This document shows positions 1-64,000 of a stretch of DNA of 64,000 nucleotides, piece after piece. The stretch lies in the NCBI GenBank assembly GCA_027080505.1, contig JALWRX010000112.1, positions 1 to 64,000 on the forward strand. Direction: 5' to 3'. The notes under the pieces were generated by a model. It worked only from the letters and a program-made list of their open reading frames with translations, did no database searches and was not told the DNA's origin. The stretch is from Ghiorsea sp. (GTDB lineage Bacteria > Pseudomonadota > Zetaproteobacteria > Mariprofundales > Mariprofundaceae). Numbering within the stretch: the stretch's first letter is position 1; each line of letters begins with the position of its first letter. The position numbers were made by a program, and so were the translations under genes.

Positions 1-2
1 TT

Positions 3-236
3 GCACAAATCAACACCAACCAACTATGGTTATCTTTTGATAGTGAGCCTGACAAACTGATTGGTCCGATTACTTTACCTGATGCTATTTTGCAGCAGCT
101 TCGCGAGGGTGATGTGATTGATATTGAACTGGGGTTACGTGACGATGTATGGAATATCGTTGATGTTGGCCCTGTATATCCTGCCATTGTTTATGTTGCA
201 GCAGAAGAAATGACACTGCCTGACAAGCTCACATAA
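3..236 (+). CDS. C-terminal fragment of an uncharacterised protein (5' end outside window)
   Basis: Open frame from base 3 to the TAA at 234-236 (AQINTNQLWLSFDSEPDKLIGPITLP...MTLPDKLT*); family not recognised. Confidence 0.55.
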   Translation, partial: AQINTNQLWLSFDSEPDKLIGPITLPDAILQQLREGDVIDIELGLRDDVWNIVDVGPVYPAIVYVAAEEMTLPDKLT

Positions 237-414
237 GTTTATCATCAATACCTTAAACTATTAAACCCATAAGGATATAGTACTACCATTTAGTGCAAGC
301 CTACTAAGTAATAGCAGGAAAAAAATTCCCTGCTGTTGAACATTCATGCCAGAAGCCTGACACCACCAAAACAAATAGTTGTTTAGAAATAAAGACTTAA
401 GAAAAAAGCAACCT

Positions 415-430
415 TGGCATTAAACATGCT
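415..430 (+). promoter_or_regulatory. putative sigma-54 (-24/-12) promoter for the flagellar operon
   Basis: TGGCATTAAACATGCT matches TGGCAYR-N4-TTGCW at the GG(-24) and GC(-12) with correct spacing, 45 nt upstream of flgF. Confidence 0.55.
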
Positions 431-475
431 CTTTCTTCCATATACACAGTTTCAATCGTGCCCTAGGAGAAAAAT

Positions 476-1219
476 ATGCAACGTGGTTTCTTTATTGCAG
501 GTGTCGCAAGTACTATGGCTGAAAACCGCCTAGACAATATCACGCATAATCTCGCCAACGTAAACACTACAGGCTACAAAGCATCCCGCTCATCTTTCAA
601 AACCGTTTTATCCAACAATTTAATGGCAACAGGCAACAAAGAAAAAACACCTGCATCTTATTTAAGCATGGGGACACAATATATCGATACCAAAGCAGGA
701 ACCATTAAACAAACTAGCAACCCTTTAGACTTTGCTATCCTTGCCGAAGGCTATTTCCAAGTCGAACAGCCTGATGGCAGCGTAGCTTTAACGCGGGCCG
801 GTAATTTTCGCCTTGATGCAGATAGCAACCTTATTACCCAAAGTGGTTTGCCTGTTCTTGATGATTCAGGTGTACCCATCAACTTACCCAGCGGTGAAAT
901 TACAGGCAGCAATAGCGGTGCAATTTATGTCAACAATCAACAGGTTGCTCAACTGGCTTTGGTCAAAGTGATTGATGATAAACAACTGCAACAAAAAGAA
1001 GGTACACTTTTAATAACCAATGAAAGCAACCTTGAGCCCGCAGTTGGTGATGTTGTTGTGCAACACGGTGCACTCGAAGGCTCCAACGTCAACTCTGTGC
1101 TCGCTATGACCGAAATGGTCGCCACATTAAGAGCATACGAATCAACAATGAAAGTTGTTGAACAATACAATCAACTGGCAGGGCAGCTTAGCTCAAATGT
1201 CGGAAAAATTTCAGGTTAA
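476..1219 (+). CDS. flgF: flagellar basal-body rod protein FlgF
   Basis: N-terminal rod motif (ENRLDNITHNLANVNTTGYK) and C-terminal EMVATLRAYE; next to flgG. Confidence 0.93.
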   Translation: MQRGFFIAGVASTMAENRLDNITHNLANVNTTGYKASRSSFKTVLSNNLMATGNKEKTPASYLSMGTQYIDTKAGTIKQTSNPLDFAILAEGYFQVEQPDGSVALTRAGNFRLDADSNLITQSGLPVLDDSGVPINLPSGEITGSNSGAIYVNNQQVAQLALVKVIDDKQLQQKEGTLLITNESNLEPAVGDVVVQHGALEGSNVNSVLAMTEMVATLRAYESTMKVVEQYNQLAGQLSSNVGKISG

Positions 1220-1232
1220 GAGGTAAACTATT

Positions 1233-2021
1233 ATGATGCGTTCACTATGGACAGCCGCAACAGGCATGGCAGCACAAACCACCAACGTTGATGTGATTTC
1301 CAACAACCTTGCCAATGTTAATACCGCAGGTTTTAAGCGTGGTAGAGCCAACTTTCAAGATTTAATGTATCAACAAGTCAAAGCACCTGGTGCAGAATCT
1401 AGCGCTGCAGGCACCCAACTACCCTCGGGTATTCAAGTTGGTCTTGGCGTACAAACAGCAAGCATCGAATATGTATTTTCTGAGGGTAGCTTTCAACAAA
1501 CCAGCAACCCCCTAGACATTGCTATTCAAGGCAAAGGTTTCTTTCAGGTTTTATTGCCCAATGGTGAAACAGGGTACACACGCTCAGGCTCGTTTAATCG
1601 TGATGCACAGGGAACATTAGTAACATCCAGTGGCAACCCCATACAGCCTACGATTAGTATCCCAGCAGATGCTCTAAATATTCATGTTGGGCAAGATGGC
1701 ACTGTATCTGTAGAGCAACCAGGCTCTTTATCTACTGTTGTTGGTCAAATTCAAACCGTGGACTTCAGTAATCCCGCAGGCTTATCGCATTTAGGCAACT
1801 CTATTTTTCAAGCTACCAATTCTTCAGGGCAACCACTTACTGGCAACCCTGGTGAAAATGGTTTTGGTGGTTTGGGTCAAGGTATGCTGGAGATGTCCAA
1901 TGTGAATATGGTTGAAGAAATGGTCAATCTGATTGCAGGACAACGTGCATACGAAATGAACTCCAAATCCGTACAGGCTGCTGATGAAATGTTACAAACT
2001 GCCAATGGTTTGAAACGTTAA
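1233..2021 (+). CDS. flgG: flagellar basal-body rod protein FlgG
   Basis: [47 protein letters not shown] is characteristic of FlgG. Confidence 0.97.
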
Positions 2022-2022
2022 T

Positions 2023-2721
2023 ATGAAAACGTTAGCTACTTTCTTCGTTATGTTGTTCATGACGCAAGGGCTACAGGCTGCTACCCCTGTACAACCCAGC
2101 ATCAACATCGAACTACAAAAGTCGCTAACGGCATTTTTTGCCGCCCAACCCAAGGCAAATGGTGCCATCGCCAAACTTGTCAAAGTTCAACATTGGCCGA
2201 ATATTCACGGAAGCGTGCGTTGGTCTTTACCCAACTTGCGTTTTTTACCCAAACGTGTGTCTTTAATTGCCGAGCAGGGGCATGGGAAAAGCCTAAGAAG
2301 ATGGTATGTATCCACCCAAGTTCACTGGGTTCGTCAAGTTGTCACAATGAAGCATGATATTTCGGCACGAACCGTGCTAGATAGAAGTATGTTACAAAAA
2401 GAATGGAAAGACATTGCAGGTTTACGCGGACAAACTTGGACAGACATCAATGATGTTATCGGTTTAAAAACACTACGCAATATGCGTAAAAATGATGTGG
2501 TGGTATCCAGTATTGTCAAACGCCCACCTCTCATCAAACGTGGTGACCATGTCACCATTTTGGTTAAAACCTCAGGTATTCAAGTGCGTGCTGAAGGTAT
2601 TGCCCTGAAATCAGGCAGCCGTGGTGATCGAATGTTGGTACAAAACATTCGCAGTAAACAAACACTACAAAGTATTGTGCAAGATGCACATACCGTCTCC
2701 ATTACAATGGGAGGTGCATAA
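2023..2721 (+). CDS. flgA: flagellar P-ring assembly chaperone FlgA
   Basis: Signal peptide, SAF-like C-terminal region (KRGDHVTILVKTSGIQVRAEGIALKSGSRGDRMLVQN), operon position. Confidence 0.93.
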   Translation: MKTLATFFVMLFMTQGLQAATPVQPSINIELQKSLTAFFAAQPKANGAIAKLVKVQHWPNIHGSVRWSLPNLRFLPKRVSLIAEQGHGKSLRRWYVSTQVHWVRQVVTMKHDISARTVLDRSMLQKEWKDIAGLRGQTWTDINDVIGLKTLRNMRKNDVVVSSIVKRPPLIKRGDHVTILVKTSGIQVRAEGIALKSGSRGDRMLVQNIRSKQTLQSIVQDAHTVSITMGGA

Positions 2722-3404
2722 TGCAAAAAATCATAACCGCCTTATTCTGCCTATTGGCACTACAAGCTTGTACAGCAACCAAGGCACAAGTCACAGAAGA
2801 TGTAAATAAGCCTATTGTCGATCAAGCGTTACAAGCTACTGATCACCATCAAAACCATACAGGCTCATTATGGAACAATAGTGGCTCAACCATGTTTACC
2901 GACCCCAAAGCCCATAGGGTAGGTGATTTGGTCATGGTATTGGTTCAAGAAAATGCCAGTGCCACTCGCACACTTGGCACGAAAAAAAGTAGAAAATCAC
3001 AACATAAATCTAGCCTTAGTGCCCTATTTGGACTGGAAAAAAGCATTGCCCCCAATTTTGACCCCAAAGTGGCCATGGATACCAGCAATGATAAAAGCTT
3101 TGCTGGCAGTGGCGAAACAACCAATACAGATTCACTCATTGCTTCAGTAACCTCTGTCGTCACAGAAGTTTACCCCAATGGTAATATGAAAATCATTGGT
3201 CGCCGCCAAGTAACCATCAACCAGCAACCTCAAGAGTTAACATTTACAGGTATTGTTCGTCCTTCTGATATTTCAGCGAACAATACCATTTTATCAGCAC
3301 AAGTTGCCCAAGCACATATCAGTTATGGTGGCGGCGGTTCATTGGCTGCAATGTCGGATGAAGGTTGGTTAGGGCAAACCTTGGATTTCATATGGCCATT
3401 TTAA
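2721..3404 (+). CDS. flgH: flagellar L-ring lipoprotein FlgH
   Basis: Lipobox LQAC; VRPSDISANNTILSAQVAQAHISYGGGG typical of FlgH. Confidence 0.96.
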   Translation: MQKIITALFCLLALQACTATKAQVTEDVNKPIVDQALQATDHHQNHTGSLWNNSGSTMFTDPKAHRVGDLVMVLVQENASATRTLGTKKSRKSQHKSSLSALFGLEKSIAPNFDPKVAMDTSNDKSFAGSGETTNTDSLIASVTSVVTEVYPNGNMKIIGRRQVTINQQPQELTFTGIVRPSDISANNTILSAQVAQAHISYGGGGSLAAMSDEGWLGQTLDFIWPF

Positions 3405-3415
3405 AGGATAACATC

Positions 3416-4507
3416 ATGAAAATAGTTATGGTATGCATCACATTATTGATGTTTTCCACATCCGTTTATGCCGAGCGCATCAAAGACCTTGCAGATATTG
3501 AAGGTGTGCGCTCCAATGCCTTGATTGGTTATGGTATCGTCGTCGGTCTCAATGGCACAGGTGACAAAGCCAACTCCTCACCATTCACCATCAGCAGTAT
3601 CACAGCCATGCTAGAACGTTTTGGTATCAATGTTCGTCCTGATATTTCCAAACTTAAACCCAAAAATATTGCCGCAGTTATGGTCACTGCCGAATTACCC
3701 GCATTTGCTCGCCCAGGGCAAAAATTGGATGTCACCATATCCAGCATGGGTGATTCTAAAAGCTTACGTGGTGGCACACTTTTAATCACACCATTAATGG
3801 GCGGTGATGGTCAAGTATATGCCGTGGCACAAGGCGGGTTATCTGTTGGTGGTTTTGCTGTCACAGGCAATGGTGGCAACACGGTTAAAAACCATCCGAC
3901 TGTAGGCAAAATACCCAATGGAGCCCGTATTGAAAAAGCTGCGCCTCGTGGTTTTTTTGCAGGGCAAGAAAAAGTAACCATTATGCTACGCAACCCCGAC
4001 TTTACCACTGTGCAACGTATGAAAAACATCATCAATAAACGCATGGGCAAAGGCATTGCCAAGGCTATTGATGCAGGTACGGTTGAAGTTTGGAATGTGA
4101 GTGGTGATGCCATTGCTTTGGTTGCAAAGCTTGAACAAATGGAGCTTCAAACCGATAGAGCAGCTATTGTGGTGGTTGATGAACGCACGGGTACCATTGT
4201 CATGGGGCAAGGTGTAACCATTGAAACCGTTGCTGTCTCCCATGGTAATATTAGTATCAATGTTACGGAAAGCCCAGATGTATCACAACCTTATGCCTTT
4301 TCTAAGGGTAGCACCGCCATTACGCCCAACACCAATATCCAAGTTGAAGAGGACTCCGCCAAACTTGTCGTCTTACCACGTCAGGTCACCTTGGCATCTT
4401 TGGTATCAGCGCTTAATACCGTTGGTGCATCACCCAGCGACTTGATTGCCGTGCTTCAAGCCATTAAGGCTGCTGGAGCATTGCATGCCGAATTAAGGAT
4501 TATGTAA
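3416..4507 (+). CDS. flgI: flagellar P-ring protein FlgI
   Basis: ERIKDLADIEGVRSNALIGYGIVVGLNGTGD; internal ATG at 3416 followed by a signal peptide preferred over track start 3365. Confidence 0.96.
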   Translation: MKIVMVCITLLMFSTSVYAERIKDLADIEGVRSNALIGYGIVVGLNGTGDKANSSPFTISSITAMLERFGINVRPDISKLKPKNIAAVMVTAELPAFARPGQKLDVTISSMGDSKSLRGGTLLITPLMGGDGQVYAVAQGGLSVGGFAVTGNGGNTVKNHPTVGKIPNGARIEKAAPRGFFAGQEKVTIMLRNPDFTTVQRMKNIINKRMGKGIAKAIDAGTVEVWNVSGDAIALVAKLEQMELQTDRAAIVVVDERTGTIVMGQGVTIETVAVSHGNISINVTESPDVSQPYAFSKGSTAITPNTNIQVEEDSAKLVVLPRQVTLASLVSALNTVGASPSDLIAVLQAIKAAGALHAELRIM

Positions 4508-4959
4508 TGCGTGATTTGGTCGAAACCGTTATTGGGCAGGTATTAAAAAAACAGCCCACCATGAAACCCTCCACTCCTGCACAACAACCTTTGGCATCAT
4601 TCAAAGGCAGTCATGTGCAACAGCCTGTGGAGGTTAAGGATGAAAAACTATGGGGCGTTTGCTGCCAATTTGAATCCATGTTTTTGCAACAAATGATGAG
4701 CGCCATGCGTAAAACAGTGCCTGAATCTGACTTTTTACCGCGTGGTTATGCTGATAGTGTCTATGACGGCATGATGGATCAAGCCATTGCAGAATCAGGC
4801 AGTAAACAAGCACCACTTGGTTTGGCAATGAATATGTACCGCCAACTGGAACGCGATGGACTAGGTTCGGATGCATCATCGATTCAAGAGATACAAAAAG
4901 CTACCGATAGTATTCATAAGATGGATATGGTCGATAATCCTAAATTAGGAGGTGTTTAA
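4507..4959 (+). CDS. flgJ: FlgJ-like rod-binding protein (rod-binding domain only)
   Basis: CCQFESMFLQQMMSAMRKTVPESD... rod-binding motif; 150 aa, no muramidase domain. Confidence 0.85.
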   Translation: MRDLVETVIGQVLKKQPTMKPSTPAQQPLASFKGSHVQQPVEVKDEKLWGVCCQFESMFLQQMMSAMRKTVPESDFLPRGYADSVYDGMMDQAIAESGSKQAPLGLAMNMYRQLERDGLGSDASSIQEIQKATDSIHKMDMVDNPKLGGV

Positions 4960-5237
4960 TGCGTATTCAAGGTTCATCTGCAACAAAAGCAGCTAGCAAA
5001 CCCAGTAAAAAAGCCAAAGCCTCCACAGCAAAAACCAGTGGTGATAGCGTGCAAGTATCGGATGCTGCGGGTTTACGCGAGCGCGCCAAAGTGATGTTGT
5101 CAGATATGCCAGATGTGCGTTTGGATCAAATTGAAGAAATACGTCATGCTTTAGAACAAGGTACATACCAAATGGATCACAAAGCTGTGTCCACCTACAT
5201 TGTTCGCAATGCATTGTCTGAGCACTCTTGGGGGTAA
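4959..5237 (+). CDS. flgM: anti-sigma-28 factor FlgM
   Basis: DSVQVSDAAGLRERAKVMLSDMPDVRLDQIEEIRHALEQGTYQMDHKAVSTYIVRNAL. Confidence 0.88.
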   Translation: MRIQGSSATKAASKPSKKAKASTAKTSGDSVQVSDAAGLRERAKVMLSDMPDVRLDQIEEIRHALEQGTYQMDHKAVSTYIVRNALSEHSWG

Positions 5238-5242
5238 GAACC

Positions 5243-5719
5243 ATGAATCATGCAACACCAGAGCACCACATCAGTCAAATGCCAGCCATGATACGGCAAA
5301 TTCTACAGGACATGAATACCTGCATCACAGAACAAGAAAATATTATTCTTGAAGAACGTGATGCCATGAAAGTATTTAATGCTACGGCTCTAACAGAGCT
5401 TGTTGAGCGTAGGGCACGCACACAAAGTATTCTCGATGAATTGGAAAGCAGGTGCCAACGTCTTATGGGGCTAAGCAATACTCAGCACACCATGGAATAT
5501 TTAATTGATGCCTATGCTGATGATGAAGCTGATATGCTGCAAAACATGCGCATTGAACTGATGCGCCGTATGCAAACCTTAGAAAAAGATCACATTGAGA
5601 ATCACTTACGCTTACGTGCAGCTTGGAATGTTACCACCAGTATTTTACAACATATTGGCGCAGTGGATGTACCCCAAACATATCAAAAAAATTATGCAAC
5701 TCAGCAGGCATCCAGATGA
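5243..5719 (+). CDS. flgN: FlgN-like flagellar chaperone
   Basis: Coiled-coil protein of FlgN size between flgM and flgK; start moved to ATG 5243. Confidence 0.75.
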   Translation: MNHATPEHHISQMPAMIRQILQDMNTCITEQENIILEERDAMKVFNATALTELVERRARTQSILDELESRCQRLMGLSNTQHTMEYLIDAYADDEADMLQNMRIELMRRMQTLEKDHIENHLRLRAAWNVTTSILQHIGAVDVPQTYQKNYATQQASR

Positions 5720-7452
5720 GTTTCGCATCTTTAAACATTGCCGCATCAAGCTTGCGCTCACAGCAAAAAGCCATTGATGTGTTGTCCCACAATATGGCGA
5801 ATGTGAATACCCCAGGTTATTCGCGGCAAAGCCCCAATATTGTCACGGCAAGCCCTGTAAGCATTGGCAACTTGAATTTGGGTCGTGGGGTAAACCTTAA
5901 TGACATACAACGCAGTGTTGACCCACTTATTAACAACGCTATGAGAGAAAACACTTCTCAATCAGCATATTGGAACACCATAACATCTGGGCTTACCACA
6001 GTAGAAAGCACATTTGGCAGCTTGGATAACACAGGTTTATCAGCAGCCGTAAATGATTATTTTTTAGCTTGGCAGCAACTTAGCAATAACCCCCAAGATG
6101 TAGCGCAAAAAAACAATGTACTCAATAAAAGTGAGACTTTAACCACGCAACTCAATCAAATGTACACCCAGCTTAGCAATGCTCAGCAAAGCTTAGACCA
6201 AGATATTAATCAGCAAATTGATGCTGCAAACCTTAAAATTGATGCCATTGCTTCTCTAAGCAATCAAATCAAAGCCCAAGAAGCTGCCCAGCAAGGTAAT
6301 TCCAGTGCAGCCAACGACTTGCGCGACCAACGCGATGAAGGCATTCGACAGCTAGCACAAATTATTCCTATTCAACAAGTCAACACCCAAGATGGCAATG
6401 TGCTCATTCAAACCAAAGGCGGTGATATGCTTACCCATGATGGTTCAGTACGCCACTTACAACGTGGTAATACCGCAGGAACAAATGGGTTCCGTGATAT
6501 TGTTATCCAAGGCAAAAATGCACCTGTTCAAGGTTTGGATACAGGGGGGTCATTGGGTGGTTTGCTGGCATTACGTGATGGTAACTTCCAAGGTTATATG
6601 GATGATTTAAATAGTTTTGCTGCCAACCTTGCCTACACCACCAATCAAATTCACAGCAGTGCAGGTGGTGGCACACGCGCCTCTGTGGTGCAATCAGGGC
6701 AAGGCGCTCTTAACCCTGCACTAGCATTAAATGATCCAAACCAAGGGGTTACCTTTGCAGGGCAAGTACAAGCAGGCAGCTTTAGTATGCATGTTTATGA
6801 TGCTACAGGCACGCCACTAACCCCCACCAGTGACTTTACGATTAACCTTGCCGCTGGTGCAACCATGAATGATGTTGTGACAGCGATTAATGCTTCAGGT
6901 TCTGGTGTTACAGCAAGTGTTGATGTTGCAGGTAGGCTAAACCTTGATGCAGGTGCAAACACCATGGCATTTTCTAATGATACCAGCAACTTCTTGGCAG
7001 CGTACGAAGTGAATAGCTTCTTTCATGGTGCTACAGCGGGAAACATTACAGTTTCACAACAAATTCAAAATAATGCTAGTGCTATCAATACAGGTTATAT
7101 TGCCCAAGGTAGCTCCTTAATCTTTGCTGGTGATAATACTGCAGCTATACAAATCATGAACCTGCAAGACCAAGCACTGAGTGTAGATGGAAGCCCTGCC
7201 GCAAGTTTACATAGCCGCATTTCAACACTGTCTTCCCAATATGGGCTTGATGTAGGGCTTGCCAATCAGCAAAGCGCTTACCGCCAAGCCGAAGCTGCTA
7301 GCCTTACCCAACAGCGTGATGCTGTGTCGGGTGTCAATGTAGATGAAGAGTTAATTGCCATGATGAAGTTTCAACGTGCTTATGAAGCTTCTGCCAAAGT
7401 GATTTCAACAAGCAACCAAATGATGGATTCATTAATGGGGATATTAAGATGA
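5716..7452 (+). CDS. flgK: flagellar hook-associated protein FlgK
   Basis: MSFASLNIAASSLRSQQKAIDVLSHNMANVNTPGYSRQ; C-terminal VDEELIAMMKFQRAYEASAKVIST; ATGA overlap with flgN. Confidence 0.95.
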   Translation: MSFASLNIAASSLRSQQKAIDVLSHNMANVNTPGYSRQSPNIVTASPVSIGNLNLGRGVNLNDIQRSVDPLINNAMRENTSQSAYWNTITSGLTTVESTFGSLDNTGLSAAVNDYFLAWQQLSNNPQDVAQKNNVLNKSETLTTQLNQMYTQLSNAQQSLDQDINQQIDAANLKIDAIASLSNQIKAQEAAQQGNSSAANDLRDQRDEGIRQLAQIIPIQQVNTQDGNVLIQTKGGDMLTHDGSVRHLQRGNTAGTNGFRDIVIQGKNAPVQGLDTGGSLGGLLALRDGNFQGYMDDLNSFAANLAYTTNQIHSSAGGGTRASVVQSGQGALNPALALNDPNQGVTFAGQVQAGSFSMHVYDATGTPLTPTSDFTINLAAGATMNDVVTAINASGSGVTASVDVAGRLNLDAGANTMAFSNDTSNFLAAYEVNSFFHGATAGNITVSQQIQNNASAINTGYIAQGSSLIFAGDNTAAIQIMNLQDQALSVDGSPAASLHSRISTLSSQYGLDVGLANQQSAYRQAEAASLTQQRDAVSGVNVDEELIAMMKFQRAYEASAKVISTSNQMMDSLMGILR

Positions 7453-8330
7453 GAGTAACCCAAAACCAAATGTACGATAGCCTGACTGTAGGCATCAACA
7501 AACAACTGAAAATCAAAAATGATGCCAATGCTGCCATTTCATCAGGTACACGTTTTCAACGCCCTGCCCAAGCAGGTTTAGATTATAAAATATCCTTAGA
7601 TTTACGCCATACCCAAAGCCAAATCAAAGGCAGTGTTGAAGCCTTATCTGTTGCAGATTCACGTTTATCCGCCAGCCAAACCATGTTGAATGACATCAGC
7701 AATGTATTAACACGCGCCCAAACAATTGCTGTACAACAAGCTTCCGCTCAAACTGGCTCAGGTGAACAACTTACTGCAGCAGTAGAAGTCCGTCATTTAT
7801 TAGATCAAGTCGCCAACTCAGCCAACCAAACATGGATGGGAGAAGCTTTATTTGCAGGCACAGATACTGGTGCAATAGCTTTTGTCCAAGATGCTACAGG
7901 TGCTTACCAGTACCAAGGCTCTAATCAAGACAGAACCGTTGCCGTAAATACCAACCAAAGCATTACCACCAATGTGCGCGGTGATGAGCCTGCATTCAGC
8001 AATACTTTTAATGCGCTACAATCTTTTATCACCGCATTGGAAACTGGTGATAGACAAGGTATTAGTGATGCCATTGGTAATATCACCTCTGCTACCAACG
8101 AAATTGTTGATTTGACCAGTCGTGTAGGTGGGCAAATTAATGCCATTCAAAACTATAAAACATCGTATGATGATATGAAGTTTGCCATTGATAAGCGGCT
8201 TAATGAGCATGAATCTGCAGATGTTGCAAAACTCGTGGTCGATATGCAAACCGCTGACATCGCACTGCAAGCATCTTACACCCAAATTGCCAATTTAAAA
8301 AATATGTCGCTCATTAATTATTTACGTTAA
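7449..8330 (+). CDS. flgL: flagellar hook-associated protein FlgL
   Basis: MRVTQNQMYDSLTVGINKQL flagellin-like N terminus; follows flgK with overlap. Confidence 0.93.
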   Translation: MRVTQNQMYDSLTVGINKQLKIKNDANAAISSGTRFQRPAQAGLDYKISLDLRHTQSQIKGSVEALSVADSRLSASQTMLNDISNVLTRAQTIAVQQASAQTGSGEQLTAAVEVRHLLDQVANSANQTWMGEALFAGTDTGAIAFVQDATGAYQYQGSNQDRTVAVNTNQSITTNVRGDEPAFSNTFNALQSFITALETGDRQGISDAIGNITSATNEIVDLTSRVGGQINAIQNYKTSYDDMKFAIDKRLNEHESADVAKLVVDMQTADIALQASYTQIANLKNMSLINYLR

Positions 8331-8358
8331 TGGATATATATAAAAGGAGCTACCAGCT

Positions 8359-8577
8359 ATGATGGTCATACGCCGAAAAGTTGGGCAGTCCATACGTATC
8401 AACGATGATATACGTCTTGTCATACTTGATATTCAAGATGGGCATATTATCCGCTTTGGTATTGAAGCTCCCGAAGATATAGCAGTCCATAGGTTAGAAA
8501 TTTATGAGCAAATCCAACAAGAAAACAAGGCAGCCATAGCAGGTGATGCACTAGCTTGGCTCAAGCAAGGTGAATAA
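8359..8577 (+). CDS. csrA: carbon storage regulator CsrA
   Basis: IRRKVGQSIRINDDIRLVILDIQDGHIIRFGIEAPEDIAVHRLEIYEQIQQEN. Confidence 0.96.
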   Translation: MMVIRRKVGQSIRINDDIRLVILDIQDGHIIRFGIEAPEDIAVHRLEIYEQIQQENKAAIAGDALAWLKQGE

Positions 8578-8578
8578 T

Positions 8579-9016
8579 ATGACAGCAATCACTTCTCCCC
8601 TTCAACCTACTGCTCAACCCTCCACCATACGTGAGTTTTCATTTCCTAGGGGGTTAGCGGGATTCCCTGATGCATCTCGTTTTGCTTTTATTTATGAAGG
8701 CAAAGGTAATATGCTTTGTATGCAATCTTTAGAGTATGAAGAAGCATCCTTTATTGTAACCCCTTGGGATACCACCCGCTTGGGTGAACCGCCAGCATTA
8801 AGCAAAGAACAGCGCACCTGCCTTAAACTTGATCAAGGCGACCATATCATGTGGATGCTCGTGCTTAACCCCTTTGCTGATAAAACTTGGGTTACCGCCA
8901 ACCTCAAAGCACCCATTGCTATCAATGAAAAGCAACTCATGGGTTTACAGTGCATTCGTAACGATGCTGATTTAGAGCTTCGCTACCCTTGGATGGAACA
9001 ACCTAGCCTTACGTAG
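8579..9016 (+). CDS. fliW: flagellar assembly factor FliW
   Basis: FPRGLAGFPDASRFAFIY... WVTANLKAPIAINEKQLMGLQ; overlaps the end of csrA. Confidence 0.9.
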   Translation: MTAITSPLQPTAQPSTIREFSFPRGLAGFPDASRFAFIYEGKGNMLCMQSLEYEEASFIVTPWDTTRLGEPPALSKEQRTCLKLDQGDHIMWMLVLNPFADKTWVTANLKAPIAINEKQLMGLQCIRNDADLELRYPWMEQPSLT

Positions 9017-9596
9017 ACCTTGCATGAAACTGCAAACTTATATGCCCGTTATCCACCGTTAAGCGGCTCCAGCAAGCATAAGGCATAGACAAGTGTCTTG
9101 TGCTTACAATGGGTGCTTGTAAAGCATGGGCAATCAACATACGAATCGAGCCCGAATGCGCTACCAGCAACACATGACCTTGCTCATACTCTTGAATCAA
9201 ATGATGCAAGAAAACTTGTGTGCGCTTGGCAAAGTCTAACATGGATTCACCATTGGGCGGTGTCATTTGTGTGGGGTCTTGTCGCCATGCTTGCAACATA
9301 CCTGGGTATGCGTATTCAATCTGTTCTGCTGTCATCCCTTCCCAATCACCATAAGATAATTCTTGAATCGCAGGCTCAACCACACAAGAGATACCTGCTT
9401 GTGCCGCCCAAGATGTTGCAGGCTCAGCACAACGAGACAATGGTGAGCAGATAATCGTATCCACCTCATCTCGCAACTGTTGCCACACATCATCCATAGC
9501 TTTTCGCCCTGCTTGCGTTAAAGCCTCATCCAAAGCTCCCCTGTATTTTACCCCTCCTTGCAAGGCTCCATGGCGCAATAAATCAATGGTTAACAT
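9009..9596 (-). CDS. histidine phosphatase superfamily protein (alpha-ribazole phosphatase-like)
   Basis: LLRHGALQGG, SPLSRC, ELSYGDWEGM, VAHSGSIRML motifs; start at ATG 9596 preferred over track 9719. Confidence 0.82.
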   Translation of the reverse strand: MLTIDLLRHGALQGGVKYRGALDEALTQAGRKAMDDVWQQLRDEVDTIICSPLSRCAEPATSWAAQAGISCVVEPAIQELSYGDWEGMTAEQIEYAYPGMLQAWRQDPTQMTPPNGESMLDFAKRTQVFLHHLIQEYEQGHVLLVAHSGSIRMLIAHALQAPIVSTRHLSMPYACWSRLTVDNGHISLQFHARST

Positions 9597-9692
9597 AACC
9601 TTCCTCTTTACCCTTACATCGGCTATTAATAGATGAGGTAAACATATACCAACCTTATTCACTTGCAAAATATACGGTAAAAGCTTGAAATA

Positions 9693-9708
9693 TGGCAGTA
9701 TATTTGCT
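9693..9708 (+). promoter_or_regulatory. putative sigma-54 promoter upstream of the ExeA-like ATPase
   Basis: TGGCAGTATATTTGCT: TGGCA and TTGCT elements with consensus GG-N10-GC spacing. Confidence 0.6.
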
Positions 9709-9773
9709 TGATTATGCAATGTTCGTGTATGTTAGCCCGTGCTAAAGCATGATGTTTTGCAAAGGAGTTGGAT

Positions 9774-10574
9774 ATGTATCTTGAACATTGGAAGCTGAAT
9801 GATTTTCCATTCGACAATGTTCCATCGTCACATTTTTATTATGAGACCGATGAACACCGCACCCTTTGTGAAGACCTTTATGATGCCATCATACGCCGAC
9901 GTGGAGCCATTGTATTTACAGGTGAAATTGGCTGCGGGAAAACCACATCTACCCAACGTGTTCTCCTTGATTTGCCTCAAGAACGCTTTGATATTGCTTT
10001 AATCAACTACTCAAGTCTGTCTCCCATAGAAATGTTGTTTGAAATCAGTCAACAACTGGGTTTGGGTATTGTTGAAAAAGATAAAAATATTCTTTTAACA
10101 GCCCTTAGAGAACACCTCACCAAAAATGCTGCCGAAGATCGCGACACTTTAATTTGCATTGATGAAGCCCAAAGCATTCCTGACATCACTACTTTGGAAG
10201 AGCTTCGTTTACTGCTTAACTTTCAACTTGGCGACCGTTTTTTAGTCACACTTTTGCTTGTAGGCCAACCTGAATTACAAGAAAAAATTGCGCAAATTCC
10301 ACAATTACAACAACGTGTCGCACTCAACTTACATGTGGGTAAATTAGGTATTCAAAACACTTTAAATTATGTGTTGCACCGATTACGCGTTGCAGGCTGT
10401 GAACGTCCTATTTTAACCAAACAAGCCATCATGCTTATTCATCAACATACGGGTGGTGTACCAAGAAGAATAAACCATTTGATGGATAGGTGCTTACTTG
10501 TTGGACAACGCAACTCATCATCTTTGATTGACAGTAAACTGGTGCAAGCCACCATGCAAAGGTACCCAGGCTAA
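9774..10574 (+). CDS. ExeA/GspA-type AAA ATPase
   Basis: YLEHWKLNDFPFDN start; Walker A GEIGCGKTT; Walker B DTLICIDEAQ; GGVPRRINHLMDRCLL. Confidence 0.88.
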   Translation: MYLEHWKLNDFPFDNVPSSHFYYETDEHRTLCEDLYDAIIRRRGAIVFTGEIGCGKTTSTQRVLLDLPQERFDIALINYSSLSPIEMLFEISQQLGLGIVEKDKNILLTALREHLTKNAAEDRDTLICIDEAQSIPDITTLEELRLLLNFQLGDRFLVTLLLVGQPELQEKIAQIPQLQQRVALNLHVGKLGIQNTLNYVLHRLRVAGCERPILTKQAIMLIHQHTGGVPRRINHLMDRCLLVGQRNSSSLIDSKLVQATMQRYPG

Positions 10575-11818
10575 TGACAAAATATTTTGATTTATTACGC
10601 GCACACCAACAACATAAAGAACATGTTACGACTGATGATAGCATTGAAGTAACAGAGACTGAAAGTCCGAGCAACCAACATAACCCTTATGTCCAACAGG
10701 GCGAAAGTCATGATTCCATATTAGAACCTGAGGTGACAATAGAGCTTCTTGATGAGGAAACTTTACCTGAAGATGAACAAACCATCCAAGCACAAGAACT
10801 TAGTATTGATGCCTTGCCAACTGAAGCAGAAACTACGCAAGAACCTATACAAGAAGAACCAGCAGTAGAAAGTTCTCCAACAAACAAGCACGGTTTTTCA
10901 GTTGCAGCTTGGTTGCAAACAATTAGCCAATCGTTACAAATAATTTTTCAAGCTGCCGAGAAGCAAGAGGCAACGGATGTAAGCATTTTAGATGCCCCGC
11001 TACAAACTCTGATGGAGCAACTTGAAGACAACACCAAGGTTTTGGATGCTTTAGAGCTAGAAATCAGCCGTAATATTAAACAAATATGTAATGCTGACTG
11101 CAGCGTAAATGACTTGGTTGAGAAGTCTATTATGATGATGCTTTATACCATCAAAATTAGCTTACGCTTACAACTACAGCACCATGCCATTGTGGAGCAT
11201 GCTACTGCTGCCATGTTACATCACATTGGTATGGCTATGGTGCCTACCGAAGTCCGTCATAAGGCTGGCAAACTTACCAAAGATGAACTTGCTTTGATTC
11301 GCCAAGCCCCTGAAAATGCTGTAAAATACCTAAAATCATGCCATGTCACACATGAAAGTATTTTACTTGCTGCTGAGCAAGCTGCTGAACGTTATGATGG
11401 CAGTGGTCCACTGGGGCTAACAGGGCATGACATTGCTTGGATTGCTCGTGTTGTTGGATTATTATCCATGTTTGAAGCCTTGATTCATATCCGCCCTTAC
11501 CGTCAGCGTTTATTGCCTCGCGATGCTATTCGTGAGCTGGTCAACCGACATAAAAAAGCCTTTGACCCCATATTACTCAAAGCATTGATTGAAGCTGTAT
11601 CACTATACCCTGTTGGAACTTTCGTACAATTAAACACAGGAGAAATTGGTCAGGTTATCATGGTGCATAGTAAATTCCCGTTGCGCCCTGTCGTTTACAT
11701 CAATATGGATAGCCATGGTAACCCTATCACGGCTAGAGAAATTGACTTAAAACAACAACCCAACCTAATGATTCAGAAATGCATGTATGAAGAGTCATTA
11801 GGGAGCGATGATTCTTAA
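10574..11818 (+). CDS. degenerate HD-GYP-like domain protein
   Basis: KAGKLTKDELALI...AERYDGSGPLGLTGHDIAWIARVVGLLSMFEALIHIRPYR aligns to HD-GYP landmarks but catalytic residues are altered. Confidence 0.78.
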   Translation: MTKYFDLLRAHQQHKEHVTTDDSIEVTETESPSNQHNPYVQQGESHDSILEPEVTIELLDEETLPEDEQTIQAQELSIDALPTEAETTQEPIQEEPAVESSPTNKHGFSVAAWLQTISQSLQIIFQAAEKQEATDVSILDAPLQTLMEQLEDNTKVLDALELEISRNIKQICNADCSVNDLVEKSIMMMLYTIKISLRLQLQHHAIVEHATAAMLHHIGMAMVPTEVRHKAGKLTKDELALIRQAPENAVKYLKSCHVTHESILLAAEQAAERYDGSGPLGLTGHDIAWIARVVGLLSMFEALIHIRPYRQRLLPRDAIRELVNRHKKAFDPILLKALIEAVSLYPVGTFVQLNTGEIGQVIMVHSKFPLRPVVYINMDSHGNPITAREIDLKQQPNLMIQKCMYEESLGSDDS

Positions 11819-11824
11819 ATAAAG

Positions 11825-12901
11825 ATGGGCAATAAAATCACAAAAAAGGAGCTTGAGAAAGCCCTTGATACTTATGCCAATCTGGTTGAAATGTACCCTG
11901 ACAATGAGTCTTATTTAAAGCGGTACGCCAAAATGTTACAAACCTTAGGACGTGAAGCAACAGCAACCATCACCCTACAACATTTGCATGATATTATTGC
12001 CAAACGCTCCCCCAAAGAGGCCAAAGAATTTGCAAAGCAATACCCACAAATCGGTCGCATCTTACTGGATGACACTGCCTTTGAAGATCATGATAAACAT
12101 GCCATTGCAGGAAAAATCATTTATGAATTAACCAATAAACTATGGTTAAAGCTTCATCAAAAAACACTCAAAGAAGGGCAAGCTGTATGCCATGCTGAAG
12201 ATTTAAGCGACACCCTTACCCTAATTGTTGAAGGTAATGCAGATGCATTTGCCATCAATACCCAAGGTACACGTATTCTCGTAGAGCATGTGAGTGAGAT
12301 GGATATTTTAGGTGAACATACCTATTTTAAACCCAACACTATGGACATTGATGTTTTTGTATCTTCGGAAACTGCGAAAGTAGTCGAAATTCCAAGGAAA
12401 AAAGTTTTAGCTATGATTGCTGGCAACCCACATCTAGAAAAAATGCTCAAACAACGTGCTATTTTTCGCACCCATGTACATGCTCTTGCTCGTAATGATG
12501 TGTTTCAAACCATGCCTTTAAAGCTCACCAAATATCTTGCAAGAAAACTTACCGTCCGCCATTTTAAAGCTAACACACTGATTTACGATTTAAAAAAGCC
12601 TGTGCATGGTATTGACATCGTTATCAAAGGTCATGTTTGTTACTTGGCGCATAATCGAAATAAAGAAAAAGTGATGTTATCACCGCTTCCACCTTTATCT
12701 ATCGCAGGTGACACGTCACTGCGTGGTGGTGAAACGACAAGCATGGCAGAGCTAGCCGCCAAAACAGATGTATCACTCGCACATATCGCCTTTGATGACT
12801 TATTAAATGTTAGTGTGGCTTACCCCCCTCTCAAAGAAAAGCTTATGCAACATGCTGACCAACAAAAAATTAAGATGATGCAAGAAATTTCTAAGTTATA
12901 A
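11825..12901 (+). CDS. protein with N-terminal TPR-like helices and two divergent cyclic-nucleotide-binding-like domains
   Basis: TLTLIVEGNADAFAINTQGTRILVEHVSEMDILGEHTYF cNMP-binding fold signature; similar layout to the next ORF. Confidence 0.7.
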   Translation: MGNKITKKELEKALDTYANLVEMYPDNESYLKRYAKMLQTLGREATATITLQHLHDIIAKRSPKEAKEFAKQYPQIGRILLDDTAFEDHDKHAIAGKIIYELTNKLWLKLHQKTLKEGQAVCHAEDLSDTLTLIVEGNADAFAINTQGTRILVEHVSEMDILGEHTYFKPNTMDIDVFVSSETAKVVEIPRKKVLAMIAGNPHLEKMLKQRAIFRTHVHALARNDVFQTMPLKLTKYLARKLTVRHFKANTLIYDLKKPVHGIDIVIKGHVCYLAHNRNKEKVMLSPLPPLSIAGDTSLRGGETTSMAELAAKTDVSLAHIAFDDLLNVSVAYPPLKEKLMQHADQQKIKMMQEISKL

Positions 12902-12913
12902 CGTAATGTTACA

Positions 12914-13993
12914 ATGACAAAGCTTCATGATGATACCAAAAGTGCATTTCAACATTGTGCTGCCATGTACAAGCAACTTTACTCTATCTACCCTAAAGAA
13001 CATAAGTATTTACAGCACCAAATTGAATCTCTCATTCAACTTGGGGAACATGATGCTGCTGAACTCTTGCTTGAACAACTCAAAGCTTTATTACAAAGCA
13101 ATCACAGCATAAATGCAGCGCAACAAGTCGAAAGTATTCGGCAATACGTTAATCAAACAAAACATGTTCAACAGTATTACACCACCCCATTTTTGCACCT
13201 TGCATCACAAAGCTTATTACAATCATTTTTAAGCCAGCATACGCGCATACAGTGTAAGGAAGGACAGTATTTGATGCGCTATGGTGATACTGACCAACAA
13301 ATGTATATTGTATTATCTGGAGAGCTTGCAGTTTGGAGCAGAGATACATCAGGCAAAAAGCATTTTGAACATACTTTACGTGCAGGTGAAATCATTGGCG
13401 AACTTGCTTTCCTTGATAATACACCACGCAATGCAGATATCCTTGCCTGTTGCGATTGTCAATTGTTGGCAATCCCTGCCCAAGCTGTGTATAAGTTATT
13501 TGCAAAAGACCCAAAAATTGAATCCACACTTCGGCAAGAAGCTGAAACCCGTAAAATACAAGTTGCTATGAAGTGTAATACTGCTTTTGCCAAGCTTCCC
13601 CAACATTTACAGCGCATACTCGCCAAAGAGGCTTGCTTTCAATACAACCAGCCCTTAGAACGGATTTATGGTAGTGGTGAAGCTATTCAATATATTGACC
13701 TTATTTGCACGGGAAAGGTTAACTTTATCAGCGAACACAGCGATGGTAGCAGCTTAATGTTGCATGTTTTAAAAACGGGAGATTTACTTGGCTGCTCTGC
13801 TGCTATCCCACAAATGAACCCAAGCTATAGTGCTGATGTCGTAAGCATGGGTACGCTAACCCGTATTCAGTTTCCTCTAGATTGTATCAAAAAGGTTTGT
13901 GACTTAAATGCACGCTTCTATCAATCCATTCTACAGCAAGCGAAAACAGAGCGCGATAATCTATTGCGTCACTTAATAAGAACAAATCAGTAA
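12914..13993 (+). CDS. TPR-like plus cyclic-nucleotide-binding domain protein
   Basis: QQMYIVLSGELAVWSRDTSGKKHFEHTLRAGEIIGELAFLDNTPRNADILA cNMP domain with GE...R cassette. Confidence 0.85.
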   Translation: MTKLHDDTKSAFQHCAAMYKQLYSIYPKEHKYLQHQIESLIQLGEHDAAELLLEQLKALLQSNHSINAAQQVESIRQYVNQTKHVQQYYTTPFLHLASQSLLQSFLSQHTRIQCKEGQYLMRYGDTDQQMYIVLSGELAVWSRDTSGKKHFEHTLRAGEIIGELAFLDNTPRNADILACCDCQLLAIPAQAVYKLFAKDPKIESTLRQEAETRKIQVAMKCNTAFAKLPQHLQRILAKEACFQYNQPLERIYGSGEAIQYIDLICTGKVNFISEHSDGSSLMLHVLKTGDLLGCSAAIPQMNPSYSADVVSMGTLTRIQFPLDCIKKVCDLNARFYQSILQQAKTERDNLLRHLIRTNQ

Positions 13994-14006
13994 TGACCTG
14001 AATAAA

Positions 14007-14035
14007 AAAGGCACTGTAAAAAATACAGTGCCTTT
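14007..14035. terminator. bidirectional-type hairpin between convergent genes
   Basis: Perfect 12-bp stem AAAGGCACTGTA / TACAGTGCCTTT, 5-nt A loop, flanked by A-rich and T sequence. Confidence 0.8.
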
Positions 14036-14085
14036 AAAAACAAAACTGAAACCGTCTGCCCTAAGGCAGAACTCCTACAAAACTA

Positions 14086-14295
14086 TTATTGAGGAACGAC
14101 GTTTTCTGCTTGTGGTCCTTTTTGACCTTGAACTACTTCCATAGTTACTTTTTGGCCTTCTTCTAAAGAACGGAAGCCTTCAGTGTTAATCGCAGTGTGG
14201 TGTACGAATACGTCATCGCCACCCTCTTGCTCGATAAAACCGAAACCTTTTTCGTCATTGAACCATTTTACAGTTCCTTCTACTTGATTAGACAT
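14086..14295 (-). CDS. cold shock protein (CspA family)
   Basis: [36 protein letters not shown]. Confidence 0.97.
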
Positions 14296-14448
14296 GTATC
14301 TTTCCTCTTTCTTGTGTTACATCTTAAAATTGCATTGTTTCTCTTAATAATTACTAATCTTAAAACCAGCTTGTACTAAAATCTTACCAATACGAACGGC
14401 ATGATGTTCATATTATCCACTAAGGTCAACATAAATCTTATATAAAAA

Positions 14449-15045
14449 CTAAAGCCCATGATTATGAATCAGTTGAAACAGCTCTAAACGTGAAGATGGA
14501 TTATTCAGAAATGCACCACTTAACTTAGAGGTTGTTGTCACAGCATCGGGTTTTTTAACACCTCGATAACACATGCACGAGTGTTTGCACTGTAAAATGA
14601 CTGCCACTCCCGCAGGCTGTAATACTTCTTCCATAGCATTATGGATTTGCATGGTTAGCTTTTCTTGCACCTGCAAACGTTTAGCAAAACCATCCACTAA
14701 ACGCCCCAGCTTGGATAAACCCACTACACGTCCATTGGGAATATATGCCACGTGCGCCTTGCCAAAAAAAGGAGCCAAATGATGCTCACAATGACTATGT
14801 ACATCAATATCTGAAACCATGACAAGCTCATCATAACCTTCAACTTCTTCAAAGGTTTTTTTCAAATGTTCGGATGGATCTTCTTGATAACCAGCAAAGT
14901 ATTCTTCAAAAGCTTTGACCACGCGTTTGGGTGTTTCTAACAAGCCTTCACGGTTTGGGTCTTCACCAAAATGCGCCAAAAGAGCTTTCACATGTGCCAT
15001 GGCTTCTTTATTTTTCGGGTCATTTACATCAAAATCATCAGACAT
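14449..15045 (-). CDS. folE: GTP cyclohydrolase I
   Basis: [30 protein letters not shown]; start at MSDDFDVND. Confidence 0.95.
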
Positions 15046-15129
15046 CAGCTTCTCCGCATACTTTAAGTGGCACAAACTAGCGTCACTTTCACAAATGAAA
15101 ACGATGCCAAACTTAAGTCTATTATCGCA

Positions 15130-16440
15130 TCAATGGTCTTGCCAAATATTTTTCAATAATATCGAACAGGTATCATCACCATCAATCGCCTTACTATTTT
15201 TCATAAGGTTTAAAGTTTCTTTGACTTGTGCTTGTTTTAACTGCTGTACTGTTTGCTGTAATGCAGGGCATTTCTTAAAATATGTACGATAATTCTGTTC
15301 ACCCAAGTGCATCAATACAGTATCAGATACCGCACGCACCGTTGCTGTACGCTTACCATTGGTCAGTATGGATATTTCACCAACCACACCACCTGTTTCC
15401 ACAGTTTTTACCAGTGTTTCGCAACCTTGGACATCAATTGTTACAGCGAGCTTACCTCTACGCACAATATATAAGCCTATACTCGTTTCATTTTCCTTGA
15501 ATAACGTATCCCCAGCTTGCAGGTTGGTCATTGTCATCTTACACGCAATATCATCTCGTACTTGTGCATCCACGTTGGCAAACACTGTGGTTAAAGCAAG
15601 CTGCTTCACCAAAATACGGCTCTTATATTTTTCTTCTATTTTTTGTTTGAACGAAGAAAAATCTTCTTGGAATTTATCCAATAGGGTATAGGGCAGTTCA
15701 AACACCTCTGTTTCACCTTTAGCTACAATTTCTGCTGTACGCCGACCACCTGTAAAATATGCAGTTTCACCACAAATATCATCTTCACCTATATCGCCAA
15801 GATAGGTGCGTTTGCCTTGAAGCGTTAAATAACCAGACAACTTTCCACTAATCACAATAAACATGGTTTGCGCATGGTCTCCCATTTTACTTAACACTTC
15901 TTTATCTTTCAATTTACGATAACGCAAACCTTGCAAAAGTGCATTGAAATTGGATTTATCAAAAGATTGAAATAGTTGGCTAGAAACCAGTCTATGCCCC
16001 GCCCTATCTTCATCACTCAAACCATGCAGTAATGACTCTGTTGCTAAGTATTCATCACCACACAACTTGTAAATACGATAGGGGTTCGTCACATCATCGG
16101 GTTTTAATTGGGTGTATCGGCGTAATGCAGCAATGGCTTTGGATGGATAATGCTTCGCAAAATCATTTGCAGCTTGTAAAAACCAACGTGCTGCCGACGC
16201 CTTATCATCGGCTTTTTGATAAGCTTGTGCTGCTTGTAGTGCAATATTTGGGTTTTCTTCACCCAATATCATTGCCAATGCTGCATAACGATGTGCAGCT
16301 TCAGTGAACTTTTGCTGTTTGATGTATTTTTGTGCCGTTTTTAAAAAGACTTGTACAGCTTTATCTTGTAATGATGTCACACCAAAATCTTTAAGCTCTT
16401 CCATCAATACTTTTTCCAAAGCCTTTGCTTGCTGCATCAT
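15130..16440 (-). CDS. TPR-like plus tandem cyclic-nucleotide-binding domain protein
   Basis: Two cNMP cassettes: DICGETAYFTGGRRTAEIVA and GVVGEISILTNGKRTATVRA; N-terminal helical repeats. Confidence 0.88.
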   Translation of the reverse strand: MMQQAKALEKVLMEELKDFGVTSLQDKAVQVFLKTAQKYIKQQKFTEAAHRYAALAMILGEENPNIALQAAQAYQKADDKASAARWFLQAANDFAKHYPSKAIAALRRYTQLKPDDVTNPYRIYKLCGDEYLATESLLHGLSDEDRAGHRLVSSQLFQSFDKSNFNALLQGLRYRKLKDKEVLSKMGDHAQTMFIVISGKLSGYLTLQGKRTYLGDIGEDDICGETAYFTGGRRTAEIVAKGETEVFELPYTLLDKFQEDFSSFKQKIEEKYKSRILVKQLALTTVFANVDAQVRDDIACKMTMTNLQAGDTLFKENETSIGLYIVRRGKLAVTIDVQGCETLVKTVETGGVVGEISILTNGKRTATVRAVSDTVLMHLGEQNYRTYFKKCPALQQTVQQLKQAQVKETLNLMKNSKAIDGDDTCSILLKNIWQDH

Positions 16441-16533
16441 AGCTCCTACAGTCTAGTTTCTATAGCTCGCAGCCTACATCAAACTTGCGTGGCTGTTAAA
16501 TTTTCTCTATGCACAAAGAAATTATATGCTTAA

Positions 16534-17679
16534 ATGTTGACCCTTATGTTTAACACAAACACCAAAAAGAACATCCTAAGCCTAGCTCAGCAACACGGCT
16601 TTGCCTTGTGCGCATTCACACAGCCTCAAGTAGATGCACTTAACCAAGCCGCTTTGGATAGGTGGGTAGATGCAAGAATGTATGGTGATATGGATTATAT
16701 GGGAGAAGAAGTACGCACGCATAGACGCAAAAATCCAGCCACTATGTTGGATGATATTCAAACCGTGATTTCTTTGGGTATGCCATATTCCCCACCCAAT
16801 CATGAAAATGCCAGACCTCAACAAGGTATTATTGCCAGTTATGCTAGAGGTGACGATTACCACGAACTCATGAAGAAAAAACTTAAAGCTTTGGCCCGAG
16901 ATTTGGATGTTTTGTTGGGTCAACATGGGCAACGTGTGTATGTGGATACAGCACCCGTATTAGAACATGCATTGGCTGCCAAAGGTGGTTTAGCGTGGCA
17001 GGGTAAACATTCACTTAGTATCAACCGCAAATATGGCTCATGGTTTTTCTTAGCCGAGCTTTTTACCACGGCAAATATTGAGCCCGATTCCGAAGCCACT
17101 TTGCATTGTGGCACATGCACCGACTGCATACCTGCCTGCCCAACAGGCGCGATTGTCTCCCCCTATATCGTGGATGCTCGGCTTTGCATTTCGTATTTAA
17201 CCATTGAGTTCAAAGGTTTCATTCCTGAAAACTTGCGCAAACCTATGGGCAATCGCATTTTCGGTTGCGATGACTGCCAAACGATTTGCCCTTGGAATGG
17301 TAAGGTTGAGATACCTGAAGTCGATTTCCTCAAACCACGCGAGGATACTTTTTTGCCTGAGCTTGCTAAGCTTCTCGCTTTGGATGATGAAGGCTTTCGC
17401 CAAATGTTTCGTAAATCTGCCATAAAACGCAGCAAACGAGCTGGTCTTTTGCGCAATGTGTGCATTGCTATGGGCAATAGCGGTGACACTGATTTCGTAC
17501 CGCAATTGTTGGATGTATTAAACGATGATGAGCCTTTGATTCGCGGGCATGCAGTGTGGGCATTAAAGCAACTGGCAAATAATGACGATAAAGTGCGGCA
17601 ACACATACAAGTTTTGAAAGATAATGAGCAAAATACAGATGTACTGGCAGAAATCGCCAGTTTTGAGAGGATAATATGA
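16534..17679 (+). CDS. queG: epoxyqueuosine reductase
   Basis: Ferredoxin cluster motifs CGTCTDCIPACPTGAI and CDDCQTICPWN; C-terminal HEAT-like repeats. Confidence 0.95.
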   Translation: MLTLMFNTNTKKNILSLAQQHGFALCAFTQPQVDALNQAALDRWVDARMYGDMDYMGEEVRTHRRKNPATMLDDIQTVISLGMPYSPPNHENARPQQGIIASYARGDDYHELMKKKLKALARDLDVLLGQHGQRVYVDTAPVLEHALAAKGGLAWQGKHSLSINRKYGSWFFLAELFTTANIEPDSEATLHCGTCTDCIPACPTGAIVSPYIVDARLCISYLTIEFKGFIPENLRKPMGNRIFGCDDCQTICPWNGKVEIPEVDFLKPREDTFLPELAKLLALDDEGFRQMFRKSAIKRSKRAGLLRNVCIAMGNSGDTDFVPQLLDVLNDDEPLIRGHAVWALKQLANNDDKVRQHIQVLKDNEQNTDVLAEIASFERII

Positions 17680-18332
17680 GTAATATTAAAGCATTCATTT
17701 TTGATTTGGACGGCACATTGATTGATGCCTTGCCTGACATTCGCGCCAATGCCAACCGCGCCTTGAAAAAACTAGGTTATGACTTCCAAATGACCACAGA
17801 AGAAACCCAACCCCACGTTGGCGGCGGTGCACAAAAACTTGCCTCAAACGTGCTTGGAAAACCTATGGATCACCCTGACACCATGGCAATGTACCATGCT
17901 TTTACTGATTTTTATGAACAACATCCCGCTGATGAAGGCAAAATGCTTCCTGGTGTGACCGAAACATTGGATGCCATTAAAGCCAAAGGTATTCCCATGT
18001 GTATCGTTACTGCAAAACCTGCCAAAGCGCGTGTTAAAGTAACCGCCGCATTGGGTCTGGATGACTACATGACCTTAGCACTATCACCAGAAGATGGTTT
18101 CGCAAAAAAACCAGCACCTGACATGTTGCTAGAATGTTGTCGCGCTATGGGTGTTGACCACAGTGAAACAGTGATGGTTGGTGATACGCGTTTTGACGTT
18201 GAAGCAGGTTTTGCTGCTGAATGTCACACGGTTGCCTTTGCAGAACATGGTTACCAAGATGTGCCTGCTGAATATGCAGATAAAGTGGTGAGCTTGCCGC
18301 ACTTCACGGATTTATTAAAACTGATTGATTGA
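17676..18332 (+). CDS. gph: phosphoglycolate phosphatase-like HAD hydrolase
   Basis: FDLDGTLIDALPDI, VTAKPAKA, MVGDTRFDVEAG. Confidence 0.88.
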   Translation: MSNIKAFIFDLDGTLIDALPDIRANANRALKKLGYDFQMTTEETQPHVGGGAQKLASNVLGKPMDHPDTMAMYHAFTDFYEQHPADEGKMLPGVTETLDAIKAKGIPMCIVTAKPAKARVKVTAALGLDDYMTLALSPEDGFAKKPAPDMLLECCRAMGVDHSETVMVGDTRFDVEAGFAAECHTVAFAEHGYQDVPAEYADKVVSLPHFTDLLKLID

Positions 18333-18361
18333 GTTATTGAACCACGAAGGACACGAAGAAA

Positions 18362-18470
18362 GGTGTCATACTGAGCGCAGTCGAAGTATCTCATCTTTCA
18401 TGCCAACCAGCCTAGAGGCATCTTGTAGATTTCTCCACTCCGCTACGCTGCGGTCGAAATGACATCACCT
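18362..18470. repeat. intergenic palindromic repeat-like sequence
   Basis: GGTGTCATACTGAGCGCAGTCGAAGTATCTC ... GATTTCTCCACTCCGCTACGCTGCGGTCGAAATGACATCACC; opposing TGTCAT/ATGACA ends; resembles widely dispersed intergenic repeats (from memory). Confidence 0.55.
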
Positions 18471-18575
18471 CCCCTGCTATAGCTGTGCCGAAATAGTTAG
18501 CAAAAGAAGGGATAAAGCAGAATATTCTAATTCTGCGCCCGCTTTTGTTAGCTACTGAGGAAATACACAGCGTGT

Positions 18576-18708
18576 AGGGGTAGGTTTTTGATTCGAGGCA
18601 TCCATGCCTCTCAGGGGCAAGCCCCGCACTAAAGTGCGCCTAAATCCGCTGTCCTGCGGATTTATGATTCGTTTTTGGCTGCGCAAAAATGAACAGAAAA
18701 ACACCCCT
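18576..18708. other. cluster of five short hairpins enclosed by an outer inverted repeat
   Basis: gaggcat/atgcctc, ggggc/gcccc, gcact/agtgc, aaatccgc/gcggattt, tttttg/caaaaa; outer arms aggggtaggttttt (18576-18589) and aaaaacacccct (18697-18708). Confidence 0.65.
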
Positions 18709-18784
18709 GTGGAACACAAAGCATACTTGACGCTTCCCAAGCTTTTAGTCACTCTGCTCTTATGAATATGGAGCATAGTGTCAA

Positions 18785-19243
18785 ATGCTAAACTCAACAT
18801 TACTTATTATAGCCTTACTTTTACCCGCAAATGCTTTTGCTGAAGTTTTGGATTTTCCAATACTCTCTACAAATAAGGGAAACATATATCGAAGCACAAA
18901 TCTTCAGAGCCAACTTGAAAAAGAATATAATTTCTCAGTAGCCAACGGAACTGTGCTACTTGTTGAAACACCTTCATTCAAAAACACAAAGTATATCAAG
19001 CAAAATAATACTTTAGTCTCTTGGGGACATGAAGTAGAAAACTCACAATTAATTTTCATCATCTCATGTAATGAAAGCGAATATAAACATGGCTATCACA
19101 CAGCAGTTAACGTAGCCAAAAAAATGAACCCCAAAAACAAATTTAGAGTTAGGTTTTTATCTATTAATGGTAGAGTGCGATACGAAAGCAGAAAGCCTTT
19201 AAACCAAAGTGAGATTAAAAAAATCTTAAATAAAATAAGGTGA
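18785..19243 (+). CDS. hypothetical secreted protein
   Basis: 152-aa ORF with apparent signal peptide MLNSTLLIIALLLPANAFAEV; AT-rich; no family recognised. Confidence 0.6.
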   Translation: MLNSTLLIIALLLPANAFAEVLDFPILSTNKGNIYRSTNLQSQLEKEYNFSVANGTVLLVETPSFKNTKYIKQNNTLVSWGHEVENSQLIFIISCNESEYKHGYHTAVNVAKKMNPKNKFRVRFLSINGRVRYESRKPLNQSEIKKILNKIR

Positions 19244-19372
19244 ATTTTTAATACTTACCTAGGTGAGTTCTTATTTCACACATTTAACGGGTTAAAAGAG
19301 GCTTATGATCGTTTGGGAAGTAAAGACAATCTTACCCCCTCGCGCTACACTCCCGCCATGATCGGAAAGAAA

Positions 19373-20011
19373 ATGAATAATGGCATCTACGGCATACTCC
19401 CCACTGATATTGACACAGAAACCCTGCTTGAAAAGGCAGAGGCTGCCATGCTTGGTGGCGTGAAGATTTTACAGCTTCGCGACAAGAAACAAGGGTTTAA
19501 GCGTGGTTTAAAACGGGCTAAAGCTTTGCGCGAACTCACGCAAAAATATCAAGCCACGCTTATCATCAATGATTCTATGCAACTTGCCTCAGAAAGTGGT
19601 GCGGATGGGGTCCATTTGGGCAAAGATGATGCGCCTGAGCTTGCCAAACTTCGCAGCCAAGTCTCTGATGACTTCATCATTGGTATCACCGCACGTGCAG
19701 ATGCCCAATATGCCAAGTCTGCCCTGCAATATGGCGCAGATTATATTTCTTTTGGTGCAGTCTTTGCCTCAAAAACCAAAGCTGATGTGCCTGTGATTGG
19801 ACTGCCCCGCTTAGCTAAAGCATGTGCCATGTTTCCTGATGCTAAGGTTTGTGCCATTGGTGGCATCAACTTGGATAATATTGTGATGATTAAAGCTGCT
19901 GGCGCAACCTATGCAGCCGTGATTTCTAGTTTATTTGATGGTACTGCCAAAGAGATTCAAGATAATGCAACAAATATGGTGAACTTGTGGAACAACGCCC
20001 CGTCTGCCTAA
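19373..20011 (+). CDS. thiE: thiamine-phosphate synthase
   Basis: GVKILQLRDKK, LIINDSMQLA, GADGVHLGKDD, GADYISFGAVFASKTK. Confidence 0.93.
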   Translation: MNNGIYGILPTDIDTETLLEKAEAAMLGGVKILQLRDKKQGFKRGLKRAKALRELTQKYQATLIINDSMQLASESGADGVHLGKDDAPELAKLRSQVSDDFIIGITARADAQYAKSALQYGADYISFGAVFASKTKADVPVIGLPRLAKACAMFPDAKVCAIGGINLDNIVMIKAAGATYAAVISSLFDGTAKEIQDNATNMVNLWNNAPSA

Positions 20012-20712
20012 GTGTAGGCGGCTCAGATTCTTGCGCTGGCGCAGGCATTCAAGCGGACTTACGGGTGTTTGATACTTTAGGCGTACAAGGTTGCTCCGCA
20101 ATCACAGCACTCACAGCACAAAACCCCAAAGAAATATTGTATATCCAAGCTTCTTCTATAGCCCAATTTGAAGCTGAGCTACAAGCTATCACCAGCTTTT
20201 ATGATGTGGCATGTATCAAAACTGGGATGTTGTATGACCAAGCCCATATCGGAGCACTCATACCATTTCTTGGCAACACACCTTTGATTGTTGACCCCGT
20301 ATTGATTGCATCATCAGGCAAACTACTCTTTGAAGAGAAAACCGCTAAAGCTTCTTATCAAAAGCTACTTCAACACAGCATACTTTGGACACCCAACTTA
20401 CAAGAAGCCACTTATTTCCTCGGCAAAGAAGTTCAAGACCCTGTTGAAACTGCCTCAGCCTTGGTTTTGACCTACCAAACCCCTGTATTACTCAAAGGCG
20501 GACACGGACAAGGCAATATATTACGTGATATTTACTGCGACACTCAAGGTAATATCGAAATATTTGAGCATGTTAAACAAGATATTTCACCCTTAAATCT
20601 ACATGGCACAGGCTGTCGCCTAGCATCAGCCATTGCTGCATATTATGCCATTGACCAACACTTGTTATCAGCCATTCACCAAGCACACGACTGGTTACAA
20701 TCTGACCTCTAA
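19987..20712 (+). CDS. thiD: hydroxymethylpyrimidine (phosphate) kinase
   Basis: VGGSDSCAGAGIQADLRVF, LIVDPVLIASSGKLL, LHGTGCRLASAIAAY; GTG start overlapping thiE. Confidence 0.9.
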   Translation: MEQRPVCLSVGGSDSCAGAGIQADLRVFDTLGVQGCSAITALTAQNPKEILYIQASSIAQFEAELQAITSFYDVACIKTGMLYDQAHIGALIPFLGNTPLIVDPVLIASSGKLLFEEKTAKASYQKLLQHSILWTPNLQEATYFLGKEVQDPVETASALVLTYQTPVLLKGGHGQGNILRDIYCDTQGNIEIFEHVKQDISPLNLHGTGCRLASAIAAYYAIDQHLLSAIHQAHDWLQSDL

Positions 20713-20718
20713 CAAACC

Positions 20719-20886
20719 CTAGGGAAGCTCTGAATAAGTCTGGATAAAGTAGGTTGTGATTCAGAACATTCAAAATCTAGGCGTGGGTTGCAAGTAATAG
20801 CAAGGCTATTGCTCAAATGCACAACAACGATTTTGGATGTTCTGGACGCAAAATACGAATTCATGACTTGTTCAGAGCTTCCCTAG
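20719..20886. mobile_element. IS5-type MITE-like element (160 bp plus CTAG duplications)
   Basis: CTAG|GGAAGCTCTGAATAAGTC ... GACTTGTTCAGAGCTTCC|CTAG: 18-bp terminal inverted repeats with one mismatch, flanking CTAG (YTAR), no ORF, internal secondary palindrome. Confidence 0.8.
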
Positions 20887-20952
20887 ATAAATCACCTTTA
20901 TTTTTCTGTAAATAATGCTATATTCCGCAACCTTTTTTGCTGGAGGAAGTAA

Positions 20953-21549
20953 ATGATTAAGTTATATTCAAGTGGCATTTCACCTGATTCACACCGTACT
21001 CGTATTGTGTTGGCTGAAAAAGAGTTGCCTGTTGAAACCTTTGAGTTGGATGAAGACAACCTCCCCGCCGATTTCATGAAAATCAACCCCTATGGTAAAT
21101 TACCAACTGTTATTGACCGTGACGTTGTGTTTTTTGAACCCTCTGTTGTCAATGAATACTTGGACGAACGCTATCCACACCCACCACTTAAACCAGGCTC
21201 ACCTGCAGAACGCGCACAAATGCGTTTGGCTGTGATGCGTATTGAAGAAGAAGTGTATCCATTGCACTACAACTTGGTTCGCTTGAAGAAGAAGTCTGAA
21301 CCAAGCAAAAAAATGAAAGCATATTTAGCATCTTTAGATGGTTACCTAGCAAACCAAGTATTCTTTATTGGTGAACAATATACTTTAGCTGACATTACGT
21401 TGGCTCCAGTATTGTGGCGCTTAGAGTCTAATGGTATTAACACCATAGACTGGCCAAACCTAGAAGCATATATGGACAGAGTTTTCGAGCGCCCTGCATT
21501 TGAACGCTCATTATCTGAGCATGAAAAAATGCTTCGCGACAGCCTGTAG
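20953..21549 (+). CDS. sspA: stringent starvation protein A-like (GST fold)
   Basis: MIKLYSSGISPDSHRTRIVLAEKELPVE...NPYGKLPTVIDRDVVFFEPSVVNEYLDERYPHPPL. Confidence 0.85.
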   Translation: MIKLYSSGISPDSHRTRIVLAEKELPVETFELDEDNLPADFMKINPYGKLPTVIDRDVVFFEPSVVNEYLDERYPHPPLKPGSPAERAQMRLAVMRIEEEVYPLHYNLVRLKKKSEPSKKMKAYLASLDGYLANQVFFIGEQYTLADITLAPVLWRLESNGINTIDWPNLEAYMDRVFERPAFERSLSEHEKMLRDSL

Positions 21550-21570
21550 AACTTTTATACAATCTCAATT

Positions 21571-21606
21571 AAAGCCTACACTGTTGCAAAACATGTAGGC
21601 TTTTTT
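21571..21606 (+). terminator. Rho-independent terminator after sspA
   Basis: AAAGCCTACA...TGTAGGCTTTTTT stem followed by T-run. Confidence 0.8.
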
Positions 21607-21632
21607 GTTTTATACCTATAACGGGAGCATTC

Positions 21633-22751
21633 ATGAGCACAACTGACATCACATCACTAAAACCCGATTTGTCGCACCTCAAAGGTGTGCGTGTGATTGC
21701 TGCGATGTCTGGTGGTGTGGATTCTTCAGTGGTTGCTGCACTGCTTAAAGAAGCGGGTGCTGATGTGATTGGTGTATTCTTGCATGTTTGGGATTACAAC
21801 CGTGATGAAGTTTCTGGTCATGGTTCATGTTGCTCATTGGATGATGCCTATGATGCACGCCGTGTTTGCGACCAAATCGGCATCCCATTTTACAATATGG
21901 ATATGCGTGAAAACTTTAGGGAAAACGTAATCAACCCATTTATTGAAGATTATGAAACAGGGCGCACCCCCAACCCTTGCGAGCGTTGTAATCGTTTTGT
22001 GAAATTTGGCGCATTGCTCAATGCCGCAGATGAGTTAGAAGCCGAATATGTAGCAACAGGGCATTATGTACAACGCAATGATGATGCAGAAGGTGTACAC
22101 ATCTATCGTGGTAACGACCAAATCAAAGACCAAAGCTATTTTTTAGCTACCACCAACAAAGACCAAGTCGCTCGTATCTTGTTCCCTGTGGGTCATTTGC
22201 AAAAAGATGGTACGCGCATTTTAGCCCGCCATTATAATTTGATGACGGCTGAAAAACACGAGTCGCAAGATATTTGTTTTATCCCTGCAGGAAATCGCAT
22301 TGCTTTCCTTAAAAAAGAAGGTGCTGAAGCTGGTTTTAGGGCTGGTGATATTATGGATAGAGAAGGTAATATCCTTGGTCGTCACCAAGGCATTGCGCAC
22401 TACACATTGGGGCAACGTAAAGGTTTGGGGCTTCCCAATGGTCCTTGGCATGTTGTCGAACTCGATGGTGCAACTGCACGTGTGATTGTTGCCCCTCCAG
22501 AAGATGCACTGATTCGTGAAGTTCATGTCTCAGGAACGACTTGGTTACGTGATATTAAAGCAGATGAAAATGTATTATCCAAAGTACGTTATCAAATGCA
22601 TCCTTCTGCGTGCAAGATTCAAATTGATGGTAGCAATACCATACTTACTTTTGATGAACTACAACGCCCCACTGCCCCAGGTCAAGTTGCCGCCTTTTAT
22701 GTGGATGATGAATTGGTCGGCGGCGGTATTGTTTCAGCCATTATCCGGTAG
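21633..22751 (+). CDS. mnmA: tRNA-specific 2-thiouridylase MnmA
   Basis: AAMSGGVDSSVVAALLKEAGADVIGVF; TPNPCERCNRFVKFG; GQRKGLGLPN. Confidence 0.96.
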   Translation: MSTTDITSLKPDLSHLKGVRVIAAMSGGVDSSVVAALLKEAGADVIGVFLHVWDYNRDEVSGHGSCCSLDDAYDARRVCDQIGIPFYNMDMRENFRENVINPFIEDYETGRTPNPCERCNRFVKFGALLNAADELEAEYVATGHYVQRNDDAEGVHIYRGNDQIKDQSYFLATTNKDQVARILFPVGHLQKDGTRILARHYNLMTAEKHESQDICFIPAGNRIAFLKKEGAEAGFRAGDIMDREGNILGRHQGIAHYTLGQRKGLGLPNGPWHVVELDGATARVIVAPPEDALIREVHVSGTTWLRDIKADENVLSKVRYQMHPSACKIQIDGSNTILTFDELQRPTAPGQVAAFYVDDELVGGGIVSAIIR

Positions 22752-25269
22752 CTTCACTCTCCACAGCATTTTTAAGACAACGCAGTAACGCCCTGCGCAT
22801 AGTGCCACCTGTTTGATAGCGTTTATCAGGTTCTTTTTGCAATGCCTTATTGATGATGCTCTTAACGCATGTTGGCAAGTCTTGGCGAACCTCCAAAATA
22901 TCTGGGTGTTTATCATTCACAATTTTATAAGAAATCGCAGCCAAGGAGTCGCCTTGGAAAGGTTTTACGCCCGTTAGCAACACATACATAGTAACACCCA
23001 ATGAAAAAATATCTGAGCGGGAATCTACAGGTTGCCCATTCATTTGCTCTGGCGACATAAATGATGGTGTACCCAAAATCATTCCCGTTTTGGTGCGTCC
23101 TGATGAAGCAATACGCGCAATACCGAAGTCGGTGACTTTGACTGTACCACTTTCTTCATGATACATAATATTCGCAGGTTTAATATCTCTATGCACAATT
23201 TCTTTTTTGCCTGCATAATCCAAGGCATCGGCAATTTTAGCTATAATATTGAGCACCACTGGTACGGGCAAAAGCGTGTTCTTTTGCGCAAAATCACTCA
23301 ACGGTTTACCCTCAATATATTCCATAGCGATATAAGCTAGGTCATGGTCTTCTGCGGCATCATAAATGGTGACAATATTCGGATGATTTAAACGCCCTGC
23401 TGCGCTGGCTTCATGGAAAAAGCGTTGTTCCACCTCTTTGACTTCAGTGCTTTCAAACTCTTCTGCCAGTGCCAATGTTTTCACAGCAACCACACGATCA
23501 ATCTTGGGGTCTCTACCAAGATAAACCGCACCCATAGCCCCTTTACCCAATTCTCTTTCCAAAACAAACCTACCCAACATAGGTTTTTCATCACCTTGAC
23601 TTAATAACGAAGTAATCGTACTAAACTGCCCTGTCCCCATACTTGAAGCATGCTGCATTTTCTCAGCCGTAATCATGCGTTTGGCTACATCTTTAAAATC
23701 AGGCTGGTGCTGTAAAATATATTGATACACCGCAGCGGTGTTATTGAACTTACGTTTTCGCTCAAAATCTAATGCCAGATTATATAATAAGTTCAAACTA
23801 TCTTTGGTGATAGGAAGTTTTTGAAAACGTTCAAAAGCTTGTTCTAATTTGCCTTTTTCTTGCAACATCAAACCAAGCTGCTTGTTGACTTGCGCCATTT
23901 CTTGGGTTTGCTTATGGTATATAATTTGTACAACTTTTCTCGTCAGTAACAACGATGCACCAACAAATAAGAGCAACATATTGATTCCACCATACAACCA
24001 CACCTGCTGACCAAGAAGCATATATACTTCACCTGCAAGCAACAGCACCAATAAAAATAGACTTAACAAAACACCTGTCATCAAACGTAATTTTGGCAAG
24101 GCAAAGGTTAAATATAACAGAAGTAATACAAACACAGCCAATACCACCCATACCATATCGGGTGACTGCGCATAAACATCTTGGTTGATTAGACTGGTTA
24201 CCGTGTGTGCCATCAACTCAGCAGGCCCTGTCAGCTCACCAATTGGCGTGTAAATAGCTTGAAATTGGTCTGGCGCATCCAGTATCACCATTTTACCGCG
24301 AAGCTGTTTAGCAGCATCTCCTGACATCAACTGTTGATATGTATAATGTTGGAAAACTGAACTGTTATCATCCAAAGCAGTATAAAAATGGGGTAAAATA
24401 CGCTGCGTGTCATCAAGACGAATACGTTTGTTGGCTAATGTTACATACTGCATAGGTGAAAATACAATATCTTTAGCACGTAAATTCATCATCTCAGCAG
24501 ACAATAATAAAGGTAAACTTGCCACCCATGTTTGAGCATAGTTTTTTGTCAGTTGCACACTACGCACCCGCCCATCAGTAGCATCATACCAAGTCGATAA
24601 ATAACCTAAGCCATACGCACCCTTAGCCAGCTGCTGCAATGGGAATGCATCAGCGTAAACCGCCCCCCTTTCATAACGCTGCGGCATAAACCAAGTCATA
24701 TGATTCGCATTTTGTTGCTTCTGGGCATATAAGACCGATGATTTCAAGAAATCAGGCAACTTAGCCAATGGTTTCGCAATGTAGAAAGGTAGGTAAATAT
24801 GTTTTGCCCTTTGAATTTCTTTGGCTAAAAGGCTATCAATATCTAAATCATCACGCGCCATATTCACTAAACTGGTTAATGCTTGAATATCAGACTTAGG
24901 TTTTTTCATACCCTGCAAATAAGCTTCGATATTATCCAAATAACTGAGACTAGAATCAGCTTCACGCTTATCAAGTGGTATCAAAATTGAAATACTTTTA
25001 CTTTTGGCCTCACGCACTACCGCCAATACATTGGCAATAGCTTGCTTAAGCCGCAAATCGCTATCTTGCTGACTAAGATCATCAGCATCAATACTGACCA
25101 ACACAATATCCTCTGCATGACTGGGGTTTTTATGTACCAATTGTATGCTATGGTCATAAATGAACTGGTTTATTTGTGGAATAGGAGAAAGGTGCAGCCA
25201 CTGCATAACTAACAACAAAGTAGCCAACAACCCAATCCAAAATGTATTTTTCTTTAATAGAATACCCAT
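22741..25269 (-). CDS. CHASE2-type sensor Ser/Thr protein kinase
   Basis: N-terminal TM plus CHASE2-like region, second TM block, C-terminal kinase: RVVAVKTL, HRDIKPANIM, DFGIARI, GTPSFMSPEQ. Confidence 0.88.
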   Translation of the reverse strand: MGILLKKNTFWIGLLATLLLVMQWLHLSPIPQINQFIYDHSIQLVHKNPSHAEDIVLVSIDADDLSQQDSDLRLKQAIANVLAVVREAKSKSISILIPLDKREADSSLSYLDNIEAYLQGMKKPKSDIQALTSLVNMARDDLDIDSLLAKEIQRAKHIYLPFYIAKPLAKLPDFLKSSVLYAQKQQNANHMTWFMPQRYERGAVYADAFPLQQLAKGAYGLGYLSTWYDATDGRVRSVQLTKNYAQTWVASLPLLLSAEMMNLRAKDIVFSPMQYVTLANKRIRLDDTQRILPHFYTALDDNSSVFQHYTYQQLMSGDAAKQLRGKMVILDAPDQFQAIYTPIGELTGPAELMAHTVTSLINQDVYAQSPDMVWVVLAVFVLLLLYLTFALPKLRLMTGVLLSLFLLVLLLAGEVYMLLGQQVWLYGGINMLLLFVGASLLLTRKVVQIIYHKQTQEMAQVNKQLGLMLQEKGKLEQAFERFQKLPITKDSLNLLYNLALDFERKRKFNNTAAVYQYILQHQPDFKDVAKRMITAEKMQHASSMGTGQFSTITSLLSQGDEKPMLGRFVLERELGKGAMGAVYLGRDPKIDRVVAVKTLALAEEFESTEVKEVEQRFFHEASAAGRLNHPNIVTIYDAAEDHDLAYIAMEYIEGKPLSDFAQKNTLLPVPVVLNIIAKIADALDYAGKKEIVHRDIKPANIMYHEESGTVKVTDFGIARIASSGRTKTGMILGTPSFMSPEQMNGQPVDSRSDIFSLGVTMYVLLTGVKPFQGDSLAAISYKIVNDKHPDILEVRQDLPTCVKSIINKALQKEPDKRYQTGGTMRRALLRCLKNAVESEATG

Positions 25270-25380
25270 GAACTCCTCAACAGCCGAGACCGTAAACAAT
25301 CATATCAATGATTCCGCAAGCTGCATCACAATTTAAGGTAGTTCCTTTAAGCTCTAAAGGCAATCATTAACCCGTACAAA

Positions 25381-26325
25381 TTAAGTTCGGTGCAATAAAA
25401 GTTTGTGACGGTATTCCTCAGGGTCTTTGGTTTGCGTCATAGCCCCACCCCTTGGGTACAAAGCATCAAACAAACGCGATACCCAAAAGCGCAATGCGCC
25501 CAAACGCAATAAACCATTGAGTGCGTCTTTTTCATCAGCCGTCAACGCACGTTTGGATTCATAACCCTCTAAAAATGAGACCATACGTTGTTTGTCATCA
25601 TCAGCCAATACAATCGCTTGCGCATTGATGGCTATGGCAATATCCATGGCGTAAGCGGCATCATGGGCATAATAAAAATCAATCACACCTGATACTTGGT
25701 TACCCTGAAATAAAATGTTATCTACGAATAAGTCCCCATGAATCACACCACTAGGTAAACCTTCAAACTGCTGTTGCTTTTGGTATGCCAGCTCATCATA
25801 AAGTAAATCTACCGCATCTTGACCATAAGTTTTGGCTACATCCGCTTGCATCTCTGATATAGTATCTTCAAGCCACGAAAAACCCGTTGGGTTATCGCGG
25901 TGTTCAGTAAAATTACTGCCTGCAACATGCAAGGTCGCCAAAGCTTTGCCTGATGACTCAAGCTGGGTTTCATTAAGGAAGTCCAAAGTTTCACCCGATA
26001 AACATGATACAATACAGCCTTGTTTGATGCCATCTTCTGTGTTCAAATCAAAAATAAGCGTTCCATCTTTTCGTACCATCACATCAGGGCTTTGCAAACC
26101 ATGTGTTGCTAAATGTTTCATTAAACGCATGAAATATGGCAACTCTTGGGCATTCAAACGCTCAAAAACAGTCAACACATAACGCTGTCCATCTTGCATA
26201 TCAATAAAGAAGTTACTGTTTTCAATGCCTGCGGCAATGCCTGTATAAGATTGTAACTTGCCTAGACTATAGTTCGCAAGAATGTGCTCAAAATCTTGTG
26301 TTGTAAGCTCTGTATAAACGGACAT
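25381..26325 (-). CDS. thrB: homoserine kinase (ThrB, APH-like fold)
   Basis: GIAAGIENSNFFI, SGVIHGDLFVDNILF, GVIDFYYAHDAAYAMDIAIAINA. Confidence 0.88.
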   Translation of the reverse strand: MSVYTELTTQDFEHILANYSLGKLQSYTGIAAGIENSNFFIDMQDGQRYVLTVFERLNAQELPYFMRLMKHLATHGLQSPDVMVRKDGTLIFDLNTEDGIKQGCIVSCLSGETLDFLNETQLESSGKALATLHVAGSNFTEHRDNPTGFSWLEDTISEMQADVAKTYGQDAVDLLYDELAYQKQQQFEGLPSGVIHGDLFVDNILFQGNQVSGVIDFYYAHDAAYAMDIAIAINAQAIVLADDDKQRMVSFLEGYESKRALTADEKDALNGLLRLGALRFWVSRLFDALYPRGGAMTQTKDPEEYRHKLLLHRT

Positions 26326-26344
26326 TAAAATTAAACCTTTTTTA

Positions 26345-26896
26345 TTATTTTAAACGAAGGGCAGTTTCCAGCACATGGGCACCATATGCTCGCGCTGCAA
26401 GCAGTGCAGTATCGTCAACACCATCCGGCATACCTTCTTCATTCCCTGTACGCACAGCCAAACCCCAGTGTAACCCTGCATATGCATAACCCGAAAGTGA
26501 GCGTGGGAAACCACATACCAACATGCCATGCTCTAAAAAGTTGGCATGTAGTGCGACCAATGTTTGCTCTACACCACCACCTGCACCGCCATATCCACCA
26601 TACGTTGCAAACACACCACCAACTTTACCTTCAAGTTCACCTGCCATCCAAAGCTTAGAACCCGAATCAATCAACTGTTTCATTTGCCAAGCCATACTTC
26701 CCATATGCACTGGTGAGCCAAAAATAAGCACATCGGCAGAGCGCATATCATCAAGATGAACATCAACAGCTTGCTTTAAAGCAATATCAGCCGCTTCATC
26801 TGCATCCGTAAGGGCTGCTTGAGCACCTGCTGCAATAGCCTCGGCTACAGCTTGCGTATGTGCATAATCCGAATGAAAAACAATCAATACATGCAT
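26345..26896 (-). CDS. flavodoxin-like NAD(P)H:quinone oxidoreductase (WrbA-like)
   Basis: FGSPVHMGSMAWQMKQLIDSGSKLW; GKVGGVFATYGGYGGAGGG. Confidence 0.8.
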   Translation of the reverse strand: MHVLIVFHSDYAHTQAVAEAIAAGAQAALTDADEAADIALKQAVDVHLDDMRSADVLIFGSPVHMGSMAWQMKQLIDSGSKLWMAGELEGKVGGVFATYGGYGGAGGGVEQTLVALHANFLEHGMLVCGFPRSLSGYAYAGLHWGLAVRTGNEEGMPDGVDDTALLAARAYGAHVLETALRLK

Positions 26897-26910
26897 ACTT
26901 ATCTTACCTT

Positions 26911-27489
26911 TTATGCGTGACCAATTTGTGTACTTAATTGACCGCGCTCAATACCAATACCATGTGCTGCTAATGTCCACTTATCTTCTGCAGGTGTATC
27001 AAAAACCAAAGCAGGTGTGGCATAACCCAAAAGCCAGTCGTTTTCTATCATTTCTTGTTCCAATTGTCCTGCACTCCAACCCGCATAACCTAACAATAAA
27101 AGGAATTTCTCAGGCCCTTTGCCTTGTGCTAATTCCTCCAAAATATCTTTGGATGTTGTTAAGTATAAATCATCGTGAATACGCATTGTAGAATCATAAA
27201 TGGTATGGTCAGCATGCAAAACAAAACCACGGTATGAATCCACAGGTCCTGCTTCACAAACCCACTGCTCGCCAAACTTCATCTGCGCTTGCCCTTTAGC
27301 TAGCGGCGCATCACAAAGCCCCATATCATCCAATACATCAAACACACTAATGCCTTGGGTTTTATTCAATACCAAACCCATAGAACCTTCATCATCATGA
27401 TGACAAAGCAATACCACACTATCTTTAAACATAGGGTCAATCATTGAAGGTGTTGCTAACAAAACTTTCCCAACCATATCTTCAATCAT
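26911..27489 (-). CDS. YqgE/AlgH family protein
   Basis: LLATPSMIDPMFKDSVVLLCHHDDEGSMGLVLNK; LLLLGYAGWSAGQLEQEMIENDWL. Confidence 0.93.
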   Translation of the reverse strand: MIEDMVGKVLLATPSMIDPMFKDSVVLLCHHDDEGSMGLVLNKTQGISVFDVLDDMGLCDAPLAKGQAQMKFGEQWVCEAGPVDSYRGFVLHADHTIYDSTMRIHDDLYLTTSKDILEELAQGKGPEKFLLLLGYAGWSAGQLEQEMIENDWLLGYATPALVFDTPAEDKWTLAAHGIGIERGQLSTQIGHA

Positions 27490-28475
27490 GTTATACTCCG
27501 ATATTGGCTTTGTGCCATTTCAATTGCAGCTATTAAACTAGTATAACTGATATTACCTGTTCCTGCACGATTTAGTGCTGTGCCATGGTCAACACTTGTA
27601 CGAATAAAGGGTAGCCCTAATGTAATATTCACTGTGTCACCAAAACTTAATGCTTTAATGGGAATTAAACCTTGATCATGGTAACAACATACAATGGCAT
27701 CATAATGCTGACGCATATCCGCTGAAAAAAGCGTGTCTGCGGGAAGTGGGCCATCAACCTCTATACCCTGCTCAGCTAAAACTTTTAATGCTGGTGCTAA
27801 AATATCAATTTCTTCTCTACCAAAATGACCTTGTTCCCCTGCATGCGGGTTTAAACCACACAATGCCAAGCGTGGGTTTGGTATGCCCATTTGCTGCTGC
27901 ATGGTTTGGTAAGTGATACGAATATTGGTGATGGTATCTGCCTGATTAAGTAAGCTTGGTACATCTTTAATCGCCTCATGCGTAGTCAAAAGTGCAATGC
28001 GTACCATCTGTGAAGCCAACATCATGACCACACGCTCAACGCCTGCAATATCAGCTAGAAACTCCGTATGCCCTGGAAAAGCAAAACCAGCATCTTTTAA
28101 AACCGCTTTTTCAATAGGTGCCGTAATCAAACCCACGGCTTGTTTAGTCATGCACATTTCTGCAGCAATACGAATACATTGTACCACAGATTCAGCTTCT
28201 TCAACTGAAGGTTTACCAGCAATAACAGTACGCATTTCGTCATCTGTAGGGTCATAAACCCAAAGAGCATCTTTCGTCACATCCCTTGCAAATGATGCAT
28301 CACAATCTAAAACAGGTATGGATAAGCCCAATACTTTCGCACGACTTGTAAGCCAACCACGTTTGCCAATCACAACAATATTGTGAAATATCTCAGGCTG
28401 GGCTTGAAATGCCAGCAATACACAATCTGGGCCTATACCTGCAGGTTCACCCAGCGTTAATACAAATGATTTCAT
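27486..28475 (-). CDS. pdxA: 4-hydroxythreonine-4-phosphate dehydrogenase
   Basis: LTLGEPAGIGPD, FPGHTEFLA, CGLNPHAGEQGHFG, CYHDQGLIPIKALSFGDTVNITLGLPFIRTSVDHGTA. Confidence 0.95.
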   Translation of the reverse strand: MKSFVLTLGEPAGIGPDCVLLAFQAQPEIFHNIVVIGKRGWLTSRAKVLGLSIPVLDCDASFARDVTKDALWVYDPTDDEMRTVIAGKPSVEEAESVVQCIRIAAEMCMTKQAVGLITAPIEKAVLKDAGFAFPGHTEFLADIAGVERVVMMLASQMVRIALLTTHEAIKDVPSLLNQADTITNIRITYQTMQQQMGIPNPRLALCGLNPHAGEQGHFGREEIDILAPALKVLAEQGIEVDGPLPADTLFSADMRQHYDAIVCCYHDQGLIPIKALSFGDTVNITLGLPFIRTSVDHGTALNRAGTGNISYTSLIAAIEMAQSQYRSIT

Positions 28476-28504
28476 TATCGTTTCTTCTTCAATCACGTCT
28501 TGGG

Positions 28505-30283
28505 TTAAAGCGTAACTTCTTTAACGATTTTCCAAGCTCCACCTACATTACGCATCACAACCTGTTTACGGTCATGATCTTCTAGCTGATTGGACTTAAA
28601 AGTTTGATTAAAAATAAAGCTCACTTCATCTGCACTAGGCTTTACTTCAACCTCAGCAATTTCAATATCTAAATGAATATTCTGATGTTTGGGTATAACC
28701 CGTTGCTTATATTTTTTCCATTGCGCAAAATTGGCAAACTTTGCATTGGGCGAAACATGCTCATCATAAGCTGAAAAATAAGCAGACATATCCTTATTCT
28801 GCCATGCCGACTTCCAAGCCATTAAGGCATTCTTTGCCTCATCCTGCATTTGTTCTGTTCTTGCAGCTTCTGTTTTTTCAACCAATGCTTGTTGATTTTT
28901 ATCTGTAATATCTGCTGTGGCCTTGTCAGCCTTCGCTTTAGGCAATAAGTCTTTACAACTCACCTCTTGAATTTGTGCTTGTTCTTTTAGGCTATTTAAC
29001 CAACGTGGGACTTGCTGCTGCATTTCAGCAGCAATCAAACGCTGCTTAATTTCAGCTTTGCGTGCTTCAAATGCATTGGGGTTTACTTTTCGTTTTTCCA
29101 CCACGCGAATGATATGCAAACCAAACTGTGTCTCTACCACGCCACTTGTTTCACCAGCCCTCATAGAAAAAACAACCTTATCAAATGCTGGAACCATCTG
29201 TCCTGGTTTAAACCAACCTAAATCACCACCTCGAGAAGCACTTGGTCCTTGCGATAATTCTTTAGCTCGAACAGCGAAAGCTTCATCCGAAACACCCTGC
29301 ATTTCCTCAGCAATTTTCTCAGCACGCCGTCTAATTTTTATTTGTGTATTCATATCAGCACTATCAGGAATCTTAATCAAGATATGTCTTGCATGTACTT
29401 CTTCATAGGCTTCCGTATTTTGCGGTTTACGCATACGTTCATCAGTAACTTTAAGGATATGAAAACCACCCGAGGAACGAATCACATCGGTTATTTCACC
29501 CACTTTAAGCTTAAATACTTGTGCAAAAGCACCTTTAACGGCTCCAGGAGACACCCAACCCATATCACCACCTGAAGTTGAATCAGGCGCATCCGATTCC
29601 AAGGTAACCATACGCGCAAAATCAGCACCTGACTTTAACTGTTGATACAAACTATTTACCCGCTGTCGTGTTGCTTCTACTTCTACTGAGTCTGCTTCAG
29701 CTGGCAGTGCGATAAATAACTGTGCAACACGAACTTCACGTACAGGCTTAGGGTTTTTCAAATGTTTACGGTAATACTCACGCATCGCTTCTTCACTAAT
29801 ACTGATTTTTGAGCGCACAGCAATATTCATAAGCCGTGTACTCAATAACCTATCTTTTAATGTTCTGCGATAGTCATCAACATCAATACCTTGCGCTTTA
29901 AGCACACTTTCCAGTTGCCCAGGCTCAAGTTTATTGCGTTTTTCAACATCTGCCATAGCTGCCGCAACTTCTTCAGCACTAACCTTTATTTCAAGATTTT
30001 GTGCTTCTTGATGTTGCAATACTCGCATCACACGCTCATCTAAACTTCGTTGATAAATCACATCATCACTAGGCAAGGCAATGCCCTGCTGAACCAACTG
30101 GTCTTTTAAAGCTTTTTCAGCTTGCTCAACCTCGTAACAAGTTACGACTTCACCATTTACCACGGCTGCAATCGCATCCAAACGCTCAGCATAAGCTTGT
30201 GCTGAGACAAACATTGCAAACGTAAAAACCAAAATACTTCTCTTACTAATCAAAATAAACCTCACAAAATTATCCATCACCAA
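28505..30283 (-). CDS. surA: SurA-like periplasmic peptidyl-prolyl isomerase with C-terminal extension
   Basis: N-terminal SurA region, two parvulin domains (GGDMGWV..., GGDLGWFKPGQMVPAFD), C-terminal NTF2-like WKSAWQNKDMSAYFSAYDE. Confidence 0.87.
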   Translation of the reverse strand: MVMDNFVRFILISKRSILVFTFAMFVSAQAYAERLDAIAAVVNGEVVTCYEVEQAEKALKDQLVQQGIALPSDDVIYQRSLDERVMRVLQHQEAQNLEIKVSAEEVAAAMADVEKRNKLEPGQLESVLKAQGIDVDDYRRTLKDRLLSTRLMNIAVRSKISISEEAMREYYRKHLKNPKPVREVRVAQLFIALPAEADSVEVEATRQRVNSLYQQLKSGADFARMVTLESDAPDSTSGGDMGWVSPGAVKGAFAQVFKLKVGEITDVIRSSGGFHILKVTDERMRKPQNTEAYEEVHARHILIKIPDSADMNTQIKIRRRAEKIAEEMQGVSDEAFAVRAKELSQGPSASRGGDLGWFKPGQMVPAFDKVVFSMRAGETSGVVETQFGLHIIRVVEKRKVNPNAFEARKAEIKQRLIAAEMQQQVPRWLNSLKEQAQIQEVSCKDLLPKAKADKATADITDKNQQALVEKTEAARTEQMQDEAKNALMAWKSAWQNKDMSAYFSAYDEHVSPNAKFANFAQWKKYKQRVIPKHQNIHLDIEIAEVEVKPSADEVSFIFNQTFKSNQLEDHDRKQVVMRNVGGAWKIVKEVTL

Positions 30284-32243
30284 AGCTACCTAGACCATCA
30301 AATTCGAGCAAGATGCGCGTGCCAATATCATTGGTACCACTGCTGCCAACCAAGTAGTTAGTGTATCTTTCCACACCCAAACGCCAACATGCATGCTCAT
30401 ATTTCAAGCCTGCAATAGCCTGCAGCGTATAGTCTTTTAACAAATCATATTGAACTGAAGCATATGTATGCCAGTGCTGATTTAGCTGTACTTGCCCACT
30501 TGCATTCAATGACTCTAAAGCAGATGAGTGGCTGGCTTTAGTCCGCTGCCATGAGGCAGCCAAATATTGCTGCTGCTCACCAGACCAGCGCAAGCTAGCA
30601 TGAGACTCCACCCAATCATTCAATTTAGGGTCGTGCTGCCCCCCTACCGAAAGCCGTGTTTGCCCGCTAGGCAACCAAGTTATTTCTGCCAACAAATTGG
30701 ACACGCGACTGACTGGTGGTGCATCAACACTCGCATCAACCGATGTTTGCAAGTCATCCCACACCAAACCCAATTGCCCTTCAAGTACCCTACGCACATC
30801 CAGCTGCTCACTCTTGTGTTCCAATGATGACTCCAACAAAAGGCTTAACCGCTGCATATGCTCAAACCTATCCCAACCCGAGTAACGGTTACCTTGCAGA
30901 ATATTGGTAATACTTAAAGGCAACAGAACTGAGTCATATTGAGGTATATCAACTTGATTGGGTGCCGTTGACACATCAATACGCAAAATAGGTTTAATTT
31001 CATGCCGCCATTGTTGTTCTCCAAACACACGCTCAAACGGTGCTTCAAGCTGCAAGCTCGAAGCTAAAGCAGCATAGGACGTGGTTTGTGTTGTAAAGTT
31101 TTGTGTATCGTAACCTACAACTTGCCCTTGAATACCCCAAAAAAGCGATACTGCACCACCTTGCATATACCATGGTATGGTAAGCGATGACTTTAGACCT
31201 GAACGAACACCTGAAAAGCCTAAAACCCTATCAAATTGGGTTGTTTGTTGTTGTATCGATAGTTGTGAGGACAAACCAATATCGACATAATTTTGCGTTT
31301 CAAAACGTGGCAAGACTTGCAATGTACCATCATTACTTAGCCCCCCCAAACGTTGTTGATACCTAGTGCTTAGCGTTGCACTATCTCGTCCTTCTTTCCA
31401 ACTTAAAGCAGCACTACTGGTTAAGTATGCTTTGGATACATTTTCCCCCAACAAAGGAAAGTCTGCAACATATAAGCCATCATCCTTCATAATTGCATCA
31501 ATATTAATATTAGCCTGAACCGCAGGGCTAAACTTCCAAATGGTATCACTCAGCAATCGCCCCCGTTGTGTTTGTGTTTGTTCATCATAAATACTTTGCA
31601 CTTGTACCGAAGCTCGATATTGATTGGACATATATCGCCACTCAACATCTGACATCATCCCCCGTTTCGACATCCAGTGAGGCTTAAACAGAACATCCCA
31701 ATTGGGTGCCGCTGCCCAATAAAAAGGTAAGATCAATTCAGACCCCCTACGACTACTATTGGCAACCTTAGGCATCAAAAAACCCGAACGACGACTTAAG
31801 GCTTGCCGCCAAATAGGTGCATACAATACAGGAACACCACCCCATTCAAACCAAGCACCTTTTGCTGTAAATAAACCTTCTTCTTTATCTAAACTTGCTT
31901 CATCAGCAACAATTGACCATGCCCATTCATCTTCTGGACAAGTACTAAACTCAACATTTTCACCTTTGAATTTTTCAAGGTCAATCCGCTGCAAACGTTC
32001 GCCTTTGAGCGTGTAACCATCAAAGTACACTGTAGCTTGTTGTAAAACACCAGCTTGAGAATCTGCATCAACTTGTAAATAATCAGCTTTAATCCGAACA
32101 TCTTTACCTTCAACTTGAACTTGCCCTGAAGCTGAAATTTGCCCGTAGCTGTCTTGCTGTATTTTATCAGCAACCATGGTTGCTGCACTTGCATACATAG
32201 GCAGCAAACAAAAGAAAACAACAATAAGCCTAGGCACAACCAC
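30270..32243 (-). CDS. lptD: LPS-assembly protein LptD
   Basis: ADYLQVDADSQAG; PVLYAPIWRQALSRRSGFLMPKVANSSRRGSELILPFYWAAAPNWD. Confidence 0.9.
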   Translation of the reverse strand: MVVPRLIVVFFCLLPMYASAATMVADKIQQDSYGQISASGQVQVEGKDVRIKADYLQVDADSQAGVLQQATVYFDGYTLKGERLQRIDLEKFKGENVEFSTCPEDEWAWSIVADEASLDKEEGLFTAKGAWFEWGGVPVLYAPIWRQALSRRSGFLMPKVANSSRRGSELILPFYWAAAPNWDVLFKPHWMSKRGMMSDVEWRYMSNQYRASVQVQSIYDEQTQTQRGRLLSDTIWKFSPAVQANINIDAIMKDDGLYVADFPLLGENVSKAYLTSSAALSWKEGRDSATLSTRYQQRLGGLSNDGTLQVLPRFETQNYVDIGLSSQLSIQQQTTQFDRVLGFSGVRSGLKSSLTIPWYMQGGAVSLFWGIQGQVVGYDTQNFTTQTTSYAALASSLQLEAPFERVFGEQQWRHEIKPILRIDVSTAPNQVDIPQYDSVLLPLSITNILQGNRYSGWDRFEHMQRLSLLLESSLEHKSEQLDVRRVLEGQLGLVWDDLQTSVDASVDAPPVSRVSNLLAEITWLPSGQTRLSVGGQHDPKLNDWVESHASLRWSGEQQQYLAASWQRTKASHSSALESLNASGQVQLNQHWHTYASVQYDLLKDYTLQAIAGLKYEHACWRLGVERYTNYLVGSSGTNDIGTRILLEFDGLGSFGDG

Positions 32244-32247
32244 CTAC

Positions 32248-32952
32248 TTAGGCGGGTTTCCGCGCAAAACCTAAATAGTTCACATTCAAGTTATGCGACA
32301 AATGAAACTGCCCCAATAACATTCGATAACTCATTCCCTGCATATCCTGCTCTTCTAAACCAGCATGACGAACCGCCTGAACCATCTCTGATGGGCGAAT
32401 AAATTTATTGTATTGGTGTGTGCCCTTAGGCAGCCAACCCATCACATATTCAGCACCAATAATAGCTTTAAGATAACACTCTGGTGTACGGTTTAATGTG
32501 GCAAAGAAAAACAAACCACCAGGCTTAAGCATATCAGCACAAGCTTGAACCGCCCGTTCCACATCAGGAACATGCTCCAACACCTCTAAACAAGTCACCA
32601 CATCATATGTGTCCTGATGTGTTTCTGCCCATGTTTCCGCATCGTTTTCTTGATAGTCCACTTGCGCACCTGACTGCTCTGCATGAACAGCAGCAACACT
32701 TAATGCCTTGGGTGAGCGGTCAATACCTGTCACCTCAGCACCACGCTTTGCCATGCCTTCAGCAAGCAGACCACCACCACAGCCAACATCTAAAACTTTA
32801 GCGGCACTTAAATCTACGCGCTGTGCAATATAATCCAAACGTAAAGGGTTAATTTGATGCAATGGTTTAAACCGACCATCAGGATCCCACCATTCTGCAG
32901 CAATGGCTTCAAAGCGTTTAATTTCTTCAGCATCTACATATATTGAACTCAT
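32248..32952 (-). CDS. ubiG: bifunctional ubiquinone 3-O-methyltransferase UbiG
   Basis: AAEWWDPDGRFKPLHQINPLRLDYI; VLDVGCGGGLLAEGMAKRGAEVTGID. Confidence 0.95.
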   Translation of the reverse strand: MSSIYVDAEEIKRFEAIAAEWWDPDGRFKPLHQINPLRLDYIAQRVDLSAAKVLDVGCGGGLLAEGMAKRGAEVTGIDRSPKALSVAAVHAEQSGAQVDYQENDAETWAETHQDTYDVVTCLEVLEHVPDVERAVQACADMLKPGGLFFFATLNRTPECYLKAIIGAEYVMGWLPKGTHQYNKFIRPSEMVQAVRHAGLEEQDMQGMSYRMLLGQFHLSHNLNVNYLGFARKPA

Positions 32953-33058
32953 GCACAAATGATGATATAAAATACCATAAACACAATATTTATCATTTTT
33001 CCTTTCATGAAAGTACACATAAACTTACCACCATTGTTTCTCATGGTTAATATGAATG

Positions 33059-34234
33059 CTAAAGCTCATGTTGTTCCATCCATTGCTGAACTGAACCTAA
33101 GGTTACAAAAGAGCCTAAAACAAGAAATCGCCCTGAAGTCACAGTTTTTGTTTCCGCTTCAAGTGCTTGCTCTACTGAAGCATAAGCATGTTTGCCATGC
33201 CCTGTCATCACCACCATTTTATGCGTAAATGGCTTCAGTTTCGACACACAGTCACTCAAATCCCTATCTTGCCTTGTGCATAAAATAATCGCATCAAACA
33301 TATAACCTAATGAAGCTAGTGTTGGCAGCAAAGCATCGATTGCATGGCTATTATGTGCCGCATCTAACCAGAAAGTGTGCTGTAGGTAGTTACGCACCTG
33401 CAAACGACCAGCAATATTTGTTTGTTTCAACACCTGCAAACAACAGTTCAAGTCTAAGGGTGCAAATGCCTGATAATGCTTCTGAAGCTGCTGCAATACT
33501 TGCCAAGCCACACCTGCATTTTCTTGTTGATGAACACCCAACATCGCCAATGGCTCAAGCAAAGGTTTAGCCTCAACAACATTGTCATTGAGCTGCGATA
33601 AGACCTGCTTCACTTCTGATGTCTGAGGTGCACTCACCTTAATGTCACAACCTTGAAAAACATATGCCTTATCTTGGGCAATGGATGCCAAATCATCACC
33701 CAGCCAATCTTGATGATCCAAAGCAATAGGTGTCAATACACCTACATCTGCAGGCACTGCCGTAGTTGCATCTAGCTTTGCTCCCACGCCTGCTTCTAAA
33801 ATTTCTACATCCACCTGATGCATACTAAAGTGGCTCAACGCCAGCACTGTCGCTGTTTCAAAATAAGAAGATCCTACATCCAATGCCAATGGCATAATCT
33901 TTTCCATAAGATGTATGAGTTGCGTGTTAGCAATAGGGACACCTTGAATACGCATACGCTCATGAAATTGCATAATATGCGGTGAAGTATAAAGACCAAC
34001 TTTATATCCACAGTGTTGTAAGGCTTGTGCTAAGAAATTTGCCGTTGAACCCTTACCATTGGTGCCAGCCACACGAATACGCAGCAGTGGACGCTGAAAA
34101 AGGAAACCTTCCTTCTCCGCTGCATCAAGCAACATTTGAACACGTTCATGTCCTGGCAAATAATTTCGATCAGCACTGGGCATTCCCAATGCTTCTAACC
34201 AAGCCTCAACAGAATGAGGCTTATCTTGTTTCAT
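33059..34234 (-). CDS. folC: folylpolyglutamate synthase / dihydrofolate synthase
   Basis: RVAGTNGKGSTANFLAQALQHCGYKVGLYTSPHI; ALDHQDWLGDDLASIAQDKAYVF. Confidence 0.93.
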   Translation of the reverse strand: MKQDKPHSVEAWLEALGMPSADRNYLPGHERVQMLLDAAEKEGFLFQRPLLRIRVAGTNGKGSTANFLAQALQHCGYKVGLYTSPHIMQFHERMRIQGVPIANTQLIHLMEKIMPLALDVGSSYFETATVLALSHFSMHQVDVEILEAGVGAKLDATTAVPADVGVLTPIALDHQDWLGDDLASIAQDKAYVFQGCDIKVSAPQTSEVKQVLSQLNDNVVEAKPLLEPLAMLGVHQQENAGVAWQVLQQLQKHYQAFAPLDLNCCLQVLKQTNIAGRLQVRNYLQHTFWLDAAHNSHAIDALLPTLASLGYMFDAIILCTRQDRDLSDCVSKLKPFTHKMVVMTGHGKHAYASVEQALEAETKTVTSGRFLVLGSFVTLGSVQQWMEQHEL

Positions 34235-34237
34235 AAT

Positions 34238-35110
34238 TTAGTGGGTTTGCCGATAAGTTCTTGCCATTAGGTGGTCAAACAGTGTTTTGAGGTAAGTACG
34301 CTGTTTACGACGGTCAACCACATCATCAATCAACCCGTGCTCAAGCAAAAATTCCGCACGCTGAAAACCTTCAGGCAAATCTTCTGCAACAGTTTCTTGA
34401 ATCACTCGTGGCCCTGCAAAACCAATCAAAGCACCTGGCTCTGCAATAATCACATCACCAAGCCATGCAACGGATGCCGAAACACCACCCATGGTAGGGT
34501 CTGTCAGCAAACAAACAAATGGAAGTTTAGCTTCATTTAACTTGTTCACCATAGAAGACGTCTTCGCCATTTGCATCAATGACAAAATACCTTCCTGCAT
34601 ACGCGCACCACCTGATGCAGTAACCAATAGATATGGGCAACCACGTTCAAGTGCGCGTTCCATACCCAAAACTATTTTTTCGCCGACTACAGAGCCCATA
34701 CTTCCGCCCATATAGGCAAACTCAAACATGGTCACTGAAGCTGTTACACCTTCAATATCACCTAAATAATTACGTGCTGCATCATTTTTCCCTGCCTTTT
34801 TATTGGCAGCCTTGATACGTTCACTGTAACGCTTTTGGTCTTTAAATTGCAAAACATCTTTAGAAAACAAATGGGTGTCACATTCATCATAGCTATCCGC
34901 ATCAAACAAAAAAGATGCACGATCCGCCGTAGGTAGGCGTAAATGTTGATTGCAACGAGGGCATACCATGTCTGAGCGCATGAGTTCTTTATTATACAAA
35001 GTATCTGCACAGCCTGGACACTTAATCCATAAGCCATCAGGAGTATCACTATCCTTACTTGAACCTAAAATGCTTTTAGGTCGTTCAATTAAACGGGTTA
35101 ACCAACTCAT
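34238..35110 (-). CDS. accD: acetyl-CoA carboxylase carboxyltransferase subunit beta
   Basis: WIKCPGCADTLYNKEL...CPRCNQHLRL zinc ribbon; SGGARMQEGILSLMQMAKTS. Confidence 0.95.
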   Translation of the reverse strand: MSWLTRLIERPKSILGSSKDSDTPDGLWIKCPGCADTLYNKELMRSDMVCPRCNQHLRLPTADRASFLFDADSYDECDTHLFSKDVLQFKDQKRYSERIKAANKKAGKNDAARNYLGDIEGVTASVTMFEFAYMGGSMGSVVGEKIVLGMERALERGCPYLLVTASGGARMQEGILSLMQMAKTSSMVNKLNEAKLPFVCLLTDPTMGGVSASVAWLGDVIIAEPGALIGFAGPRVIQETVAEDLPEGFQRAEFLLEHGLIDDVVDRRKQRTYLKTLFDHLMARTYRQTH

Positions 35111-35131
35111 ATAACTTCCTTTAAAAACCAA

Positions 35132-35923
35132 TTATGCTTCGATGATAAGTTCATCAACTTGCGTTAGCATACGCAAGTGAGGAATGCTTTCTGCTTCAAC
35201 CTCTGAAGCCATTTCAGTCAAAACTTCTGGTTTCATATGATATAAATAAATAGGGATTTCACCCAAACGATCTAATTTTTTCAATTCTTGTGCCATACCT
35301 TTGGGTGTTAAGTGTCCACTAATGTCTGCCAACTCCTCACAGTTGTTAGGAAATGAGCAGTCCATAATCAAGGCACGCAAATTAGGCTGAGCATTGGCAA
35401 CTTCCCAGATTCTATCCGTATGCCCAGTATCAGCTGTAAAAATCATTTGTGCACCATCTTGGTCCAATAAAAAACCTGTACACGGTACAGGGTGTTCAAC
35501 ACGAATAGGCGTAACTTTTAAGTCATCAACCTCAATAACATCTTCAGCCTTAAAACTACACATCTTCAAAATACCATCTTTTTTGGTTGGTATTTTAGTA
35601 AAATCTGGCCATACAATATTATTCAAAAAGTGTTCAGATAATGTGTCTAAGTTTTCTTGTAAACTATGAATCGTAATCGCACTAGCTTCAGGCTGCCCAC
35701 CCCAGCGCTTCAAAGAACGATTATCCGCCAAAAATGCAATATCCTTAATGTGGTCAAGATGCGTATGTGAAAGGAAAATATGTTCAATATTACCTTGTTC
35801 TTCAAGCGTGAGGATTTCAGTCGGAGATCCTGCATCTAACAACACAGTATCATTCACCAAAAAAGAGGTCAGGTGAAAGCCCAATAGCTGCCCACCATAA
35901 CAGCCTAACACTCGAATTTTCAT
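35132..35923 (-). CDS. metallo-beta-lactamase fold hydrolase, class-II cyclic-nucleotide phosphodiesterase-like
   Basis: LSHTHLDHIKDIAFLADN; MIFTADTGHTDRIWE; DCSFPN. Confidence 0.78.
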   Translation of the reverse strand: MKIRVLGCYGGQLLGFHLTSFLVNDTVLLDAGSPTEILTLEEQGNIEHIFLSHTHLDHIKDIAFLADNRSLKRWGGQPEASAITIHSLQENLDTLSEHFLNNIVWPDFTKIPTKKDGILKMCSFKAEDVIEVDDLKVTPIRVEHPVPCTGFLLDQDGAQMIFTADTGHTDRIWEVANAQPNLRALIMDCSFPNNCEELADISGHLTPKGMAQELKKLDRLGEIPIYLYHMKPEVLTEMASEVEAESIPHLRMLTQVDELIIEA

Positions 35924-35943
35924 CTATACTCCAATTCTACAGC

Positions 35944-36753
35944 TTATATCGCCTTATACATTGCTGAGGCCAATGCTGAGGCAGATGTCGATAGGTTATC
36001 CACTATAACATCTTCCGCATTCGTGTTGGATGTGATTTGACTCACAAAATAACTACCAACCACAACACCGTCAGCAAAGCTTGCTAGGTCTGCTGCTTGC
36101 TCAGTTGTTTTCACACCAAAACCTACACATATAGGGAGCTTAGAGTATTGTCGAATTAATGACAACTTATCTTTAATTTTAGCTACTTCCCCCATCTCTG
36201 CTCCAGTAATGCCTGCAAGGGACACATAATAAATAAATCCATCGCCTGCATCTGCTGCAAGTTGTATTCTTTCTTCAGTAGATGTAGGTGCTAACAACAT
36301 GATTTGACTCAAATCATGTTGTTTGAATATATCAGCACATAAAGCACTTTCCTCAGCAGGTATATCGACCAATAACACACCATCCACACCTACTGCAGAA
36401 GCACGTTGTGCAAAGGCTTCAAACCCTATGGTATAAGGAACATTGGCATAGCCCATCAAAACAATACCAATATTAGGATATTTTTCTCGGATACGCATTG
36501 CAATATGTAGCACATCATCAAAGTGTGTGCCTGCTGCCAACGCCCGTTCACTGGCAGCCTGAATTACTGGACCATCTGCCATAGGATCTGAAAAAGGAAG
36601 ACCAATTTCAATAATATCTATATGTTCAGCAAGACCGAGCATCAACTTTTCAGATGTTTCAACCGACGGATCTCCTGCTGTTAAATAACCAACAAGTGCT
36701 GACCTATTTTCTGCTTCACAGCGGGCAAAAACTTCTGCTAAACGTTTGCTCAT
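35944..36753 (-). CDS. trpA: tryptophan synthase alpha chain
   Basis: [35 protein letters not shown]. Confidence 0.96.
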
Positions 36754-37991
36754 GATTTTCCCTCGTCATCAAAACCCAGCAAATCCATAACAGTACCCAA
36801 ATCTTTATCACCACGCCCCGATAAATTGATAAGCACAACTTGATCTTGTTCCATCGTTGCTGCAATACGCATCCCTGCAGCTAAAGCATGGCTAGATTCC
36901 AGTGCGGGTATAATACCTTCAGCTTTGGTTAATATCTGGAAGGCTTCCAAGGCTTCATCATCTGTGGCACTATCTAAATCTAAACGCCCTTGTTTCATCA
37001 TAAATGCCAGTTCAGGTCCTACACCAGGGTAGTCCAAACCTGCTGAAATACTATGTGCATCTGCAGATATTTGCCCTTCATTGTCAGCTAAAACATAACT
37101 TAAACTTCCATGGATAATACCTGGCTTGCCTTTGGCAAGTGATGCTGCATGTTCACCCGAGTTTAACCCATGACCGCCAGCTTCAACAGCCACAAGCCGC
37201 ACTTCTTCATCATCCCACATCGGATGCAATAAACCCATTGCGTTAGAGCCGCCGCCAACACAAGCTACTGCCACATCAGGAAGCCTCCCTGCTTGCTCAA
37301 GGCACTGTTTGCGAGCCTCTTGACCAATAACTGTGTGAAACTGTCTAACCATAAGTGGAAAAGGATGGGGGCCTGCCGCAGTTCCAAAGATGTAATAGGT
37401 GTCTTCACAGGATGCCACCCAAACACGTAGCGCTTCATTGACTGCATCTTTTAAGGTCGCATTACCTGAATCGACTGGAATAACATTCGCACCCAGCAAC
37501 TTCATGCGAAACACATTAGGCGCTTGCCTGCGAATATCTTCACGCCCCATATAAATATCGCATTGCATATTAAACATCGCGGCAACGGTAGCTGTAGCAA
37601 CGCCATGCTGTCCTGCCCCTGTTTCAGCAATCACCTTCTTTTTACCCATACGGCGAGCCAGCAAAGCCTGCCCAATCGTATTGTTAACTTTATGAGCACC
37701 CGTGTGATTTAGGTCTTCTCGTTTTAAATAAATCTGTGCACCACCAACTTCAGCAGTTAATTGCTTTGCATGATAAAGTGGTGTTGCGCGACCCACATAG
37801 TTTTTAAGCAAATCTAGACGTTCTTCATGGAAACTAGGATCAGCCCATGCTGAAAAAAACGCATCCTCAATTTCCTTTAAAGGCTGCATCAAAGTTTCAG
37901 CAGCAAAACGACCTCCGTACTCTCCAAAGTGACCACCTTCATCTGGTGCATGTTTGATGCTTAAGTCATAATCAATCACAGAACTTCTCAC
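36750..37991 (-). CDS. trpB: tryptophan synthase beta chain
   Basis: [39 protein letters not shown]; start uncertain. Confidence 0.96.
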
Positions 37992-38613
37992 ATAATTCTT
38001 TTAATTTTTGTTTATCTTTAATGCCCTTGGCAGACTCTACTCCAGAAGACACATCCAATGCATAAAAGCCTTGGATCTGTTTTGCATCAACCACATTATT
38101 CACATCTATACCACCTGCAAGGATAAGGGAGAAATCATGTGTAATCCCGCTTAACATACCCCAATCAAAGCTACTGCCTGTACCACCATAGACACCTGAA
38201 GGGGCTTTGGCATCAAGCAAAACTGTACAATCATAAGCAGTAATACGCATTAAATCTTTCGGTTCGGAAACAGGAAGAGCTTTAATCACTCTACGTTTTT
38301 GAGATGCACAAAAATCTGCCGATTCATCACCATGCAACTGTATAATATCAAGCGAACACACTGCTAATGTATCATCAATCTCATTTTGTGTAGGGTTTAC
38401 AAACAATCCTACCGTCGTCAAAAAAGGCGGCAAAGCCTGAATAATTTTCTCGGCATTTTCAGGGTGGATATAACGTGGTGATTTATCATAAAACACGAAA
38501 CCTATGGCATCTGCCCCACATTCTGATGCAAGCAAAGCATCCTCTAGGCGAGTAATGCCGCAAATTTTTAGCCGCCTGCTCAGATGTGAATGTTTTCCCT
38601 TTTGAACAACCAT
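37972..38613 (-). CDS. trpF: phosphoribosylanthranilate isomerase
   Basis: [49 protein letters not shown]. Confidence 0.95.
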
Positions 38614-38660
38614 GGCTTACTTTAAAAAGAAAGCGTACAACAAGCAATATTTAGCATAAA

Positions 38661-38685
38661 AAAGGCCGCCAAAAGGCGACCTTTT
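38661..38685 (-). terminator. hairpin terminator after the atp operon
   Basis: Minus strand AAAAGGTCGCC TTTT GGCGGCCTTTTTT, between atpC and trpF. Confidence 0.72.
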
Positions 38686-38710
38686 CAATGATATACGAAT
38701 AGCTTGTCGA

Positions 38711-39118
38711 TTACTTACGTTTTTTCCGTAGTAAACGTAAGCGTGCAGTAAGTATTGCAAGCTCAGCTTCAGCCATGGCCAAATCAACATCAGCACTTTT
38801 AGATGCAACAATCTCTTCAGCGCGGCGCTGTGCTGCAACAATTTCAGCTTCATCCATATCAGAGGCACGCTCTGCAGTATCTGCCAAAATTGTGACCTTA
38901 TCTGGTTGCACTTCCATGTAACCACCAGAAACAAACACCTCATCCACTTCATCACCATTGGTAATTTGTAGTTCACCTGATTTTAAAGCAGACAACAATG
39001 GGCTATGTTTTGGTAAAATACCAAGCTCACCCTCAGCACCAGGTACAATTAACATGGTTGCTTGACCACTATAAACTTCACGCTCAGCTGTAGCGACTAA
39101 AACTTCCATGCTAGACAT
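38711..39118 (-). CDS. atpC: F-type ATP synthase epsilon subunit
   Basis: VATAEREVYSGQATMLIVPGAEGELGILPKHSPLLSALKSGEL. Confidence 0.96.
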   Translation of the reverse strand: MSSMEVLVATAEREVYSGQATMLIVPGAEGELGILPKHSPLLSALKSGELQITNGDEVDEVFVSGGYMEVQPDKVTILADTAERASDMDEAEIVAAQRRAEEIVASKSADVDLAMAEAELAILTARLRLLRKKRK

Positions 39119-39123
39119 GATAA

Positions 39124-40533
<1,410 letters not shown>

Positions 40534-41391
40534 CTATGCAGCAGCTGCACCGGCACAAATTTCAGCAAGTTCTTGCGTAATTGCTGCTTGACGCGCCTTG
40601 TTATAAGTAATTTGCAAATCAGATATAATATCTTTTGCATTATCTGTTGCAGATTTCATTGCAACCATTCGTGCCGATTGTTCACAAGCTTTGTTTTCCA
40701 ACACAGACTGATAAACAAGCGTTTCAATATAACGGCGCAACAATCCATCGAGCACCTCTTTACTATCTGGTTCGTATATGTAATCCCAATGTCCAGATAG
40801 ATTTTCAACCTCTGGCTCAGGGCTAGGGATTAAAGTCACTTCTGTTGGTGTTTGCGTCATAGTATTCACAAATGTATTGAACACCAAACGAACCTCATCA
40901 TATTCGCCTTTGATATATTTCTCAGCTGCAAGTGTCACAATCGGTAAAACCTCGGACAACACAGGCTGGTCACTAATATCTTCAACACTTGCTGCAAGTG
41001 GCGCAACACGCTTCATAAACAAGCCAGCACGACGACCTATATTGAGTACTTCAATCTCAGCCGTTTCCTGTACTTCCTTCATACTTGTTAATGCATGTTT
41101 AAACACGTTTGTATTCAAACCACCACACAAACCTTTATCTGACGACACCACAATATAAGCAACCTTTTTTACTTCATCACGAGGTGTAATAAAAGGGTGT
41201 TTATACTCAGGATGAGCTTGCGTTAAGTTTGCAATGATAGTATGTATACCTTCAGCATAAGCGCGTGATGAAGCTACCGCATCTTGTGCTTTACGCATTT
41301 TACTTGCCGCAACCATTTCCATGGCTTTGGTAATCTTTGAAGTGTTTTGCGTAGCTTTAATTTGCCCGCGTATTTCCTTAGCCGATGCCAT
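40534..41391 (-). CDS. atpG: F-type ATP synthase gamma subunit
   Basis: AKEIRGQIKATQNTSKITKAMEMVAASKMRKAQ; SDKGLCGGLN. Confidence 0.97.
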   Translation of the reverse strand: MASAKEIRGQIKATQNTSKITKAMEMVAASKMRKAQDAVASSRAYAEGIHTIIANLTQAHPEYKHPFITPRDEVKKVAYIVVSSDKGLCGGLNTNVFKHALTSMKEVQETAEIEVLNIGRRAGLFMKRVAPLAASVEDISDQPVLSEVLPIVTLAAEKYIKGEYDEVRLVFNTFVNTMTQTPTEVTLIPSPEPEVENLSGHWDYIYEPDSKEVLDGLLRRYIETLVYQSVLENKACEQSARMVAMKSATDNAKDIISDLQITYNKARQAAITQELAEICAGAAAA

Positions 41392-41404
41392 TGGTTAGCT
41401 CCTC

Positions 41405-42946
41405 TTAGTAGGTGCCAGTCGCTTTAAAGTCTGCTACTGCTTTCTTCAAAGTGTCTGTAACTTCATCGCTTAATGCTGGTGTTGCATTCAAAGACTTGAT
41501 GAAATCAGCATAATTTGAGTTCAAATAAGTGATGTAAGCTTTTTCAAAAGCAACAATCTTATTGGCATCAATATCATCCAAATCACCATTATTAAGCGCA
41601 AACAATACCGCTGTCATTTCTGCAACAGACTGCGGTGAATTTTCTTCTTGCTTCAACACTTCAACACCACGTTTACCACGTTCGATTTGTGCACGAGTTG
41701 CCTCATCCAAGTCAGAAGCAAACTGAGCAAAAGCTGCCAATTCACGATATTGAGCCAAATCAAGACGCAAACCACCACCCACTTTTTTCATGGCTTTAGT
41801 TTGTGCAGCACCACCAACACGGGATACAGACAAACCAGCATTAATTGCTGGGCGTTGACCTGCGTTAAACATTGAAGTTTCCAAGAAAATCTGACCATCT
41901 GTAATAGAAATTACGTTAGTTGGTACGAATGCAGAAACATCACCCTCTTGAGTTTCAATGATTGGCAATGAGGTCAAAGAACCTGTTTTACCTTTCACTT
42001 CACCATTGGTGAATTTTTCAACATAAGTCTCATCAACACGAGATGCACGCTCCAATAAACGTGAATGAATGTAGAATACATCACCAGGATAAGCTTCACG
42101 ACCAGGAGGACGACGCAAAATCAAAGAGATTTGACGATAAGCCCAAGCTTGTTTTGTAAGGTCATCATAAATAATAAGCGCATCTTCACCACGGTCACGG
42201 AAGTACTCACCCATAGTACAGCCAGAGTAAGGTGCAATGTATTGCAACGCTGCTGCTTCAGAAGCACTGGCTGATACAATAATGGTATGATCCAAAGCAT
42301 CATGTTCTTTCAATGTACGAACAACGTTGGCTACGGTAGAAGCTTTTTGTCCAATCGCTACATATACACAAGTCACGCCAGTGTCTTTTTGATTGATAAT
42401 AGTATCAACGGCAATAGCTGTTTTACCCGTTTGGCGGTCACCAATAATCAACTCACGTTGACCGCGACCAACAGGAACCATAGAATCAATTGCCTTAATA
42501 CCTGTTTGTAGAGGCTGATCAACAGATTTACGTTCAATTACCCCTGGTGCAATCTTCTCAACAGCATCAAAACCATCGTTCTCCACTGCACCTTTACCAT
42601 CAATAGGTTGACCTAAGGCATTAAGTACACGCCCTTTAAGACCGTGACCTACAGGTACCTCAAAAATACGACCTGTACACTTGACTTCATCACCTTCTGC
42701 TAGGTGTGTGTATTCACCAAAAATGATAACACCAACACTATCTTGCTCAAGGTTTAGAACCATGCCTAATGTATTACCAGGAAATTCAAGCATTTCACCA
42801 GCCATTGCTGCACCTAGGCCATGAACCAAAGCAACACCATCACCAACTGAAATCAAACGCCCAACGTTTGCATCATTTGCACTGGCCTCAAAACCCTTGA
42901 TTTGCTCTTTAATAATCGAACTAATTTCTGCTGTATCAAGTTTCAT
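41405..42946 (-). CDS. atpA: F-type ATP synthase alpha subunit
   Basis: [18 protein letters not shown]; conserved AtpA over full length. Confidence 0.98.
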
Positions 42947-42970
42947 AATCTCAATATCCTCTGTATCTAA

Positions 42971-43495
42971 TCAAACCGACAATGCACGTTTCAAGCCATT
43001 AATACGGCCACGTACAGAGTGATCAATTTGGCGGTCGCCAATATTTAGAATCAAACCACCTAGAATCGAAGCATCGGTCTTAACATTCAACTCGACCGCT
43101 TTACCCAAACCAGCACTGATTGATTCTTTTAGTTTACCTGCAAGGTCTGCTTTTAAATCTTTAGCAACAGTCACATCAACCATCACCTCTGATTTTTCCT
43201 CACGTATTAACTTATCAAACATCTCATTGATTAAAGTCAACAACGTAGCTTTATTCCGTGAACATAGCATAACCAGCAAACGAAGCACATATTCATCTTT
43301 CACCTTTGCAACTTTCAACACCGCTTTAGCACGAGCCTCAGCTGTAATTTGTGAATTTATCAATAGTGCTTGTACATCTTCATTTTCAGTAACTTGCGCA
43401 ACTTTGCTCAAGTCTTCTGCAACATCAATACCTTCTTGATGCAGTTCAAACAAAGCCGCTGCGTAACGACTAGCTATTGATCTTTCTGCACTCAT
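42971..43495 (-). CDS. atpH: F-type ATP synthase delta subunit
   Basis: IASRYAAALFELHQEG; ILGGLILNIGDRQIDHSVRGRINGLKRAL. Confidence 0.95.
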   Translation of the reverse strand: MSAERSIASRYAAALFELHQEGIDVAEDLSKVAQVTENEDVQALLINSQITAEARAKAVLKVAKVKDEYVLRLLVMLCSRNKATLLTLINEMFDKLIREEKSEVMVDVTVAKDLKADLAGKLKESISAGLGKAVELNVKTDASILGGLILNIGDRQIDHSVRGRINGLKRALSV

Positions 43496-43971
43496 GCGGA
43501 CACACCTTCAGCAATGACTTTTTCAATCAATGCTGCGTGCTTACTTTCATCAAGCTCTGCCTCGACAATTTTTTCAGCCGCCAAAACAGCTAAAGAAACC
43601 ACCTCTTTTTGCAAACCTAGACGCACACGACCTGCTTCTGCTTCTGCTTCTTCTTTCGCACCTTGAATAATAAGCTCTGCATCATGGCGCGCTTTATTAA
43701 CAGCTTCTTCTGAAACCTCTAATGCGCGACGCTCAGCACCAGCCACAATCTCTTGCGCCTTTTGCTTGGCTTCCTCGATTTTCGCTTTCGCTTCCGCTTC
43801 CGCATCCGCTTGTGCATTTTTACCAGCTTCCGCCGCAGCAAGACCTTCTTCAATCTTTTGCGTCCTAGCTGCCATCGCATCATTCAAAGGTTGATAAAGA
43901 AGTTTACCCAACAAAACTACCATCGTTAAGAAAACGACCATTTGTCCAACTAATGTTAAGTCTACACTCAT
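43492..43971 (-). CDS. atpF: F-type ATP synthase b subunit
   Basis: N-terminal TM then long Ala/Glu/Lys helix; operon position. Confidence 0.94.
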   Translation of the reverse strand: MSVDLTLVGQMVVFLTMVVLLGKLLYQPLNDAMAARTQKIEEGLAAAEAGKNAQADAEAEAKAKIEEAKQKAQEIVAGAERRALEVSEEAVNKARHDAELIIQGAKEEAEAEAGRVRLGLQKEVVSLAVLAAEKIVEAELDESKHAALIEKVIAEGVSA

Positions 43972-44006
43972 TTCTTTACCCCTTTAAAGTTCTTAATATT
44001 CGCGAA

Positions 44007-44261
44007 TTAGCCCAAGAATGGGTTAGCAAATACGAACCATAGTGCGAATGCCATAATAATAAACGGGAAAGATTCCATCAAACCTGCGAAAATAAACATG
44101 TTAAACACCAATGTTGAGCGCATTTCTGGTTGACGAGAAATACCTTCCATAGTTTTAGCGCAGATCAAGCCCCAAGCAATTGCAGAGCCTAAGCCTGCAG
44201 CTGCCAAAATTATACCGACAGAAATTGCTGTCGCAGCGGTGATGATTACTGTTGCATCCAT
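44007..44261 (-). CDS. atpE: F-type ATP synthase c subunit
   Basis: Two TM helices around RQPEMR polar loop. Confidence 0.95.
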   Translation of the reverse strand: MDATVIITAATAISVGIILAAAGLGSAIAWGLICAKTMEGISRQPEMRSTLVFNMFIFAGLMESFPFIIMAFALWFVFANPFLG

Positions 44262-44313
44262 TTTTACTACTCCTTAGTTTTACTACTTTTTTTTAAAATA
44301 CATCGCTTTGCGA

Positions 44314-45207
44314 TTAGTGCTCTACTGGCTGATGCGTCATCGATAGATACACCACCGTAAGAGTCATGAAGATAAAGGCCTGAAGCAAGCCAATAAACAT
44401 ATGGAAGAATGACCAGCCCAAAGCAATCACGAAACCTAAAATTTCAGCAATGATGCCACCCACACTCAACAAGCCGTCCAATGAATCTGCAAACAACAAG
44501 AATGCAATCAGCAAGAAAATAACCTCGCCCGCAAACATATTACCAAACAGCCGGAAGGAAAGACTCAAAGGCTTAGCCACTTCCTCTACAATTTTCAAAA
44601 CAATATTAATAGGCATTACAATTGGCTTTGCCCACATCGGAACCAAGCTTGTAAATGGCTCGTTCACTACATCTTTCAAAAAATGCATAGGCTTAAGCTT
44701 AAGCTCATAATAAAGCGTCATTGCAAATACCGACAGCGCCATAGCCAAAGGCAGATTCAAATCATTAGTTGGTACAGGGCGGAATGCAGGAGCACCAAAA
44801 GCATGTGCAATATGACCTAGTAAATACGCAGGTAAAATATCAACCGTATTACACAAGAAAATAAACACAAAAATCGTAAATGCAAGCGGTGCCATCCAAG
44901 GATTATGCACAGCAAAGTTATTATCAACTGTCTCATTGATAAATTCTACAACTGTCTCAATGAAGTTTTGCGCACCTGTTGGCGCACCTTCAGTAATCCT
45001 ACCACGCAGCCAAAGTGCAAACCCAATCAAAGACAATGCAATCACACCTGTCACAATCATGGTATCCACATGGATTTGCATAAATGGGTTACTATCATCA
45101 AATTTATAAGTCCAATATTCTAAGTGATCTGCAATGGTCGCACCATGCTCTTCTGCATGACCTGCCATTTGCCCCTGTTCAACATGCCCGTGTTCAGCCA
45201 AGACCAT
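44314..45207 (-). CDS. atpB: F-type ATP synthase a subunit
   Basis: LSLSFRLFGNMFAGEVI; FIGLLQAFIFMTLTVVYL. Confidence 0.96.
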   Translation of the reverse strand: MVLAEHGHVEQGQMAGHAEEHGATIADHLEYWTYKFDDSNPFMQIHVDTMIVTGVIALSLIGFALWLRGRITEGAPTGAQNFIETVVEFINETVDNNFAVHNPWMAPLAFTIFVFIFLCNTVDILPAYLLGHIAHAFGAPAFRPVPTNDLNLPLAMALSVFAMTLYYELKLKPMHFLKDVVNEPFTSLVPMWAKPIVMPINIVLKIVEEVAKPLSLSFRLFGNMFAGEVIFLLIAFLLFADSLDGLLSVGGIIAEILGFVIALGWSFFHMFIGLLQAFIFMTLTVVYLSMTHQPVEH

Positions 45208-45607
45208 CTCCCTTCATTTTCTCAAAACTTATTACCAAGCTACCAGCGTACATCGCAATATAGGCGCACGCCACTCCCGTAATCATTGCCACTGGCTGCA
45301 GGCCAAGAAGATAGATCCCCGTAGCCAAAGCCAGTAAAAACAACATAAACCTTATTCCAGCCAACTTAAGCAGTCGCACTCTATCAGCACCTGCCACACG
45401 CACACTTTTATAAACATGCCACGTTGACAGCATCGTCAAACAGCCCCCATAGAGAACCGCCAACGAACCTGAGAACAACACAAAAACAATAGCAGCAGAT
45501 ATTATTACTGCCCCTAGTTGACAGAATAGCAAAGAACGAACCTGAACCTTTTGTTCAGCAACATTACTTAACATGTGACTACCCTCACAAGACGACATCC
45601 GCTCCAA
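45194..45607 (-). CDS. atpI: ATP synthase subunit I-like protein
   Basis: Four-TM small protein immediately upstream of atpB. Confidence 0.75.
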   Translation of the reverse strand: MERMSSCEGSHMLSNVAEQKVQVRSLLFCQLGAVIISAAIVFVLFSGSLAVLYGGCLTMLSTWHVYKSVRVAGADRVRLLKLAGIRFMLFLLALATGIYLLGLQPVAMITGVACAYIAMYAGSLVISFEKMKGDGLG

Positions 45608-45663
45608 GCGCGGCGATTTCTAACAGATAGAATATGAAAAAACAATCATTTAAAATTCATCTA

Positions 45664-45695
45664 CAAAGAAGGAGTACTTACGCACCCCTTCTTTG
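45664..45695 (-). terminator. possible terminator hairpin after the TraF-like gene
   Basis: CAAAGAAGG / CCTTCTTTG 9-bp stem; no clear U-run. Confidence 0.4.
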
Positions 45696-45720
45696 CACCA
45701 AAGATTACATTAAAAGCAAT

Positions 45721-47223
45721 TTAGAAATCAGAAGATAAGGCAAGTGAAGCCATAGCATAAGCTGGTACATCTTTACCCTCAAAGGTGACCTTATTTGAGG
45801 AAATTGCGCCCGCTATATCCAACCGCACAGCCCAAAGGTTCAATCCCAGACCTGCAGTGGTCACCAAACCGATATCTGACTGAGCTAAATTTTGATATGC
45901 ACCTGCACGAAGTGCAAGAACTTGCCATGCATCCCACTCAAAACCAAAATTTACATACTGTGATTCATCAGTCTCAATTACACCTTTATTTTTAGTTACA
46001 TCATAACCAAGCTCCAACGTAAATTCTGGTGATGGCATCCAAGCTGCCCCAACCTTAGCCTGAGGGTCCATCTTATATGTATAACCTGTTGCCGAATATG
46101 TAAATGAAGGTGCATTAATATTACGTACAGTCAAACCAAATTGATAAGATGGCATTCTATACATCACACCCAAATCCAGACCAAAACCTGTTGACGTTTC
46201 AGTAGCGCCATTATTTGAGGTAGCAGTATTGCCCGATGTAGCAAGAATATCAGTTTGATAATCAAACAACTCTGCTTGCATATATTTCAACACACCACCA
46301 ATACTCAAACGGTCATTTATTGCATGACCATAGGTTACCCCAAACTCTTTTACTAACGCACCACGCAATGCCCACTTTGTAGTATTCTTAGTAATATCTC
46401 CAGGCGCAGTTGCTGCAGTCACCAAATTATTCGCCGCATCTTGAGGCTGAATATTCGTTGGGTTATTTGCACTTAACGCAGTTTCGTAAGATGCAATAAC
46501 TGCCACAGCCTGTGCCCCTGTCAGACCACCAGCGGATGAGGTTAGGCCTGCATACATCGCCTGTCGTTGAGCAGCCGTAAAGTATAGATATGTAGGCGAA
46601 GTAGGCGGCAATGTAGATGGCGTTCCTACTGGAACAGTCCCTCCCAGCAGGGCATTAAAAACATCCAATTTAGCATTTTGGTTATCCAAAACCACCGTGC
46701 CACCAATATCTAATGTACCTCTAACATTAACCCCATAACTACCAATTCTTACCCCAGTACCCGCATCTGCAAATACACCAACACCCATAGGCGAGGGATC
46801 TAAAGAAGATATACCATCAGAAAAGGCTGCAACATCTGCAACCGTTTGACCGACACTGGCACCCGTAAGGTTTGTCGTTTGGATACTTGATGGAGCCACT
46901 AAAGACTTTAAAATTGTTGTATTCTTATCTAAGGGACCAAATGCCTTGGCACCCGCATCAAGCCCCAAATCCATACCCCAAGCCTTTTCACTCAAACGAC
47001 TATTATCCACAGATTTAGCCTCGGCAGAGTCATCACTCTCACCGAAAAAACCATAGGCCGCAGGATTCCAATATGTTGCATCAGCACCAGTTGTAGACGC
47101 AATATTTGATCCGCCCATACCCAAAGCACGAACCGTTGAAGAACGAAACTCTGCAGCAGAGACTACCGTTGCCATAAACACGGATGAAGCAACTGCCATA
47201 TATATCAAACTATTCCTTTTCAT
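45721..47223 (-). CDS. TraF-like (conjugal transfer TraF / FadL-like) outer membrane protein
   Basis: Signal peptide; VRALGMGGSNIASTTGADATYWNPAAYGF; C-terminal beta-barrel repeats ending in SDF. Confidence 0.68.
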   Translation of the reverse strand: MKRNSLIYMAVASSVFMATVVSAAEFRSSTVRALGMGGSNIASTTGADATYWNPAAYGFFGESDDSAEAKSVDNSRLSEKAWGMDLGLDAGAKAFGPLDKNTTILKSLVAPSSIQTTNLTGASVGQTVADVAAFSDGISSLDPSPMGVGVFADAGTGVRIGSYGVNVRGTLDIGGTVVLDNQNAKLDVFNALLGGTVPVGTPSTLPPTSPTYLYFTAAQRQAMYAGLTSSAGGLTGAQAVAVIASYETALSANNPTNIQPQDAANNLVTAATAPGDITKNTTKWALRGALVKEFGVTYGHAINDRLSIGGVLKYMQAELFDYQTDILATSGNTATSNNGATETSTGFGLDLGVMYRMPSYQFGLTVRNINAPSFTYSATGYTYKMDPQAKVGAAWMPSPEFTLELGYDVTKNKGVIETDESQYVNFGFEWDAWQVLALRAGAYQNLAQSDIGLVTTAGLGLNLWAVRLDIAGAISSNKVTFEGKDVPAYAMASLALSSDF

Positions 47224-47264
47224 AAAAACTCCTATCTATAGTTAAGGTTAGTTTAGCCCAAAAA

Positions 47265-47291
47265 AAAAGCTCTGCAAGTGCAGAGCTTTTT
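47265..47291 (-). terminator. terminator after rplQ
   Basis: AAAAAGCTCTGCA ag TGCAGAGCTTTTT hairpin with T/A tracts. Confidence 0.82.
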
Positions 47292-47310
47292 AAATCATTT
47301 AGCTATTTGG

Positions 47311-47706
47311 CTATGCAGCTTCGTCAACCAACTCAGCCCTATCTGACTTAACATTTTCAACCAATTCAATCAGCGCCATTGGAGCCGCATCACCAACACG
47401 AATACGTGTTTTAATAATACGTGTATATCCACCAGGACGCTCTTTAAATGCCTCTGCCACATCACCAAACAAGTGGTCAACAATTGGACGATAACGTAAT
47501 TTTGACAATGCTTGACGACGCGAGTGTAAGTCACCTTTTTTACCAAGTGTAATCAACTTCTCAACATACGGTTGAACTGCACGAGCTTTGGCTTGTGTAG
47601 TTTCAATTTTACCATGTTCCAACAAAGCTGTTGCTAAGTTTGCTAATAGTGCTCGACGGTGTCCTGATACTAGACCCAACGATGTGCGATGTTTGCGATG
47701 TCTCAT
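47311..47706 (-). CDS. rplQ: 50S ribosomal protein L17
   Basis: MRHRKHRTSLGLVSGHRRALLANLATALLEHGKIETT. Confidence 0.98.
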   Translation of the reverse strand: MRHRKHRTSLGLVSGHRRALLANLATALLEHGKIETTQAKARAVQPYVEKLITLGKKGDLHSRRQALSKLRYRPIVDHLFGDVAEAFKERPGGYTRIIKTRIRVGDAAPMALIELVENVKSDRAELVDEAA

Positions 47707-47720
47707 CGTGTAATTCCTCT

Positions 47721-48701
47721 TTAACTCTCTTCAACTGTTTCAACAGCAGACTCTGAAGTCCAACCATCAACTTCCATACCCAACTCAAGCCCCATGCTAT
47801 CAAGAACCAATTTAATCTCAGTCAATGACTTGCGACCAAAGTTTGGTGTGCGCAACATTTCTTGCTCTGTACGCTGAACAAGGTCACCCACATAAAATAC
47901 ATTATCACTTTTCAAGCAATTCATTGAACGAACAGACAAATCTAGGTGATCAATAGGCTGACTCAACAAGTCTGCCAAATTATCCCCTTCGTCTTCTGAT
48001 GCCGCCTCATCTTCAACCACATCAAAATCAACAAATACATTAAGTTGTGCTTGCAACATTGATGCTGCCGCACTAATTGCTTCCTGAGGGTCAATAGAAC
48101 CATCAGTATCAACTTCCATGATCAACTTATCATAGTTCGTCTTCTTGCTAACACGTGCATTTTCAACACGCATAGCCACCCGACGGATAGGCGAATAAGA
48201 CGCATCAATCAAAAGAAAACCTTTTGGTCTATCACCTTCCTCTCTATCTTGAGCAGGGTCATAACCACGACCTTTTTCAACAATAAACTCAGCCTTAATT
48301 TTTCCATCATCATTTAGATGAGCAATGACCAACTCAGGGTTAAGGATACTTACGCCTGCTGGACATTGAATATCTGCAGCAGTAACCACAGCCGGACCAG
48401 AAACGTCAAGACTCAATGTTTCAGCGGCATCTCCTGTCATATGAACATCAAGGTCTTTCAAAGTCAAAATTATATCGACTACGTCTTCGCGTACTCCACT
48501 AATCGAGTCAAATTCGTGCATCACACCATCAAAAGAAACAGAAGTTATTGCTGCACCAGGTAATGATGACAACAACATTCTGCGTAGACCATTACCAATC
48601 GTTGTACCAAAACCACGTTCAAGAGGTTCAAATACGATTTTGGCGGAACGACCTGCAACCATCTCTTCAATGGAAATAGAACGTGGATTAATAAGCTCCA
48701 T
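47721..48701 (-). CDS. rpoA: RNA polymerase alpha subunit
   Basis: [29 protein letters not shown]; alpha-[13 protein letters not shown]. Confidence 0.98.
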
Positions 48702-48721
48702 ACTGTTTAAACCTCAAAACC

Positions 48722-49351
48722 TTATTTAGAATACAGCTCAACAATAAGTTGTTCGCGAATACCCGCGTCCAACTGATCACGAACTGGCAATTCACGGAAA
48801 ACCCCTTGGCGTTGTTGCAAATCAACATCCAACCACTCAGGTAAACCCTTTTGACCTGCTGCATCAACTGCAGCAGCTACACGCAAGTGTTCTTTTGCTG
48901 AATCAACCAAAGAAATACGGTCACCCGCTTTCACACGGTAAGATGGGATATTTAAAATAGCACCATTGACTTGGACTTGCTTATGACGAACCACTTGACG
49001 TGCTTCCGTGCGTGAAGATGCAAAACCCATACGATAAACAACATTATCTAAACGGCTTTCTAAAAGCTGCAACAATGTTGTACCTGTAATACCAGTCATT
49101 TTATCCGCATCTTTATAATAACGCAAAAATTGTTTTTCTTGTAAACCATAAATACGCTTAACTTTTTGTTTTTCGCGAAGCTGTACACCATAGTTGGATA
49201 CTTTTACGCGACGGCCTTGACCATGCATACCAGGAGGAAAAGGACGCTCTTCCATTGGGCATTTAGCCGAATGACATTTACTTCCTTTCAAGAAAAGTTT
49301 TTCACCTTCACGGCGGCAAAGACGACACTTCGCTTCTAAATAACGAGCCAT
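48722..49351 (-). CDS. rpsD: 30S ribosomal protein S4
   Basis: CRLCRREGEKLFLKG; LLQLLESRLDNVVYRMGFASSRTEARQ. Confidence 0.98.
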   Translation of the reverse strand: MARYLEAKCRLCRREGEKLFLKGSKCHSAKCPMEERPFPPGMHGQGRRVKVSNYGVQLREKQKVKRIYGLQEKQFLRYYKDADKMTGITGTTLLQLLESRLDNVVYRMGFASSRTEARQVVRHKQVQVNGAILNIPSYRVKAGDRISLVDSAKEHLRVAAAVDAAGQKGLPEWLDVDLQQRQGVFRELPVRDQLDAGIREQLIVELYSK

Positions 49352-49363
49352 GCTATACTACTC

Positions 49364-49750
49364 CTAAACCCGACGACGTTTCGGCGGACGACAACCGTTG
49401 TGTGGAATTGGTGTTACATCACGAATAGATGTTACATTCAAACCTACCGCGGCAATTGCACGCATGGCAGATTCACGACCAGAACCTGGACCTTTCACCA
49501 ATACTGAAACATTTTTTACACCATGATCCATAGCTTTAACTGCTGCTTCTTCAGCTGCAACCTGAGCTGCGAAAGGTGTGCTTTTACGAGAACCTTTAAA
49601 TCCTGCACCACCACTGGTTGCCCAGCTAATCGTGTTGCCTGAATCATCAGTAAACGTGATAATTGTATTATTAAAAGAAGCTTTAATGTGTGCTACAGCG
49701 TTAGCAATATTCTTACGAACGCGCTTCTTAGTGCTTTTTGGTTTAGCCAT
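49364..49750 (-). CDS. rpsK: 30S ribosomal protein S11
   Basis: [29 protein letters not shown]. Confidence 0.98.
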
Positions 49751-49764
49751 TATTCAACCCGACC

Positions 49765-50133
49765 TTACTTCTTCTTACCCGCAACTGCCCGGCGAGGACC
49801 TTTGCGTGTACGTGCATTTGTTTTACTTTTTTGTCCGCGAACAGGCAGACCCTTACGGTGGCGCAAGCCACGGTAGCAGCCCAAATCTGTTAGACGCTTA
49901 ATATCCATTAAGACTTCACGGCGCAAATCACCTTCAATCTTATAATCTGTATTTAACAAATTACGAATATCATCAATTTGCTTATCAGTTAATGCATTGA
50001 CTCGAGTATCTGGATCAATGTTTAACTTTTTTAAAATTTCTGACGCGCGAGACGCACCTACACCAAAGATGTAAGTAAGCGCAACTACAACGCGTTTTTG
50101 TGTTGGTATATTTACACCAGCAATACGAGCCAT
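49765..50133 (-). CDS. rpsM: 30S ribosomal protein S13
   Basis: [26 protein letters not shown]. Confidence 0.98.
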
Positions 50134-50162
50134 TTATGCCACCTTCTTAGCAAGAGTCATAA

Positions 50163-50276
50163 TTAACCCTGACGCTGCTTATGACGTGGGTTTTCACATA
50201 TAATGCGAACCACGCCTTTGCGTCGAATTACTTGACACTTCATACACATTTTCTTTACAGACGCACGAACTTTCAC
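50163..50276 (-). CDS. rpmJ: 50S ribosomal protein L36 (GTG start; absent from the ORF track)
   Basis: Manual translation: [43 protein letters not shown] Shine-Dalgarno upstream. Confidence 0.95.
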
Positions 50277-50315
50277 AGTACGCCCTCCATCTTCATCCAC
50301 AGCATAAAGCTACGG

Positions 50316-50534
50316 TTATTTTTCACGGTAGCTAATGCGACCGCGACTTAAATCATAAGGTGAAATATCTACCTTAACTTTGTCACCTGGCAAAATACGA
50401 ATATAATACTTTCGCATTTTTCCAGAAATCGTACACAAAACTTCATGACCATTTTCAAGCTTAACCTTGAACATTGCGTTGGGCAGTTTTTCTACCACCT
50501 CACCAGCCATTTCAATAATATCTTCTTTAGCCAT
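50316..50534 (-). CDS. infA: translation initiation factor IF-1
   Basis: [33 protein letters not shown]. Confidence 0.98.
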
Positions 50535-50535
50535 G

Positions 50536-51180
50536 TTATCCCTTAACCACTCGCTCTAGAGAGGCATAAACCTCATCCATGCCAGCCTCGGCATCCACTT
50601 TACTAAATACTTCATCATCACCATAAAAATCAAGCAGCGGTGATGTTTGCTCCGCATAAACATCAAGGCGCTGTGAAATTACTTCTTCAGTGTCATCCGC
50701 TCTCTGATAAAGAGAACCACCACACTTATCACACCGCCCCTCAATTTTGGGTGGCGAATAATGCCGATGAAATCCAAAACCGCAAGCACTACATGTTAAG
50801 CGACCTGTTAAACGCTCTAAAAGCGCATCTTTTGAGGCATCCATAAAGATAACATGGTCTATCTTTAGTCCATGCTTGGTCAACATATCATTTAAAGCCT
50901 TAGCTTGTGCAACATTACGAGGAAAGCCATCCAACAAAAAACCATTAGCCGCATCGTCTGCAGTAATTCGTTCTTCAATTAGCCCAATAACCAAGTCATC
51001 AGTCACCAGCTTACCCGCATCCATAAAAGCTTTTGCTTTTAATCCAAGCTCTGTTTTCTCTGCAACTGCAGCTCTAAGCAAATCACCCATCGCCAAGTGA
51101 ACAATTCCAAATTGTTCAGCTAGTTTCACACCCTGTGTTCCTTTACCAACACCTGGTGGGCCAAACAAAATGATATTCAT
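50536..51180 (-). CDS. adk: adenylate kinase (zinc-finger LID form)
   Basis: [40 protein letters not shown]. Confidence 0.97.
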
Positions 51181-52505
51181 TTGCGACGCTTCAACTTAGC
51201 TTGTTTCATCATACTCTCATATTGACTACTCATCAAATGAGACTGAATTTGTGCCATAGTATCCATGGTTACAACCACGATAATTAATAAGCTTGTTCCA
51301 CCAAAATAGAATGGTACACCATAAAGACTAATCAAAGCTTCAGGCAACAAACAAACCAGTGTAACATAAATAGCACCAACAACAGTGATACGCGTTAAAA
51401 CTGAATCAATATACTTCGCTGTATTTTGCCCAGGTCGAATACCTGGAACAAAACCACCAGCTTTTTTCAAATTATCCGCCGTATCCTTAGGGTTAAACAC
51501 AATAGCAGTATAAAAGAAACAGAAGAAGCCTACTAGCCCACTAAACATCAACAAATATAACCACTGACCTGGAGCCATTAACGCAGCTATATCTCCGATC
51601 CACTCAAAGTTCGGTGAATCTTTGGTAAACTGAGCAAATGTAGCAGGCAACAGAATCAAACTTGAAGCAAAAATAGGAGGAATCACACCTGCCGTATTAA
51701 TTTTCAATGGTAAAAATGAAGATTGACCACCAAACATTTTATTACCGACTTGACGTTTAGCATACTGTACAGGAATTCGACGTTGTGCACGCTCAAACCA
51801 AACCACCAAATAAGTCACTACCAGCACCATTACCAAAATACCTAACACTGCCAACGGCTTAAATTGGCCAGTCCGTGCTAATTCCAAAGTACTGCCAATC
51901 GCCCGTGGTAAGCCAGCAACGATACCAGCAAAGATAATCAATGAAATACCATTGCCAATACCTCGCTCAGTAATTTGCTCACCAAGCCACATCAAAAAGA
52001 TGGTACCAGAAACTAACGTAATCACCGTAATAATTCTAAAATCTAAACCAGGGTCAATCACCACAGGGCGACCACCTACAGAAAAGGACTCCAAACCTAT
52101 CGACATACCAATCGCCTGAAACACAGCTAAAAACACTGTGCCATAACGTGTATATTGTGTAATTTTGCGGCGACCTGCCTCACCCTCTTTCTTCAGCTGC
52201 TCAAGCTTGGGAGACACTACTTGCAACAACTGCATAATAATCGATGCAGAAATATATGGCATAATACCTAGTGCAAAAATAGTCAAACGTGATAGTGCAC
52301 CGCCCGAAAACATATCAAAAAGACCCAAAAGTGAGTTCGAAGTTTGCTCAAAGAACTGTGCCAATACTTGTGCATCCATACCAGGTACAGGAATATGCGC
52401 ACCAATACGATAGACAATCAGCATACCCAAAACGAATAAAATTCGTTGTTTCAGCTCTCCAGACTTACCAATGTTGGCAAGACCTCCCAGTTGTGGTTGC
52501 TGCAT
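51177..52505 (-). CDS. secY: preprotein translocase subunit SecY
   Basis: [24 protein letters not shown]; multi-TM protein. Confidence 0.98.
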
Positions 52506-52508
52506 CTG

Positions 52509-52952
52509 TTAGGCCGAAACCGCTACAGTTCCACCAGCTTTTTCGACTTTAGCTGTCGCTGCTGCTGATGCTTTTGCTACTGAAACGGTCAATTTTACTT
52601 CACAATCACCTGATGCTAAAAGTTTCACAGGGTCAACTGCGTTACGAATAAAACCAGCAGCATATAAAGCAGATGCATCTACAGTAGAGCCTGCTTCAAA
52701 AGCATTCAATTGACCAACATTGACCAATTGGAAAGTATTGCGAGAAAGTGGTGTAAAACCACGCTTAGGCAAGCGTTGAATCAAAGGCATTTGACCACCT
52801 TCAAAGCCTCGCATAACTCCTCCACCAGAACGTGACTTTTGACCTTTATGACCACGACCACCTGTTTTACCATGACCAGTTCCAATACCGCAACCTAAAC
52901 GTTTACGACTATGGCGCTGACCTTCACTTGCTTGAATATTATTTAATTTCAT
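52509..52952 (-). CDS. rplO: 50S ribosomal protein L15
   Basis: RLGCGIGTGHGKTGGRGHKGQKSRSGG. Confidence 0.97.
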   Translation of the reverse strand: MKLNNIQASEGQRHSRKRLGCGIGTGHGKTGGRGHKGQKSRSGGGVMRGFEGGQMPLIQRLPKRGFTPLSRNTFQLVNVGQLNAFEAGSTVDASALYAAGFIRNAVDPVKLLASGDCEVKLTVSVAKASAAATAKVEKAGGTVAVSA

Positions 52953-52973
52953 GTTCGTCCCCGAATCCTTTTC

Positions 52974-53162
52974 TTAAGACTCTTGAACTTCAACAACAAG
53001 GTGGCGCACTTTATTTAGCATGCCACGCGTTGAAGCCGTGTCTTCAAGCTCTACCACTTGGTGCATACGACGAAGACCAAGGCCACGTAGTGTTGCATTT
53101 TGATCTTTAGGGTATCCAATACCACTCTTGATCTGACGAATTTTAAAAGTTTTCTTAGCCAT
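52974..53162 (-). CDS. rpmD: 50S ribosomal protein L30
   Basis: [35 protein letters not shown]; internal start preferred. Confidence 0.95.
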
Positions 53163-53178
53163 TATTATACCCTCTGAC

Positions 53179-53658
53179 TTAAGAAGCTTTGCCGCGACGA
53201 GCAGCAACTTGTTCTGGGCTTTCAAGTTCTTTCAAACCATTCACTGTTGCGCGAACAACATTGATTGGGTTACGAGAGCCATGTGCCTTAGTCAAAATAT
53301 CACGAATACCTACCGCTTCAATCACTGCACGAACTGCCGCACCAGCAATCACACCAGTACCTTCAGTTGCAGGCTTCAACATCACGCGCGATGCATCCTG
53401 GATACCAGTTGTTTGATAAAAAATAGTACCATCTTTACGTGGCACATAAATCAAAGATTTGCGTGCAATCTCGTTTGCTTTACGGATAGCTTCAGGCACT
53501 TCTTTAGCTTTAGCGTAGCCAAAACCAACATGTCCATCACCATCACCAACCACCATCAAAGCTGCAAAACCAAAGCGACGACCACCAGCCACAACCTTAG
53601 CAACACGGTTAATGTGAACGAGCTTTTCTGTTAGCTCAAGTTCTTCTGCATTAATCAT
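53179..53658 (-). CDS. rpsE: 30S ribosomal protein S5
   Basis: [39 protein letters not shown]. Confidence 0.98.
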
Positions 53659-53668
53659 TCAAAATCTC

Positions 53669-54022
53669 CTAGAACTTCAAGCCAGCAGCACGCGCTGCTT
53701 CAGCCAAGGCCTGTACACGACCATGATAAGGATACGAACCACGATCAAAAGCCAAGTTAGACAATTTTTTCTCTACAGCACGTTCAGCTAAAAGTTTGCC
53801 AACAGCCTCGGCACCTTCACGACCACCGCCGTTTTTGATACTTTTATCCAAGCTTGATGCTGAAACTAGTGTTGCACCTTTAGCATCATCAATAATTTGA
53901 GCGTAAATATGTCTCGAAGAACGAAAAATACTGATACGCAAACGACCTGATGCCTTTACTTTAGCACGAACGCGTCTTTGACGGCGTACGGCTGCATTGT
54001 TTTCATAACGTTTTACTGCCAC
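53669..54022 (-). CDS. rplR: 50S ribosomal protein L18
   Basis: [41 protein letters not shown]. Confidence 0.97.
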
Positions 54023-54053
54023 TTTGAAACGTCTCCTATCCTATCAAGCCTGA

Positions 54054-54587
54054 TTAAGCCCGTTTACCTTCTTTCATTGCTACATACTCATCTGCATAAC
54101 GTACACCTTTACCTTTATAAGGCTCTGGCGGACGGAAAGCACGAATTTCCGATGCAACCTGACCAACTTTCTGTTTATCGCATCCAGAAATAATAATATT
54201 TGATTTATCAACCTTAGCTTCAATACCTTCTGGAATCGGATAAAGAATAGGGTGAGAAAAACCCAAAGACAAATCAAGGTTTTTACCTTGAACCTTAGCA
54301 CGGTAACCAACACCGCGTAGCTCTAAAGTTTTTTCAAAACCTTTACTCACACCAATAACATTGTTCGCCAATAGTGCTCTAGCCAAACCAAAGTTGCCTT
54401 TCATCTTCTTGCTACCAAAGTCGGCACAAGAAAGCTGAACTTCATTTCCCTCAACTACAGCTGTAATACCTTCAAACAATGGTGAATCCATTGTAGCTTT
54501 AGGACCTTTTGCTGTAATACTGTTTGCGTTTACCGTAATTTCAACGCCAGCTGGAATTGAAACAGGTTGTTTACCTACACGAGACAT
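54054..54587 (-). CDS. rplF: 50S ribosomal protein L6
   Basis: MSRVGKQPVSIPAGVEI; PPEPYKGKGVRY. Confidence 0.97.
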   Translation of the reverse strand: MSRVGKQPVSIPAGVEITVNANSITAKGPKATMDSPLFEGITAVVEGNEVQLSCADFGSKKMKGNFGLARALLANNVIGVSKGFEKTLELRGVGYRAKVQGKNLDLSLGFSHPILYPIPEGIEAKVDKSNIIISGCDKQKVGQVASEIRAFRPPEPYKGKGVRYADEYVAMKEGKRA

Positions 54588-54599
54588 ATTAATCTACCT

Positions 54600-54995
54600 C
54601 TAAAATACTGTACAAAGCACTTCGCCACCAATATTTTTGGCACGAGCATCTTTGTCAGTCATCAAACCTTGTGAAGTACTAATTACAGCAATACCATAAC
54701 CATTACGTACGCGCGGCAATTCTGTAGCCGATGCATATACACGGCGACCAGATTTTGAAACACGTTTAATTTCACGAATAACAGGCTGCCCTTCGTCATC
54801 ATAACGAAGTGTCAAACGCAAATAGCGATGACCTTTATAGTTATAAGGCTTACCACCTTGAATATAACCTTCTGCCTTCAAAATTTGAGCAATTGAGACC
54901 AAAGTATTGCTACCTGGCATTTCCACTTTCTCAAGACCTGCTTGTTGAGCGTTGCGAATGCGGGTTAACATGTCCGCAATACGATCCATCATCAT
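54600..54995 (-). CDS. rpsH: 30S ribosomal protein S8
   Basis: DRIADMLTRIRNAQ; NGYGIAVISTSQGLMTDKDARAKNIGGEVLC. Confidence 0.97.
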   Translation of the reverse strand: MMMDRIADMLTRIRNAQQAGLEKVEMPGSNTLVSIAQILKAEGYIQGGKPYNYKGHRYLRLTLRYDDEGQPVIREIKRVSKSGRRVYASATELPRVRNGYGIAVISTSQGLMTDKDARAKNIGGEVLCTVF

Positions 54996-55014
54996 AAACT
55001 TATCTCCTACCCAA

Positions 55015-55200
55015 TTACCAGCTTGATTTCTTCATGCCTGGAATTTCACCAGCTAGTGCATGTTTTCTCAAGCAGATACGACACATACCAAATTTACGAT
55101 ATACAGAATGCGGACGACCACACAACTGACAGCGCGTATAACCACGAACCTTAAATTTCGGCGTACGGTTACTTTTAACAACCAATGCTTTCGTTGCCAT
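55015..55200 (-). CDS. rpsN: 30S ribosomal protein S14 (short, zinc-binding type)
   Basis: 61 aa; [38 protein letters not shown]. Confidence 0.97.
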
Positions 55201-55211
55201 TAAAAGCTCCT

Positions 55212-55751
55212 CTAGTTACGGAAAGGCATACTAAATTGCTTCAACAGCGCACGCCCTTCATCATTTGTTTTCGCAGTAGTACAAATTGTAATGTCCATAC
55301 CACGAATTTTATCAATTTTATCATAATCAATTTCAGGGAAAATGATTTGTTCTTTAACACCTAAGGTGTAATTACCACGTCCGTCAAAAGCTTTCGGGCT
55401 TACGCCACGAAAATCCCGAATACGAGGCAAAGCAATGTTCACCAAACGATCAAAGAATTCCCACATGCGGTCACCACGAAGCGTCACTCGGCAGCCTACA
55501 GGCATATCATCACGTAACTTAAAGTTTGCAATGGATTTGCGGGCTTTAGTCACCACTGGTTTTTGACCAGAAATTGCCGCCATATCTGTTAAAGCACCAT
55601 CTAATAATTTGCGATTCTGCGAAGCTTCACCACAACCCATGTTGATTACAATTTTAGTAATCACAGGTACTTCCATGACGTTTTTATAACCCATCTCTTT
55701 AATAAGAGCAGGTTTTACACGTTTATTATAATCTTCTTTCAAGCGTGCCAT
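55212..55751 (-). CDS. rplE: 50S ribosomal protein L5
   Basis: [43 protein letters not shown]; internal start preferred. Confidence 0.97.
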
Positions 55752-55761
55752 TGCACTACTC

Positions 55762-56091
55762 CTACTTATCCAGCACTTCGCCACATTTGCGGCAAGTGCG
55801 AACTTTACGACCATCTTCTAATGTTTTGGCACCCAAACGAACACCAGCGTCACATTTAGGACATACATATTGCACATTAGAAATTTCTAGCGGTGCTTCA
55901 CGCTCTATAATACCACCAGAGCTGTTTTGTGTTGGTTTTGTATGACGCTTAACCATGTTGACCTTTGCAACAATGACCTTACCTTTTTCTGGTAAAACAC
56001 GTGTAACATTACCTCGAGCACCTTTATCACGACCAGTAATGACCACTACTTCATCACCACTGCGAATACGATAATTTACGTTCGTAGACAT
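55762..56091 (-). CDS. rplX: 50S ribosomal protein L24
   Basis: [33 protein letters not shown]. Confidence 0.96.
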
Positions 56092-56108
56092 CTTATATCC
56101 TCTTATCT

Positions 56109-56477
56109 TTACAGAACTTCTGGTGCAAGAGAGATAATTTTCATATATCCCTTAGCACGAAGCTCACGAGTTACTGGGCCAAAGATACGAGTGCCAATTG
56201 GCTCACCTTGTTTGTTCAACAATACAGCGGCATTCTCATCAAAACGAATTGAACTTCCATCAGGGCGACGGAACTCTTTCGCTACACGCACAACTACAGC
56301 ACGCTGAACTTCACCCTTCTTCACTTTGCCGCCAGGAATAGTTTCCTTCACTGCAACCACAATAACATCACCAACGCCAGCATAACGACGCTTAGATCCA
56401 CCTAATACTTTAATGCATGTCACACGACGTGCACCAGAGTTATCCGCTACTTGCAGAACTGTTTCAGTCTGAATCAT
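56109..56477 (-). CDS. rplN: 50S ribosomal protein L14
   Basis: [28 protein letters not shown]. Confidence 0.98.
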
Positions 56478-56487
56478 CTAATAACTC

Positions 56488-56754
56488 CTAAAGTTGCTCA
56501 GCACGAGTAATAACAGCATCCATCATCCAAGTCTTACGACGTGACAATGGGCGGCATTCGGAAATGCGAACTGTATCACCAATGTTACAAGTATTCTCTG
56601 CATCATGAGCCATATACTTTTTATGCGCACTCACTGTTTTACGGTAACGCGCATGCAAAAAGCGACGCTCAACTTCAACAACAATAGTTTTATCACCTTT
56701 ATTGCTGACAACAACACCCTCTAGGGTGCGTTTATTACTACTTACTTCACTCAT
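56488..56754 (-). CDS. rpsQ: 30S ribosomal protein S17
   Basis: [33 protein letters not shown]. Confidence 0.96.
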
Positions 56755-56767
56755 CTCTATAACCCTC

Positions 56768-56953
56768 TTAGCGACGCTCAGCCAAAATTGTCTGAATACG
56801 CGCTATCTCACGGCGATTCGATGTAATTTTGCTTGTTGCATTCAACTGCATAGTAGCCTTTTGGAACCTAAGCTTCATACCTTCAGCAGCCAATTCATCC
56901 ATTTTTTCTTTCAACTCTGCGTCACTCAATTCACGCAACTCTTTTGCTTTCAT
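56768..56953 (-). CDS. rpmC: 50S ribosomal protein L29
   Basis: [21 protein letters not shown]. Confidence 0.96.
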
Positions 56954-57372
56954 CGCCCAACTCCACGCACAACAATCTTAGTACGAATAGGAAGCTTAGA
57001 AGCTGCACGCTCAAGAGCCTCCCTAGCCAATGTTTCATCAACACCGTCCATTTCAAAAAGCATACGACCTGCACGCACTGCTGCAACCCAATACTCTGGA
57101 GAACCCTTACCTTTACCCATACGAACTTCAGCAGGCTTCTTAGATACAGGTAAATCAGGAAACATGCGAATCCACACGCGACCCTGACGTTTAATATGAC
57201 GTGTCATCGTAATACGAGCTGCTTCAATTTGGCGCGCAGTAATACGACCTGGCTCCATTGCTTTAATTCCGAAATTACCGAAGTTAAAATCAACACCACG
57301 CGTAGCTTTACCACGAATGCGTTGAAGCTCTTTATGGTGCTTACGCCACCGAACTTTCTTTGGTTGTAACAT
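56950..57372 (-). CDS. rplP: 50S ribosomal protein L16
   Basis: [26 protein letters not shown]. Confidence 0.98.
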
Positions 57373-57387
57373 AACTCATAATCTCCG

Positions 57388-58038
57388 TTATGCGTTCGCA
57401 GCTTCGCTTGCGCCAAGCTTCTCGCCGTTAAATACCCAAACCTTAACGCCAATAATACCATAGGTAGTCTTGGCTTCAGCGACACCATAATCGATGTCAG
57501 CACGCAATGTATGCAAAGGCACACGACCTTCCCTATACCATTCCATGCGAGCAATATCAGCACCGCCTAAGCGACCTGAACAATTGATACGAACACCTTT
57601 TGCACCCATGCGCATAGCACCTTGCACCGCACGCTTCATCGCACGACGAAAAGCAACACGACGTTCCAATTGGAAAGCAATATTTTCCGCAACCAATTGT
57701 GCCTCTGCTTCTGGGCGTTTAATCTCAACAATATAAACTTGTACTTCTTGCCCAAACTGACGCAACAACTCAGCGCGTAAGGCTTCAATCTCAGCACCTT
57801 TACGACCAATGATTACGCCGGGGCGCGCAGTATGCACAGTTACTTTCACTTTACCAGCAGGTCTTTCAATCACAATACGAGATACACCCGCATGTTTCAT
57901 TCTAGCCTTGATATATCTACGCATTTTGATGTCTTCACGAAGAAGCGAACCAAAATCTTTATCTGCTGCGTACCAAACTGATTCCCAACCACGGGTAATA
58001 CCAACTCGGAAACCAATTGGATTGACTTTTTGTCCCAT
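57388..58038 (-). CDS. rpsC: 30S ribosomal protein S3
   Basis: [37 protein letters not shown]. Confidence 0.98.
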
Positions 58039-58050
58039 TCCAGAACTCCC

Positions 58051-58392
58051 TTAACTACGTTCGCTCACAGCCACTGTTACATGACTATGACGATGAAAAC
58101 GCTGGCGCATACGACCCATACCTTTTGGACGGTAACGCTTCAAAACTTCACCTTGGTCGACTGTAATTGTTGAAATCAACAAATTATCCACATCCAAACC
58201 ATTGTTTTGCTCAGCATTAGCAACCGCAGACTTCACAACCTTCTCAATCACACGCGCTGCTTTCTTAGGCGACAATGACAATGCGGCAAGCGCACGATCT
58301 ACAGGCAACCCACGAACAGCATTGGCTACTGTGCGAACTTTTTGTGCGCTAATATGTGCATTTTTATGCACCGCACGTACTTCTACAGACAT
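58051..58392 (-). CDS. rplV: 50S ribosomal protein L22
   Basis: AHISAQKVRTVANAVRGLPVDRAL. Confidence 0.97.
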   Translation of the reverse strand: MSVEVRAVHKNAHISAQKVRTVANAVRGLPVDRALAALSLSPKKAARVIEKVVKSAVANAEQNNGLDVDNLLISTITVDQGEVLKRYRPKGMGRMRQRFHRHSHVTVAVSERS

Positions 58393-58398
58393 AACTAC

Positions 58399-58677
58399 TT
58401 ACCTCTTCCGTGCTTTTTTGTCTGCACCGTGACCATAATAAGTACGCGTTGGAGAAAACTCGCCCAACTTGTGACCCACCATGTTCTCAGAAACAAAAAC
58501 AGGGATAAACTTGTTACCGTTATGAACAGCAAAATTCAAACCTACAAAATCAGGTGAAATTGTAGAACGACGTGACCAAGTTTTGATCACACCTTTTTTT
58601 CCATTCTCTACAGCAGCCAAAACCTTCTTTTCAAGAGAAGCTTCAATGTATGGACCTTTCTTTAATGAACGCGCCAT
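58399..58677 (-). CDS. rpsS: 30S ribosomal protein S19
   Basis: [36 protein letters not shown]. Confidence 0.98.
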
Positions 58678-58685
58678 GTGCTACC

Positions 58686-59516
58686 TCACTTCTGATTACG
58701 ACGACGAACAATATCACGATTCGAAGTCTTATTCTTTTTACGAGTCTTACGACCCTTGGTTGGAACACCCCAAGGTGTTACTGGGTGACGACCACCTGAT
58801 GTACGCCCTTCACCACCACCATGTGGATGGTCAACTGGGTTCATTGCTACACCACGAACATGTGGACGCTTACCTAACCAACGTGAACGACCAGCTTTAC
58901 CAATCTTTTGGTTTGAATGATCAGCATTACCAATCACACCAACACTTGCCATACAACGCAAATCAACTTTACGAAACTCACCAGATGGTAATTTCAAAAT
59001 AGCTTTACCATTTTCTTTACCCATAAGCTGAACAGATGCGCCTGCAGTACGTGCCATTTGACCGCCCTTACCTGGCTTCATTTCAACGTTGTGTAGCATA
59101 GTACCCACACGAATATTACCTAATGGCAACGCATTACCTGGACGAATCTCTGCTTCGGGACCTGAAACAACTTTGTCACCAGCACGTAGCCCTTGCGGAG
59201 CTAAAATATAACGCTTGTCACCATTTGAAAAAACAACCAATGCAATGTGCGCTGTGCGATTCGGGTCATATTCAAGGCGCGCAACCTTACCTTCAATTCC
59301 TTGATTGTCACGTTTAAAATCAACCAAGCGATAAAGACGCTTATGACCGCCACCACGGTGGCGAGAAGTGATACGACCATTGTTGTTACGACCGCCAGAT
59401 TTTGTAAGACCTTCTGTCAAACGTGCTTCTGGAGCACCTTTGTACAAATCAGGGTTTACAATCGCAACGCGTCCACGAACACCATTGGTCATTGGTTTCC
59501 AAACTTTAATTGCCAT
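58686..59516 (-). CDS. rplB: 50S ribosomal protein L2
   Basis: [57 protein letters not shown]. Confidence 0.98.
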
Positions 59517-59519
59517 GTC

Positions 59520-59819
59520 TTATGCCTCTTCCGCTACTTCTAGCGACTGGCCTTCAACCAAACGCACGATAGCTTTACGATAACCAGAACGGGTTCCTGT
59601 GTGCATGCCACGGCGTTTTTCCTTGCTAGGCAAGTTCACAACCTGAACCTTTTCAACTTTTACTTCAAAAATAGCCTCAACTGCTGCTTTTACTTGAAGC
59701 TTTGTTGCATCTGGTGCTACGCGAAATGTATATTGATTCGCATCACCAGTAGCTTTGTAGCTTTTTTCAGTAATTACAGGCTTACGGAGCGTATTAAAGT
59801 GATGATATTTTGCACTCAT
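59520..59819 (-). CDS. rplW: 50S ribosomal protein L23
   Basis: LRKPVITEKSYKATGDANQYTFRVAPDATK. Confidence 0.96.
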   Translation of the reverse strand: MSAKYHHFNTLRKPVITEKSYKATGDANQYTFRVAPDATKLQVKAAVEAIFEVKVEKVQVVNLPSKEKRRGMHTGTRSGYRKAIVRLVEGQSLEVAEEA

Positions 59820-60445
59820 CCTTCACCTCCCAAGCGTTTTTCTAGGTTTGACAATGCTTCTTCAGTCACAACCAAGTGATCAAATTTCAGCATATCATGT
59901 AAATTCATTTGACCATCTAGCACAACCTTACTTAAAGGAACATTGCGACCTGAAAGCTCAACTTCATGATTATTTTCAGCCAATACAAACAAACCTGATT
60001 CAACTTTTAATGCATCACGAACTTTGATGAATGCTTTTGTTTTGGTTTCTTTCAACTCAAGCTTATTCACTACAATCAAACGACCCTCACGCAAAGCATC
60101 AGACAAAACCAAAGCAGTTGCTAAACGGCGCTCTTTCTTGTTAATACGTGTGTTATAATCATGGGGCTGTGGACCGTGAGCTGTACCACCGTGGCGCATT
60201 TGCGCTGCACGCGTTGTACCTTGACGCGCACGACCAGTACCTTTTTGCTTAAATGGTTTTTTACCGCCACCAGAAACATCAGCAACCGTTTTTGTGCTAT
60301 GTGTACCGGCACGTTGCGCTCTAGCCAAAGCATTATACACGCGATGAACCAAACCATTATCTGCTTCTAAGCCGAAAACGTTCGCATTCAAATCACGAGA
60401 GCCGACTTCTTTATTATTTTGATCAACAATCTTAACTGTTGTCAC
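59816..60445 (-). CDS. rplD: 50S ribosomal protein L4
   Basis: KKPFKQKGTGRARQGTTRAAQMRHGGTAHGPQPHDY. Confidence 0.97.
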   Translation of the reverse strand: MTTVKIVDQNNKEVGSRDLNANVFGLEADNGLVHRVYNALARAQRAGTHSTKTVADVSGGGKKPFKQKGTGRARQGTTRAAQMRHGGTAHGPQPHDYNTRINKKERRLATALVLSDALREGRLIVVNKLELKETKTKAFIKVRDALKVESGLFVLAENNHEVELSGRNVPLSKVVLDGQMNLHDMLKFDHLVVTEEALSNLEKRLGGEG

Positions 60446-60446
60446 C

Positions 60447-61079
60447 TTATGCTCCCTTCACCGCAGGACGAAGCTCAAGTAAACCGTTCTTAGCACCAGG
60501 TACAGCACCTTTCACTAGAATACGATTTTGTTCTTCATCAATGCGAACAATTTCAATATTTTGCGTCGTAATGCGCTTATCACCATAGTGACCAGGCATT
60601 TTCTTACCAGGAAATACACGACCAGGCCATTGGCACTGACCCGTAGAGCCCATTTGCCTATGTACTTTTTCAGCACCATGTGATGCACGACCACCGCCGA
60701 AGTTATAACGCTTCATTACACCTGCGAAACCACGACCTTTTGATGTACCTGAAATATCCAGCTTTTGCCCTGCTTCAAATAGGGTTGCTGTCAAATCTTG
60801 ACCCAACTCTAATTCAGGCTCTGCATCTGTTCTAAATTCCATCAAGCCACCCATAGCTTCTTGACCTTGACGGGCATAGTGACCTTGCACAGCACGAGAA
60901 ACTACTTTTTTAGCTTTACCGAAACCTACTTGAACAGCGTTGTAACCATCTTTTGCTGATGTGCGCAAAGAAATCACCTTGCACGGTTCAACATTAAGAA
61001 CAGTTACAGGAACAACTGAACCATCTTCAGCGAAAACCTGTGTCATACCCGCTTTACGGGCAATTAAACCTGTACTCAT
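60447..61079 (-). CDS. rplC: 50S ribosomal protein L3
   Basis: GLIARKAGMTQVFAEDGSVVPVTVLN; GTSKGRGFAGVMKRYNFGGGRASHG. Confidence 0.98.
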   Translation of the reverse strand: MSTGLIARKAGMTQVFAEDGSVVPVTVLNVEPCKVISLRTSAKDGYNAVQVGFGKAKKVVSRAVQGHYARQGQEAMGGLMEFRTDAEPELELGQDLTATLFEAGQKLDISGTSKGRGFAGVMKRYNFGGGRASHGAEKVHRQMGSTGQCQWPGRVFPGKKMPGHYGDKRITTQNIEIVRIDEEQNRILVKGAVPGAKNGLLELRPAVKGA

Positions 61080-61090
61080 GACAACGCCCC

Positions 61091-61399
61091 TTAAAGTTTA
61101 ATTTCAACATCGACGCCAGACGGAAGATCTAGCTTCATCAACGCATCCACAGTTTGTGGTGTTGGTTTATCGATGTCTAATAGACGCTTATGCGTCCGAA
61201 TTTCAAATTGTTCACGCGAATCTTTATATTTATGCGGTGAACGAATCACGCAGAACTTACGGATTTTAGTTGGAATCGGAATAGGACCCCGAACTGTTGC
61301 TCCAGTACGTTTTGCTGTTTCTACAATGTCTTGAGCACTTTTGTCTAAAATTCTATGATCAAAAGCTTTCAAGCGAATACGAATAGTTTGAGTTGACAT
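61091..61399 (-). CDS. rpsJ: 30S ribosomal protein S10
   Basis: [29 protein letters not shown]. Confidence 0.98.
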
Positions 61400-61412
61400 G
61401 TATACTCTCGAA

Positions 61413-62603
61413 TTACTTGTTAATATCAGTTACAACGCCAGCGCCAACTGTGCGTCCACCTTCGCGGATAGCGAAACGAAGCTCTTTATCCATTGCGATT
61501 GGTGTAATCAATGTTACGTCCATAGCGACATTATCGCCAGGCATGACCATTTCAGTGCCTTCAGGTAGCTTAACAGAACCAGTCACGTCAGTTGTACGGA
61601 AGTAAAACTGTGGACGGTAACCGTCGAAGAATGGCGTATGACGACCACCTTCATCTTTGTTCAAAATATATGCTTCAGCTTTGAACTCAGTATGTGGTGT
61701 GATTGAACCTGGCTTAGCCAATACTTGACCACGCTCAACATCTTCACGTTTTGTACCACGAAGCAATGCGCCTACGTTATCACCAGCTTCACCACGATCG
61801 AGAAGCTTACGGAACATTTCAACACCAGTACAAGTGGTTGCAGTCGTTGGACGAATACCAACAATTTCAATATCATCACCAACGTTAAGAACACCAGACT
61901 CAATACGACCTGTTACAACTGTACCACGACCAGAGATAGAAAACACATCTTCGATTGGCATCAAGAATGGCTTATCAACATCACGTGTTGGTGTTGGAAT
62001 ATAAGAATCCACAGCATCCATCAATTTCATGATAGCTTGTGAACCAATTTCAGAAGTATCACCTTCCAATGCTTTAAGTGCAGAACCAGTAATCACTGGA
62101 ATATCATCACCTGGGAAGTCGTAAGAGTCCAAAAGTTCACGAACTTCCATTTCTACCAATTCAAGCAGCTCTTCATCATCAACCATGTCTGCTTTGTTCA
62201 AGAAAACAACCAAGTGAGGTACATTTACTTGGCGAGCAAGCAATACGTGTTCACGCGTTTGTGGCATTGGACCATCTGCAGCCGACACAACCAAGATACC
62301 ACCATCCATTTGTGCAGCACCTGTAATCATGTTTTTCACATAGTCAGCATGCCCTGGGCAGTCAACGTGTGCATAGTGACGTGTTGCCGTTTCATATTCA
62401 ACGTGTGCAGTTGAAATGGTAATACCACGCTCACGCTCTTCTGGAGCACCATCAATATCGCCGTAATCTTTAAACTCTGCACCACCAGCTTCAGCCAATA
62501 CTTTGGTGATTGCTGCTGTTAATGTGGTTTTGCCGTGATCCACGTGACCAATCGTACCAATGTTCACATGCGGCTTATTACGTTCAAACTTTTCCTTAGA
62601 CAT
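61413..62603 (-). CDS. tuf: elongation factor Tu
   Basis: [36 protein letters not shown]. Confidence 0.99.
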
Positions 62604-62613
62604 TTACTTTCTC

Positions 62614-64000
62614 CTAACCTTTTACGCTTGCAATAATTTCTTCAGTAATGTTACGTGGTACTTCTTCATAATGTACAAACTGCATGGTATATGTTGCACG
62701 ACCTTGCGACATAGAACGCAAGTTTGTTGAATAACCAAACATTTCCGACAATGGAACCTCAGCATCAACAACCTTAGCAATACCACGGTCATTCATACCT
62801 TGAATTTTACCACGACGACGATTCAAATCGCCAACGATATCACCCATGTAATCTTCAGGTGTTACCACTTCAACTTTCATAATCGGCTCAAGAATAACTG
62901 GCTGACATTGCTCACAACCTTTACGGAAGCCCATAGATGCAGCGACTTTAAATGCCATTTCATTCGAGTCCACATCATGATAAGAGCCATCAACAAGCGC
63001 AACCTTGATATCCACCATAGGATAACCTGCCAAGACACCATTTTGCATCGCTTCTTCACAGCCTTTGCCTACTGCTGGGATATATTCACGCGGAACCACA
63101 CCACCAGTAATCTTATCTTCAAACTCAAATCCGCCACCAGCTTCCAAGGGTTCAATTTCTAACCAAACATGACCGAATTGACCACGACCACCAGACTGAC
63201 GAACAAACTTACCTTCAAACTTACCAGAACCACGAATGGTTTCACGATACGCCACCTGAGGCTTACCAATATTTGCATCCACCTTAAATTCACGTTTTAA
63301 GCGATCAACCAGAATCTCTAAATGCAGCTCACCCATACCTGAAATAATGGTTTGACCTGTTTCTTCATCTGTTTTTACTCGGAAAGATGGATCTTCTGCA
63401 GCAAGTTTACCCAGTGCAACGCCCATTTTTTCTTGGTCAGCTTTAGTCTTAGGCTCAATTGCCACAGAAATTACTGGTTCAGGGAATTCCATACGCTCAA
63501 GCACAATTGGATTATCCATGTCACAAAGCGTATCACCTGTAGTGGTCACCTTAAGACCAACGGCTGCGGCAATATCACCCGCACGCACTTCTTTAATCTC
63601 TTTACGGTCATTGGCATGCATTTGCAAAATACGACCCACACGCTCACGTTTGTTTTTCACAGAGTTCAAAACATAAGAGCCTGATTCCAATACACCTGAA
63701 TAGACACGGAAGAAAGTCAACACACCCACGAATGGGTCGGTCATCACTTTAAATGCCAATGAAGAGAATGGAACATCATCCGAAGACACGCGCTCATCTT
63801 CTTCGTCCGAATCCACTTTAACACCTTTAATTGCAGGAACATCAACTGGCGCAGGCATATAATCAGTTACTGCATCCAACAAAGTTTGTACACCCTTGTT
63901 TTTGAATGCTGTACCACACAATACTGGGATAATTGAAATATCCAAAACTGCTTTACGAATAGCAGCTTTAAGCTGATCTTCTGGGATATCTTCACCTTCC
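62614..64000 (-). CDS. fusA: elongation factor G, C-terminal part (5' end beyond window)
   Basis: Frame stays open to the window edge ([38 protein letters not shown]); [18 protein letters not shown]. Confidence 0.97.

Follow-up and report, generated by a model that had tools for sequence, protein, structure and literature searches.

In the iron-oxidising marine zetaproteobacterium Ghiorsea, a four-gene cluster (genes A to D) probably represents an undescribed switch that contributes to the choice between swimming and matrix production, since its first two genes are tied to polysaccharide export and not to the adjacent flagellum. The link of A and B to EPS export is well supported by genome comparison. 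It is rather likely that the two are the central part of a module that controls a Wza/Wzc/Wzy-type EPS exporter; B would switch A in this module, and in Ghiorsea the module would have been rewired to sigma-54 and gene D. A description of the A-B pair was not found in searchable papers, and within this literature the proposal of a first-pass annotation that the cluster is a candidate undescribed system appears to be right. To our knowledge, genome catalogues list EPS-linked ExeA-like ATPases, whose roles are little known; the A-B-EPS pairing supplies a specific, testable partner and target for them. The rearrangement in Ghiorsea illustrates in addition how an EPS control unit may be detached from its exporter and brought under a sigma-54 promoter of flagellar type.

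The window, the whole analysed stretch of 64,000 nucleotides, carries all four genes on the forward strand behind a predicted sigma-54 -24/-12 promoter site (TGGCAGTATATTTGCT, 9693-9708, forward strand), an exact match with a single occurrence in the assembly. Gene A (9774-10574), assigned by Pfam and NCBIfam, alignment and a structure model, encodes a cytosolic, ExeA/TIGR03015-like AAA+ ATPase of 266 amino acids; its ATG at 9774 lies 6 nt downstream of AGGAG, and an alternative TTG start at 9768 is excessively near to this motif. The ATG of gene B (10574-11818) begins on the final base of the TAA stop of A, and the 414-amino-acid product was recognised as a pseudo-HD-GYP protein by a Pfam HD_5 match (2e-23), ligand loss, a model and a fold search. 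Gene C (11825-12901) follows after 6 nt and encodes a helical N-terminus and two CNBDs, and gene D (12914-13993), 12 nt further on, encodes a distant relative of C; both were assigned by Pfam and motif alignment. After D, an inverted repeat flanked by A- and T-runs (14007-14035) resembles a terminator and probably marks the end of the unit. Coordinates, overlap and gaps thus agree with the original picture of four tightly packed genes headed by a sigma-54 site. The unit is not, as had been stated, placed directly behind the flagellar operon, since it is separated from it by csrA, fliW and, on the opposite strand, a histidine-phosphatase gene (9009-9596).

The EPS operon encodes a Wza-like protein (FG-GAP, OmpA, Poly_export and SLBB domains), a Wzc-like and a Wzy-like protein. 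Among 78 genomes, which are related and include many MAGs, so that the significance of co-occurrence overstates independence, A and Wza were found together in 37, A alone in none, Wza alone in two and neither in 39, and the counts for B and Wza were the same. A stands head-to-head with the EPS export operon in six other zetaproteobacterial genera (g4, g8, g9, g13, g14 and g18; in g8 as read from match coordinates). The Ghiorsea operon is unlinked to the A-D unit (in the genome under study it lies on G000:C34), and Wza is kept in 15 of 15 Ghiorsea genomes having A; in family f2, A and B are on separate contigs. Scanning of Pseudomonadota with a B profile yielded mostly other HD-GYPs and one clear new B-A-Wza locus (G078). 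Outside the class, A-B lies beside Wza/Wzc in an unrelated pseudomonadotal genome of another family (L303, head-to-head), in a planctomycete (L159) whose Wza has the same FG-GAP/OmpA make-up and in two deltaproteobacterial genomes (L160 and L161); several further pairs (L156, L157 and L158) had no Wza/Wzc within the flank examined. In at least three phyla, an ExeA-like ATPase is hence paired, next to one type of EPS exporter, with an HD-GYP protein whose catalytic site has decayed to differing degrees. The idea that all four families form a conserved neighbourhood survived for the A-B core and failed for the rest, as C is frequent but independent of A-B, and D is restricted to Ghiorsea, where three genomes (G021, G022 and G025) are without it.

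In A, AAA_22 (4e-22) was the only Pfam domain above its cut-off, and Walker A (GEIGCGKTT) and Walker B (ICIDEAQ) are both intact in the alignment. The structure model (pLDDT 93) is a soluble AAA+ fold over all 266 residues, and its best fold matches are ORC/Cdc6, TnsC and MuB. Judged from sequence and model, A is a complete AAA+ ATPase of TnsC/MuB/ORC-like fold with both Walker motifs intact. The best NCBIfam match was TIGR03015 (7e-55), below threshold with 186.2 bits against a cut-off of 324.5, and a PDB sequence search using A gave nothing. No membrane or peptidoglycan-binding segment was found in A, so that the C-terminal region of this kind that marks ExeA/GspA is missing; the protein fits the description of a small ExeA-type ATPase without such a tail.

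B consists of a disordered N-terminus (residues 1-105), a helical/HD-GYP region (about 106-345) and a conserved C-terminal beta domain (about 346-405). Its earlier designation as a degenerate HD-GYP protein was confirmed: in 36 distinct zetaproteobacterial B domains, the HD aspartate, the motif-III histidine and the HH pair were each retained in 0/36, the late aspartate is replaced and the GYP tyrosine deleted. Residues facing the substrate (E272, R273, G276, G278, E301, R307 and R310) are each kept in 36/36. These alignments rule out that B is a phosphodiesterase of the standard metal-dependent kind. Best fold matches of the modelled protein include DvhD, a c-di-GMP-bound HD-GYP receptor, and sequence and model predict for B an HD-GYP fold without catalytic centre, as is required of a DvhD-like pseudo-HD-GYP receptor. 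From seven mapped c-di-GMP contacts of DvhD (Y523 being outside the mapped set), L577, R650 and Y652 correspond to the identical residues L234, R307 and Y309, and M646 to the similar L303. Binding of c-di-GMP by B is nevertheless uncertain, because the alignment has a gap at Y621 and shows no conservation at K582 and E668.

C and D had been described as two TPR/cNMP proteins, of which the cNMP part stood, with two Pfam cNMP_binding stretches in each, and the TPR part did not (a weak match in C, E about 0.05-0.1, and none in D). No DNA-binding domain was found in either, as had been noted before, and a non-transcriptional control module is still judged likely. Both CNBDs of Ghiorsea C are without the phosphate-binding Arg (GE is kept in the first, PR is missing), so that the GE...PRxA cassette for cAMP/cGMP binding is not present in C. 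The first CNBD of D has a canonical phosphate-binding cassette with GE...PRxA (GELAFLDNTPRNAD), conserved in all D orthologues examined, and can plausibly bind cAMP or cGMP. Class III cyclases were found in every Ghiorsea genome, with 4-7 in each.

The predicted sigma-54 site at the head of the unit was upheld by its GG/GC core. Among 13 distinct upstream regions from Ghiorsea, 10 keep TGGCA-N6-TTGCT at -55 to -81 with a spacer that varies, and the remaining three carry one substitution in GG or GC. Support for the site comes from this conservation, since a one-mismatch scan across the window was uninformative (20 matches against 21.7 expected, which is chance level). With a -24/-12 site and rpoN in the genome (detected in 76 of the 78), a sigma-54-dependent operon is predicted. 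The same genome has such sites 45 nt upstream of flgB and upstream of fliQ, so the unit has its predicted promoter type in common with flgB. No consistent site was found close upstream of the Ghiorsea Wza operon, and A and Wza therefore apparently differ in promoter type there. Among the zetaproteobacterial genera compared, a flagellar neighbourhood and a sigma-54 site for A are found in Ghiorsea alone; no such site was found upstream of A in the other genera.

For the action of A-B on EPS export, we infer that B would switch A as a receptor or adaptor, responding most likely to c-di-GMP or to a partner protein. A would be a cytosolic ATPase of the TnsC/MuB/ExeA type that forms rings or filaments, and would permit or block export by acting on Wzc/Wzy, the inner-membrane side of the exporter. 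In Ghiorsea, the unit may have been relocated beside flagellar genes, gained a flgB-like sigma-54 promoter and acquired D, whose first CNBD would be a plausible cAMP or cGMP input, and this rearrangement would tie EPS output to the decision between swimming and settling. A more far-reaching version is tentative: a cross-phylum EPS-export switch in which a decayed c-di-GMP phosphodiesterase has become the receptor driving a TnsC/MuB-like ATPase on Wzc/Wzy, placed in Ghiorsea under sigma-54 flagellar-type control with cAMP input. If true, signals from two second messengers would be integrated by one Ghiorsea cluster in the choice between swimming and settling.

Relatives of ExeA help to assemble secretins and pili. 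By analogy with ExeA and the ExeD secretin, A might help to assemble the Wza/OmpA channel, B serving as a structural adaptor that senses no signal. Resemblance of A to the ExeA/TIGR03015 family, its genomic pairing with Wza and the OmpA domain of the Wza-like protein, which suggests peptidoglycan anchoring, would suit this explanation. It is rather unlikely, as neither a transmembrane nor a peptidoglycan-binding segment is present in A, which is modelled wholly as a soluble AAA+ fold, and as B belongs to a signalling fold and strictly retains the residues that face the substrate.

Still less probable is a nucleotide-responsive module for the flagellum or a pilus with the adjacent flagellar operon as target, as first proposed, although the resemblance to pilus-assembling ExeA relatives and the sigma-54 sites upstream of both A and flgB agree with it. 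In flagellated Ghiorsea, flgI and the unit usually share a contig and lie about 6 kb apart, and the flagellum-less G031 has a degenerate site (TAGCA) and a split C. Yet A and FlgI were found together in 30 of the 78 genomes, A alone in seven, FlgI alone in 23 and neither in 18, so that A-B track the EPS operon and not the flagellum, which was rejected as primary target. The 23 FlgI genomes lack B as well; in Mariprofundus-like g11, FlgI is present in 19/23, and A, B and Wza are all absent. Conversely, near-complete G031 (98%) and G068 (95%) have A-B and Wza without FlgI, and in other genera the neighbours of A-B are EPS genes, not flagellar ones.

A sigma-54 motif and EPS loci are also features of the XrtA/PEP-CTERM exosortase system (PMC1569441), in which TIGR03015, the best NCBIfam match of A, would be the ATPase and sigma-54 is used via PrsK/PrsR. 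This assignment is hardly credible in view of the low score of A, the position of the sigma-54 site before the ATPase and not before PEP-CTERM genes, and the rarity of exosortase, which exceeds its cut-off in just 4 of the 78 genomes; it was not found in any Ghiorsea genome, and the system was set aside on this ground. Least credible is a leftover MuB/TnsC-type transposition ATPase, to which the structural matches point, as no transposase was recognised in the neighbourhoods examined and A is conserved along with B and the EPS operon. Anti-phage defence was dismissed, PADLOC giving only cNMP-domain and weak AAA cross-matches.

Compared with known systems, A shares the AAA_22-type family over its full length with TIGR03015, ExeA/GspA and MshM. 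TIGR03015 takes its name from EPS/exosortase loci, whereas A scores below its cut-off and exosortase is nearly absent from the class; ExeA has a peptidoglycan-binding tail, whereas A has none and is paired with a pseudo-HD-GYP protein. B has the fold and overall motif layout of the catalytic HD-GYP c-di-GMP phosphodiesterases PmGH (4mcw) and PA4781 (4r8z), but its HD aspartate, motif-III histidine, both HH histidines and late aspartate are replaced. DvhD of Desulfovibrio vulgaris is a membrane receptor that acts on a protease and uses its HD-GYP domain as c-di-GMP receptor; HD-GYP fold, HD-motif substitution and biofilm-related control are common to DvhD and B (PMC13090378). Unlike DvhD, B is predicted to be soluble, has a C-terminal beta domain and is without the GYP tyrosine and several of the contact residues of DvhD. 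The sfz stalk-formation cluster of Zetaproteobacteria, with BcsB-like and glycosyltransferase genes and a proposed c-di-GMP link, is likewise a zetaproteobacterial EPS locus, but was rejected as the EPS partner, as its genes are different and it is reported absent from stalk-less Ghiorsea (PMC8250860), in which the A-B-linked EPS operon is present.

The source genome amounts to 2.03 Mb at 88% completeness, and in the window (the first 64 kb of contig C112) the four genes were recovered at the positions originally annotated: A (9774–10574) encodes an AAA_22 ATPase, B (10574–11818) an HD_5 protein, and C (11825–12901) and D (12914–13993) proteins with two cNMP domains each. A sigma-54 site, found by sequence match, lies at 9693–9708 and a terminator-like repeat at 14007–14035. 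The first-pass annotation placed this cluster directly behind the flagellar operon, but csrA (about 8359–8577, read directly from the sequence) and fliW, together covering 8359–9016 on the forward strand immediately after flgL, and an opposite-strand histidine-phosphatase gene intervene before A. csrA-fliW behind flgL is the usual FliW-CsrA flagellar control pair. Elsewhere, an 852-aa protein (22741–25299, reverse strand) appears to resemble a sensor of the CHASE2 type that carries a serine/threonine kinase domain.

The partner of A and B is probably exopolysaccharide (EPS) export, as judged from gene neighbourhood and co-occurrence. In five other zetaproteobacterial genera (g4, g9, g13, g14, g18), the genes divergent from A encode Wza-like (FG-GAP, OmpA, Poly_export, SLBB), Wzc-like (Wzz/GNVR, AAA_31) and Wzy_C-like proteins and usually an AMIN-amidase; domains were called on locus L102 and checked on L103 and L109, the remaining loci being assigned by similarity and gene length. 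Match coordinates gave the same head-to-head start of A and the Wza operon in g8. The A-B pair thus stands beside the EPS operon in six other genera, but the four-gene cluster is not fully conserved, with C absent from G026 and D from G021, G022 and G025. Presence and absence were compiled by hand from class-wide searches with stated thresholds over 78 searchable genomes of Zetaproteobacteria. A and Wza were both found in 37, A alone in none, Wza alone in two (G074, G075) and neither in 39, and B gave the same counts (37/0/2/39), whereas A and the flagellar marker FlgI gave only 30/7/23/18, which argues against the flagellum as the main machinery under control. Fisher's P for A and Wza was 6e-20, with genomes that are not independent. 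More telling is the retention of Wza in Ghiorsea, where the EPS operon lies on another contig than A, flanked by housekeeping genes, yet Wza occurs in 15/15 genomes with A.

The sigma-54 head of the cluster was confirmed, being kept in 10 of 13 distinct Ghiorsea upstream regions; the other three, including that of the flagellum-less G031, carry a single core-base change. Searching the 300 nt ahead of A in the other genera of the class gave no comparable site. The pattern occurs 37 times in the own genome, compared with 3 for the reversed control, with sites before flgB (45 nt) and before fliQ, two genes whose identity NCBIfam models confirmed. Sigma-54 control of A therefore appears to be a Ghiorsea trait common to A and flagellar genes, and the suggested flagellar link stands for timing but not for the target.

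B carries HD_5 together with a conserved C-terminal region that is predicted to form beta strands. The label of a degenerate HD-GYP protein was borne out: across the 36 different zetaproteobacterial domains compared, the aspartate of HD is always replaced (35 H, 1 T), and the motif-III histidine and both HH histidines occur in none, so B is predicted to be catalytically dead. E272, R273, G276, G278, E301, R307 and R310 are invariant (36/36). Outside the class ligand loss is graded, since HH is missing from planctomycete copies, in which HD and the motif-III histidine are still present, and a Syntrophaceae relative retains all aligned ligands. Among the best fold matches was DvhD of Desulfovibrio vulgaris, whose HD-GYP domain functions as a c-di-GMP receptor (PMC13090378). 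Its contacts, all but Y523, were transferred by hand via sequence alignment: R650, Y652 and L577 are identical in B (R307, Y309, L234), M646 is similar (L303), Y621 aligns to a gap, and conservation is lacking at K582 and E668. With this mixed match, c-di-GMP binding by B is plausible only.

Two cNMP domains each were confirmed for C and D, but their TPR label is weak. D has a canonical phosphate-binding cassette (GELAFLDNTPRNAD) with equivalents across all orthologues seen, and the cassette is likewise canonical (GEACFLNPGxRxA) in C from most of the other genera that have C next to A-B; Ghiorsea C has lost the PR. The best matches of D outside the genus are other cNMP-domain proteins at ~30% identity, so D seems not to be a simple duplicate of C. 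Class III cyclase matches number 4–7 in every Ghiorsea genome. In G031 (98% complete, its sigma-54 site also degenerate), C is split in two pieces (locus L105, 9965–11046), a possible decay or assembly error. A third protein of this kind (15130–16440, reverse strand) has a longer helical N-terminus and two seemingly intact cassettes (GETAYFTGGRRTAE, GEISILTNGKRTAT). Genomes of g11, probably Mariprofundus (L116, L117), lack A, B and Wza but retain a C-like protein, which at L116 lies close to a Band_7 protein.

A-B adjacency was also found in Brocadiaceae, Scalindua, other planctomycete MAGs and bacterium Dive96. Wza/Wzc lie alongside in a planctomycete (L159), a Syntrophaceae member (L160) and a deltaproteobacterium (L161), and in G078, from another Pseudomonadota family, A-B is head-to-head with Wza-Wzc-Wzy. 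The planctomycete Wza has the identical FG-GAP/OmpA/Poly_export/SLBB architecture. At L156, L157 and L158, Wza/Wzc were not found beside A-B within the fetched flank. Other arrangements were also seen. In Geomonas (L165), the gene for an A-like ATPase begins where a CheA-like gene stops and is followed by one with a CheW domain; a DUF4388/receiver protein is encoded nearby. The ATPase family has another signalling partner there. Five Rhodoferax/Curvibacter-like loci (L211, L220, L222, L223, L228) have an HD-GYP gene about 1.1–1.4 kb after an A-like ATPase, with metal ligands intact and GYP lacking the tyrosine (DGSGP), possibly a catalytic form of the same pairing. In G335 (L304), a 532-aa long ExeA-like ATPase, an ExeB-like gene (by eye) starting MSYILDALKKQQ and a convergent HD-GYP gene with HD/HHE/GYP intact adjoin.

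Gene order, conservation, co-occurrence, ligand loss and fold are the observed part of a model in which B would act as receptor or adaptor, A as its effector and the EPS exporter as the target, D in Ghiorsea supplying a cAMP/cGMP input. That A-B is an EPS-control module is rather likely; the full version with B as c-di-GMP receptor is doubtful. The earlier claim of an undescribed system agrees with the literature searched, where no AAA+/pseudo-HD-GYP pair tied to EPS export was described, although such absence is not proof. A is a stand-alone ATPase by family-model search, and its model (pLDDT 93) resembles ORC/Cdc6, TnsC and MuB. Its closest curated family is TIGR03015, the XrtA/PEP-CTERM system-associated ATPases, which are of a related kind and known from EPS loci, but A scores far under the family cut-off. 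Such ATPases in EPS loci and HD-GYP receptors are thus already known, and what is apparently new is a pair of the two kinds tied to EPS export.
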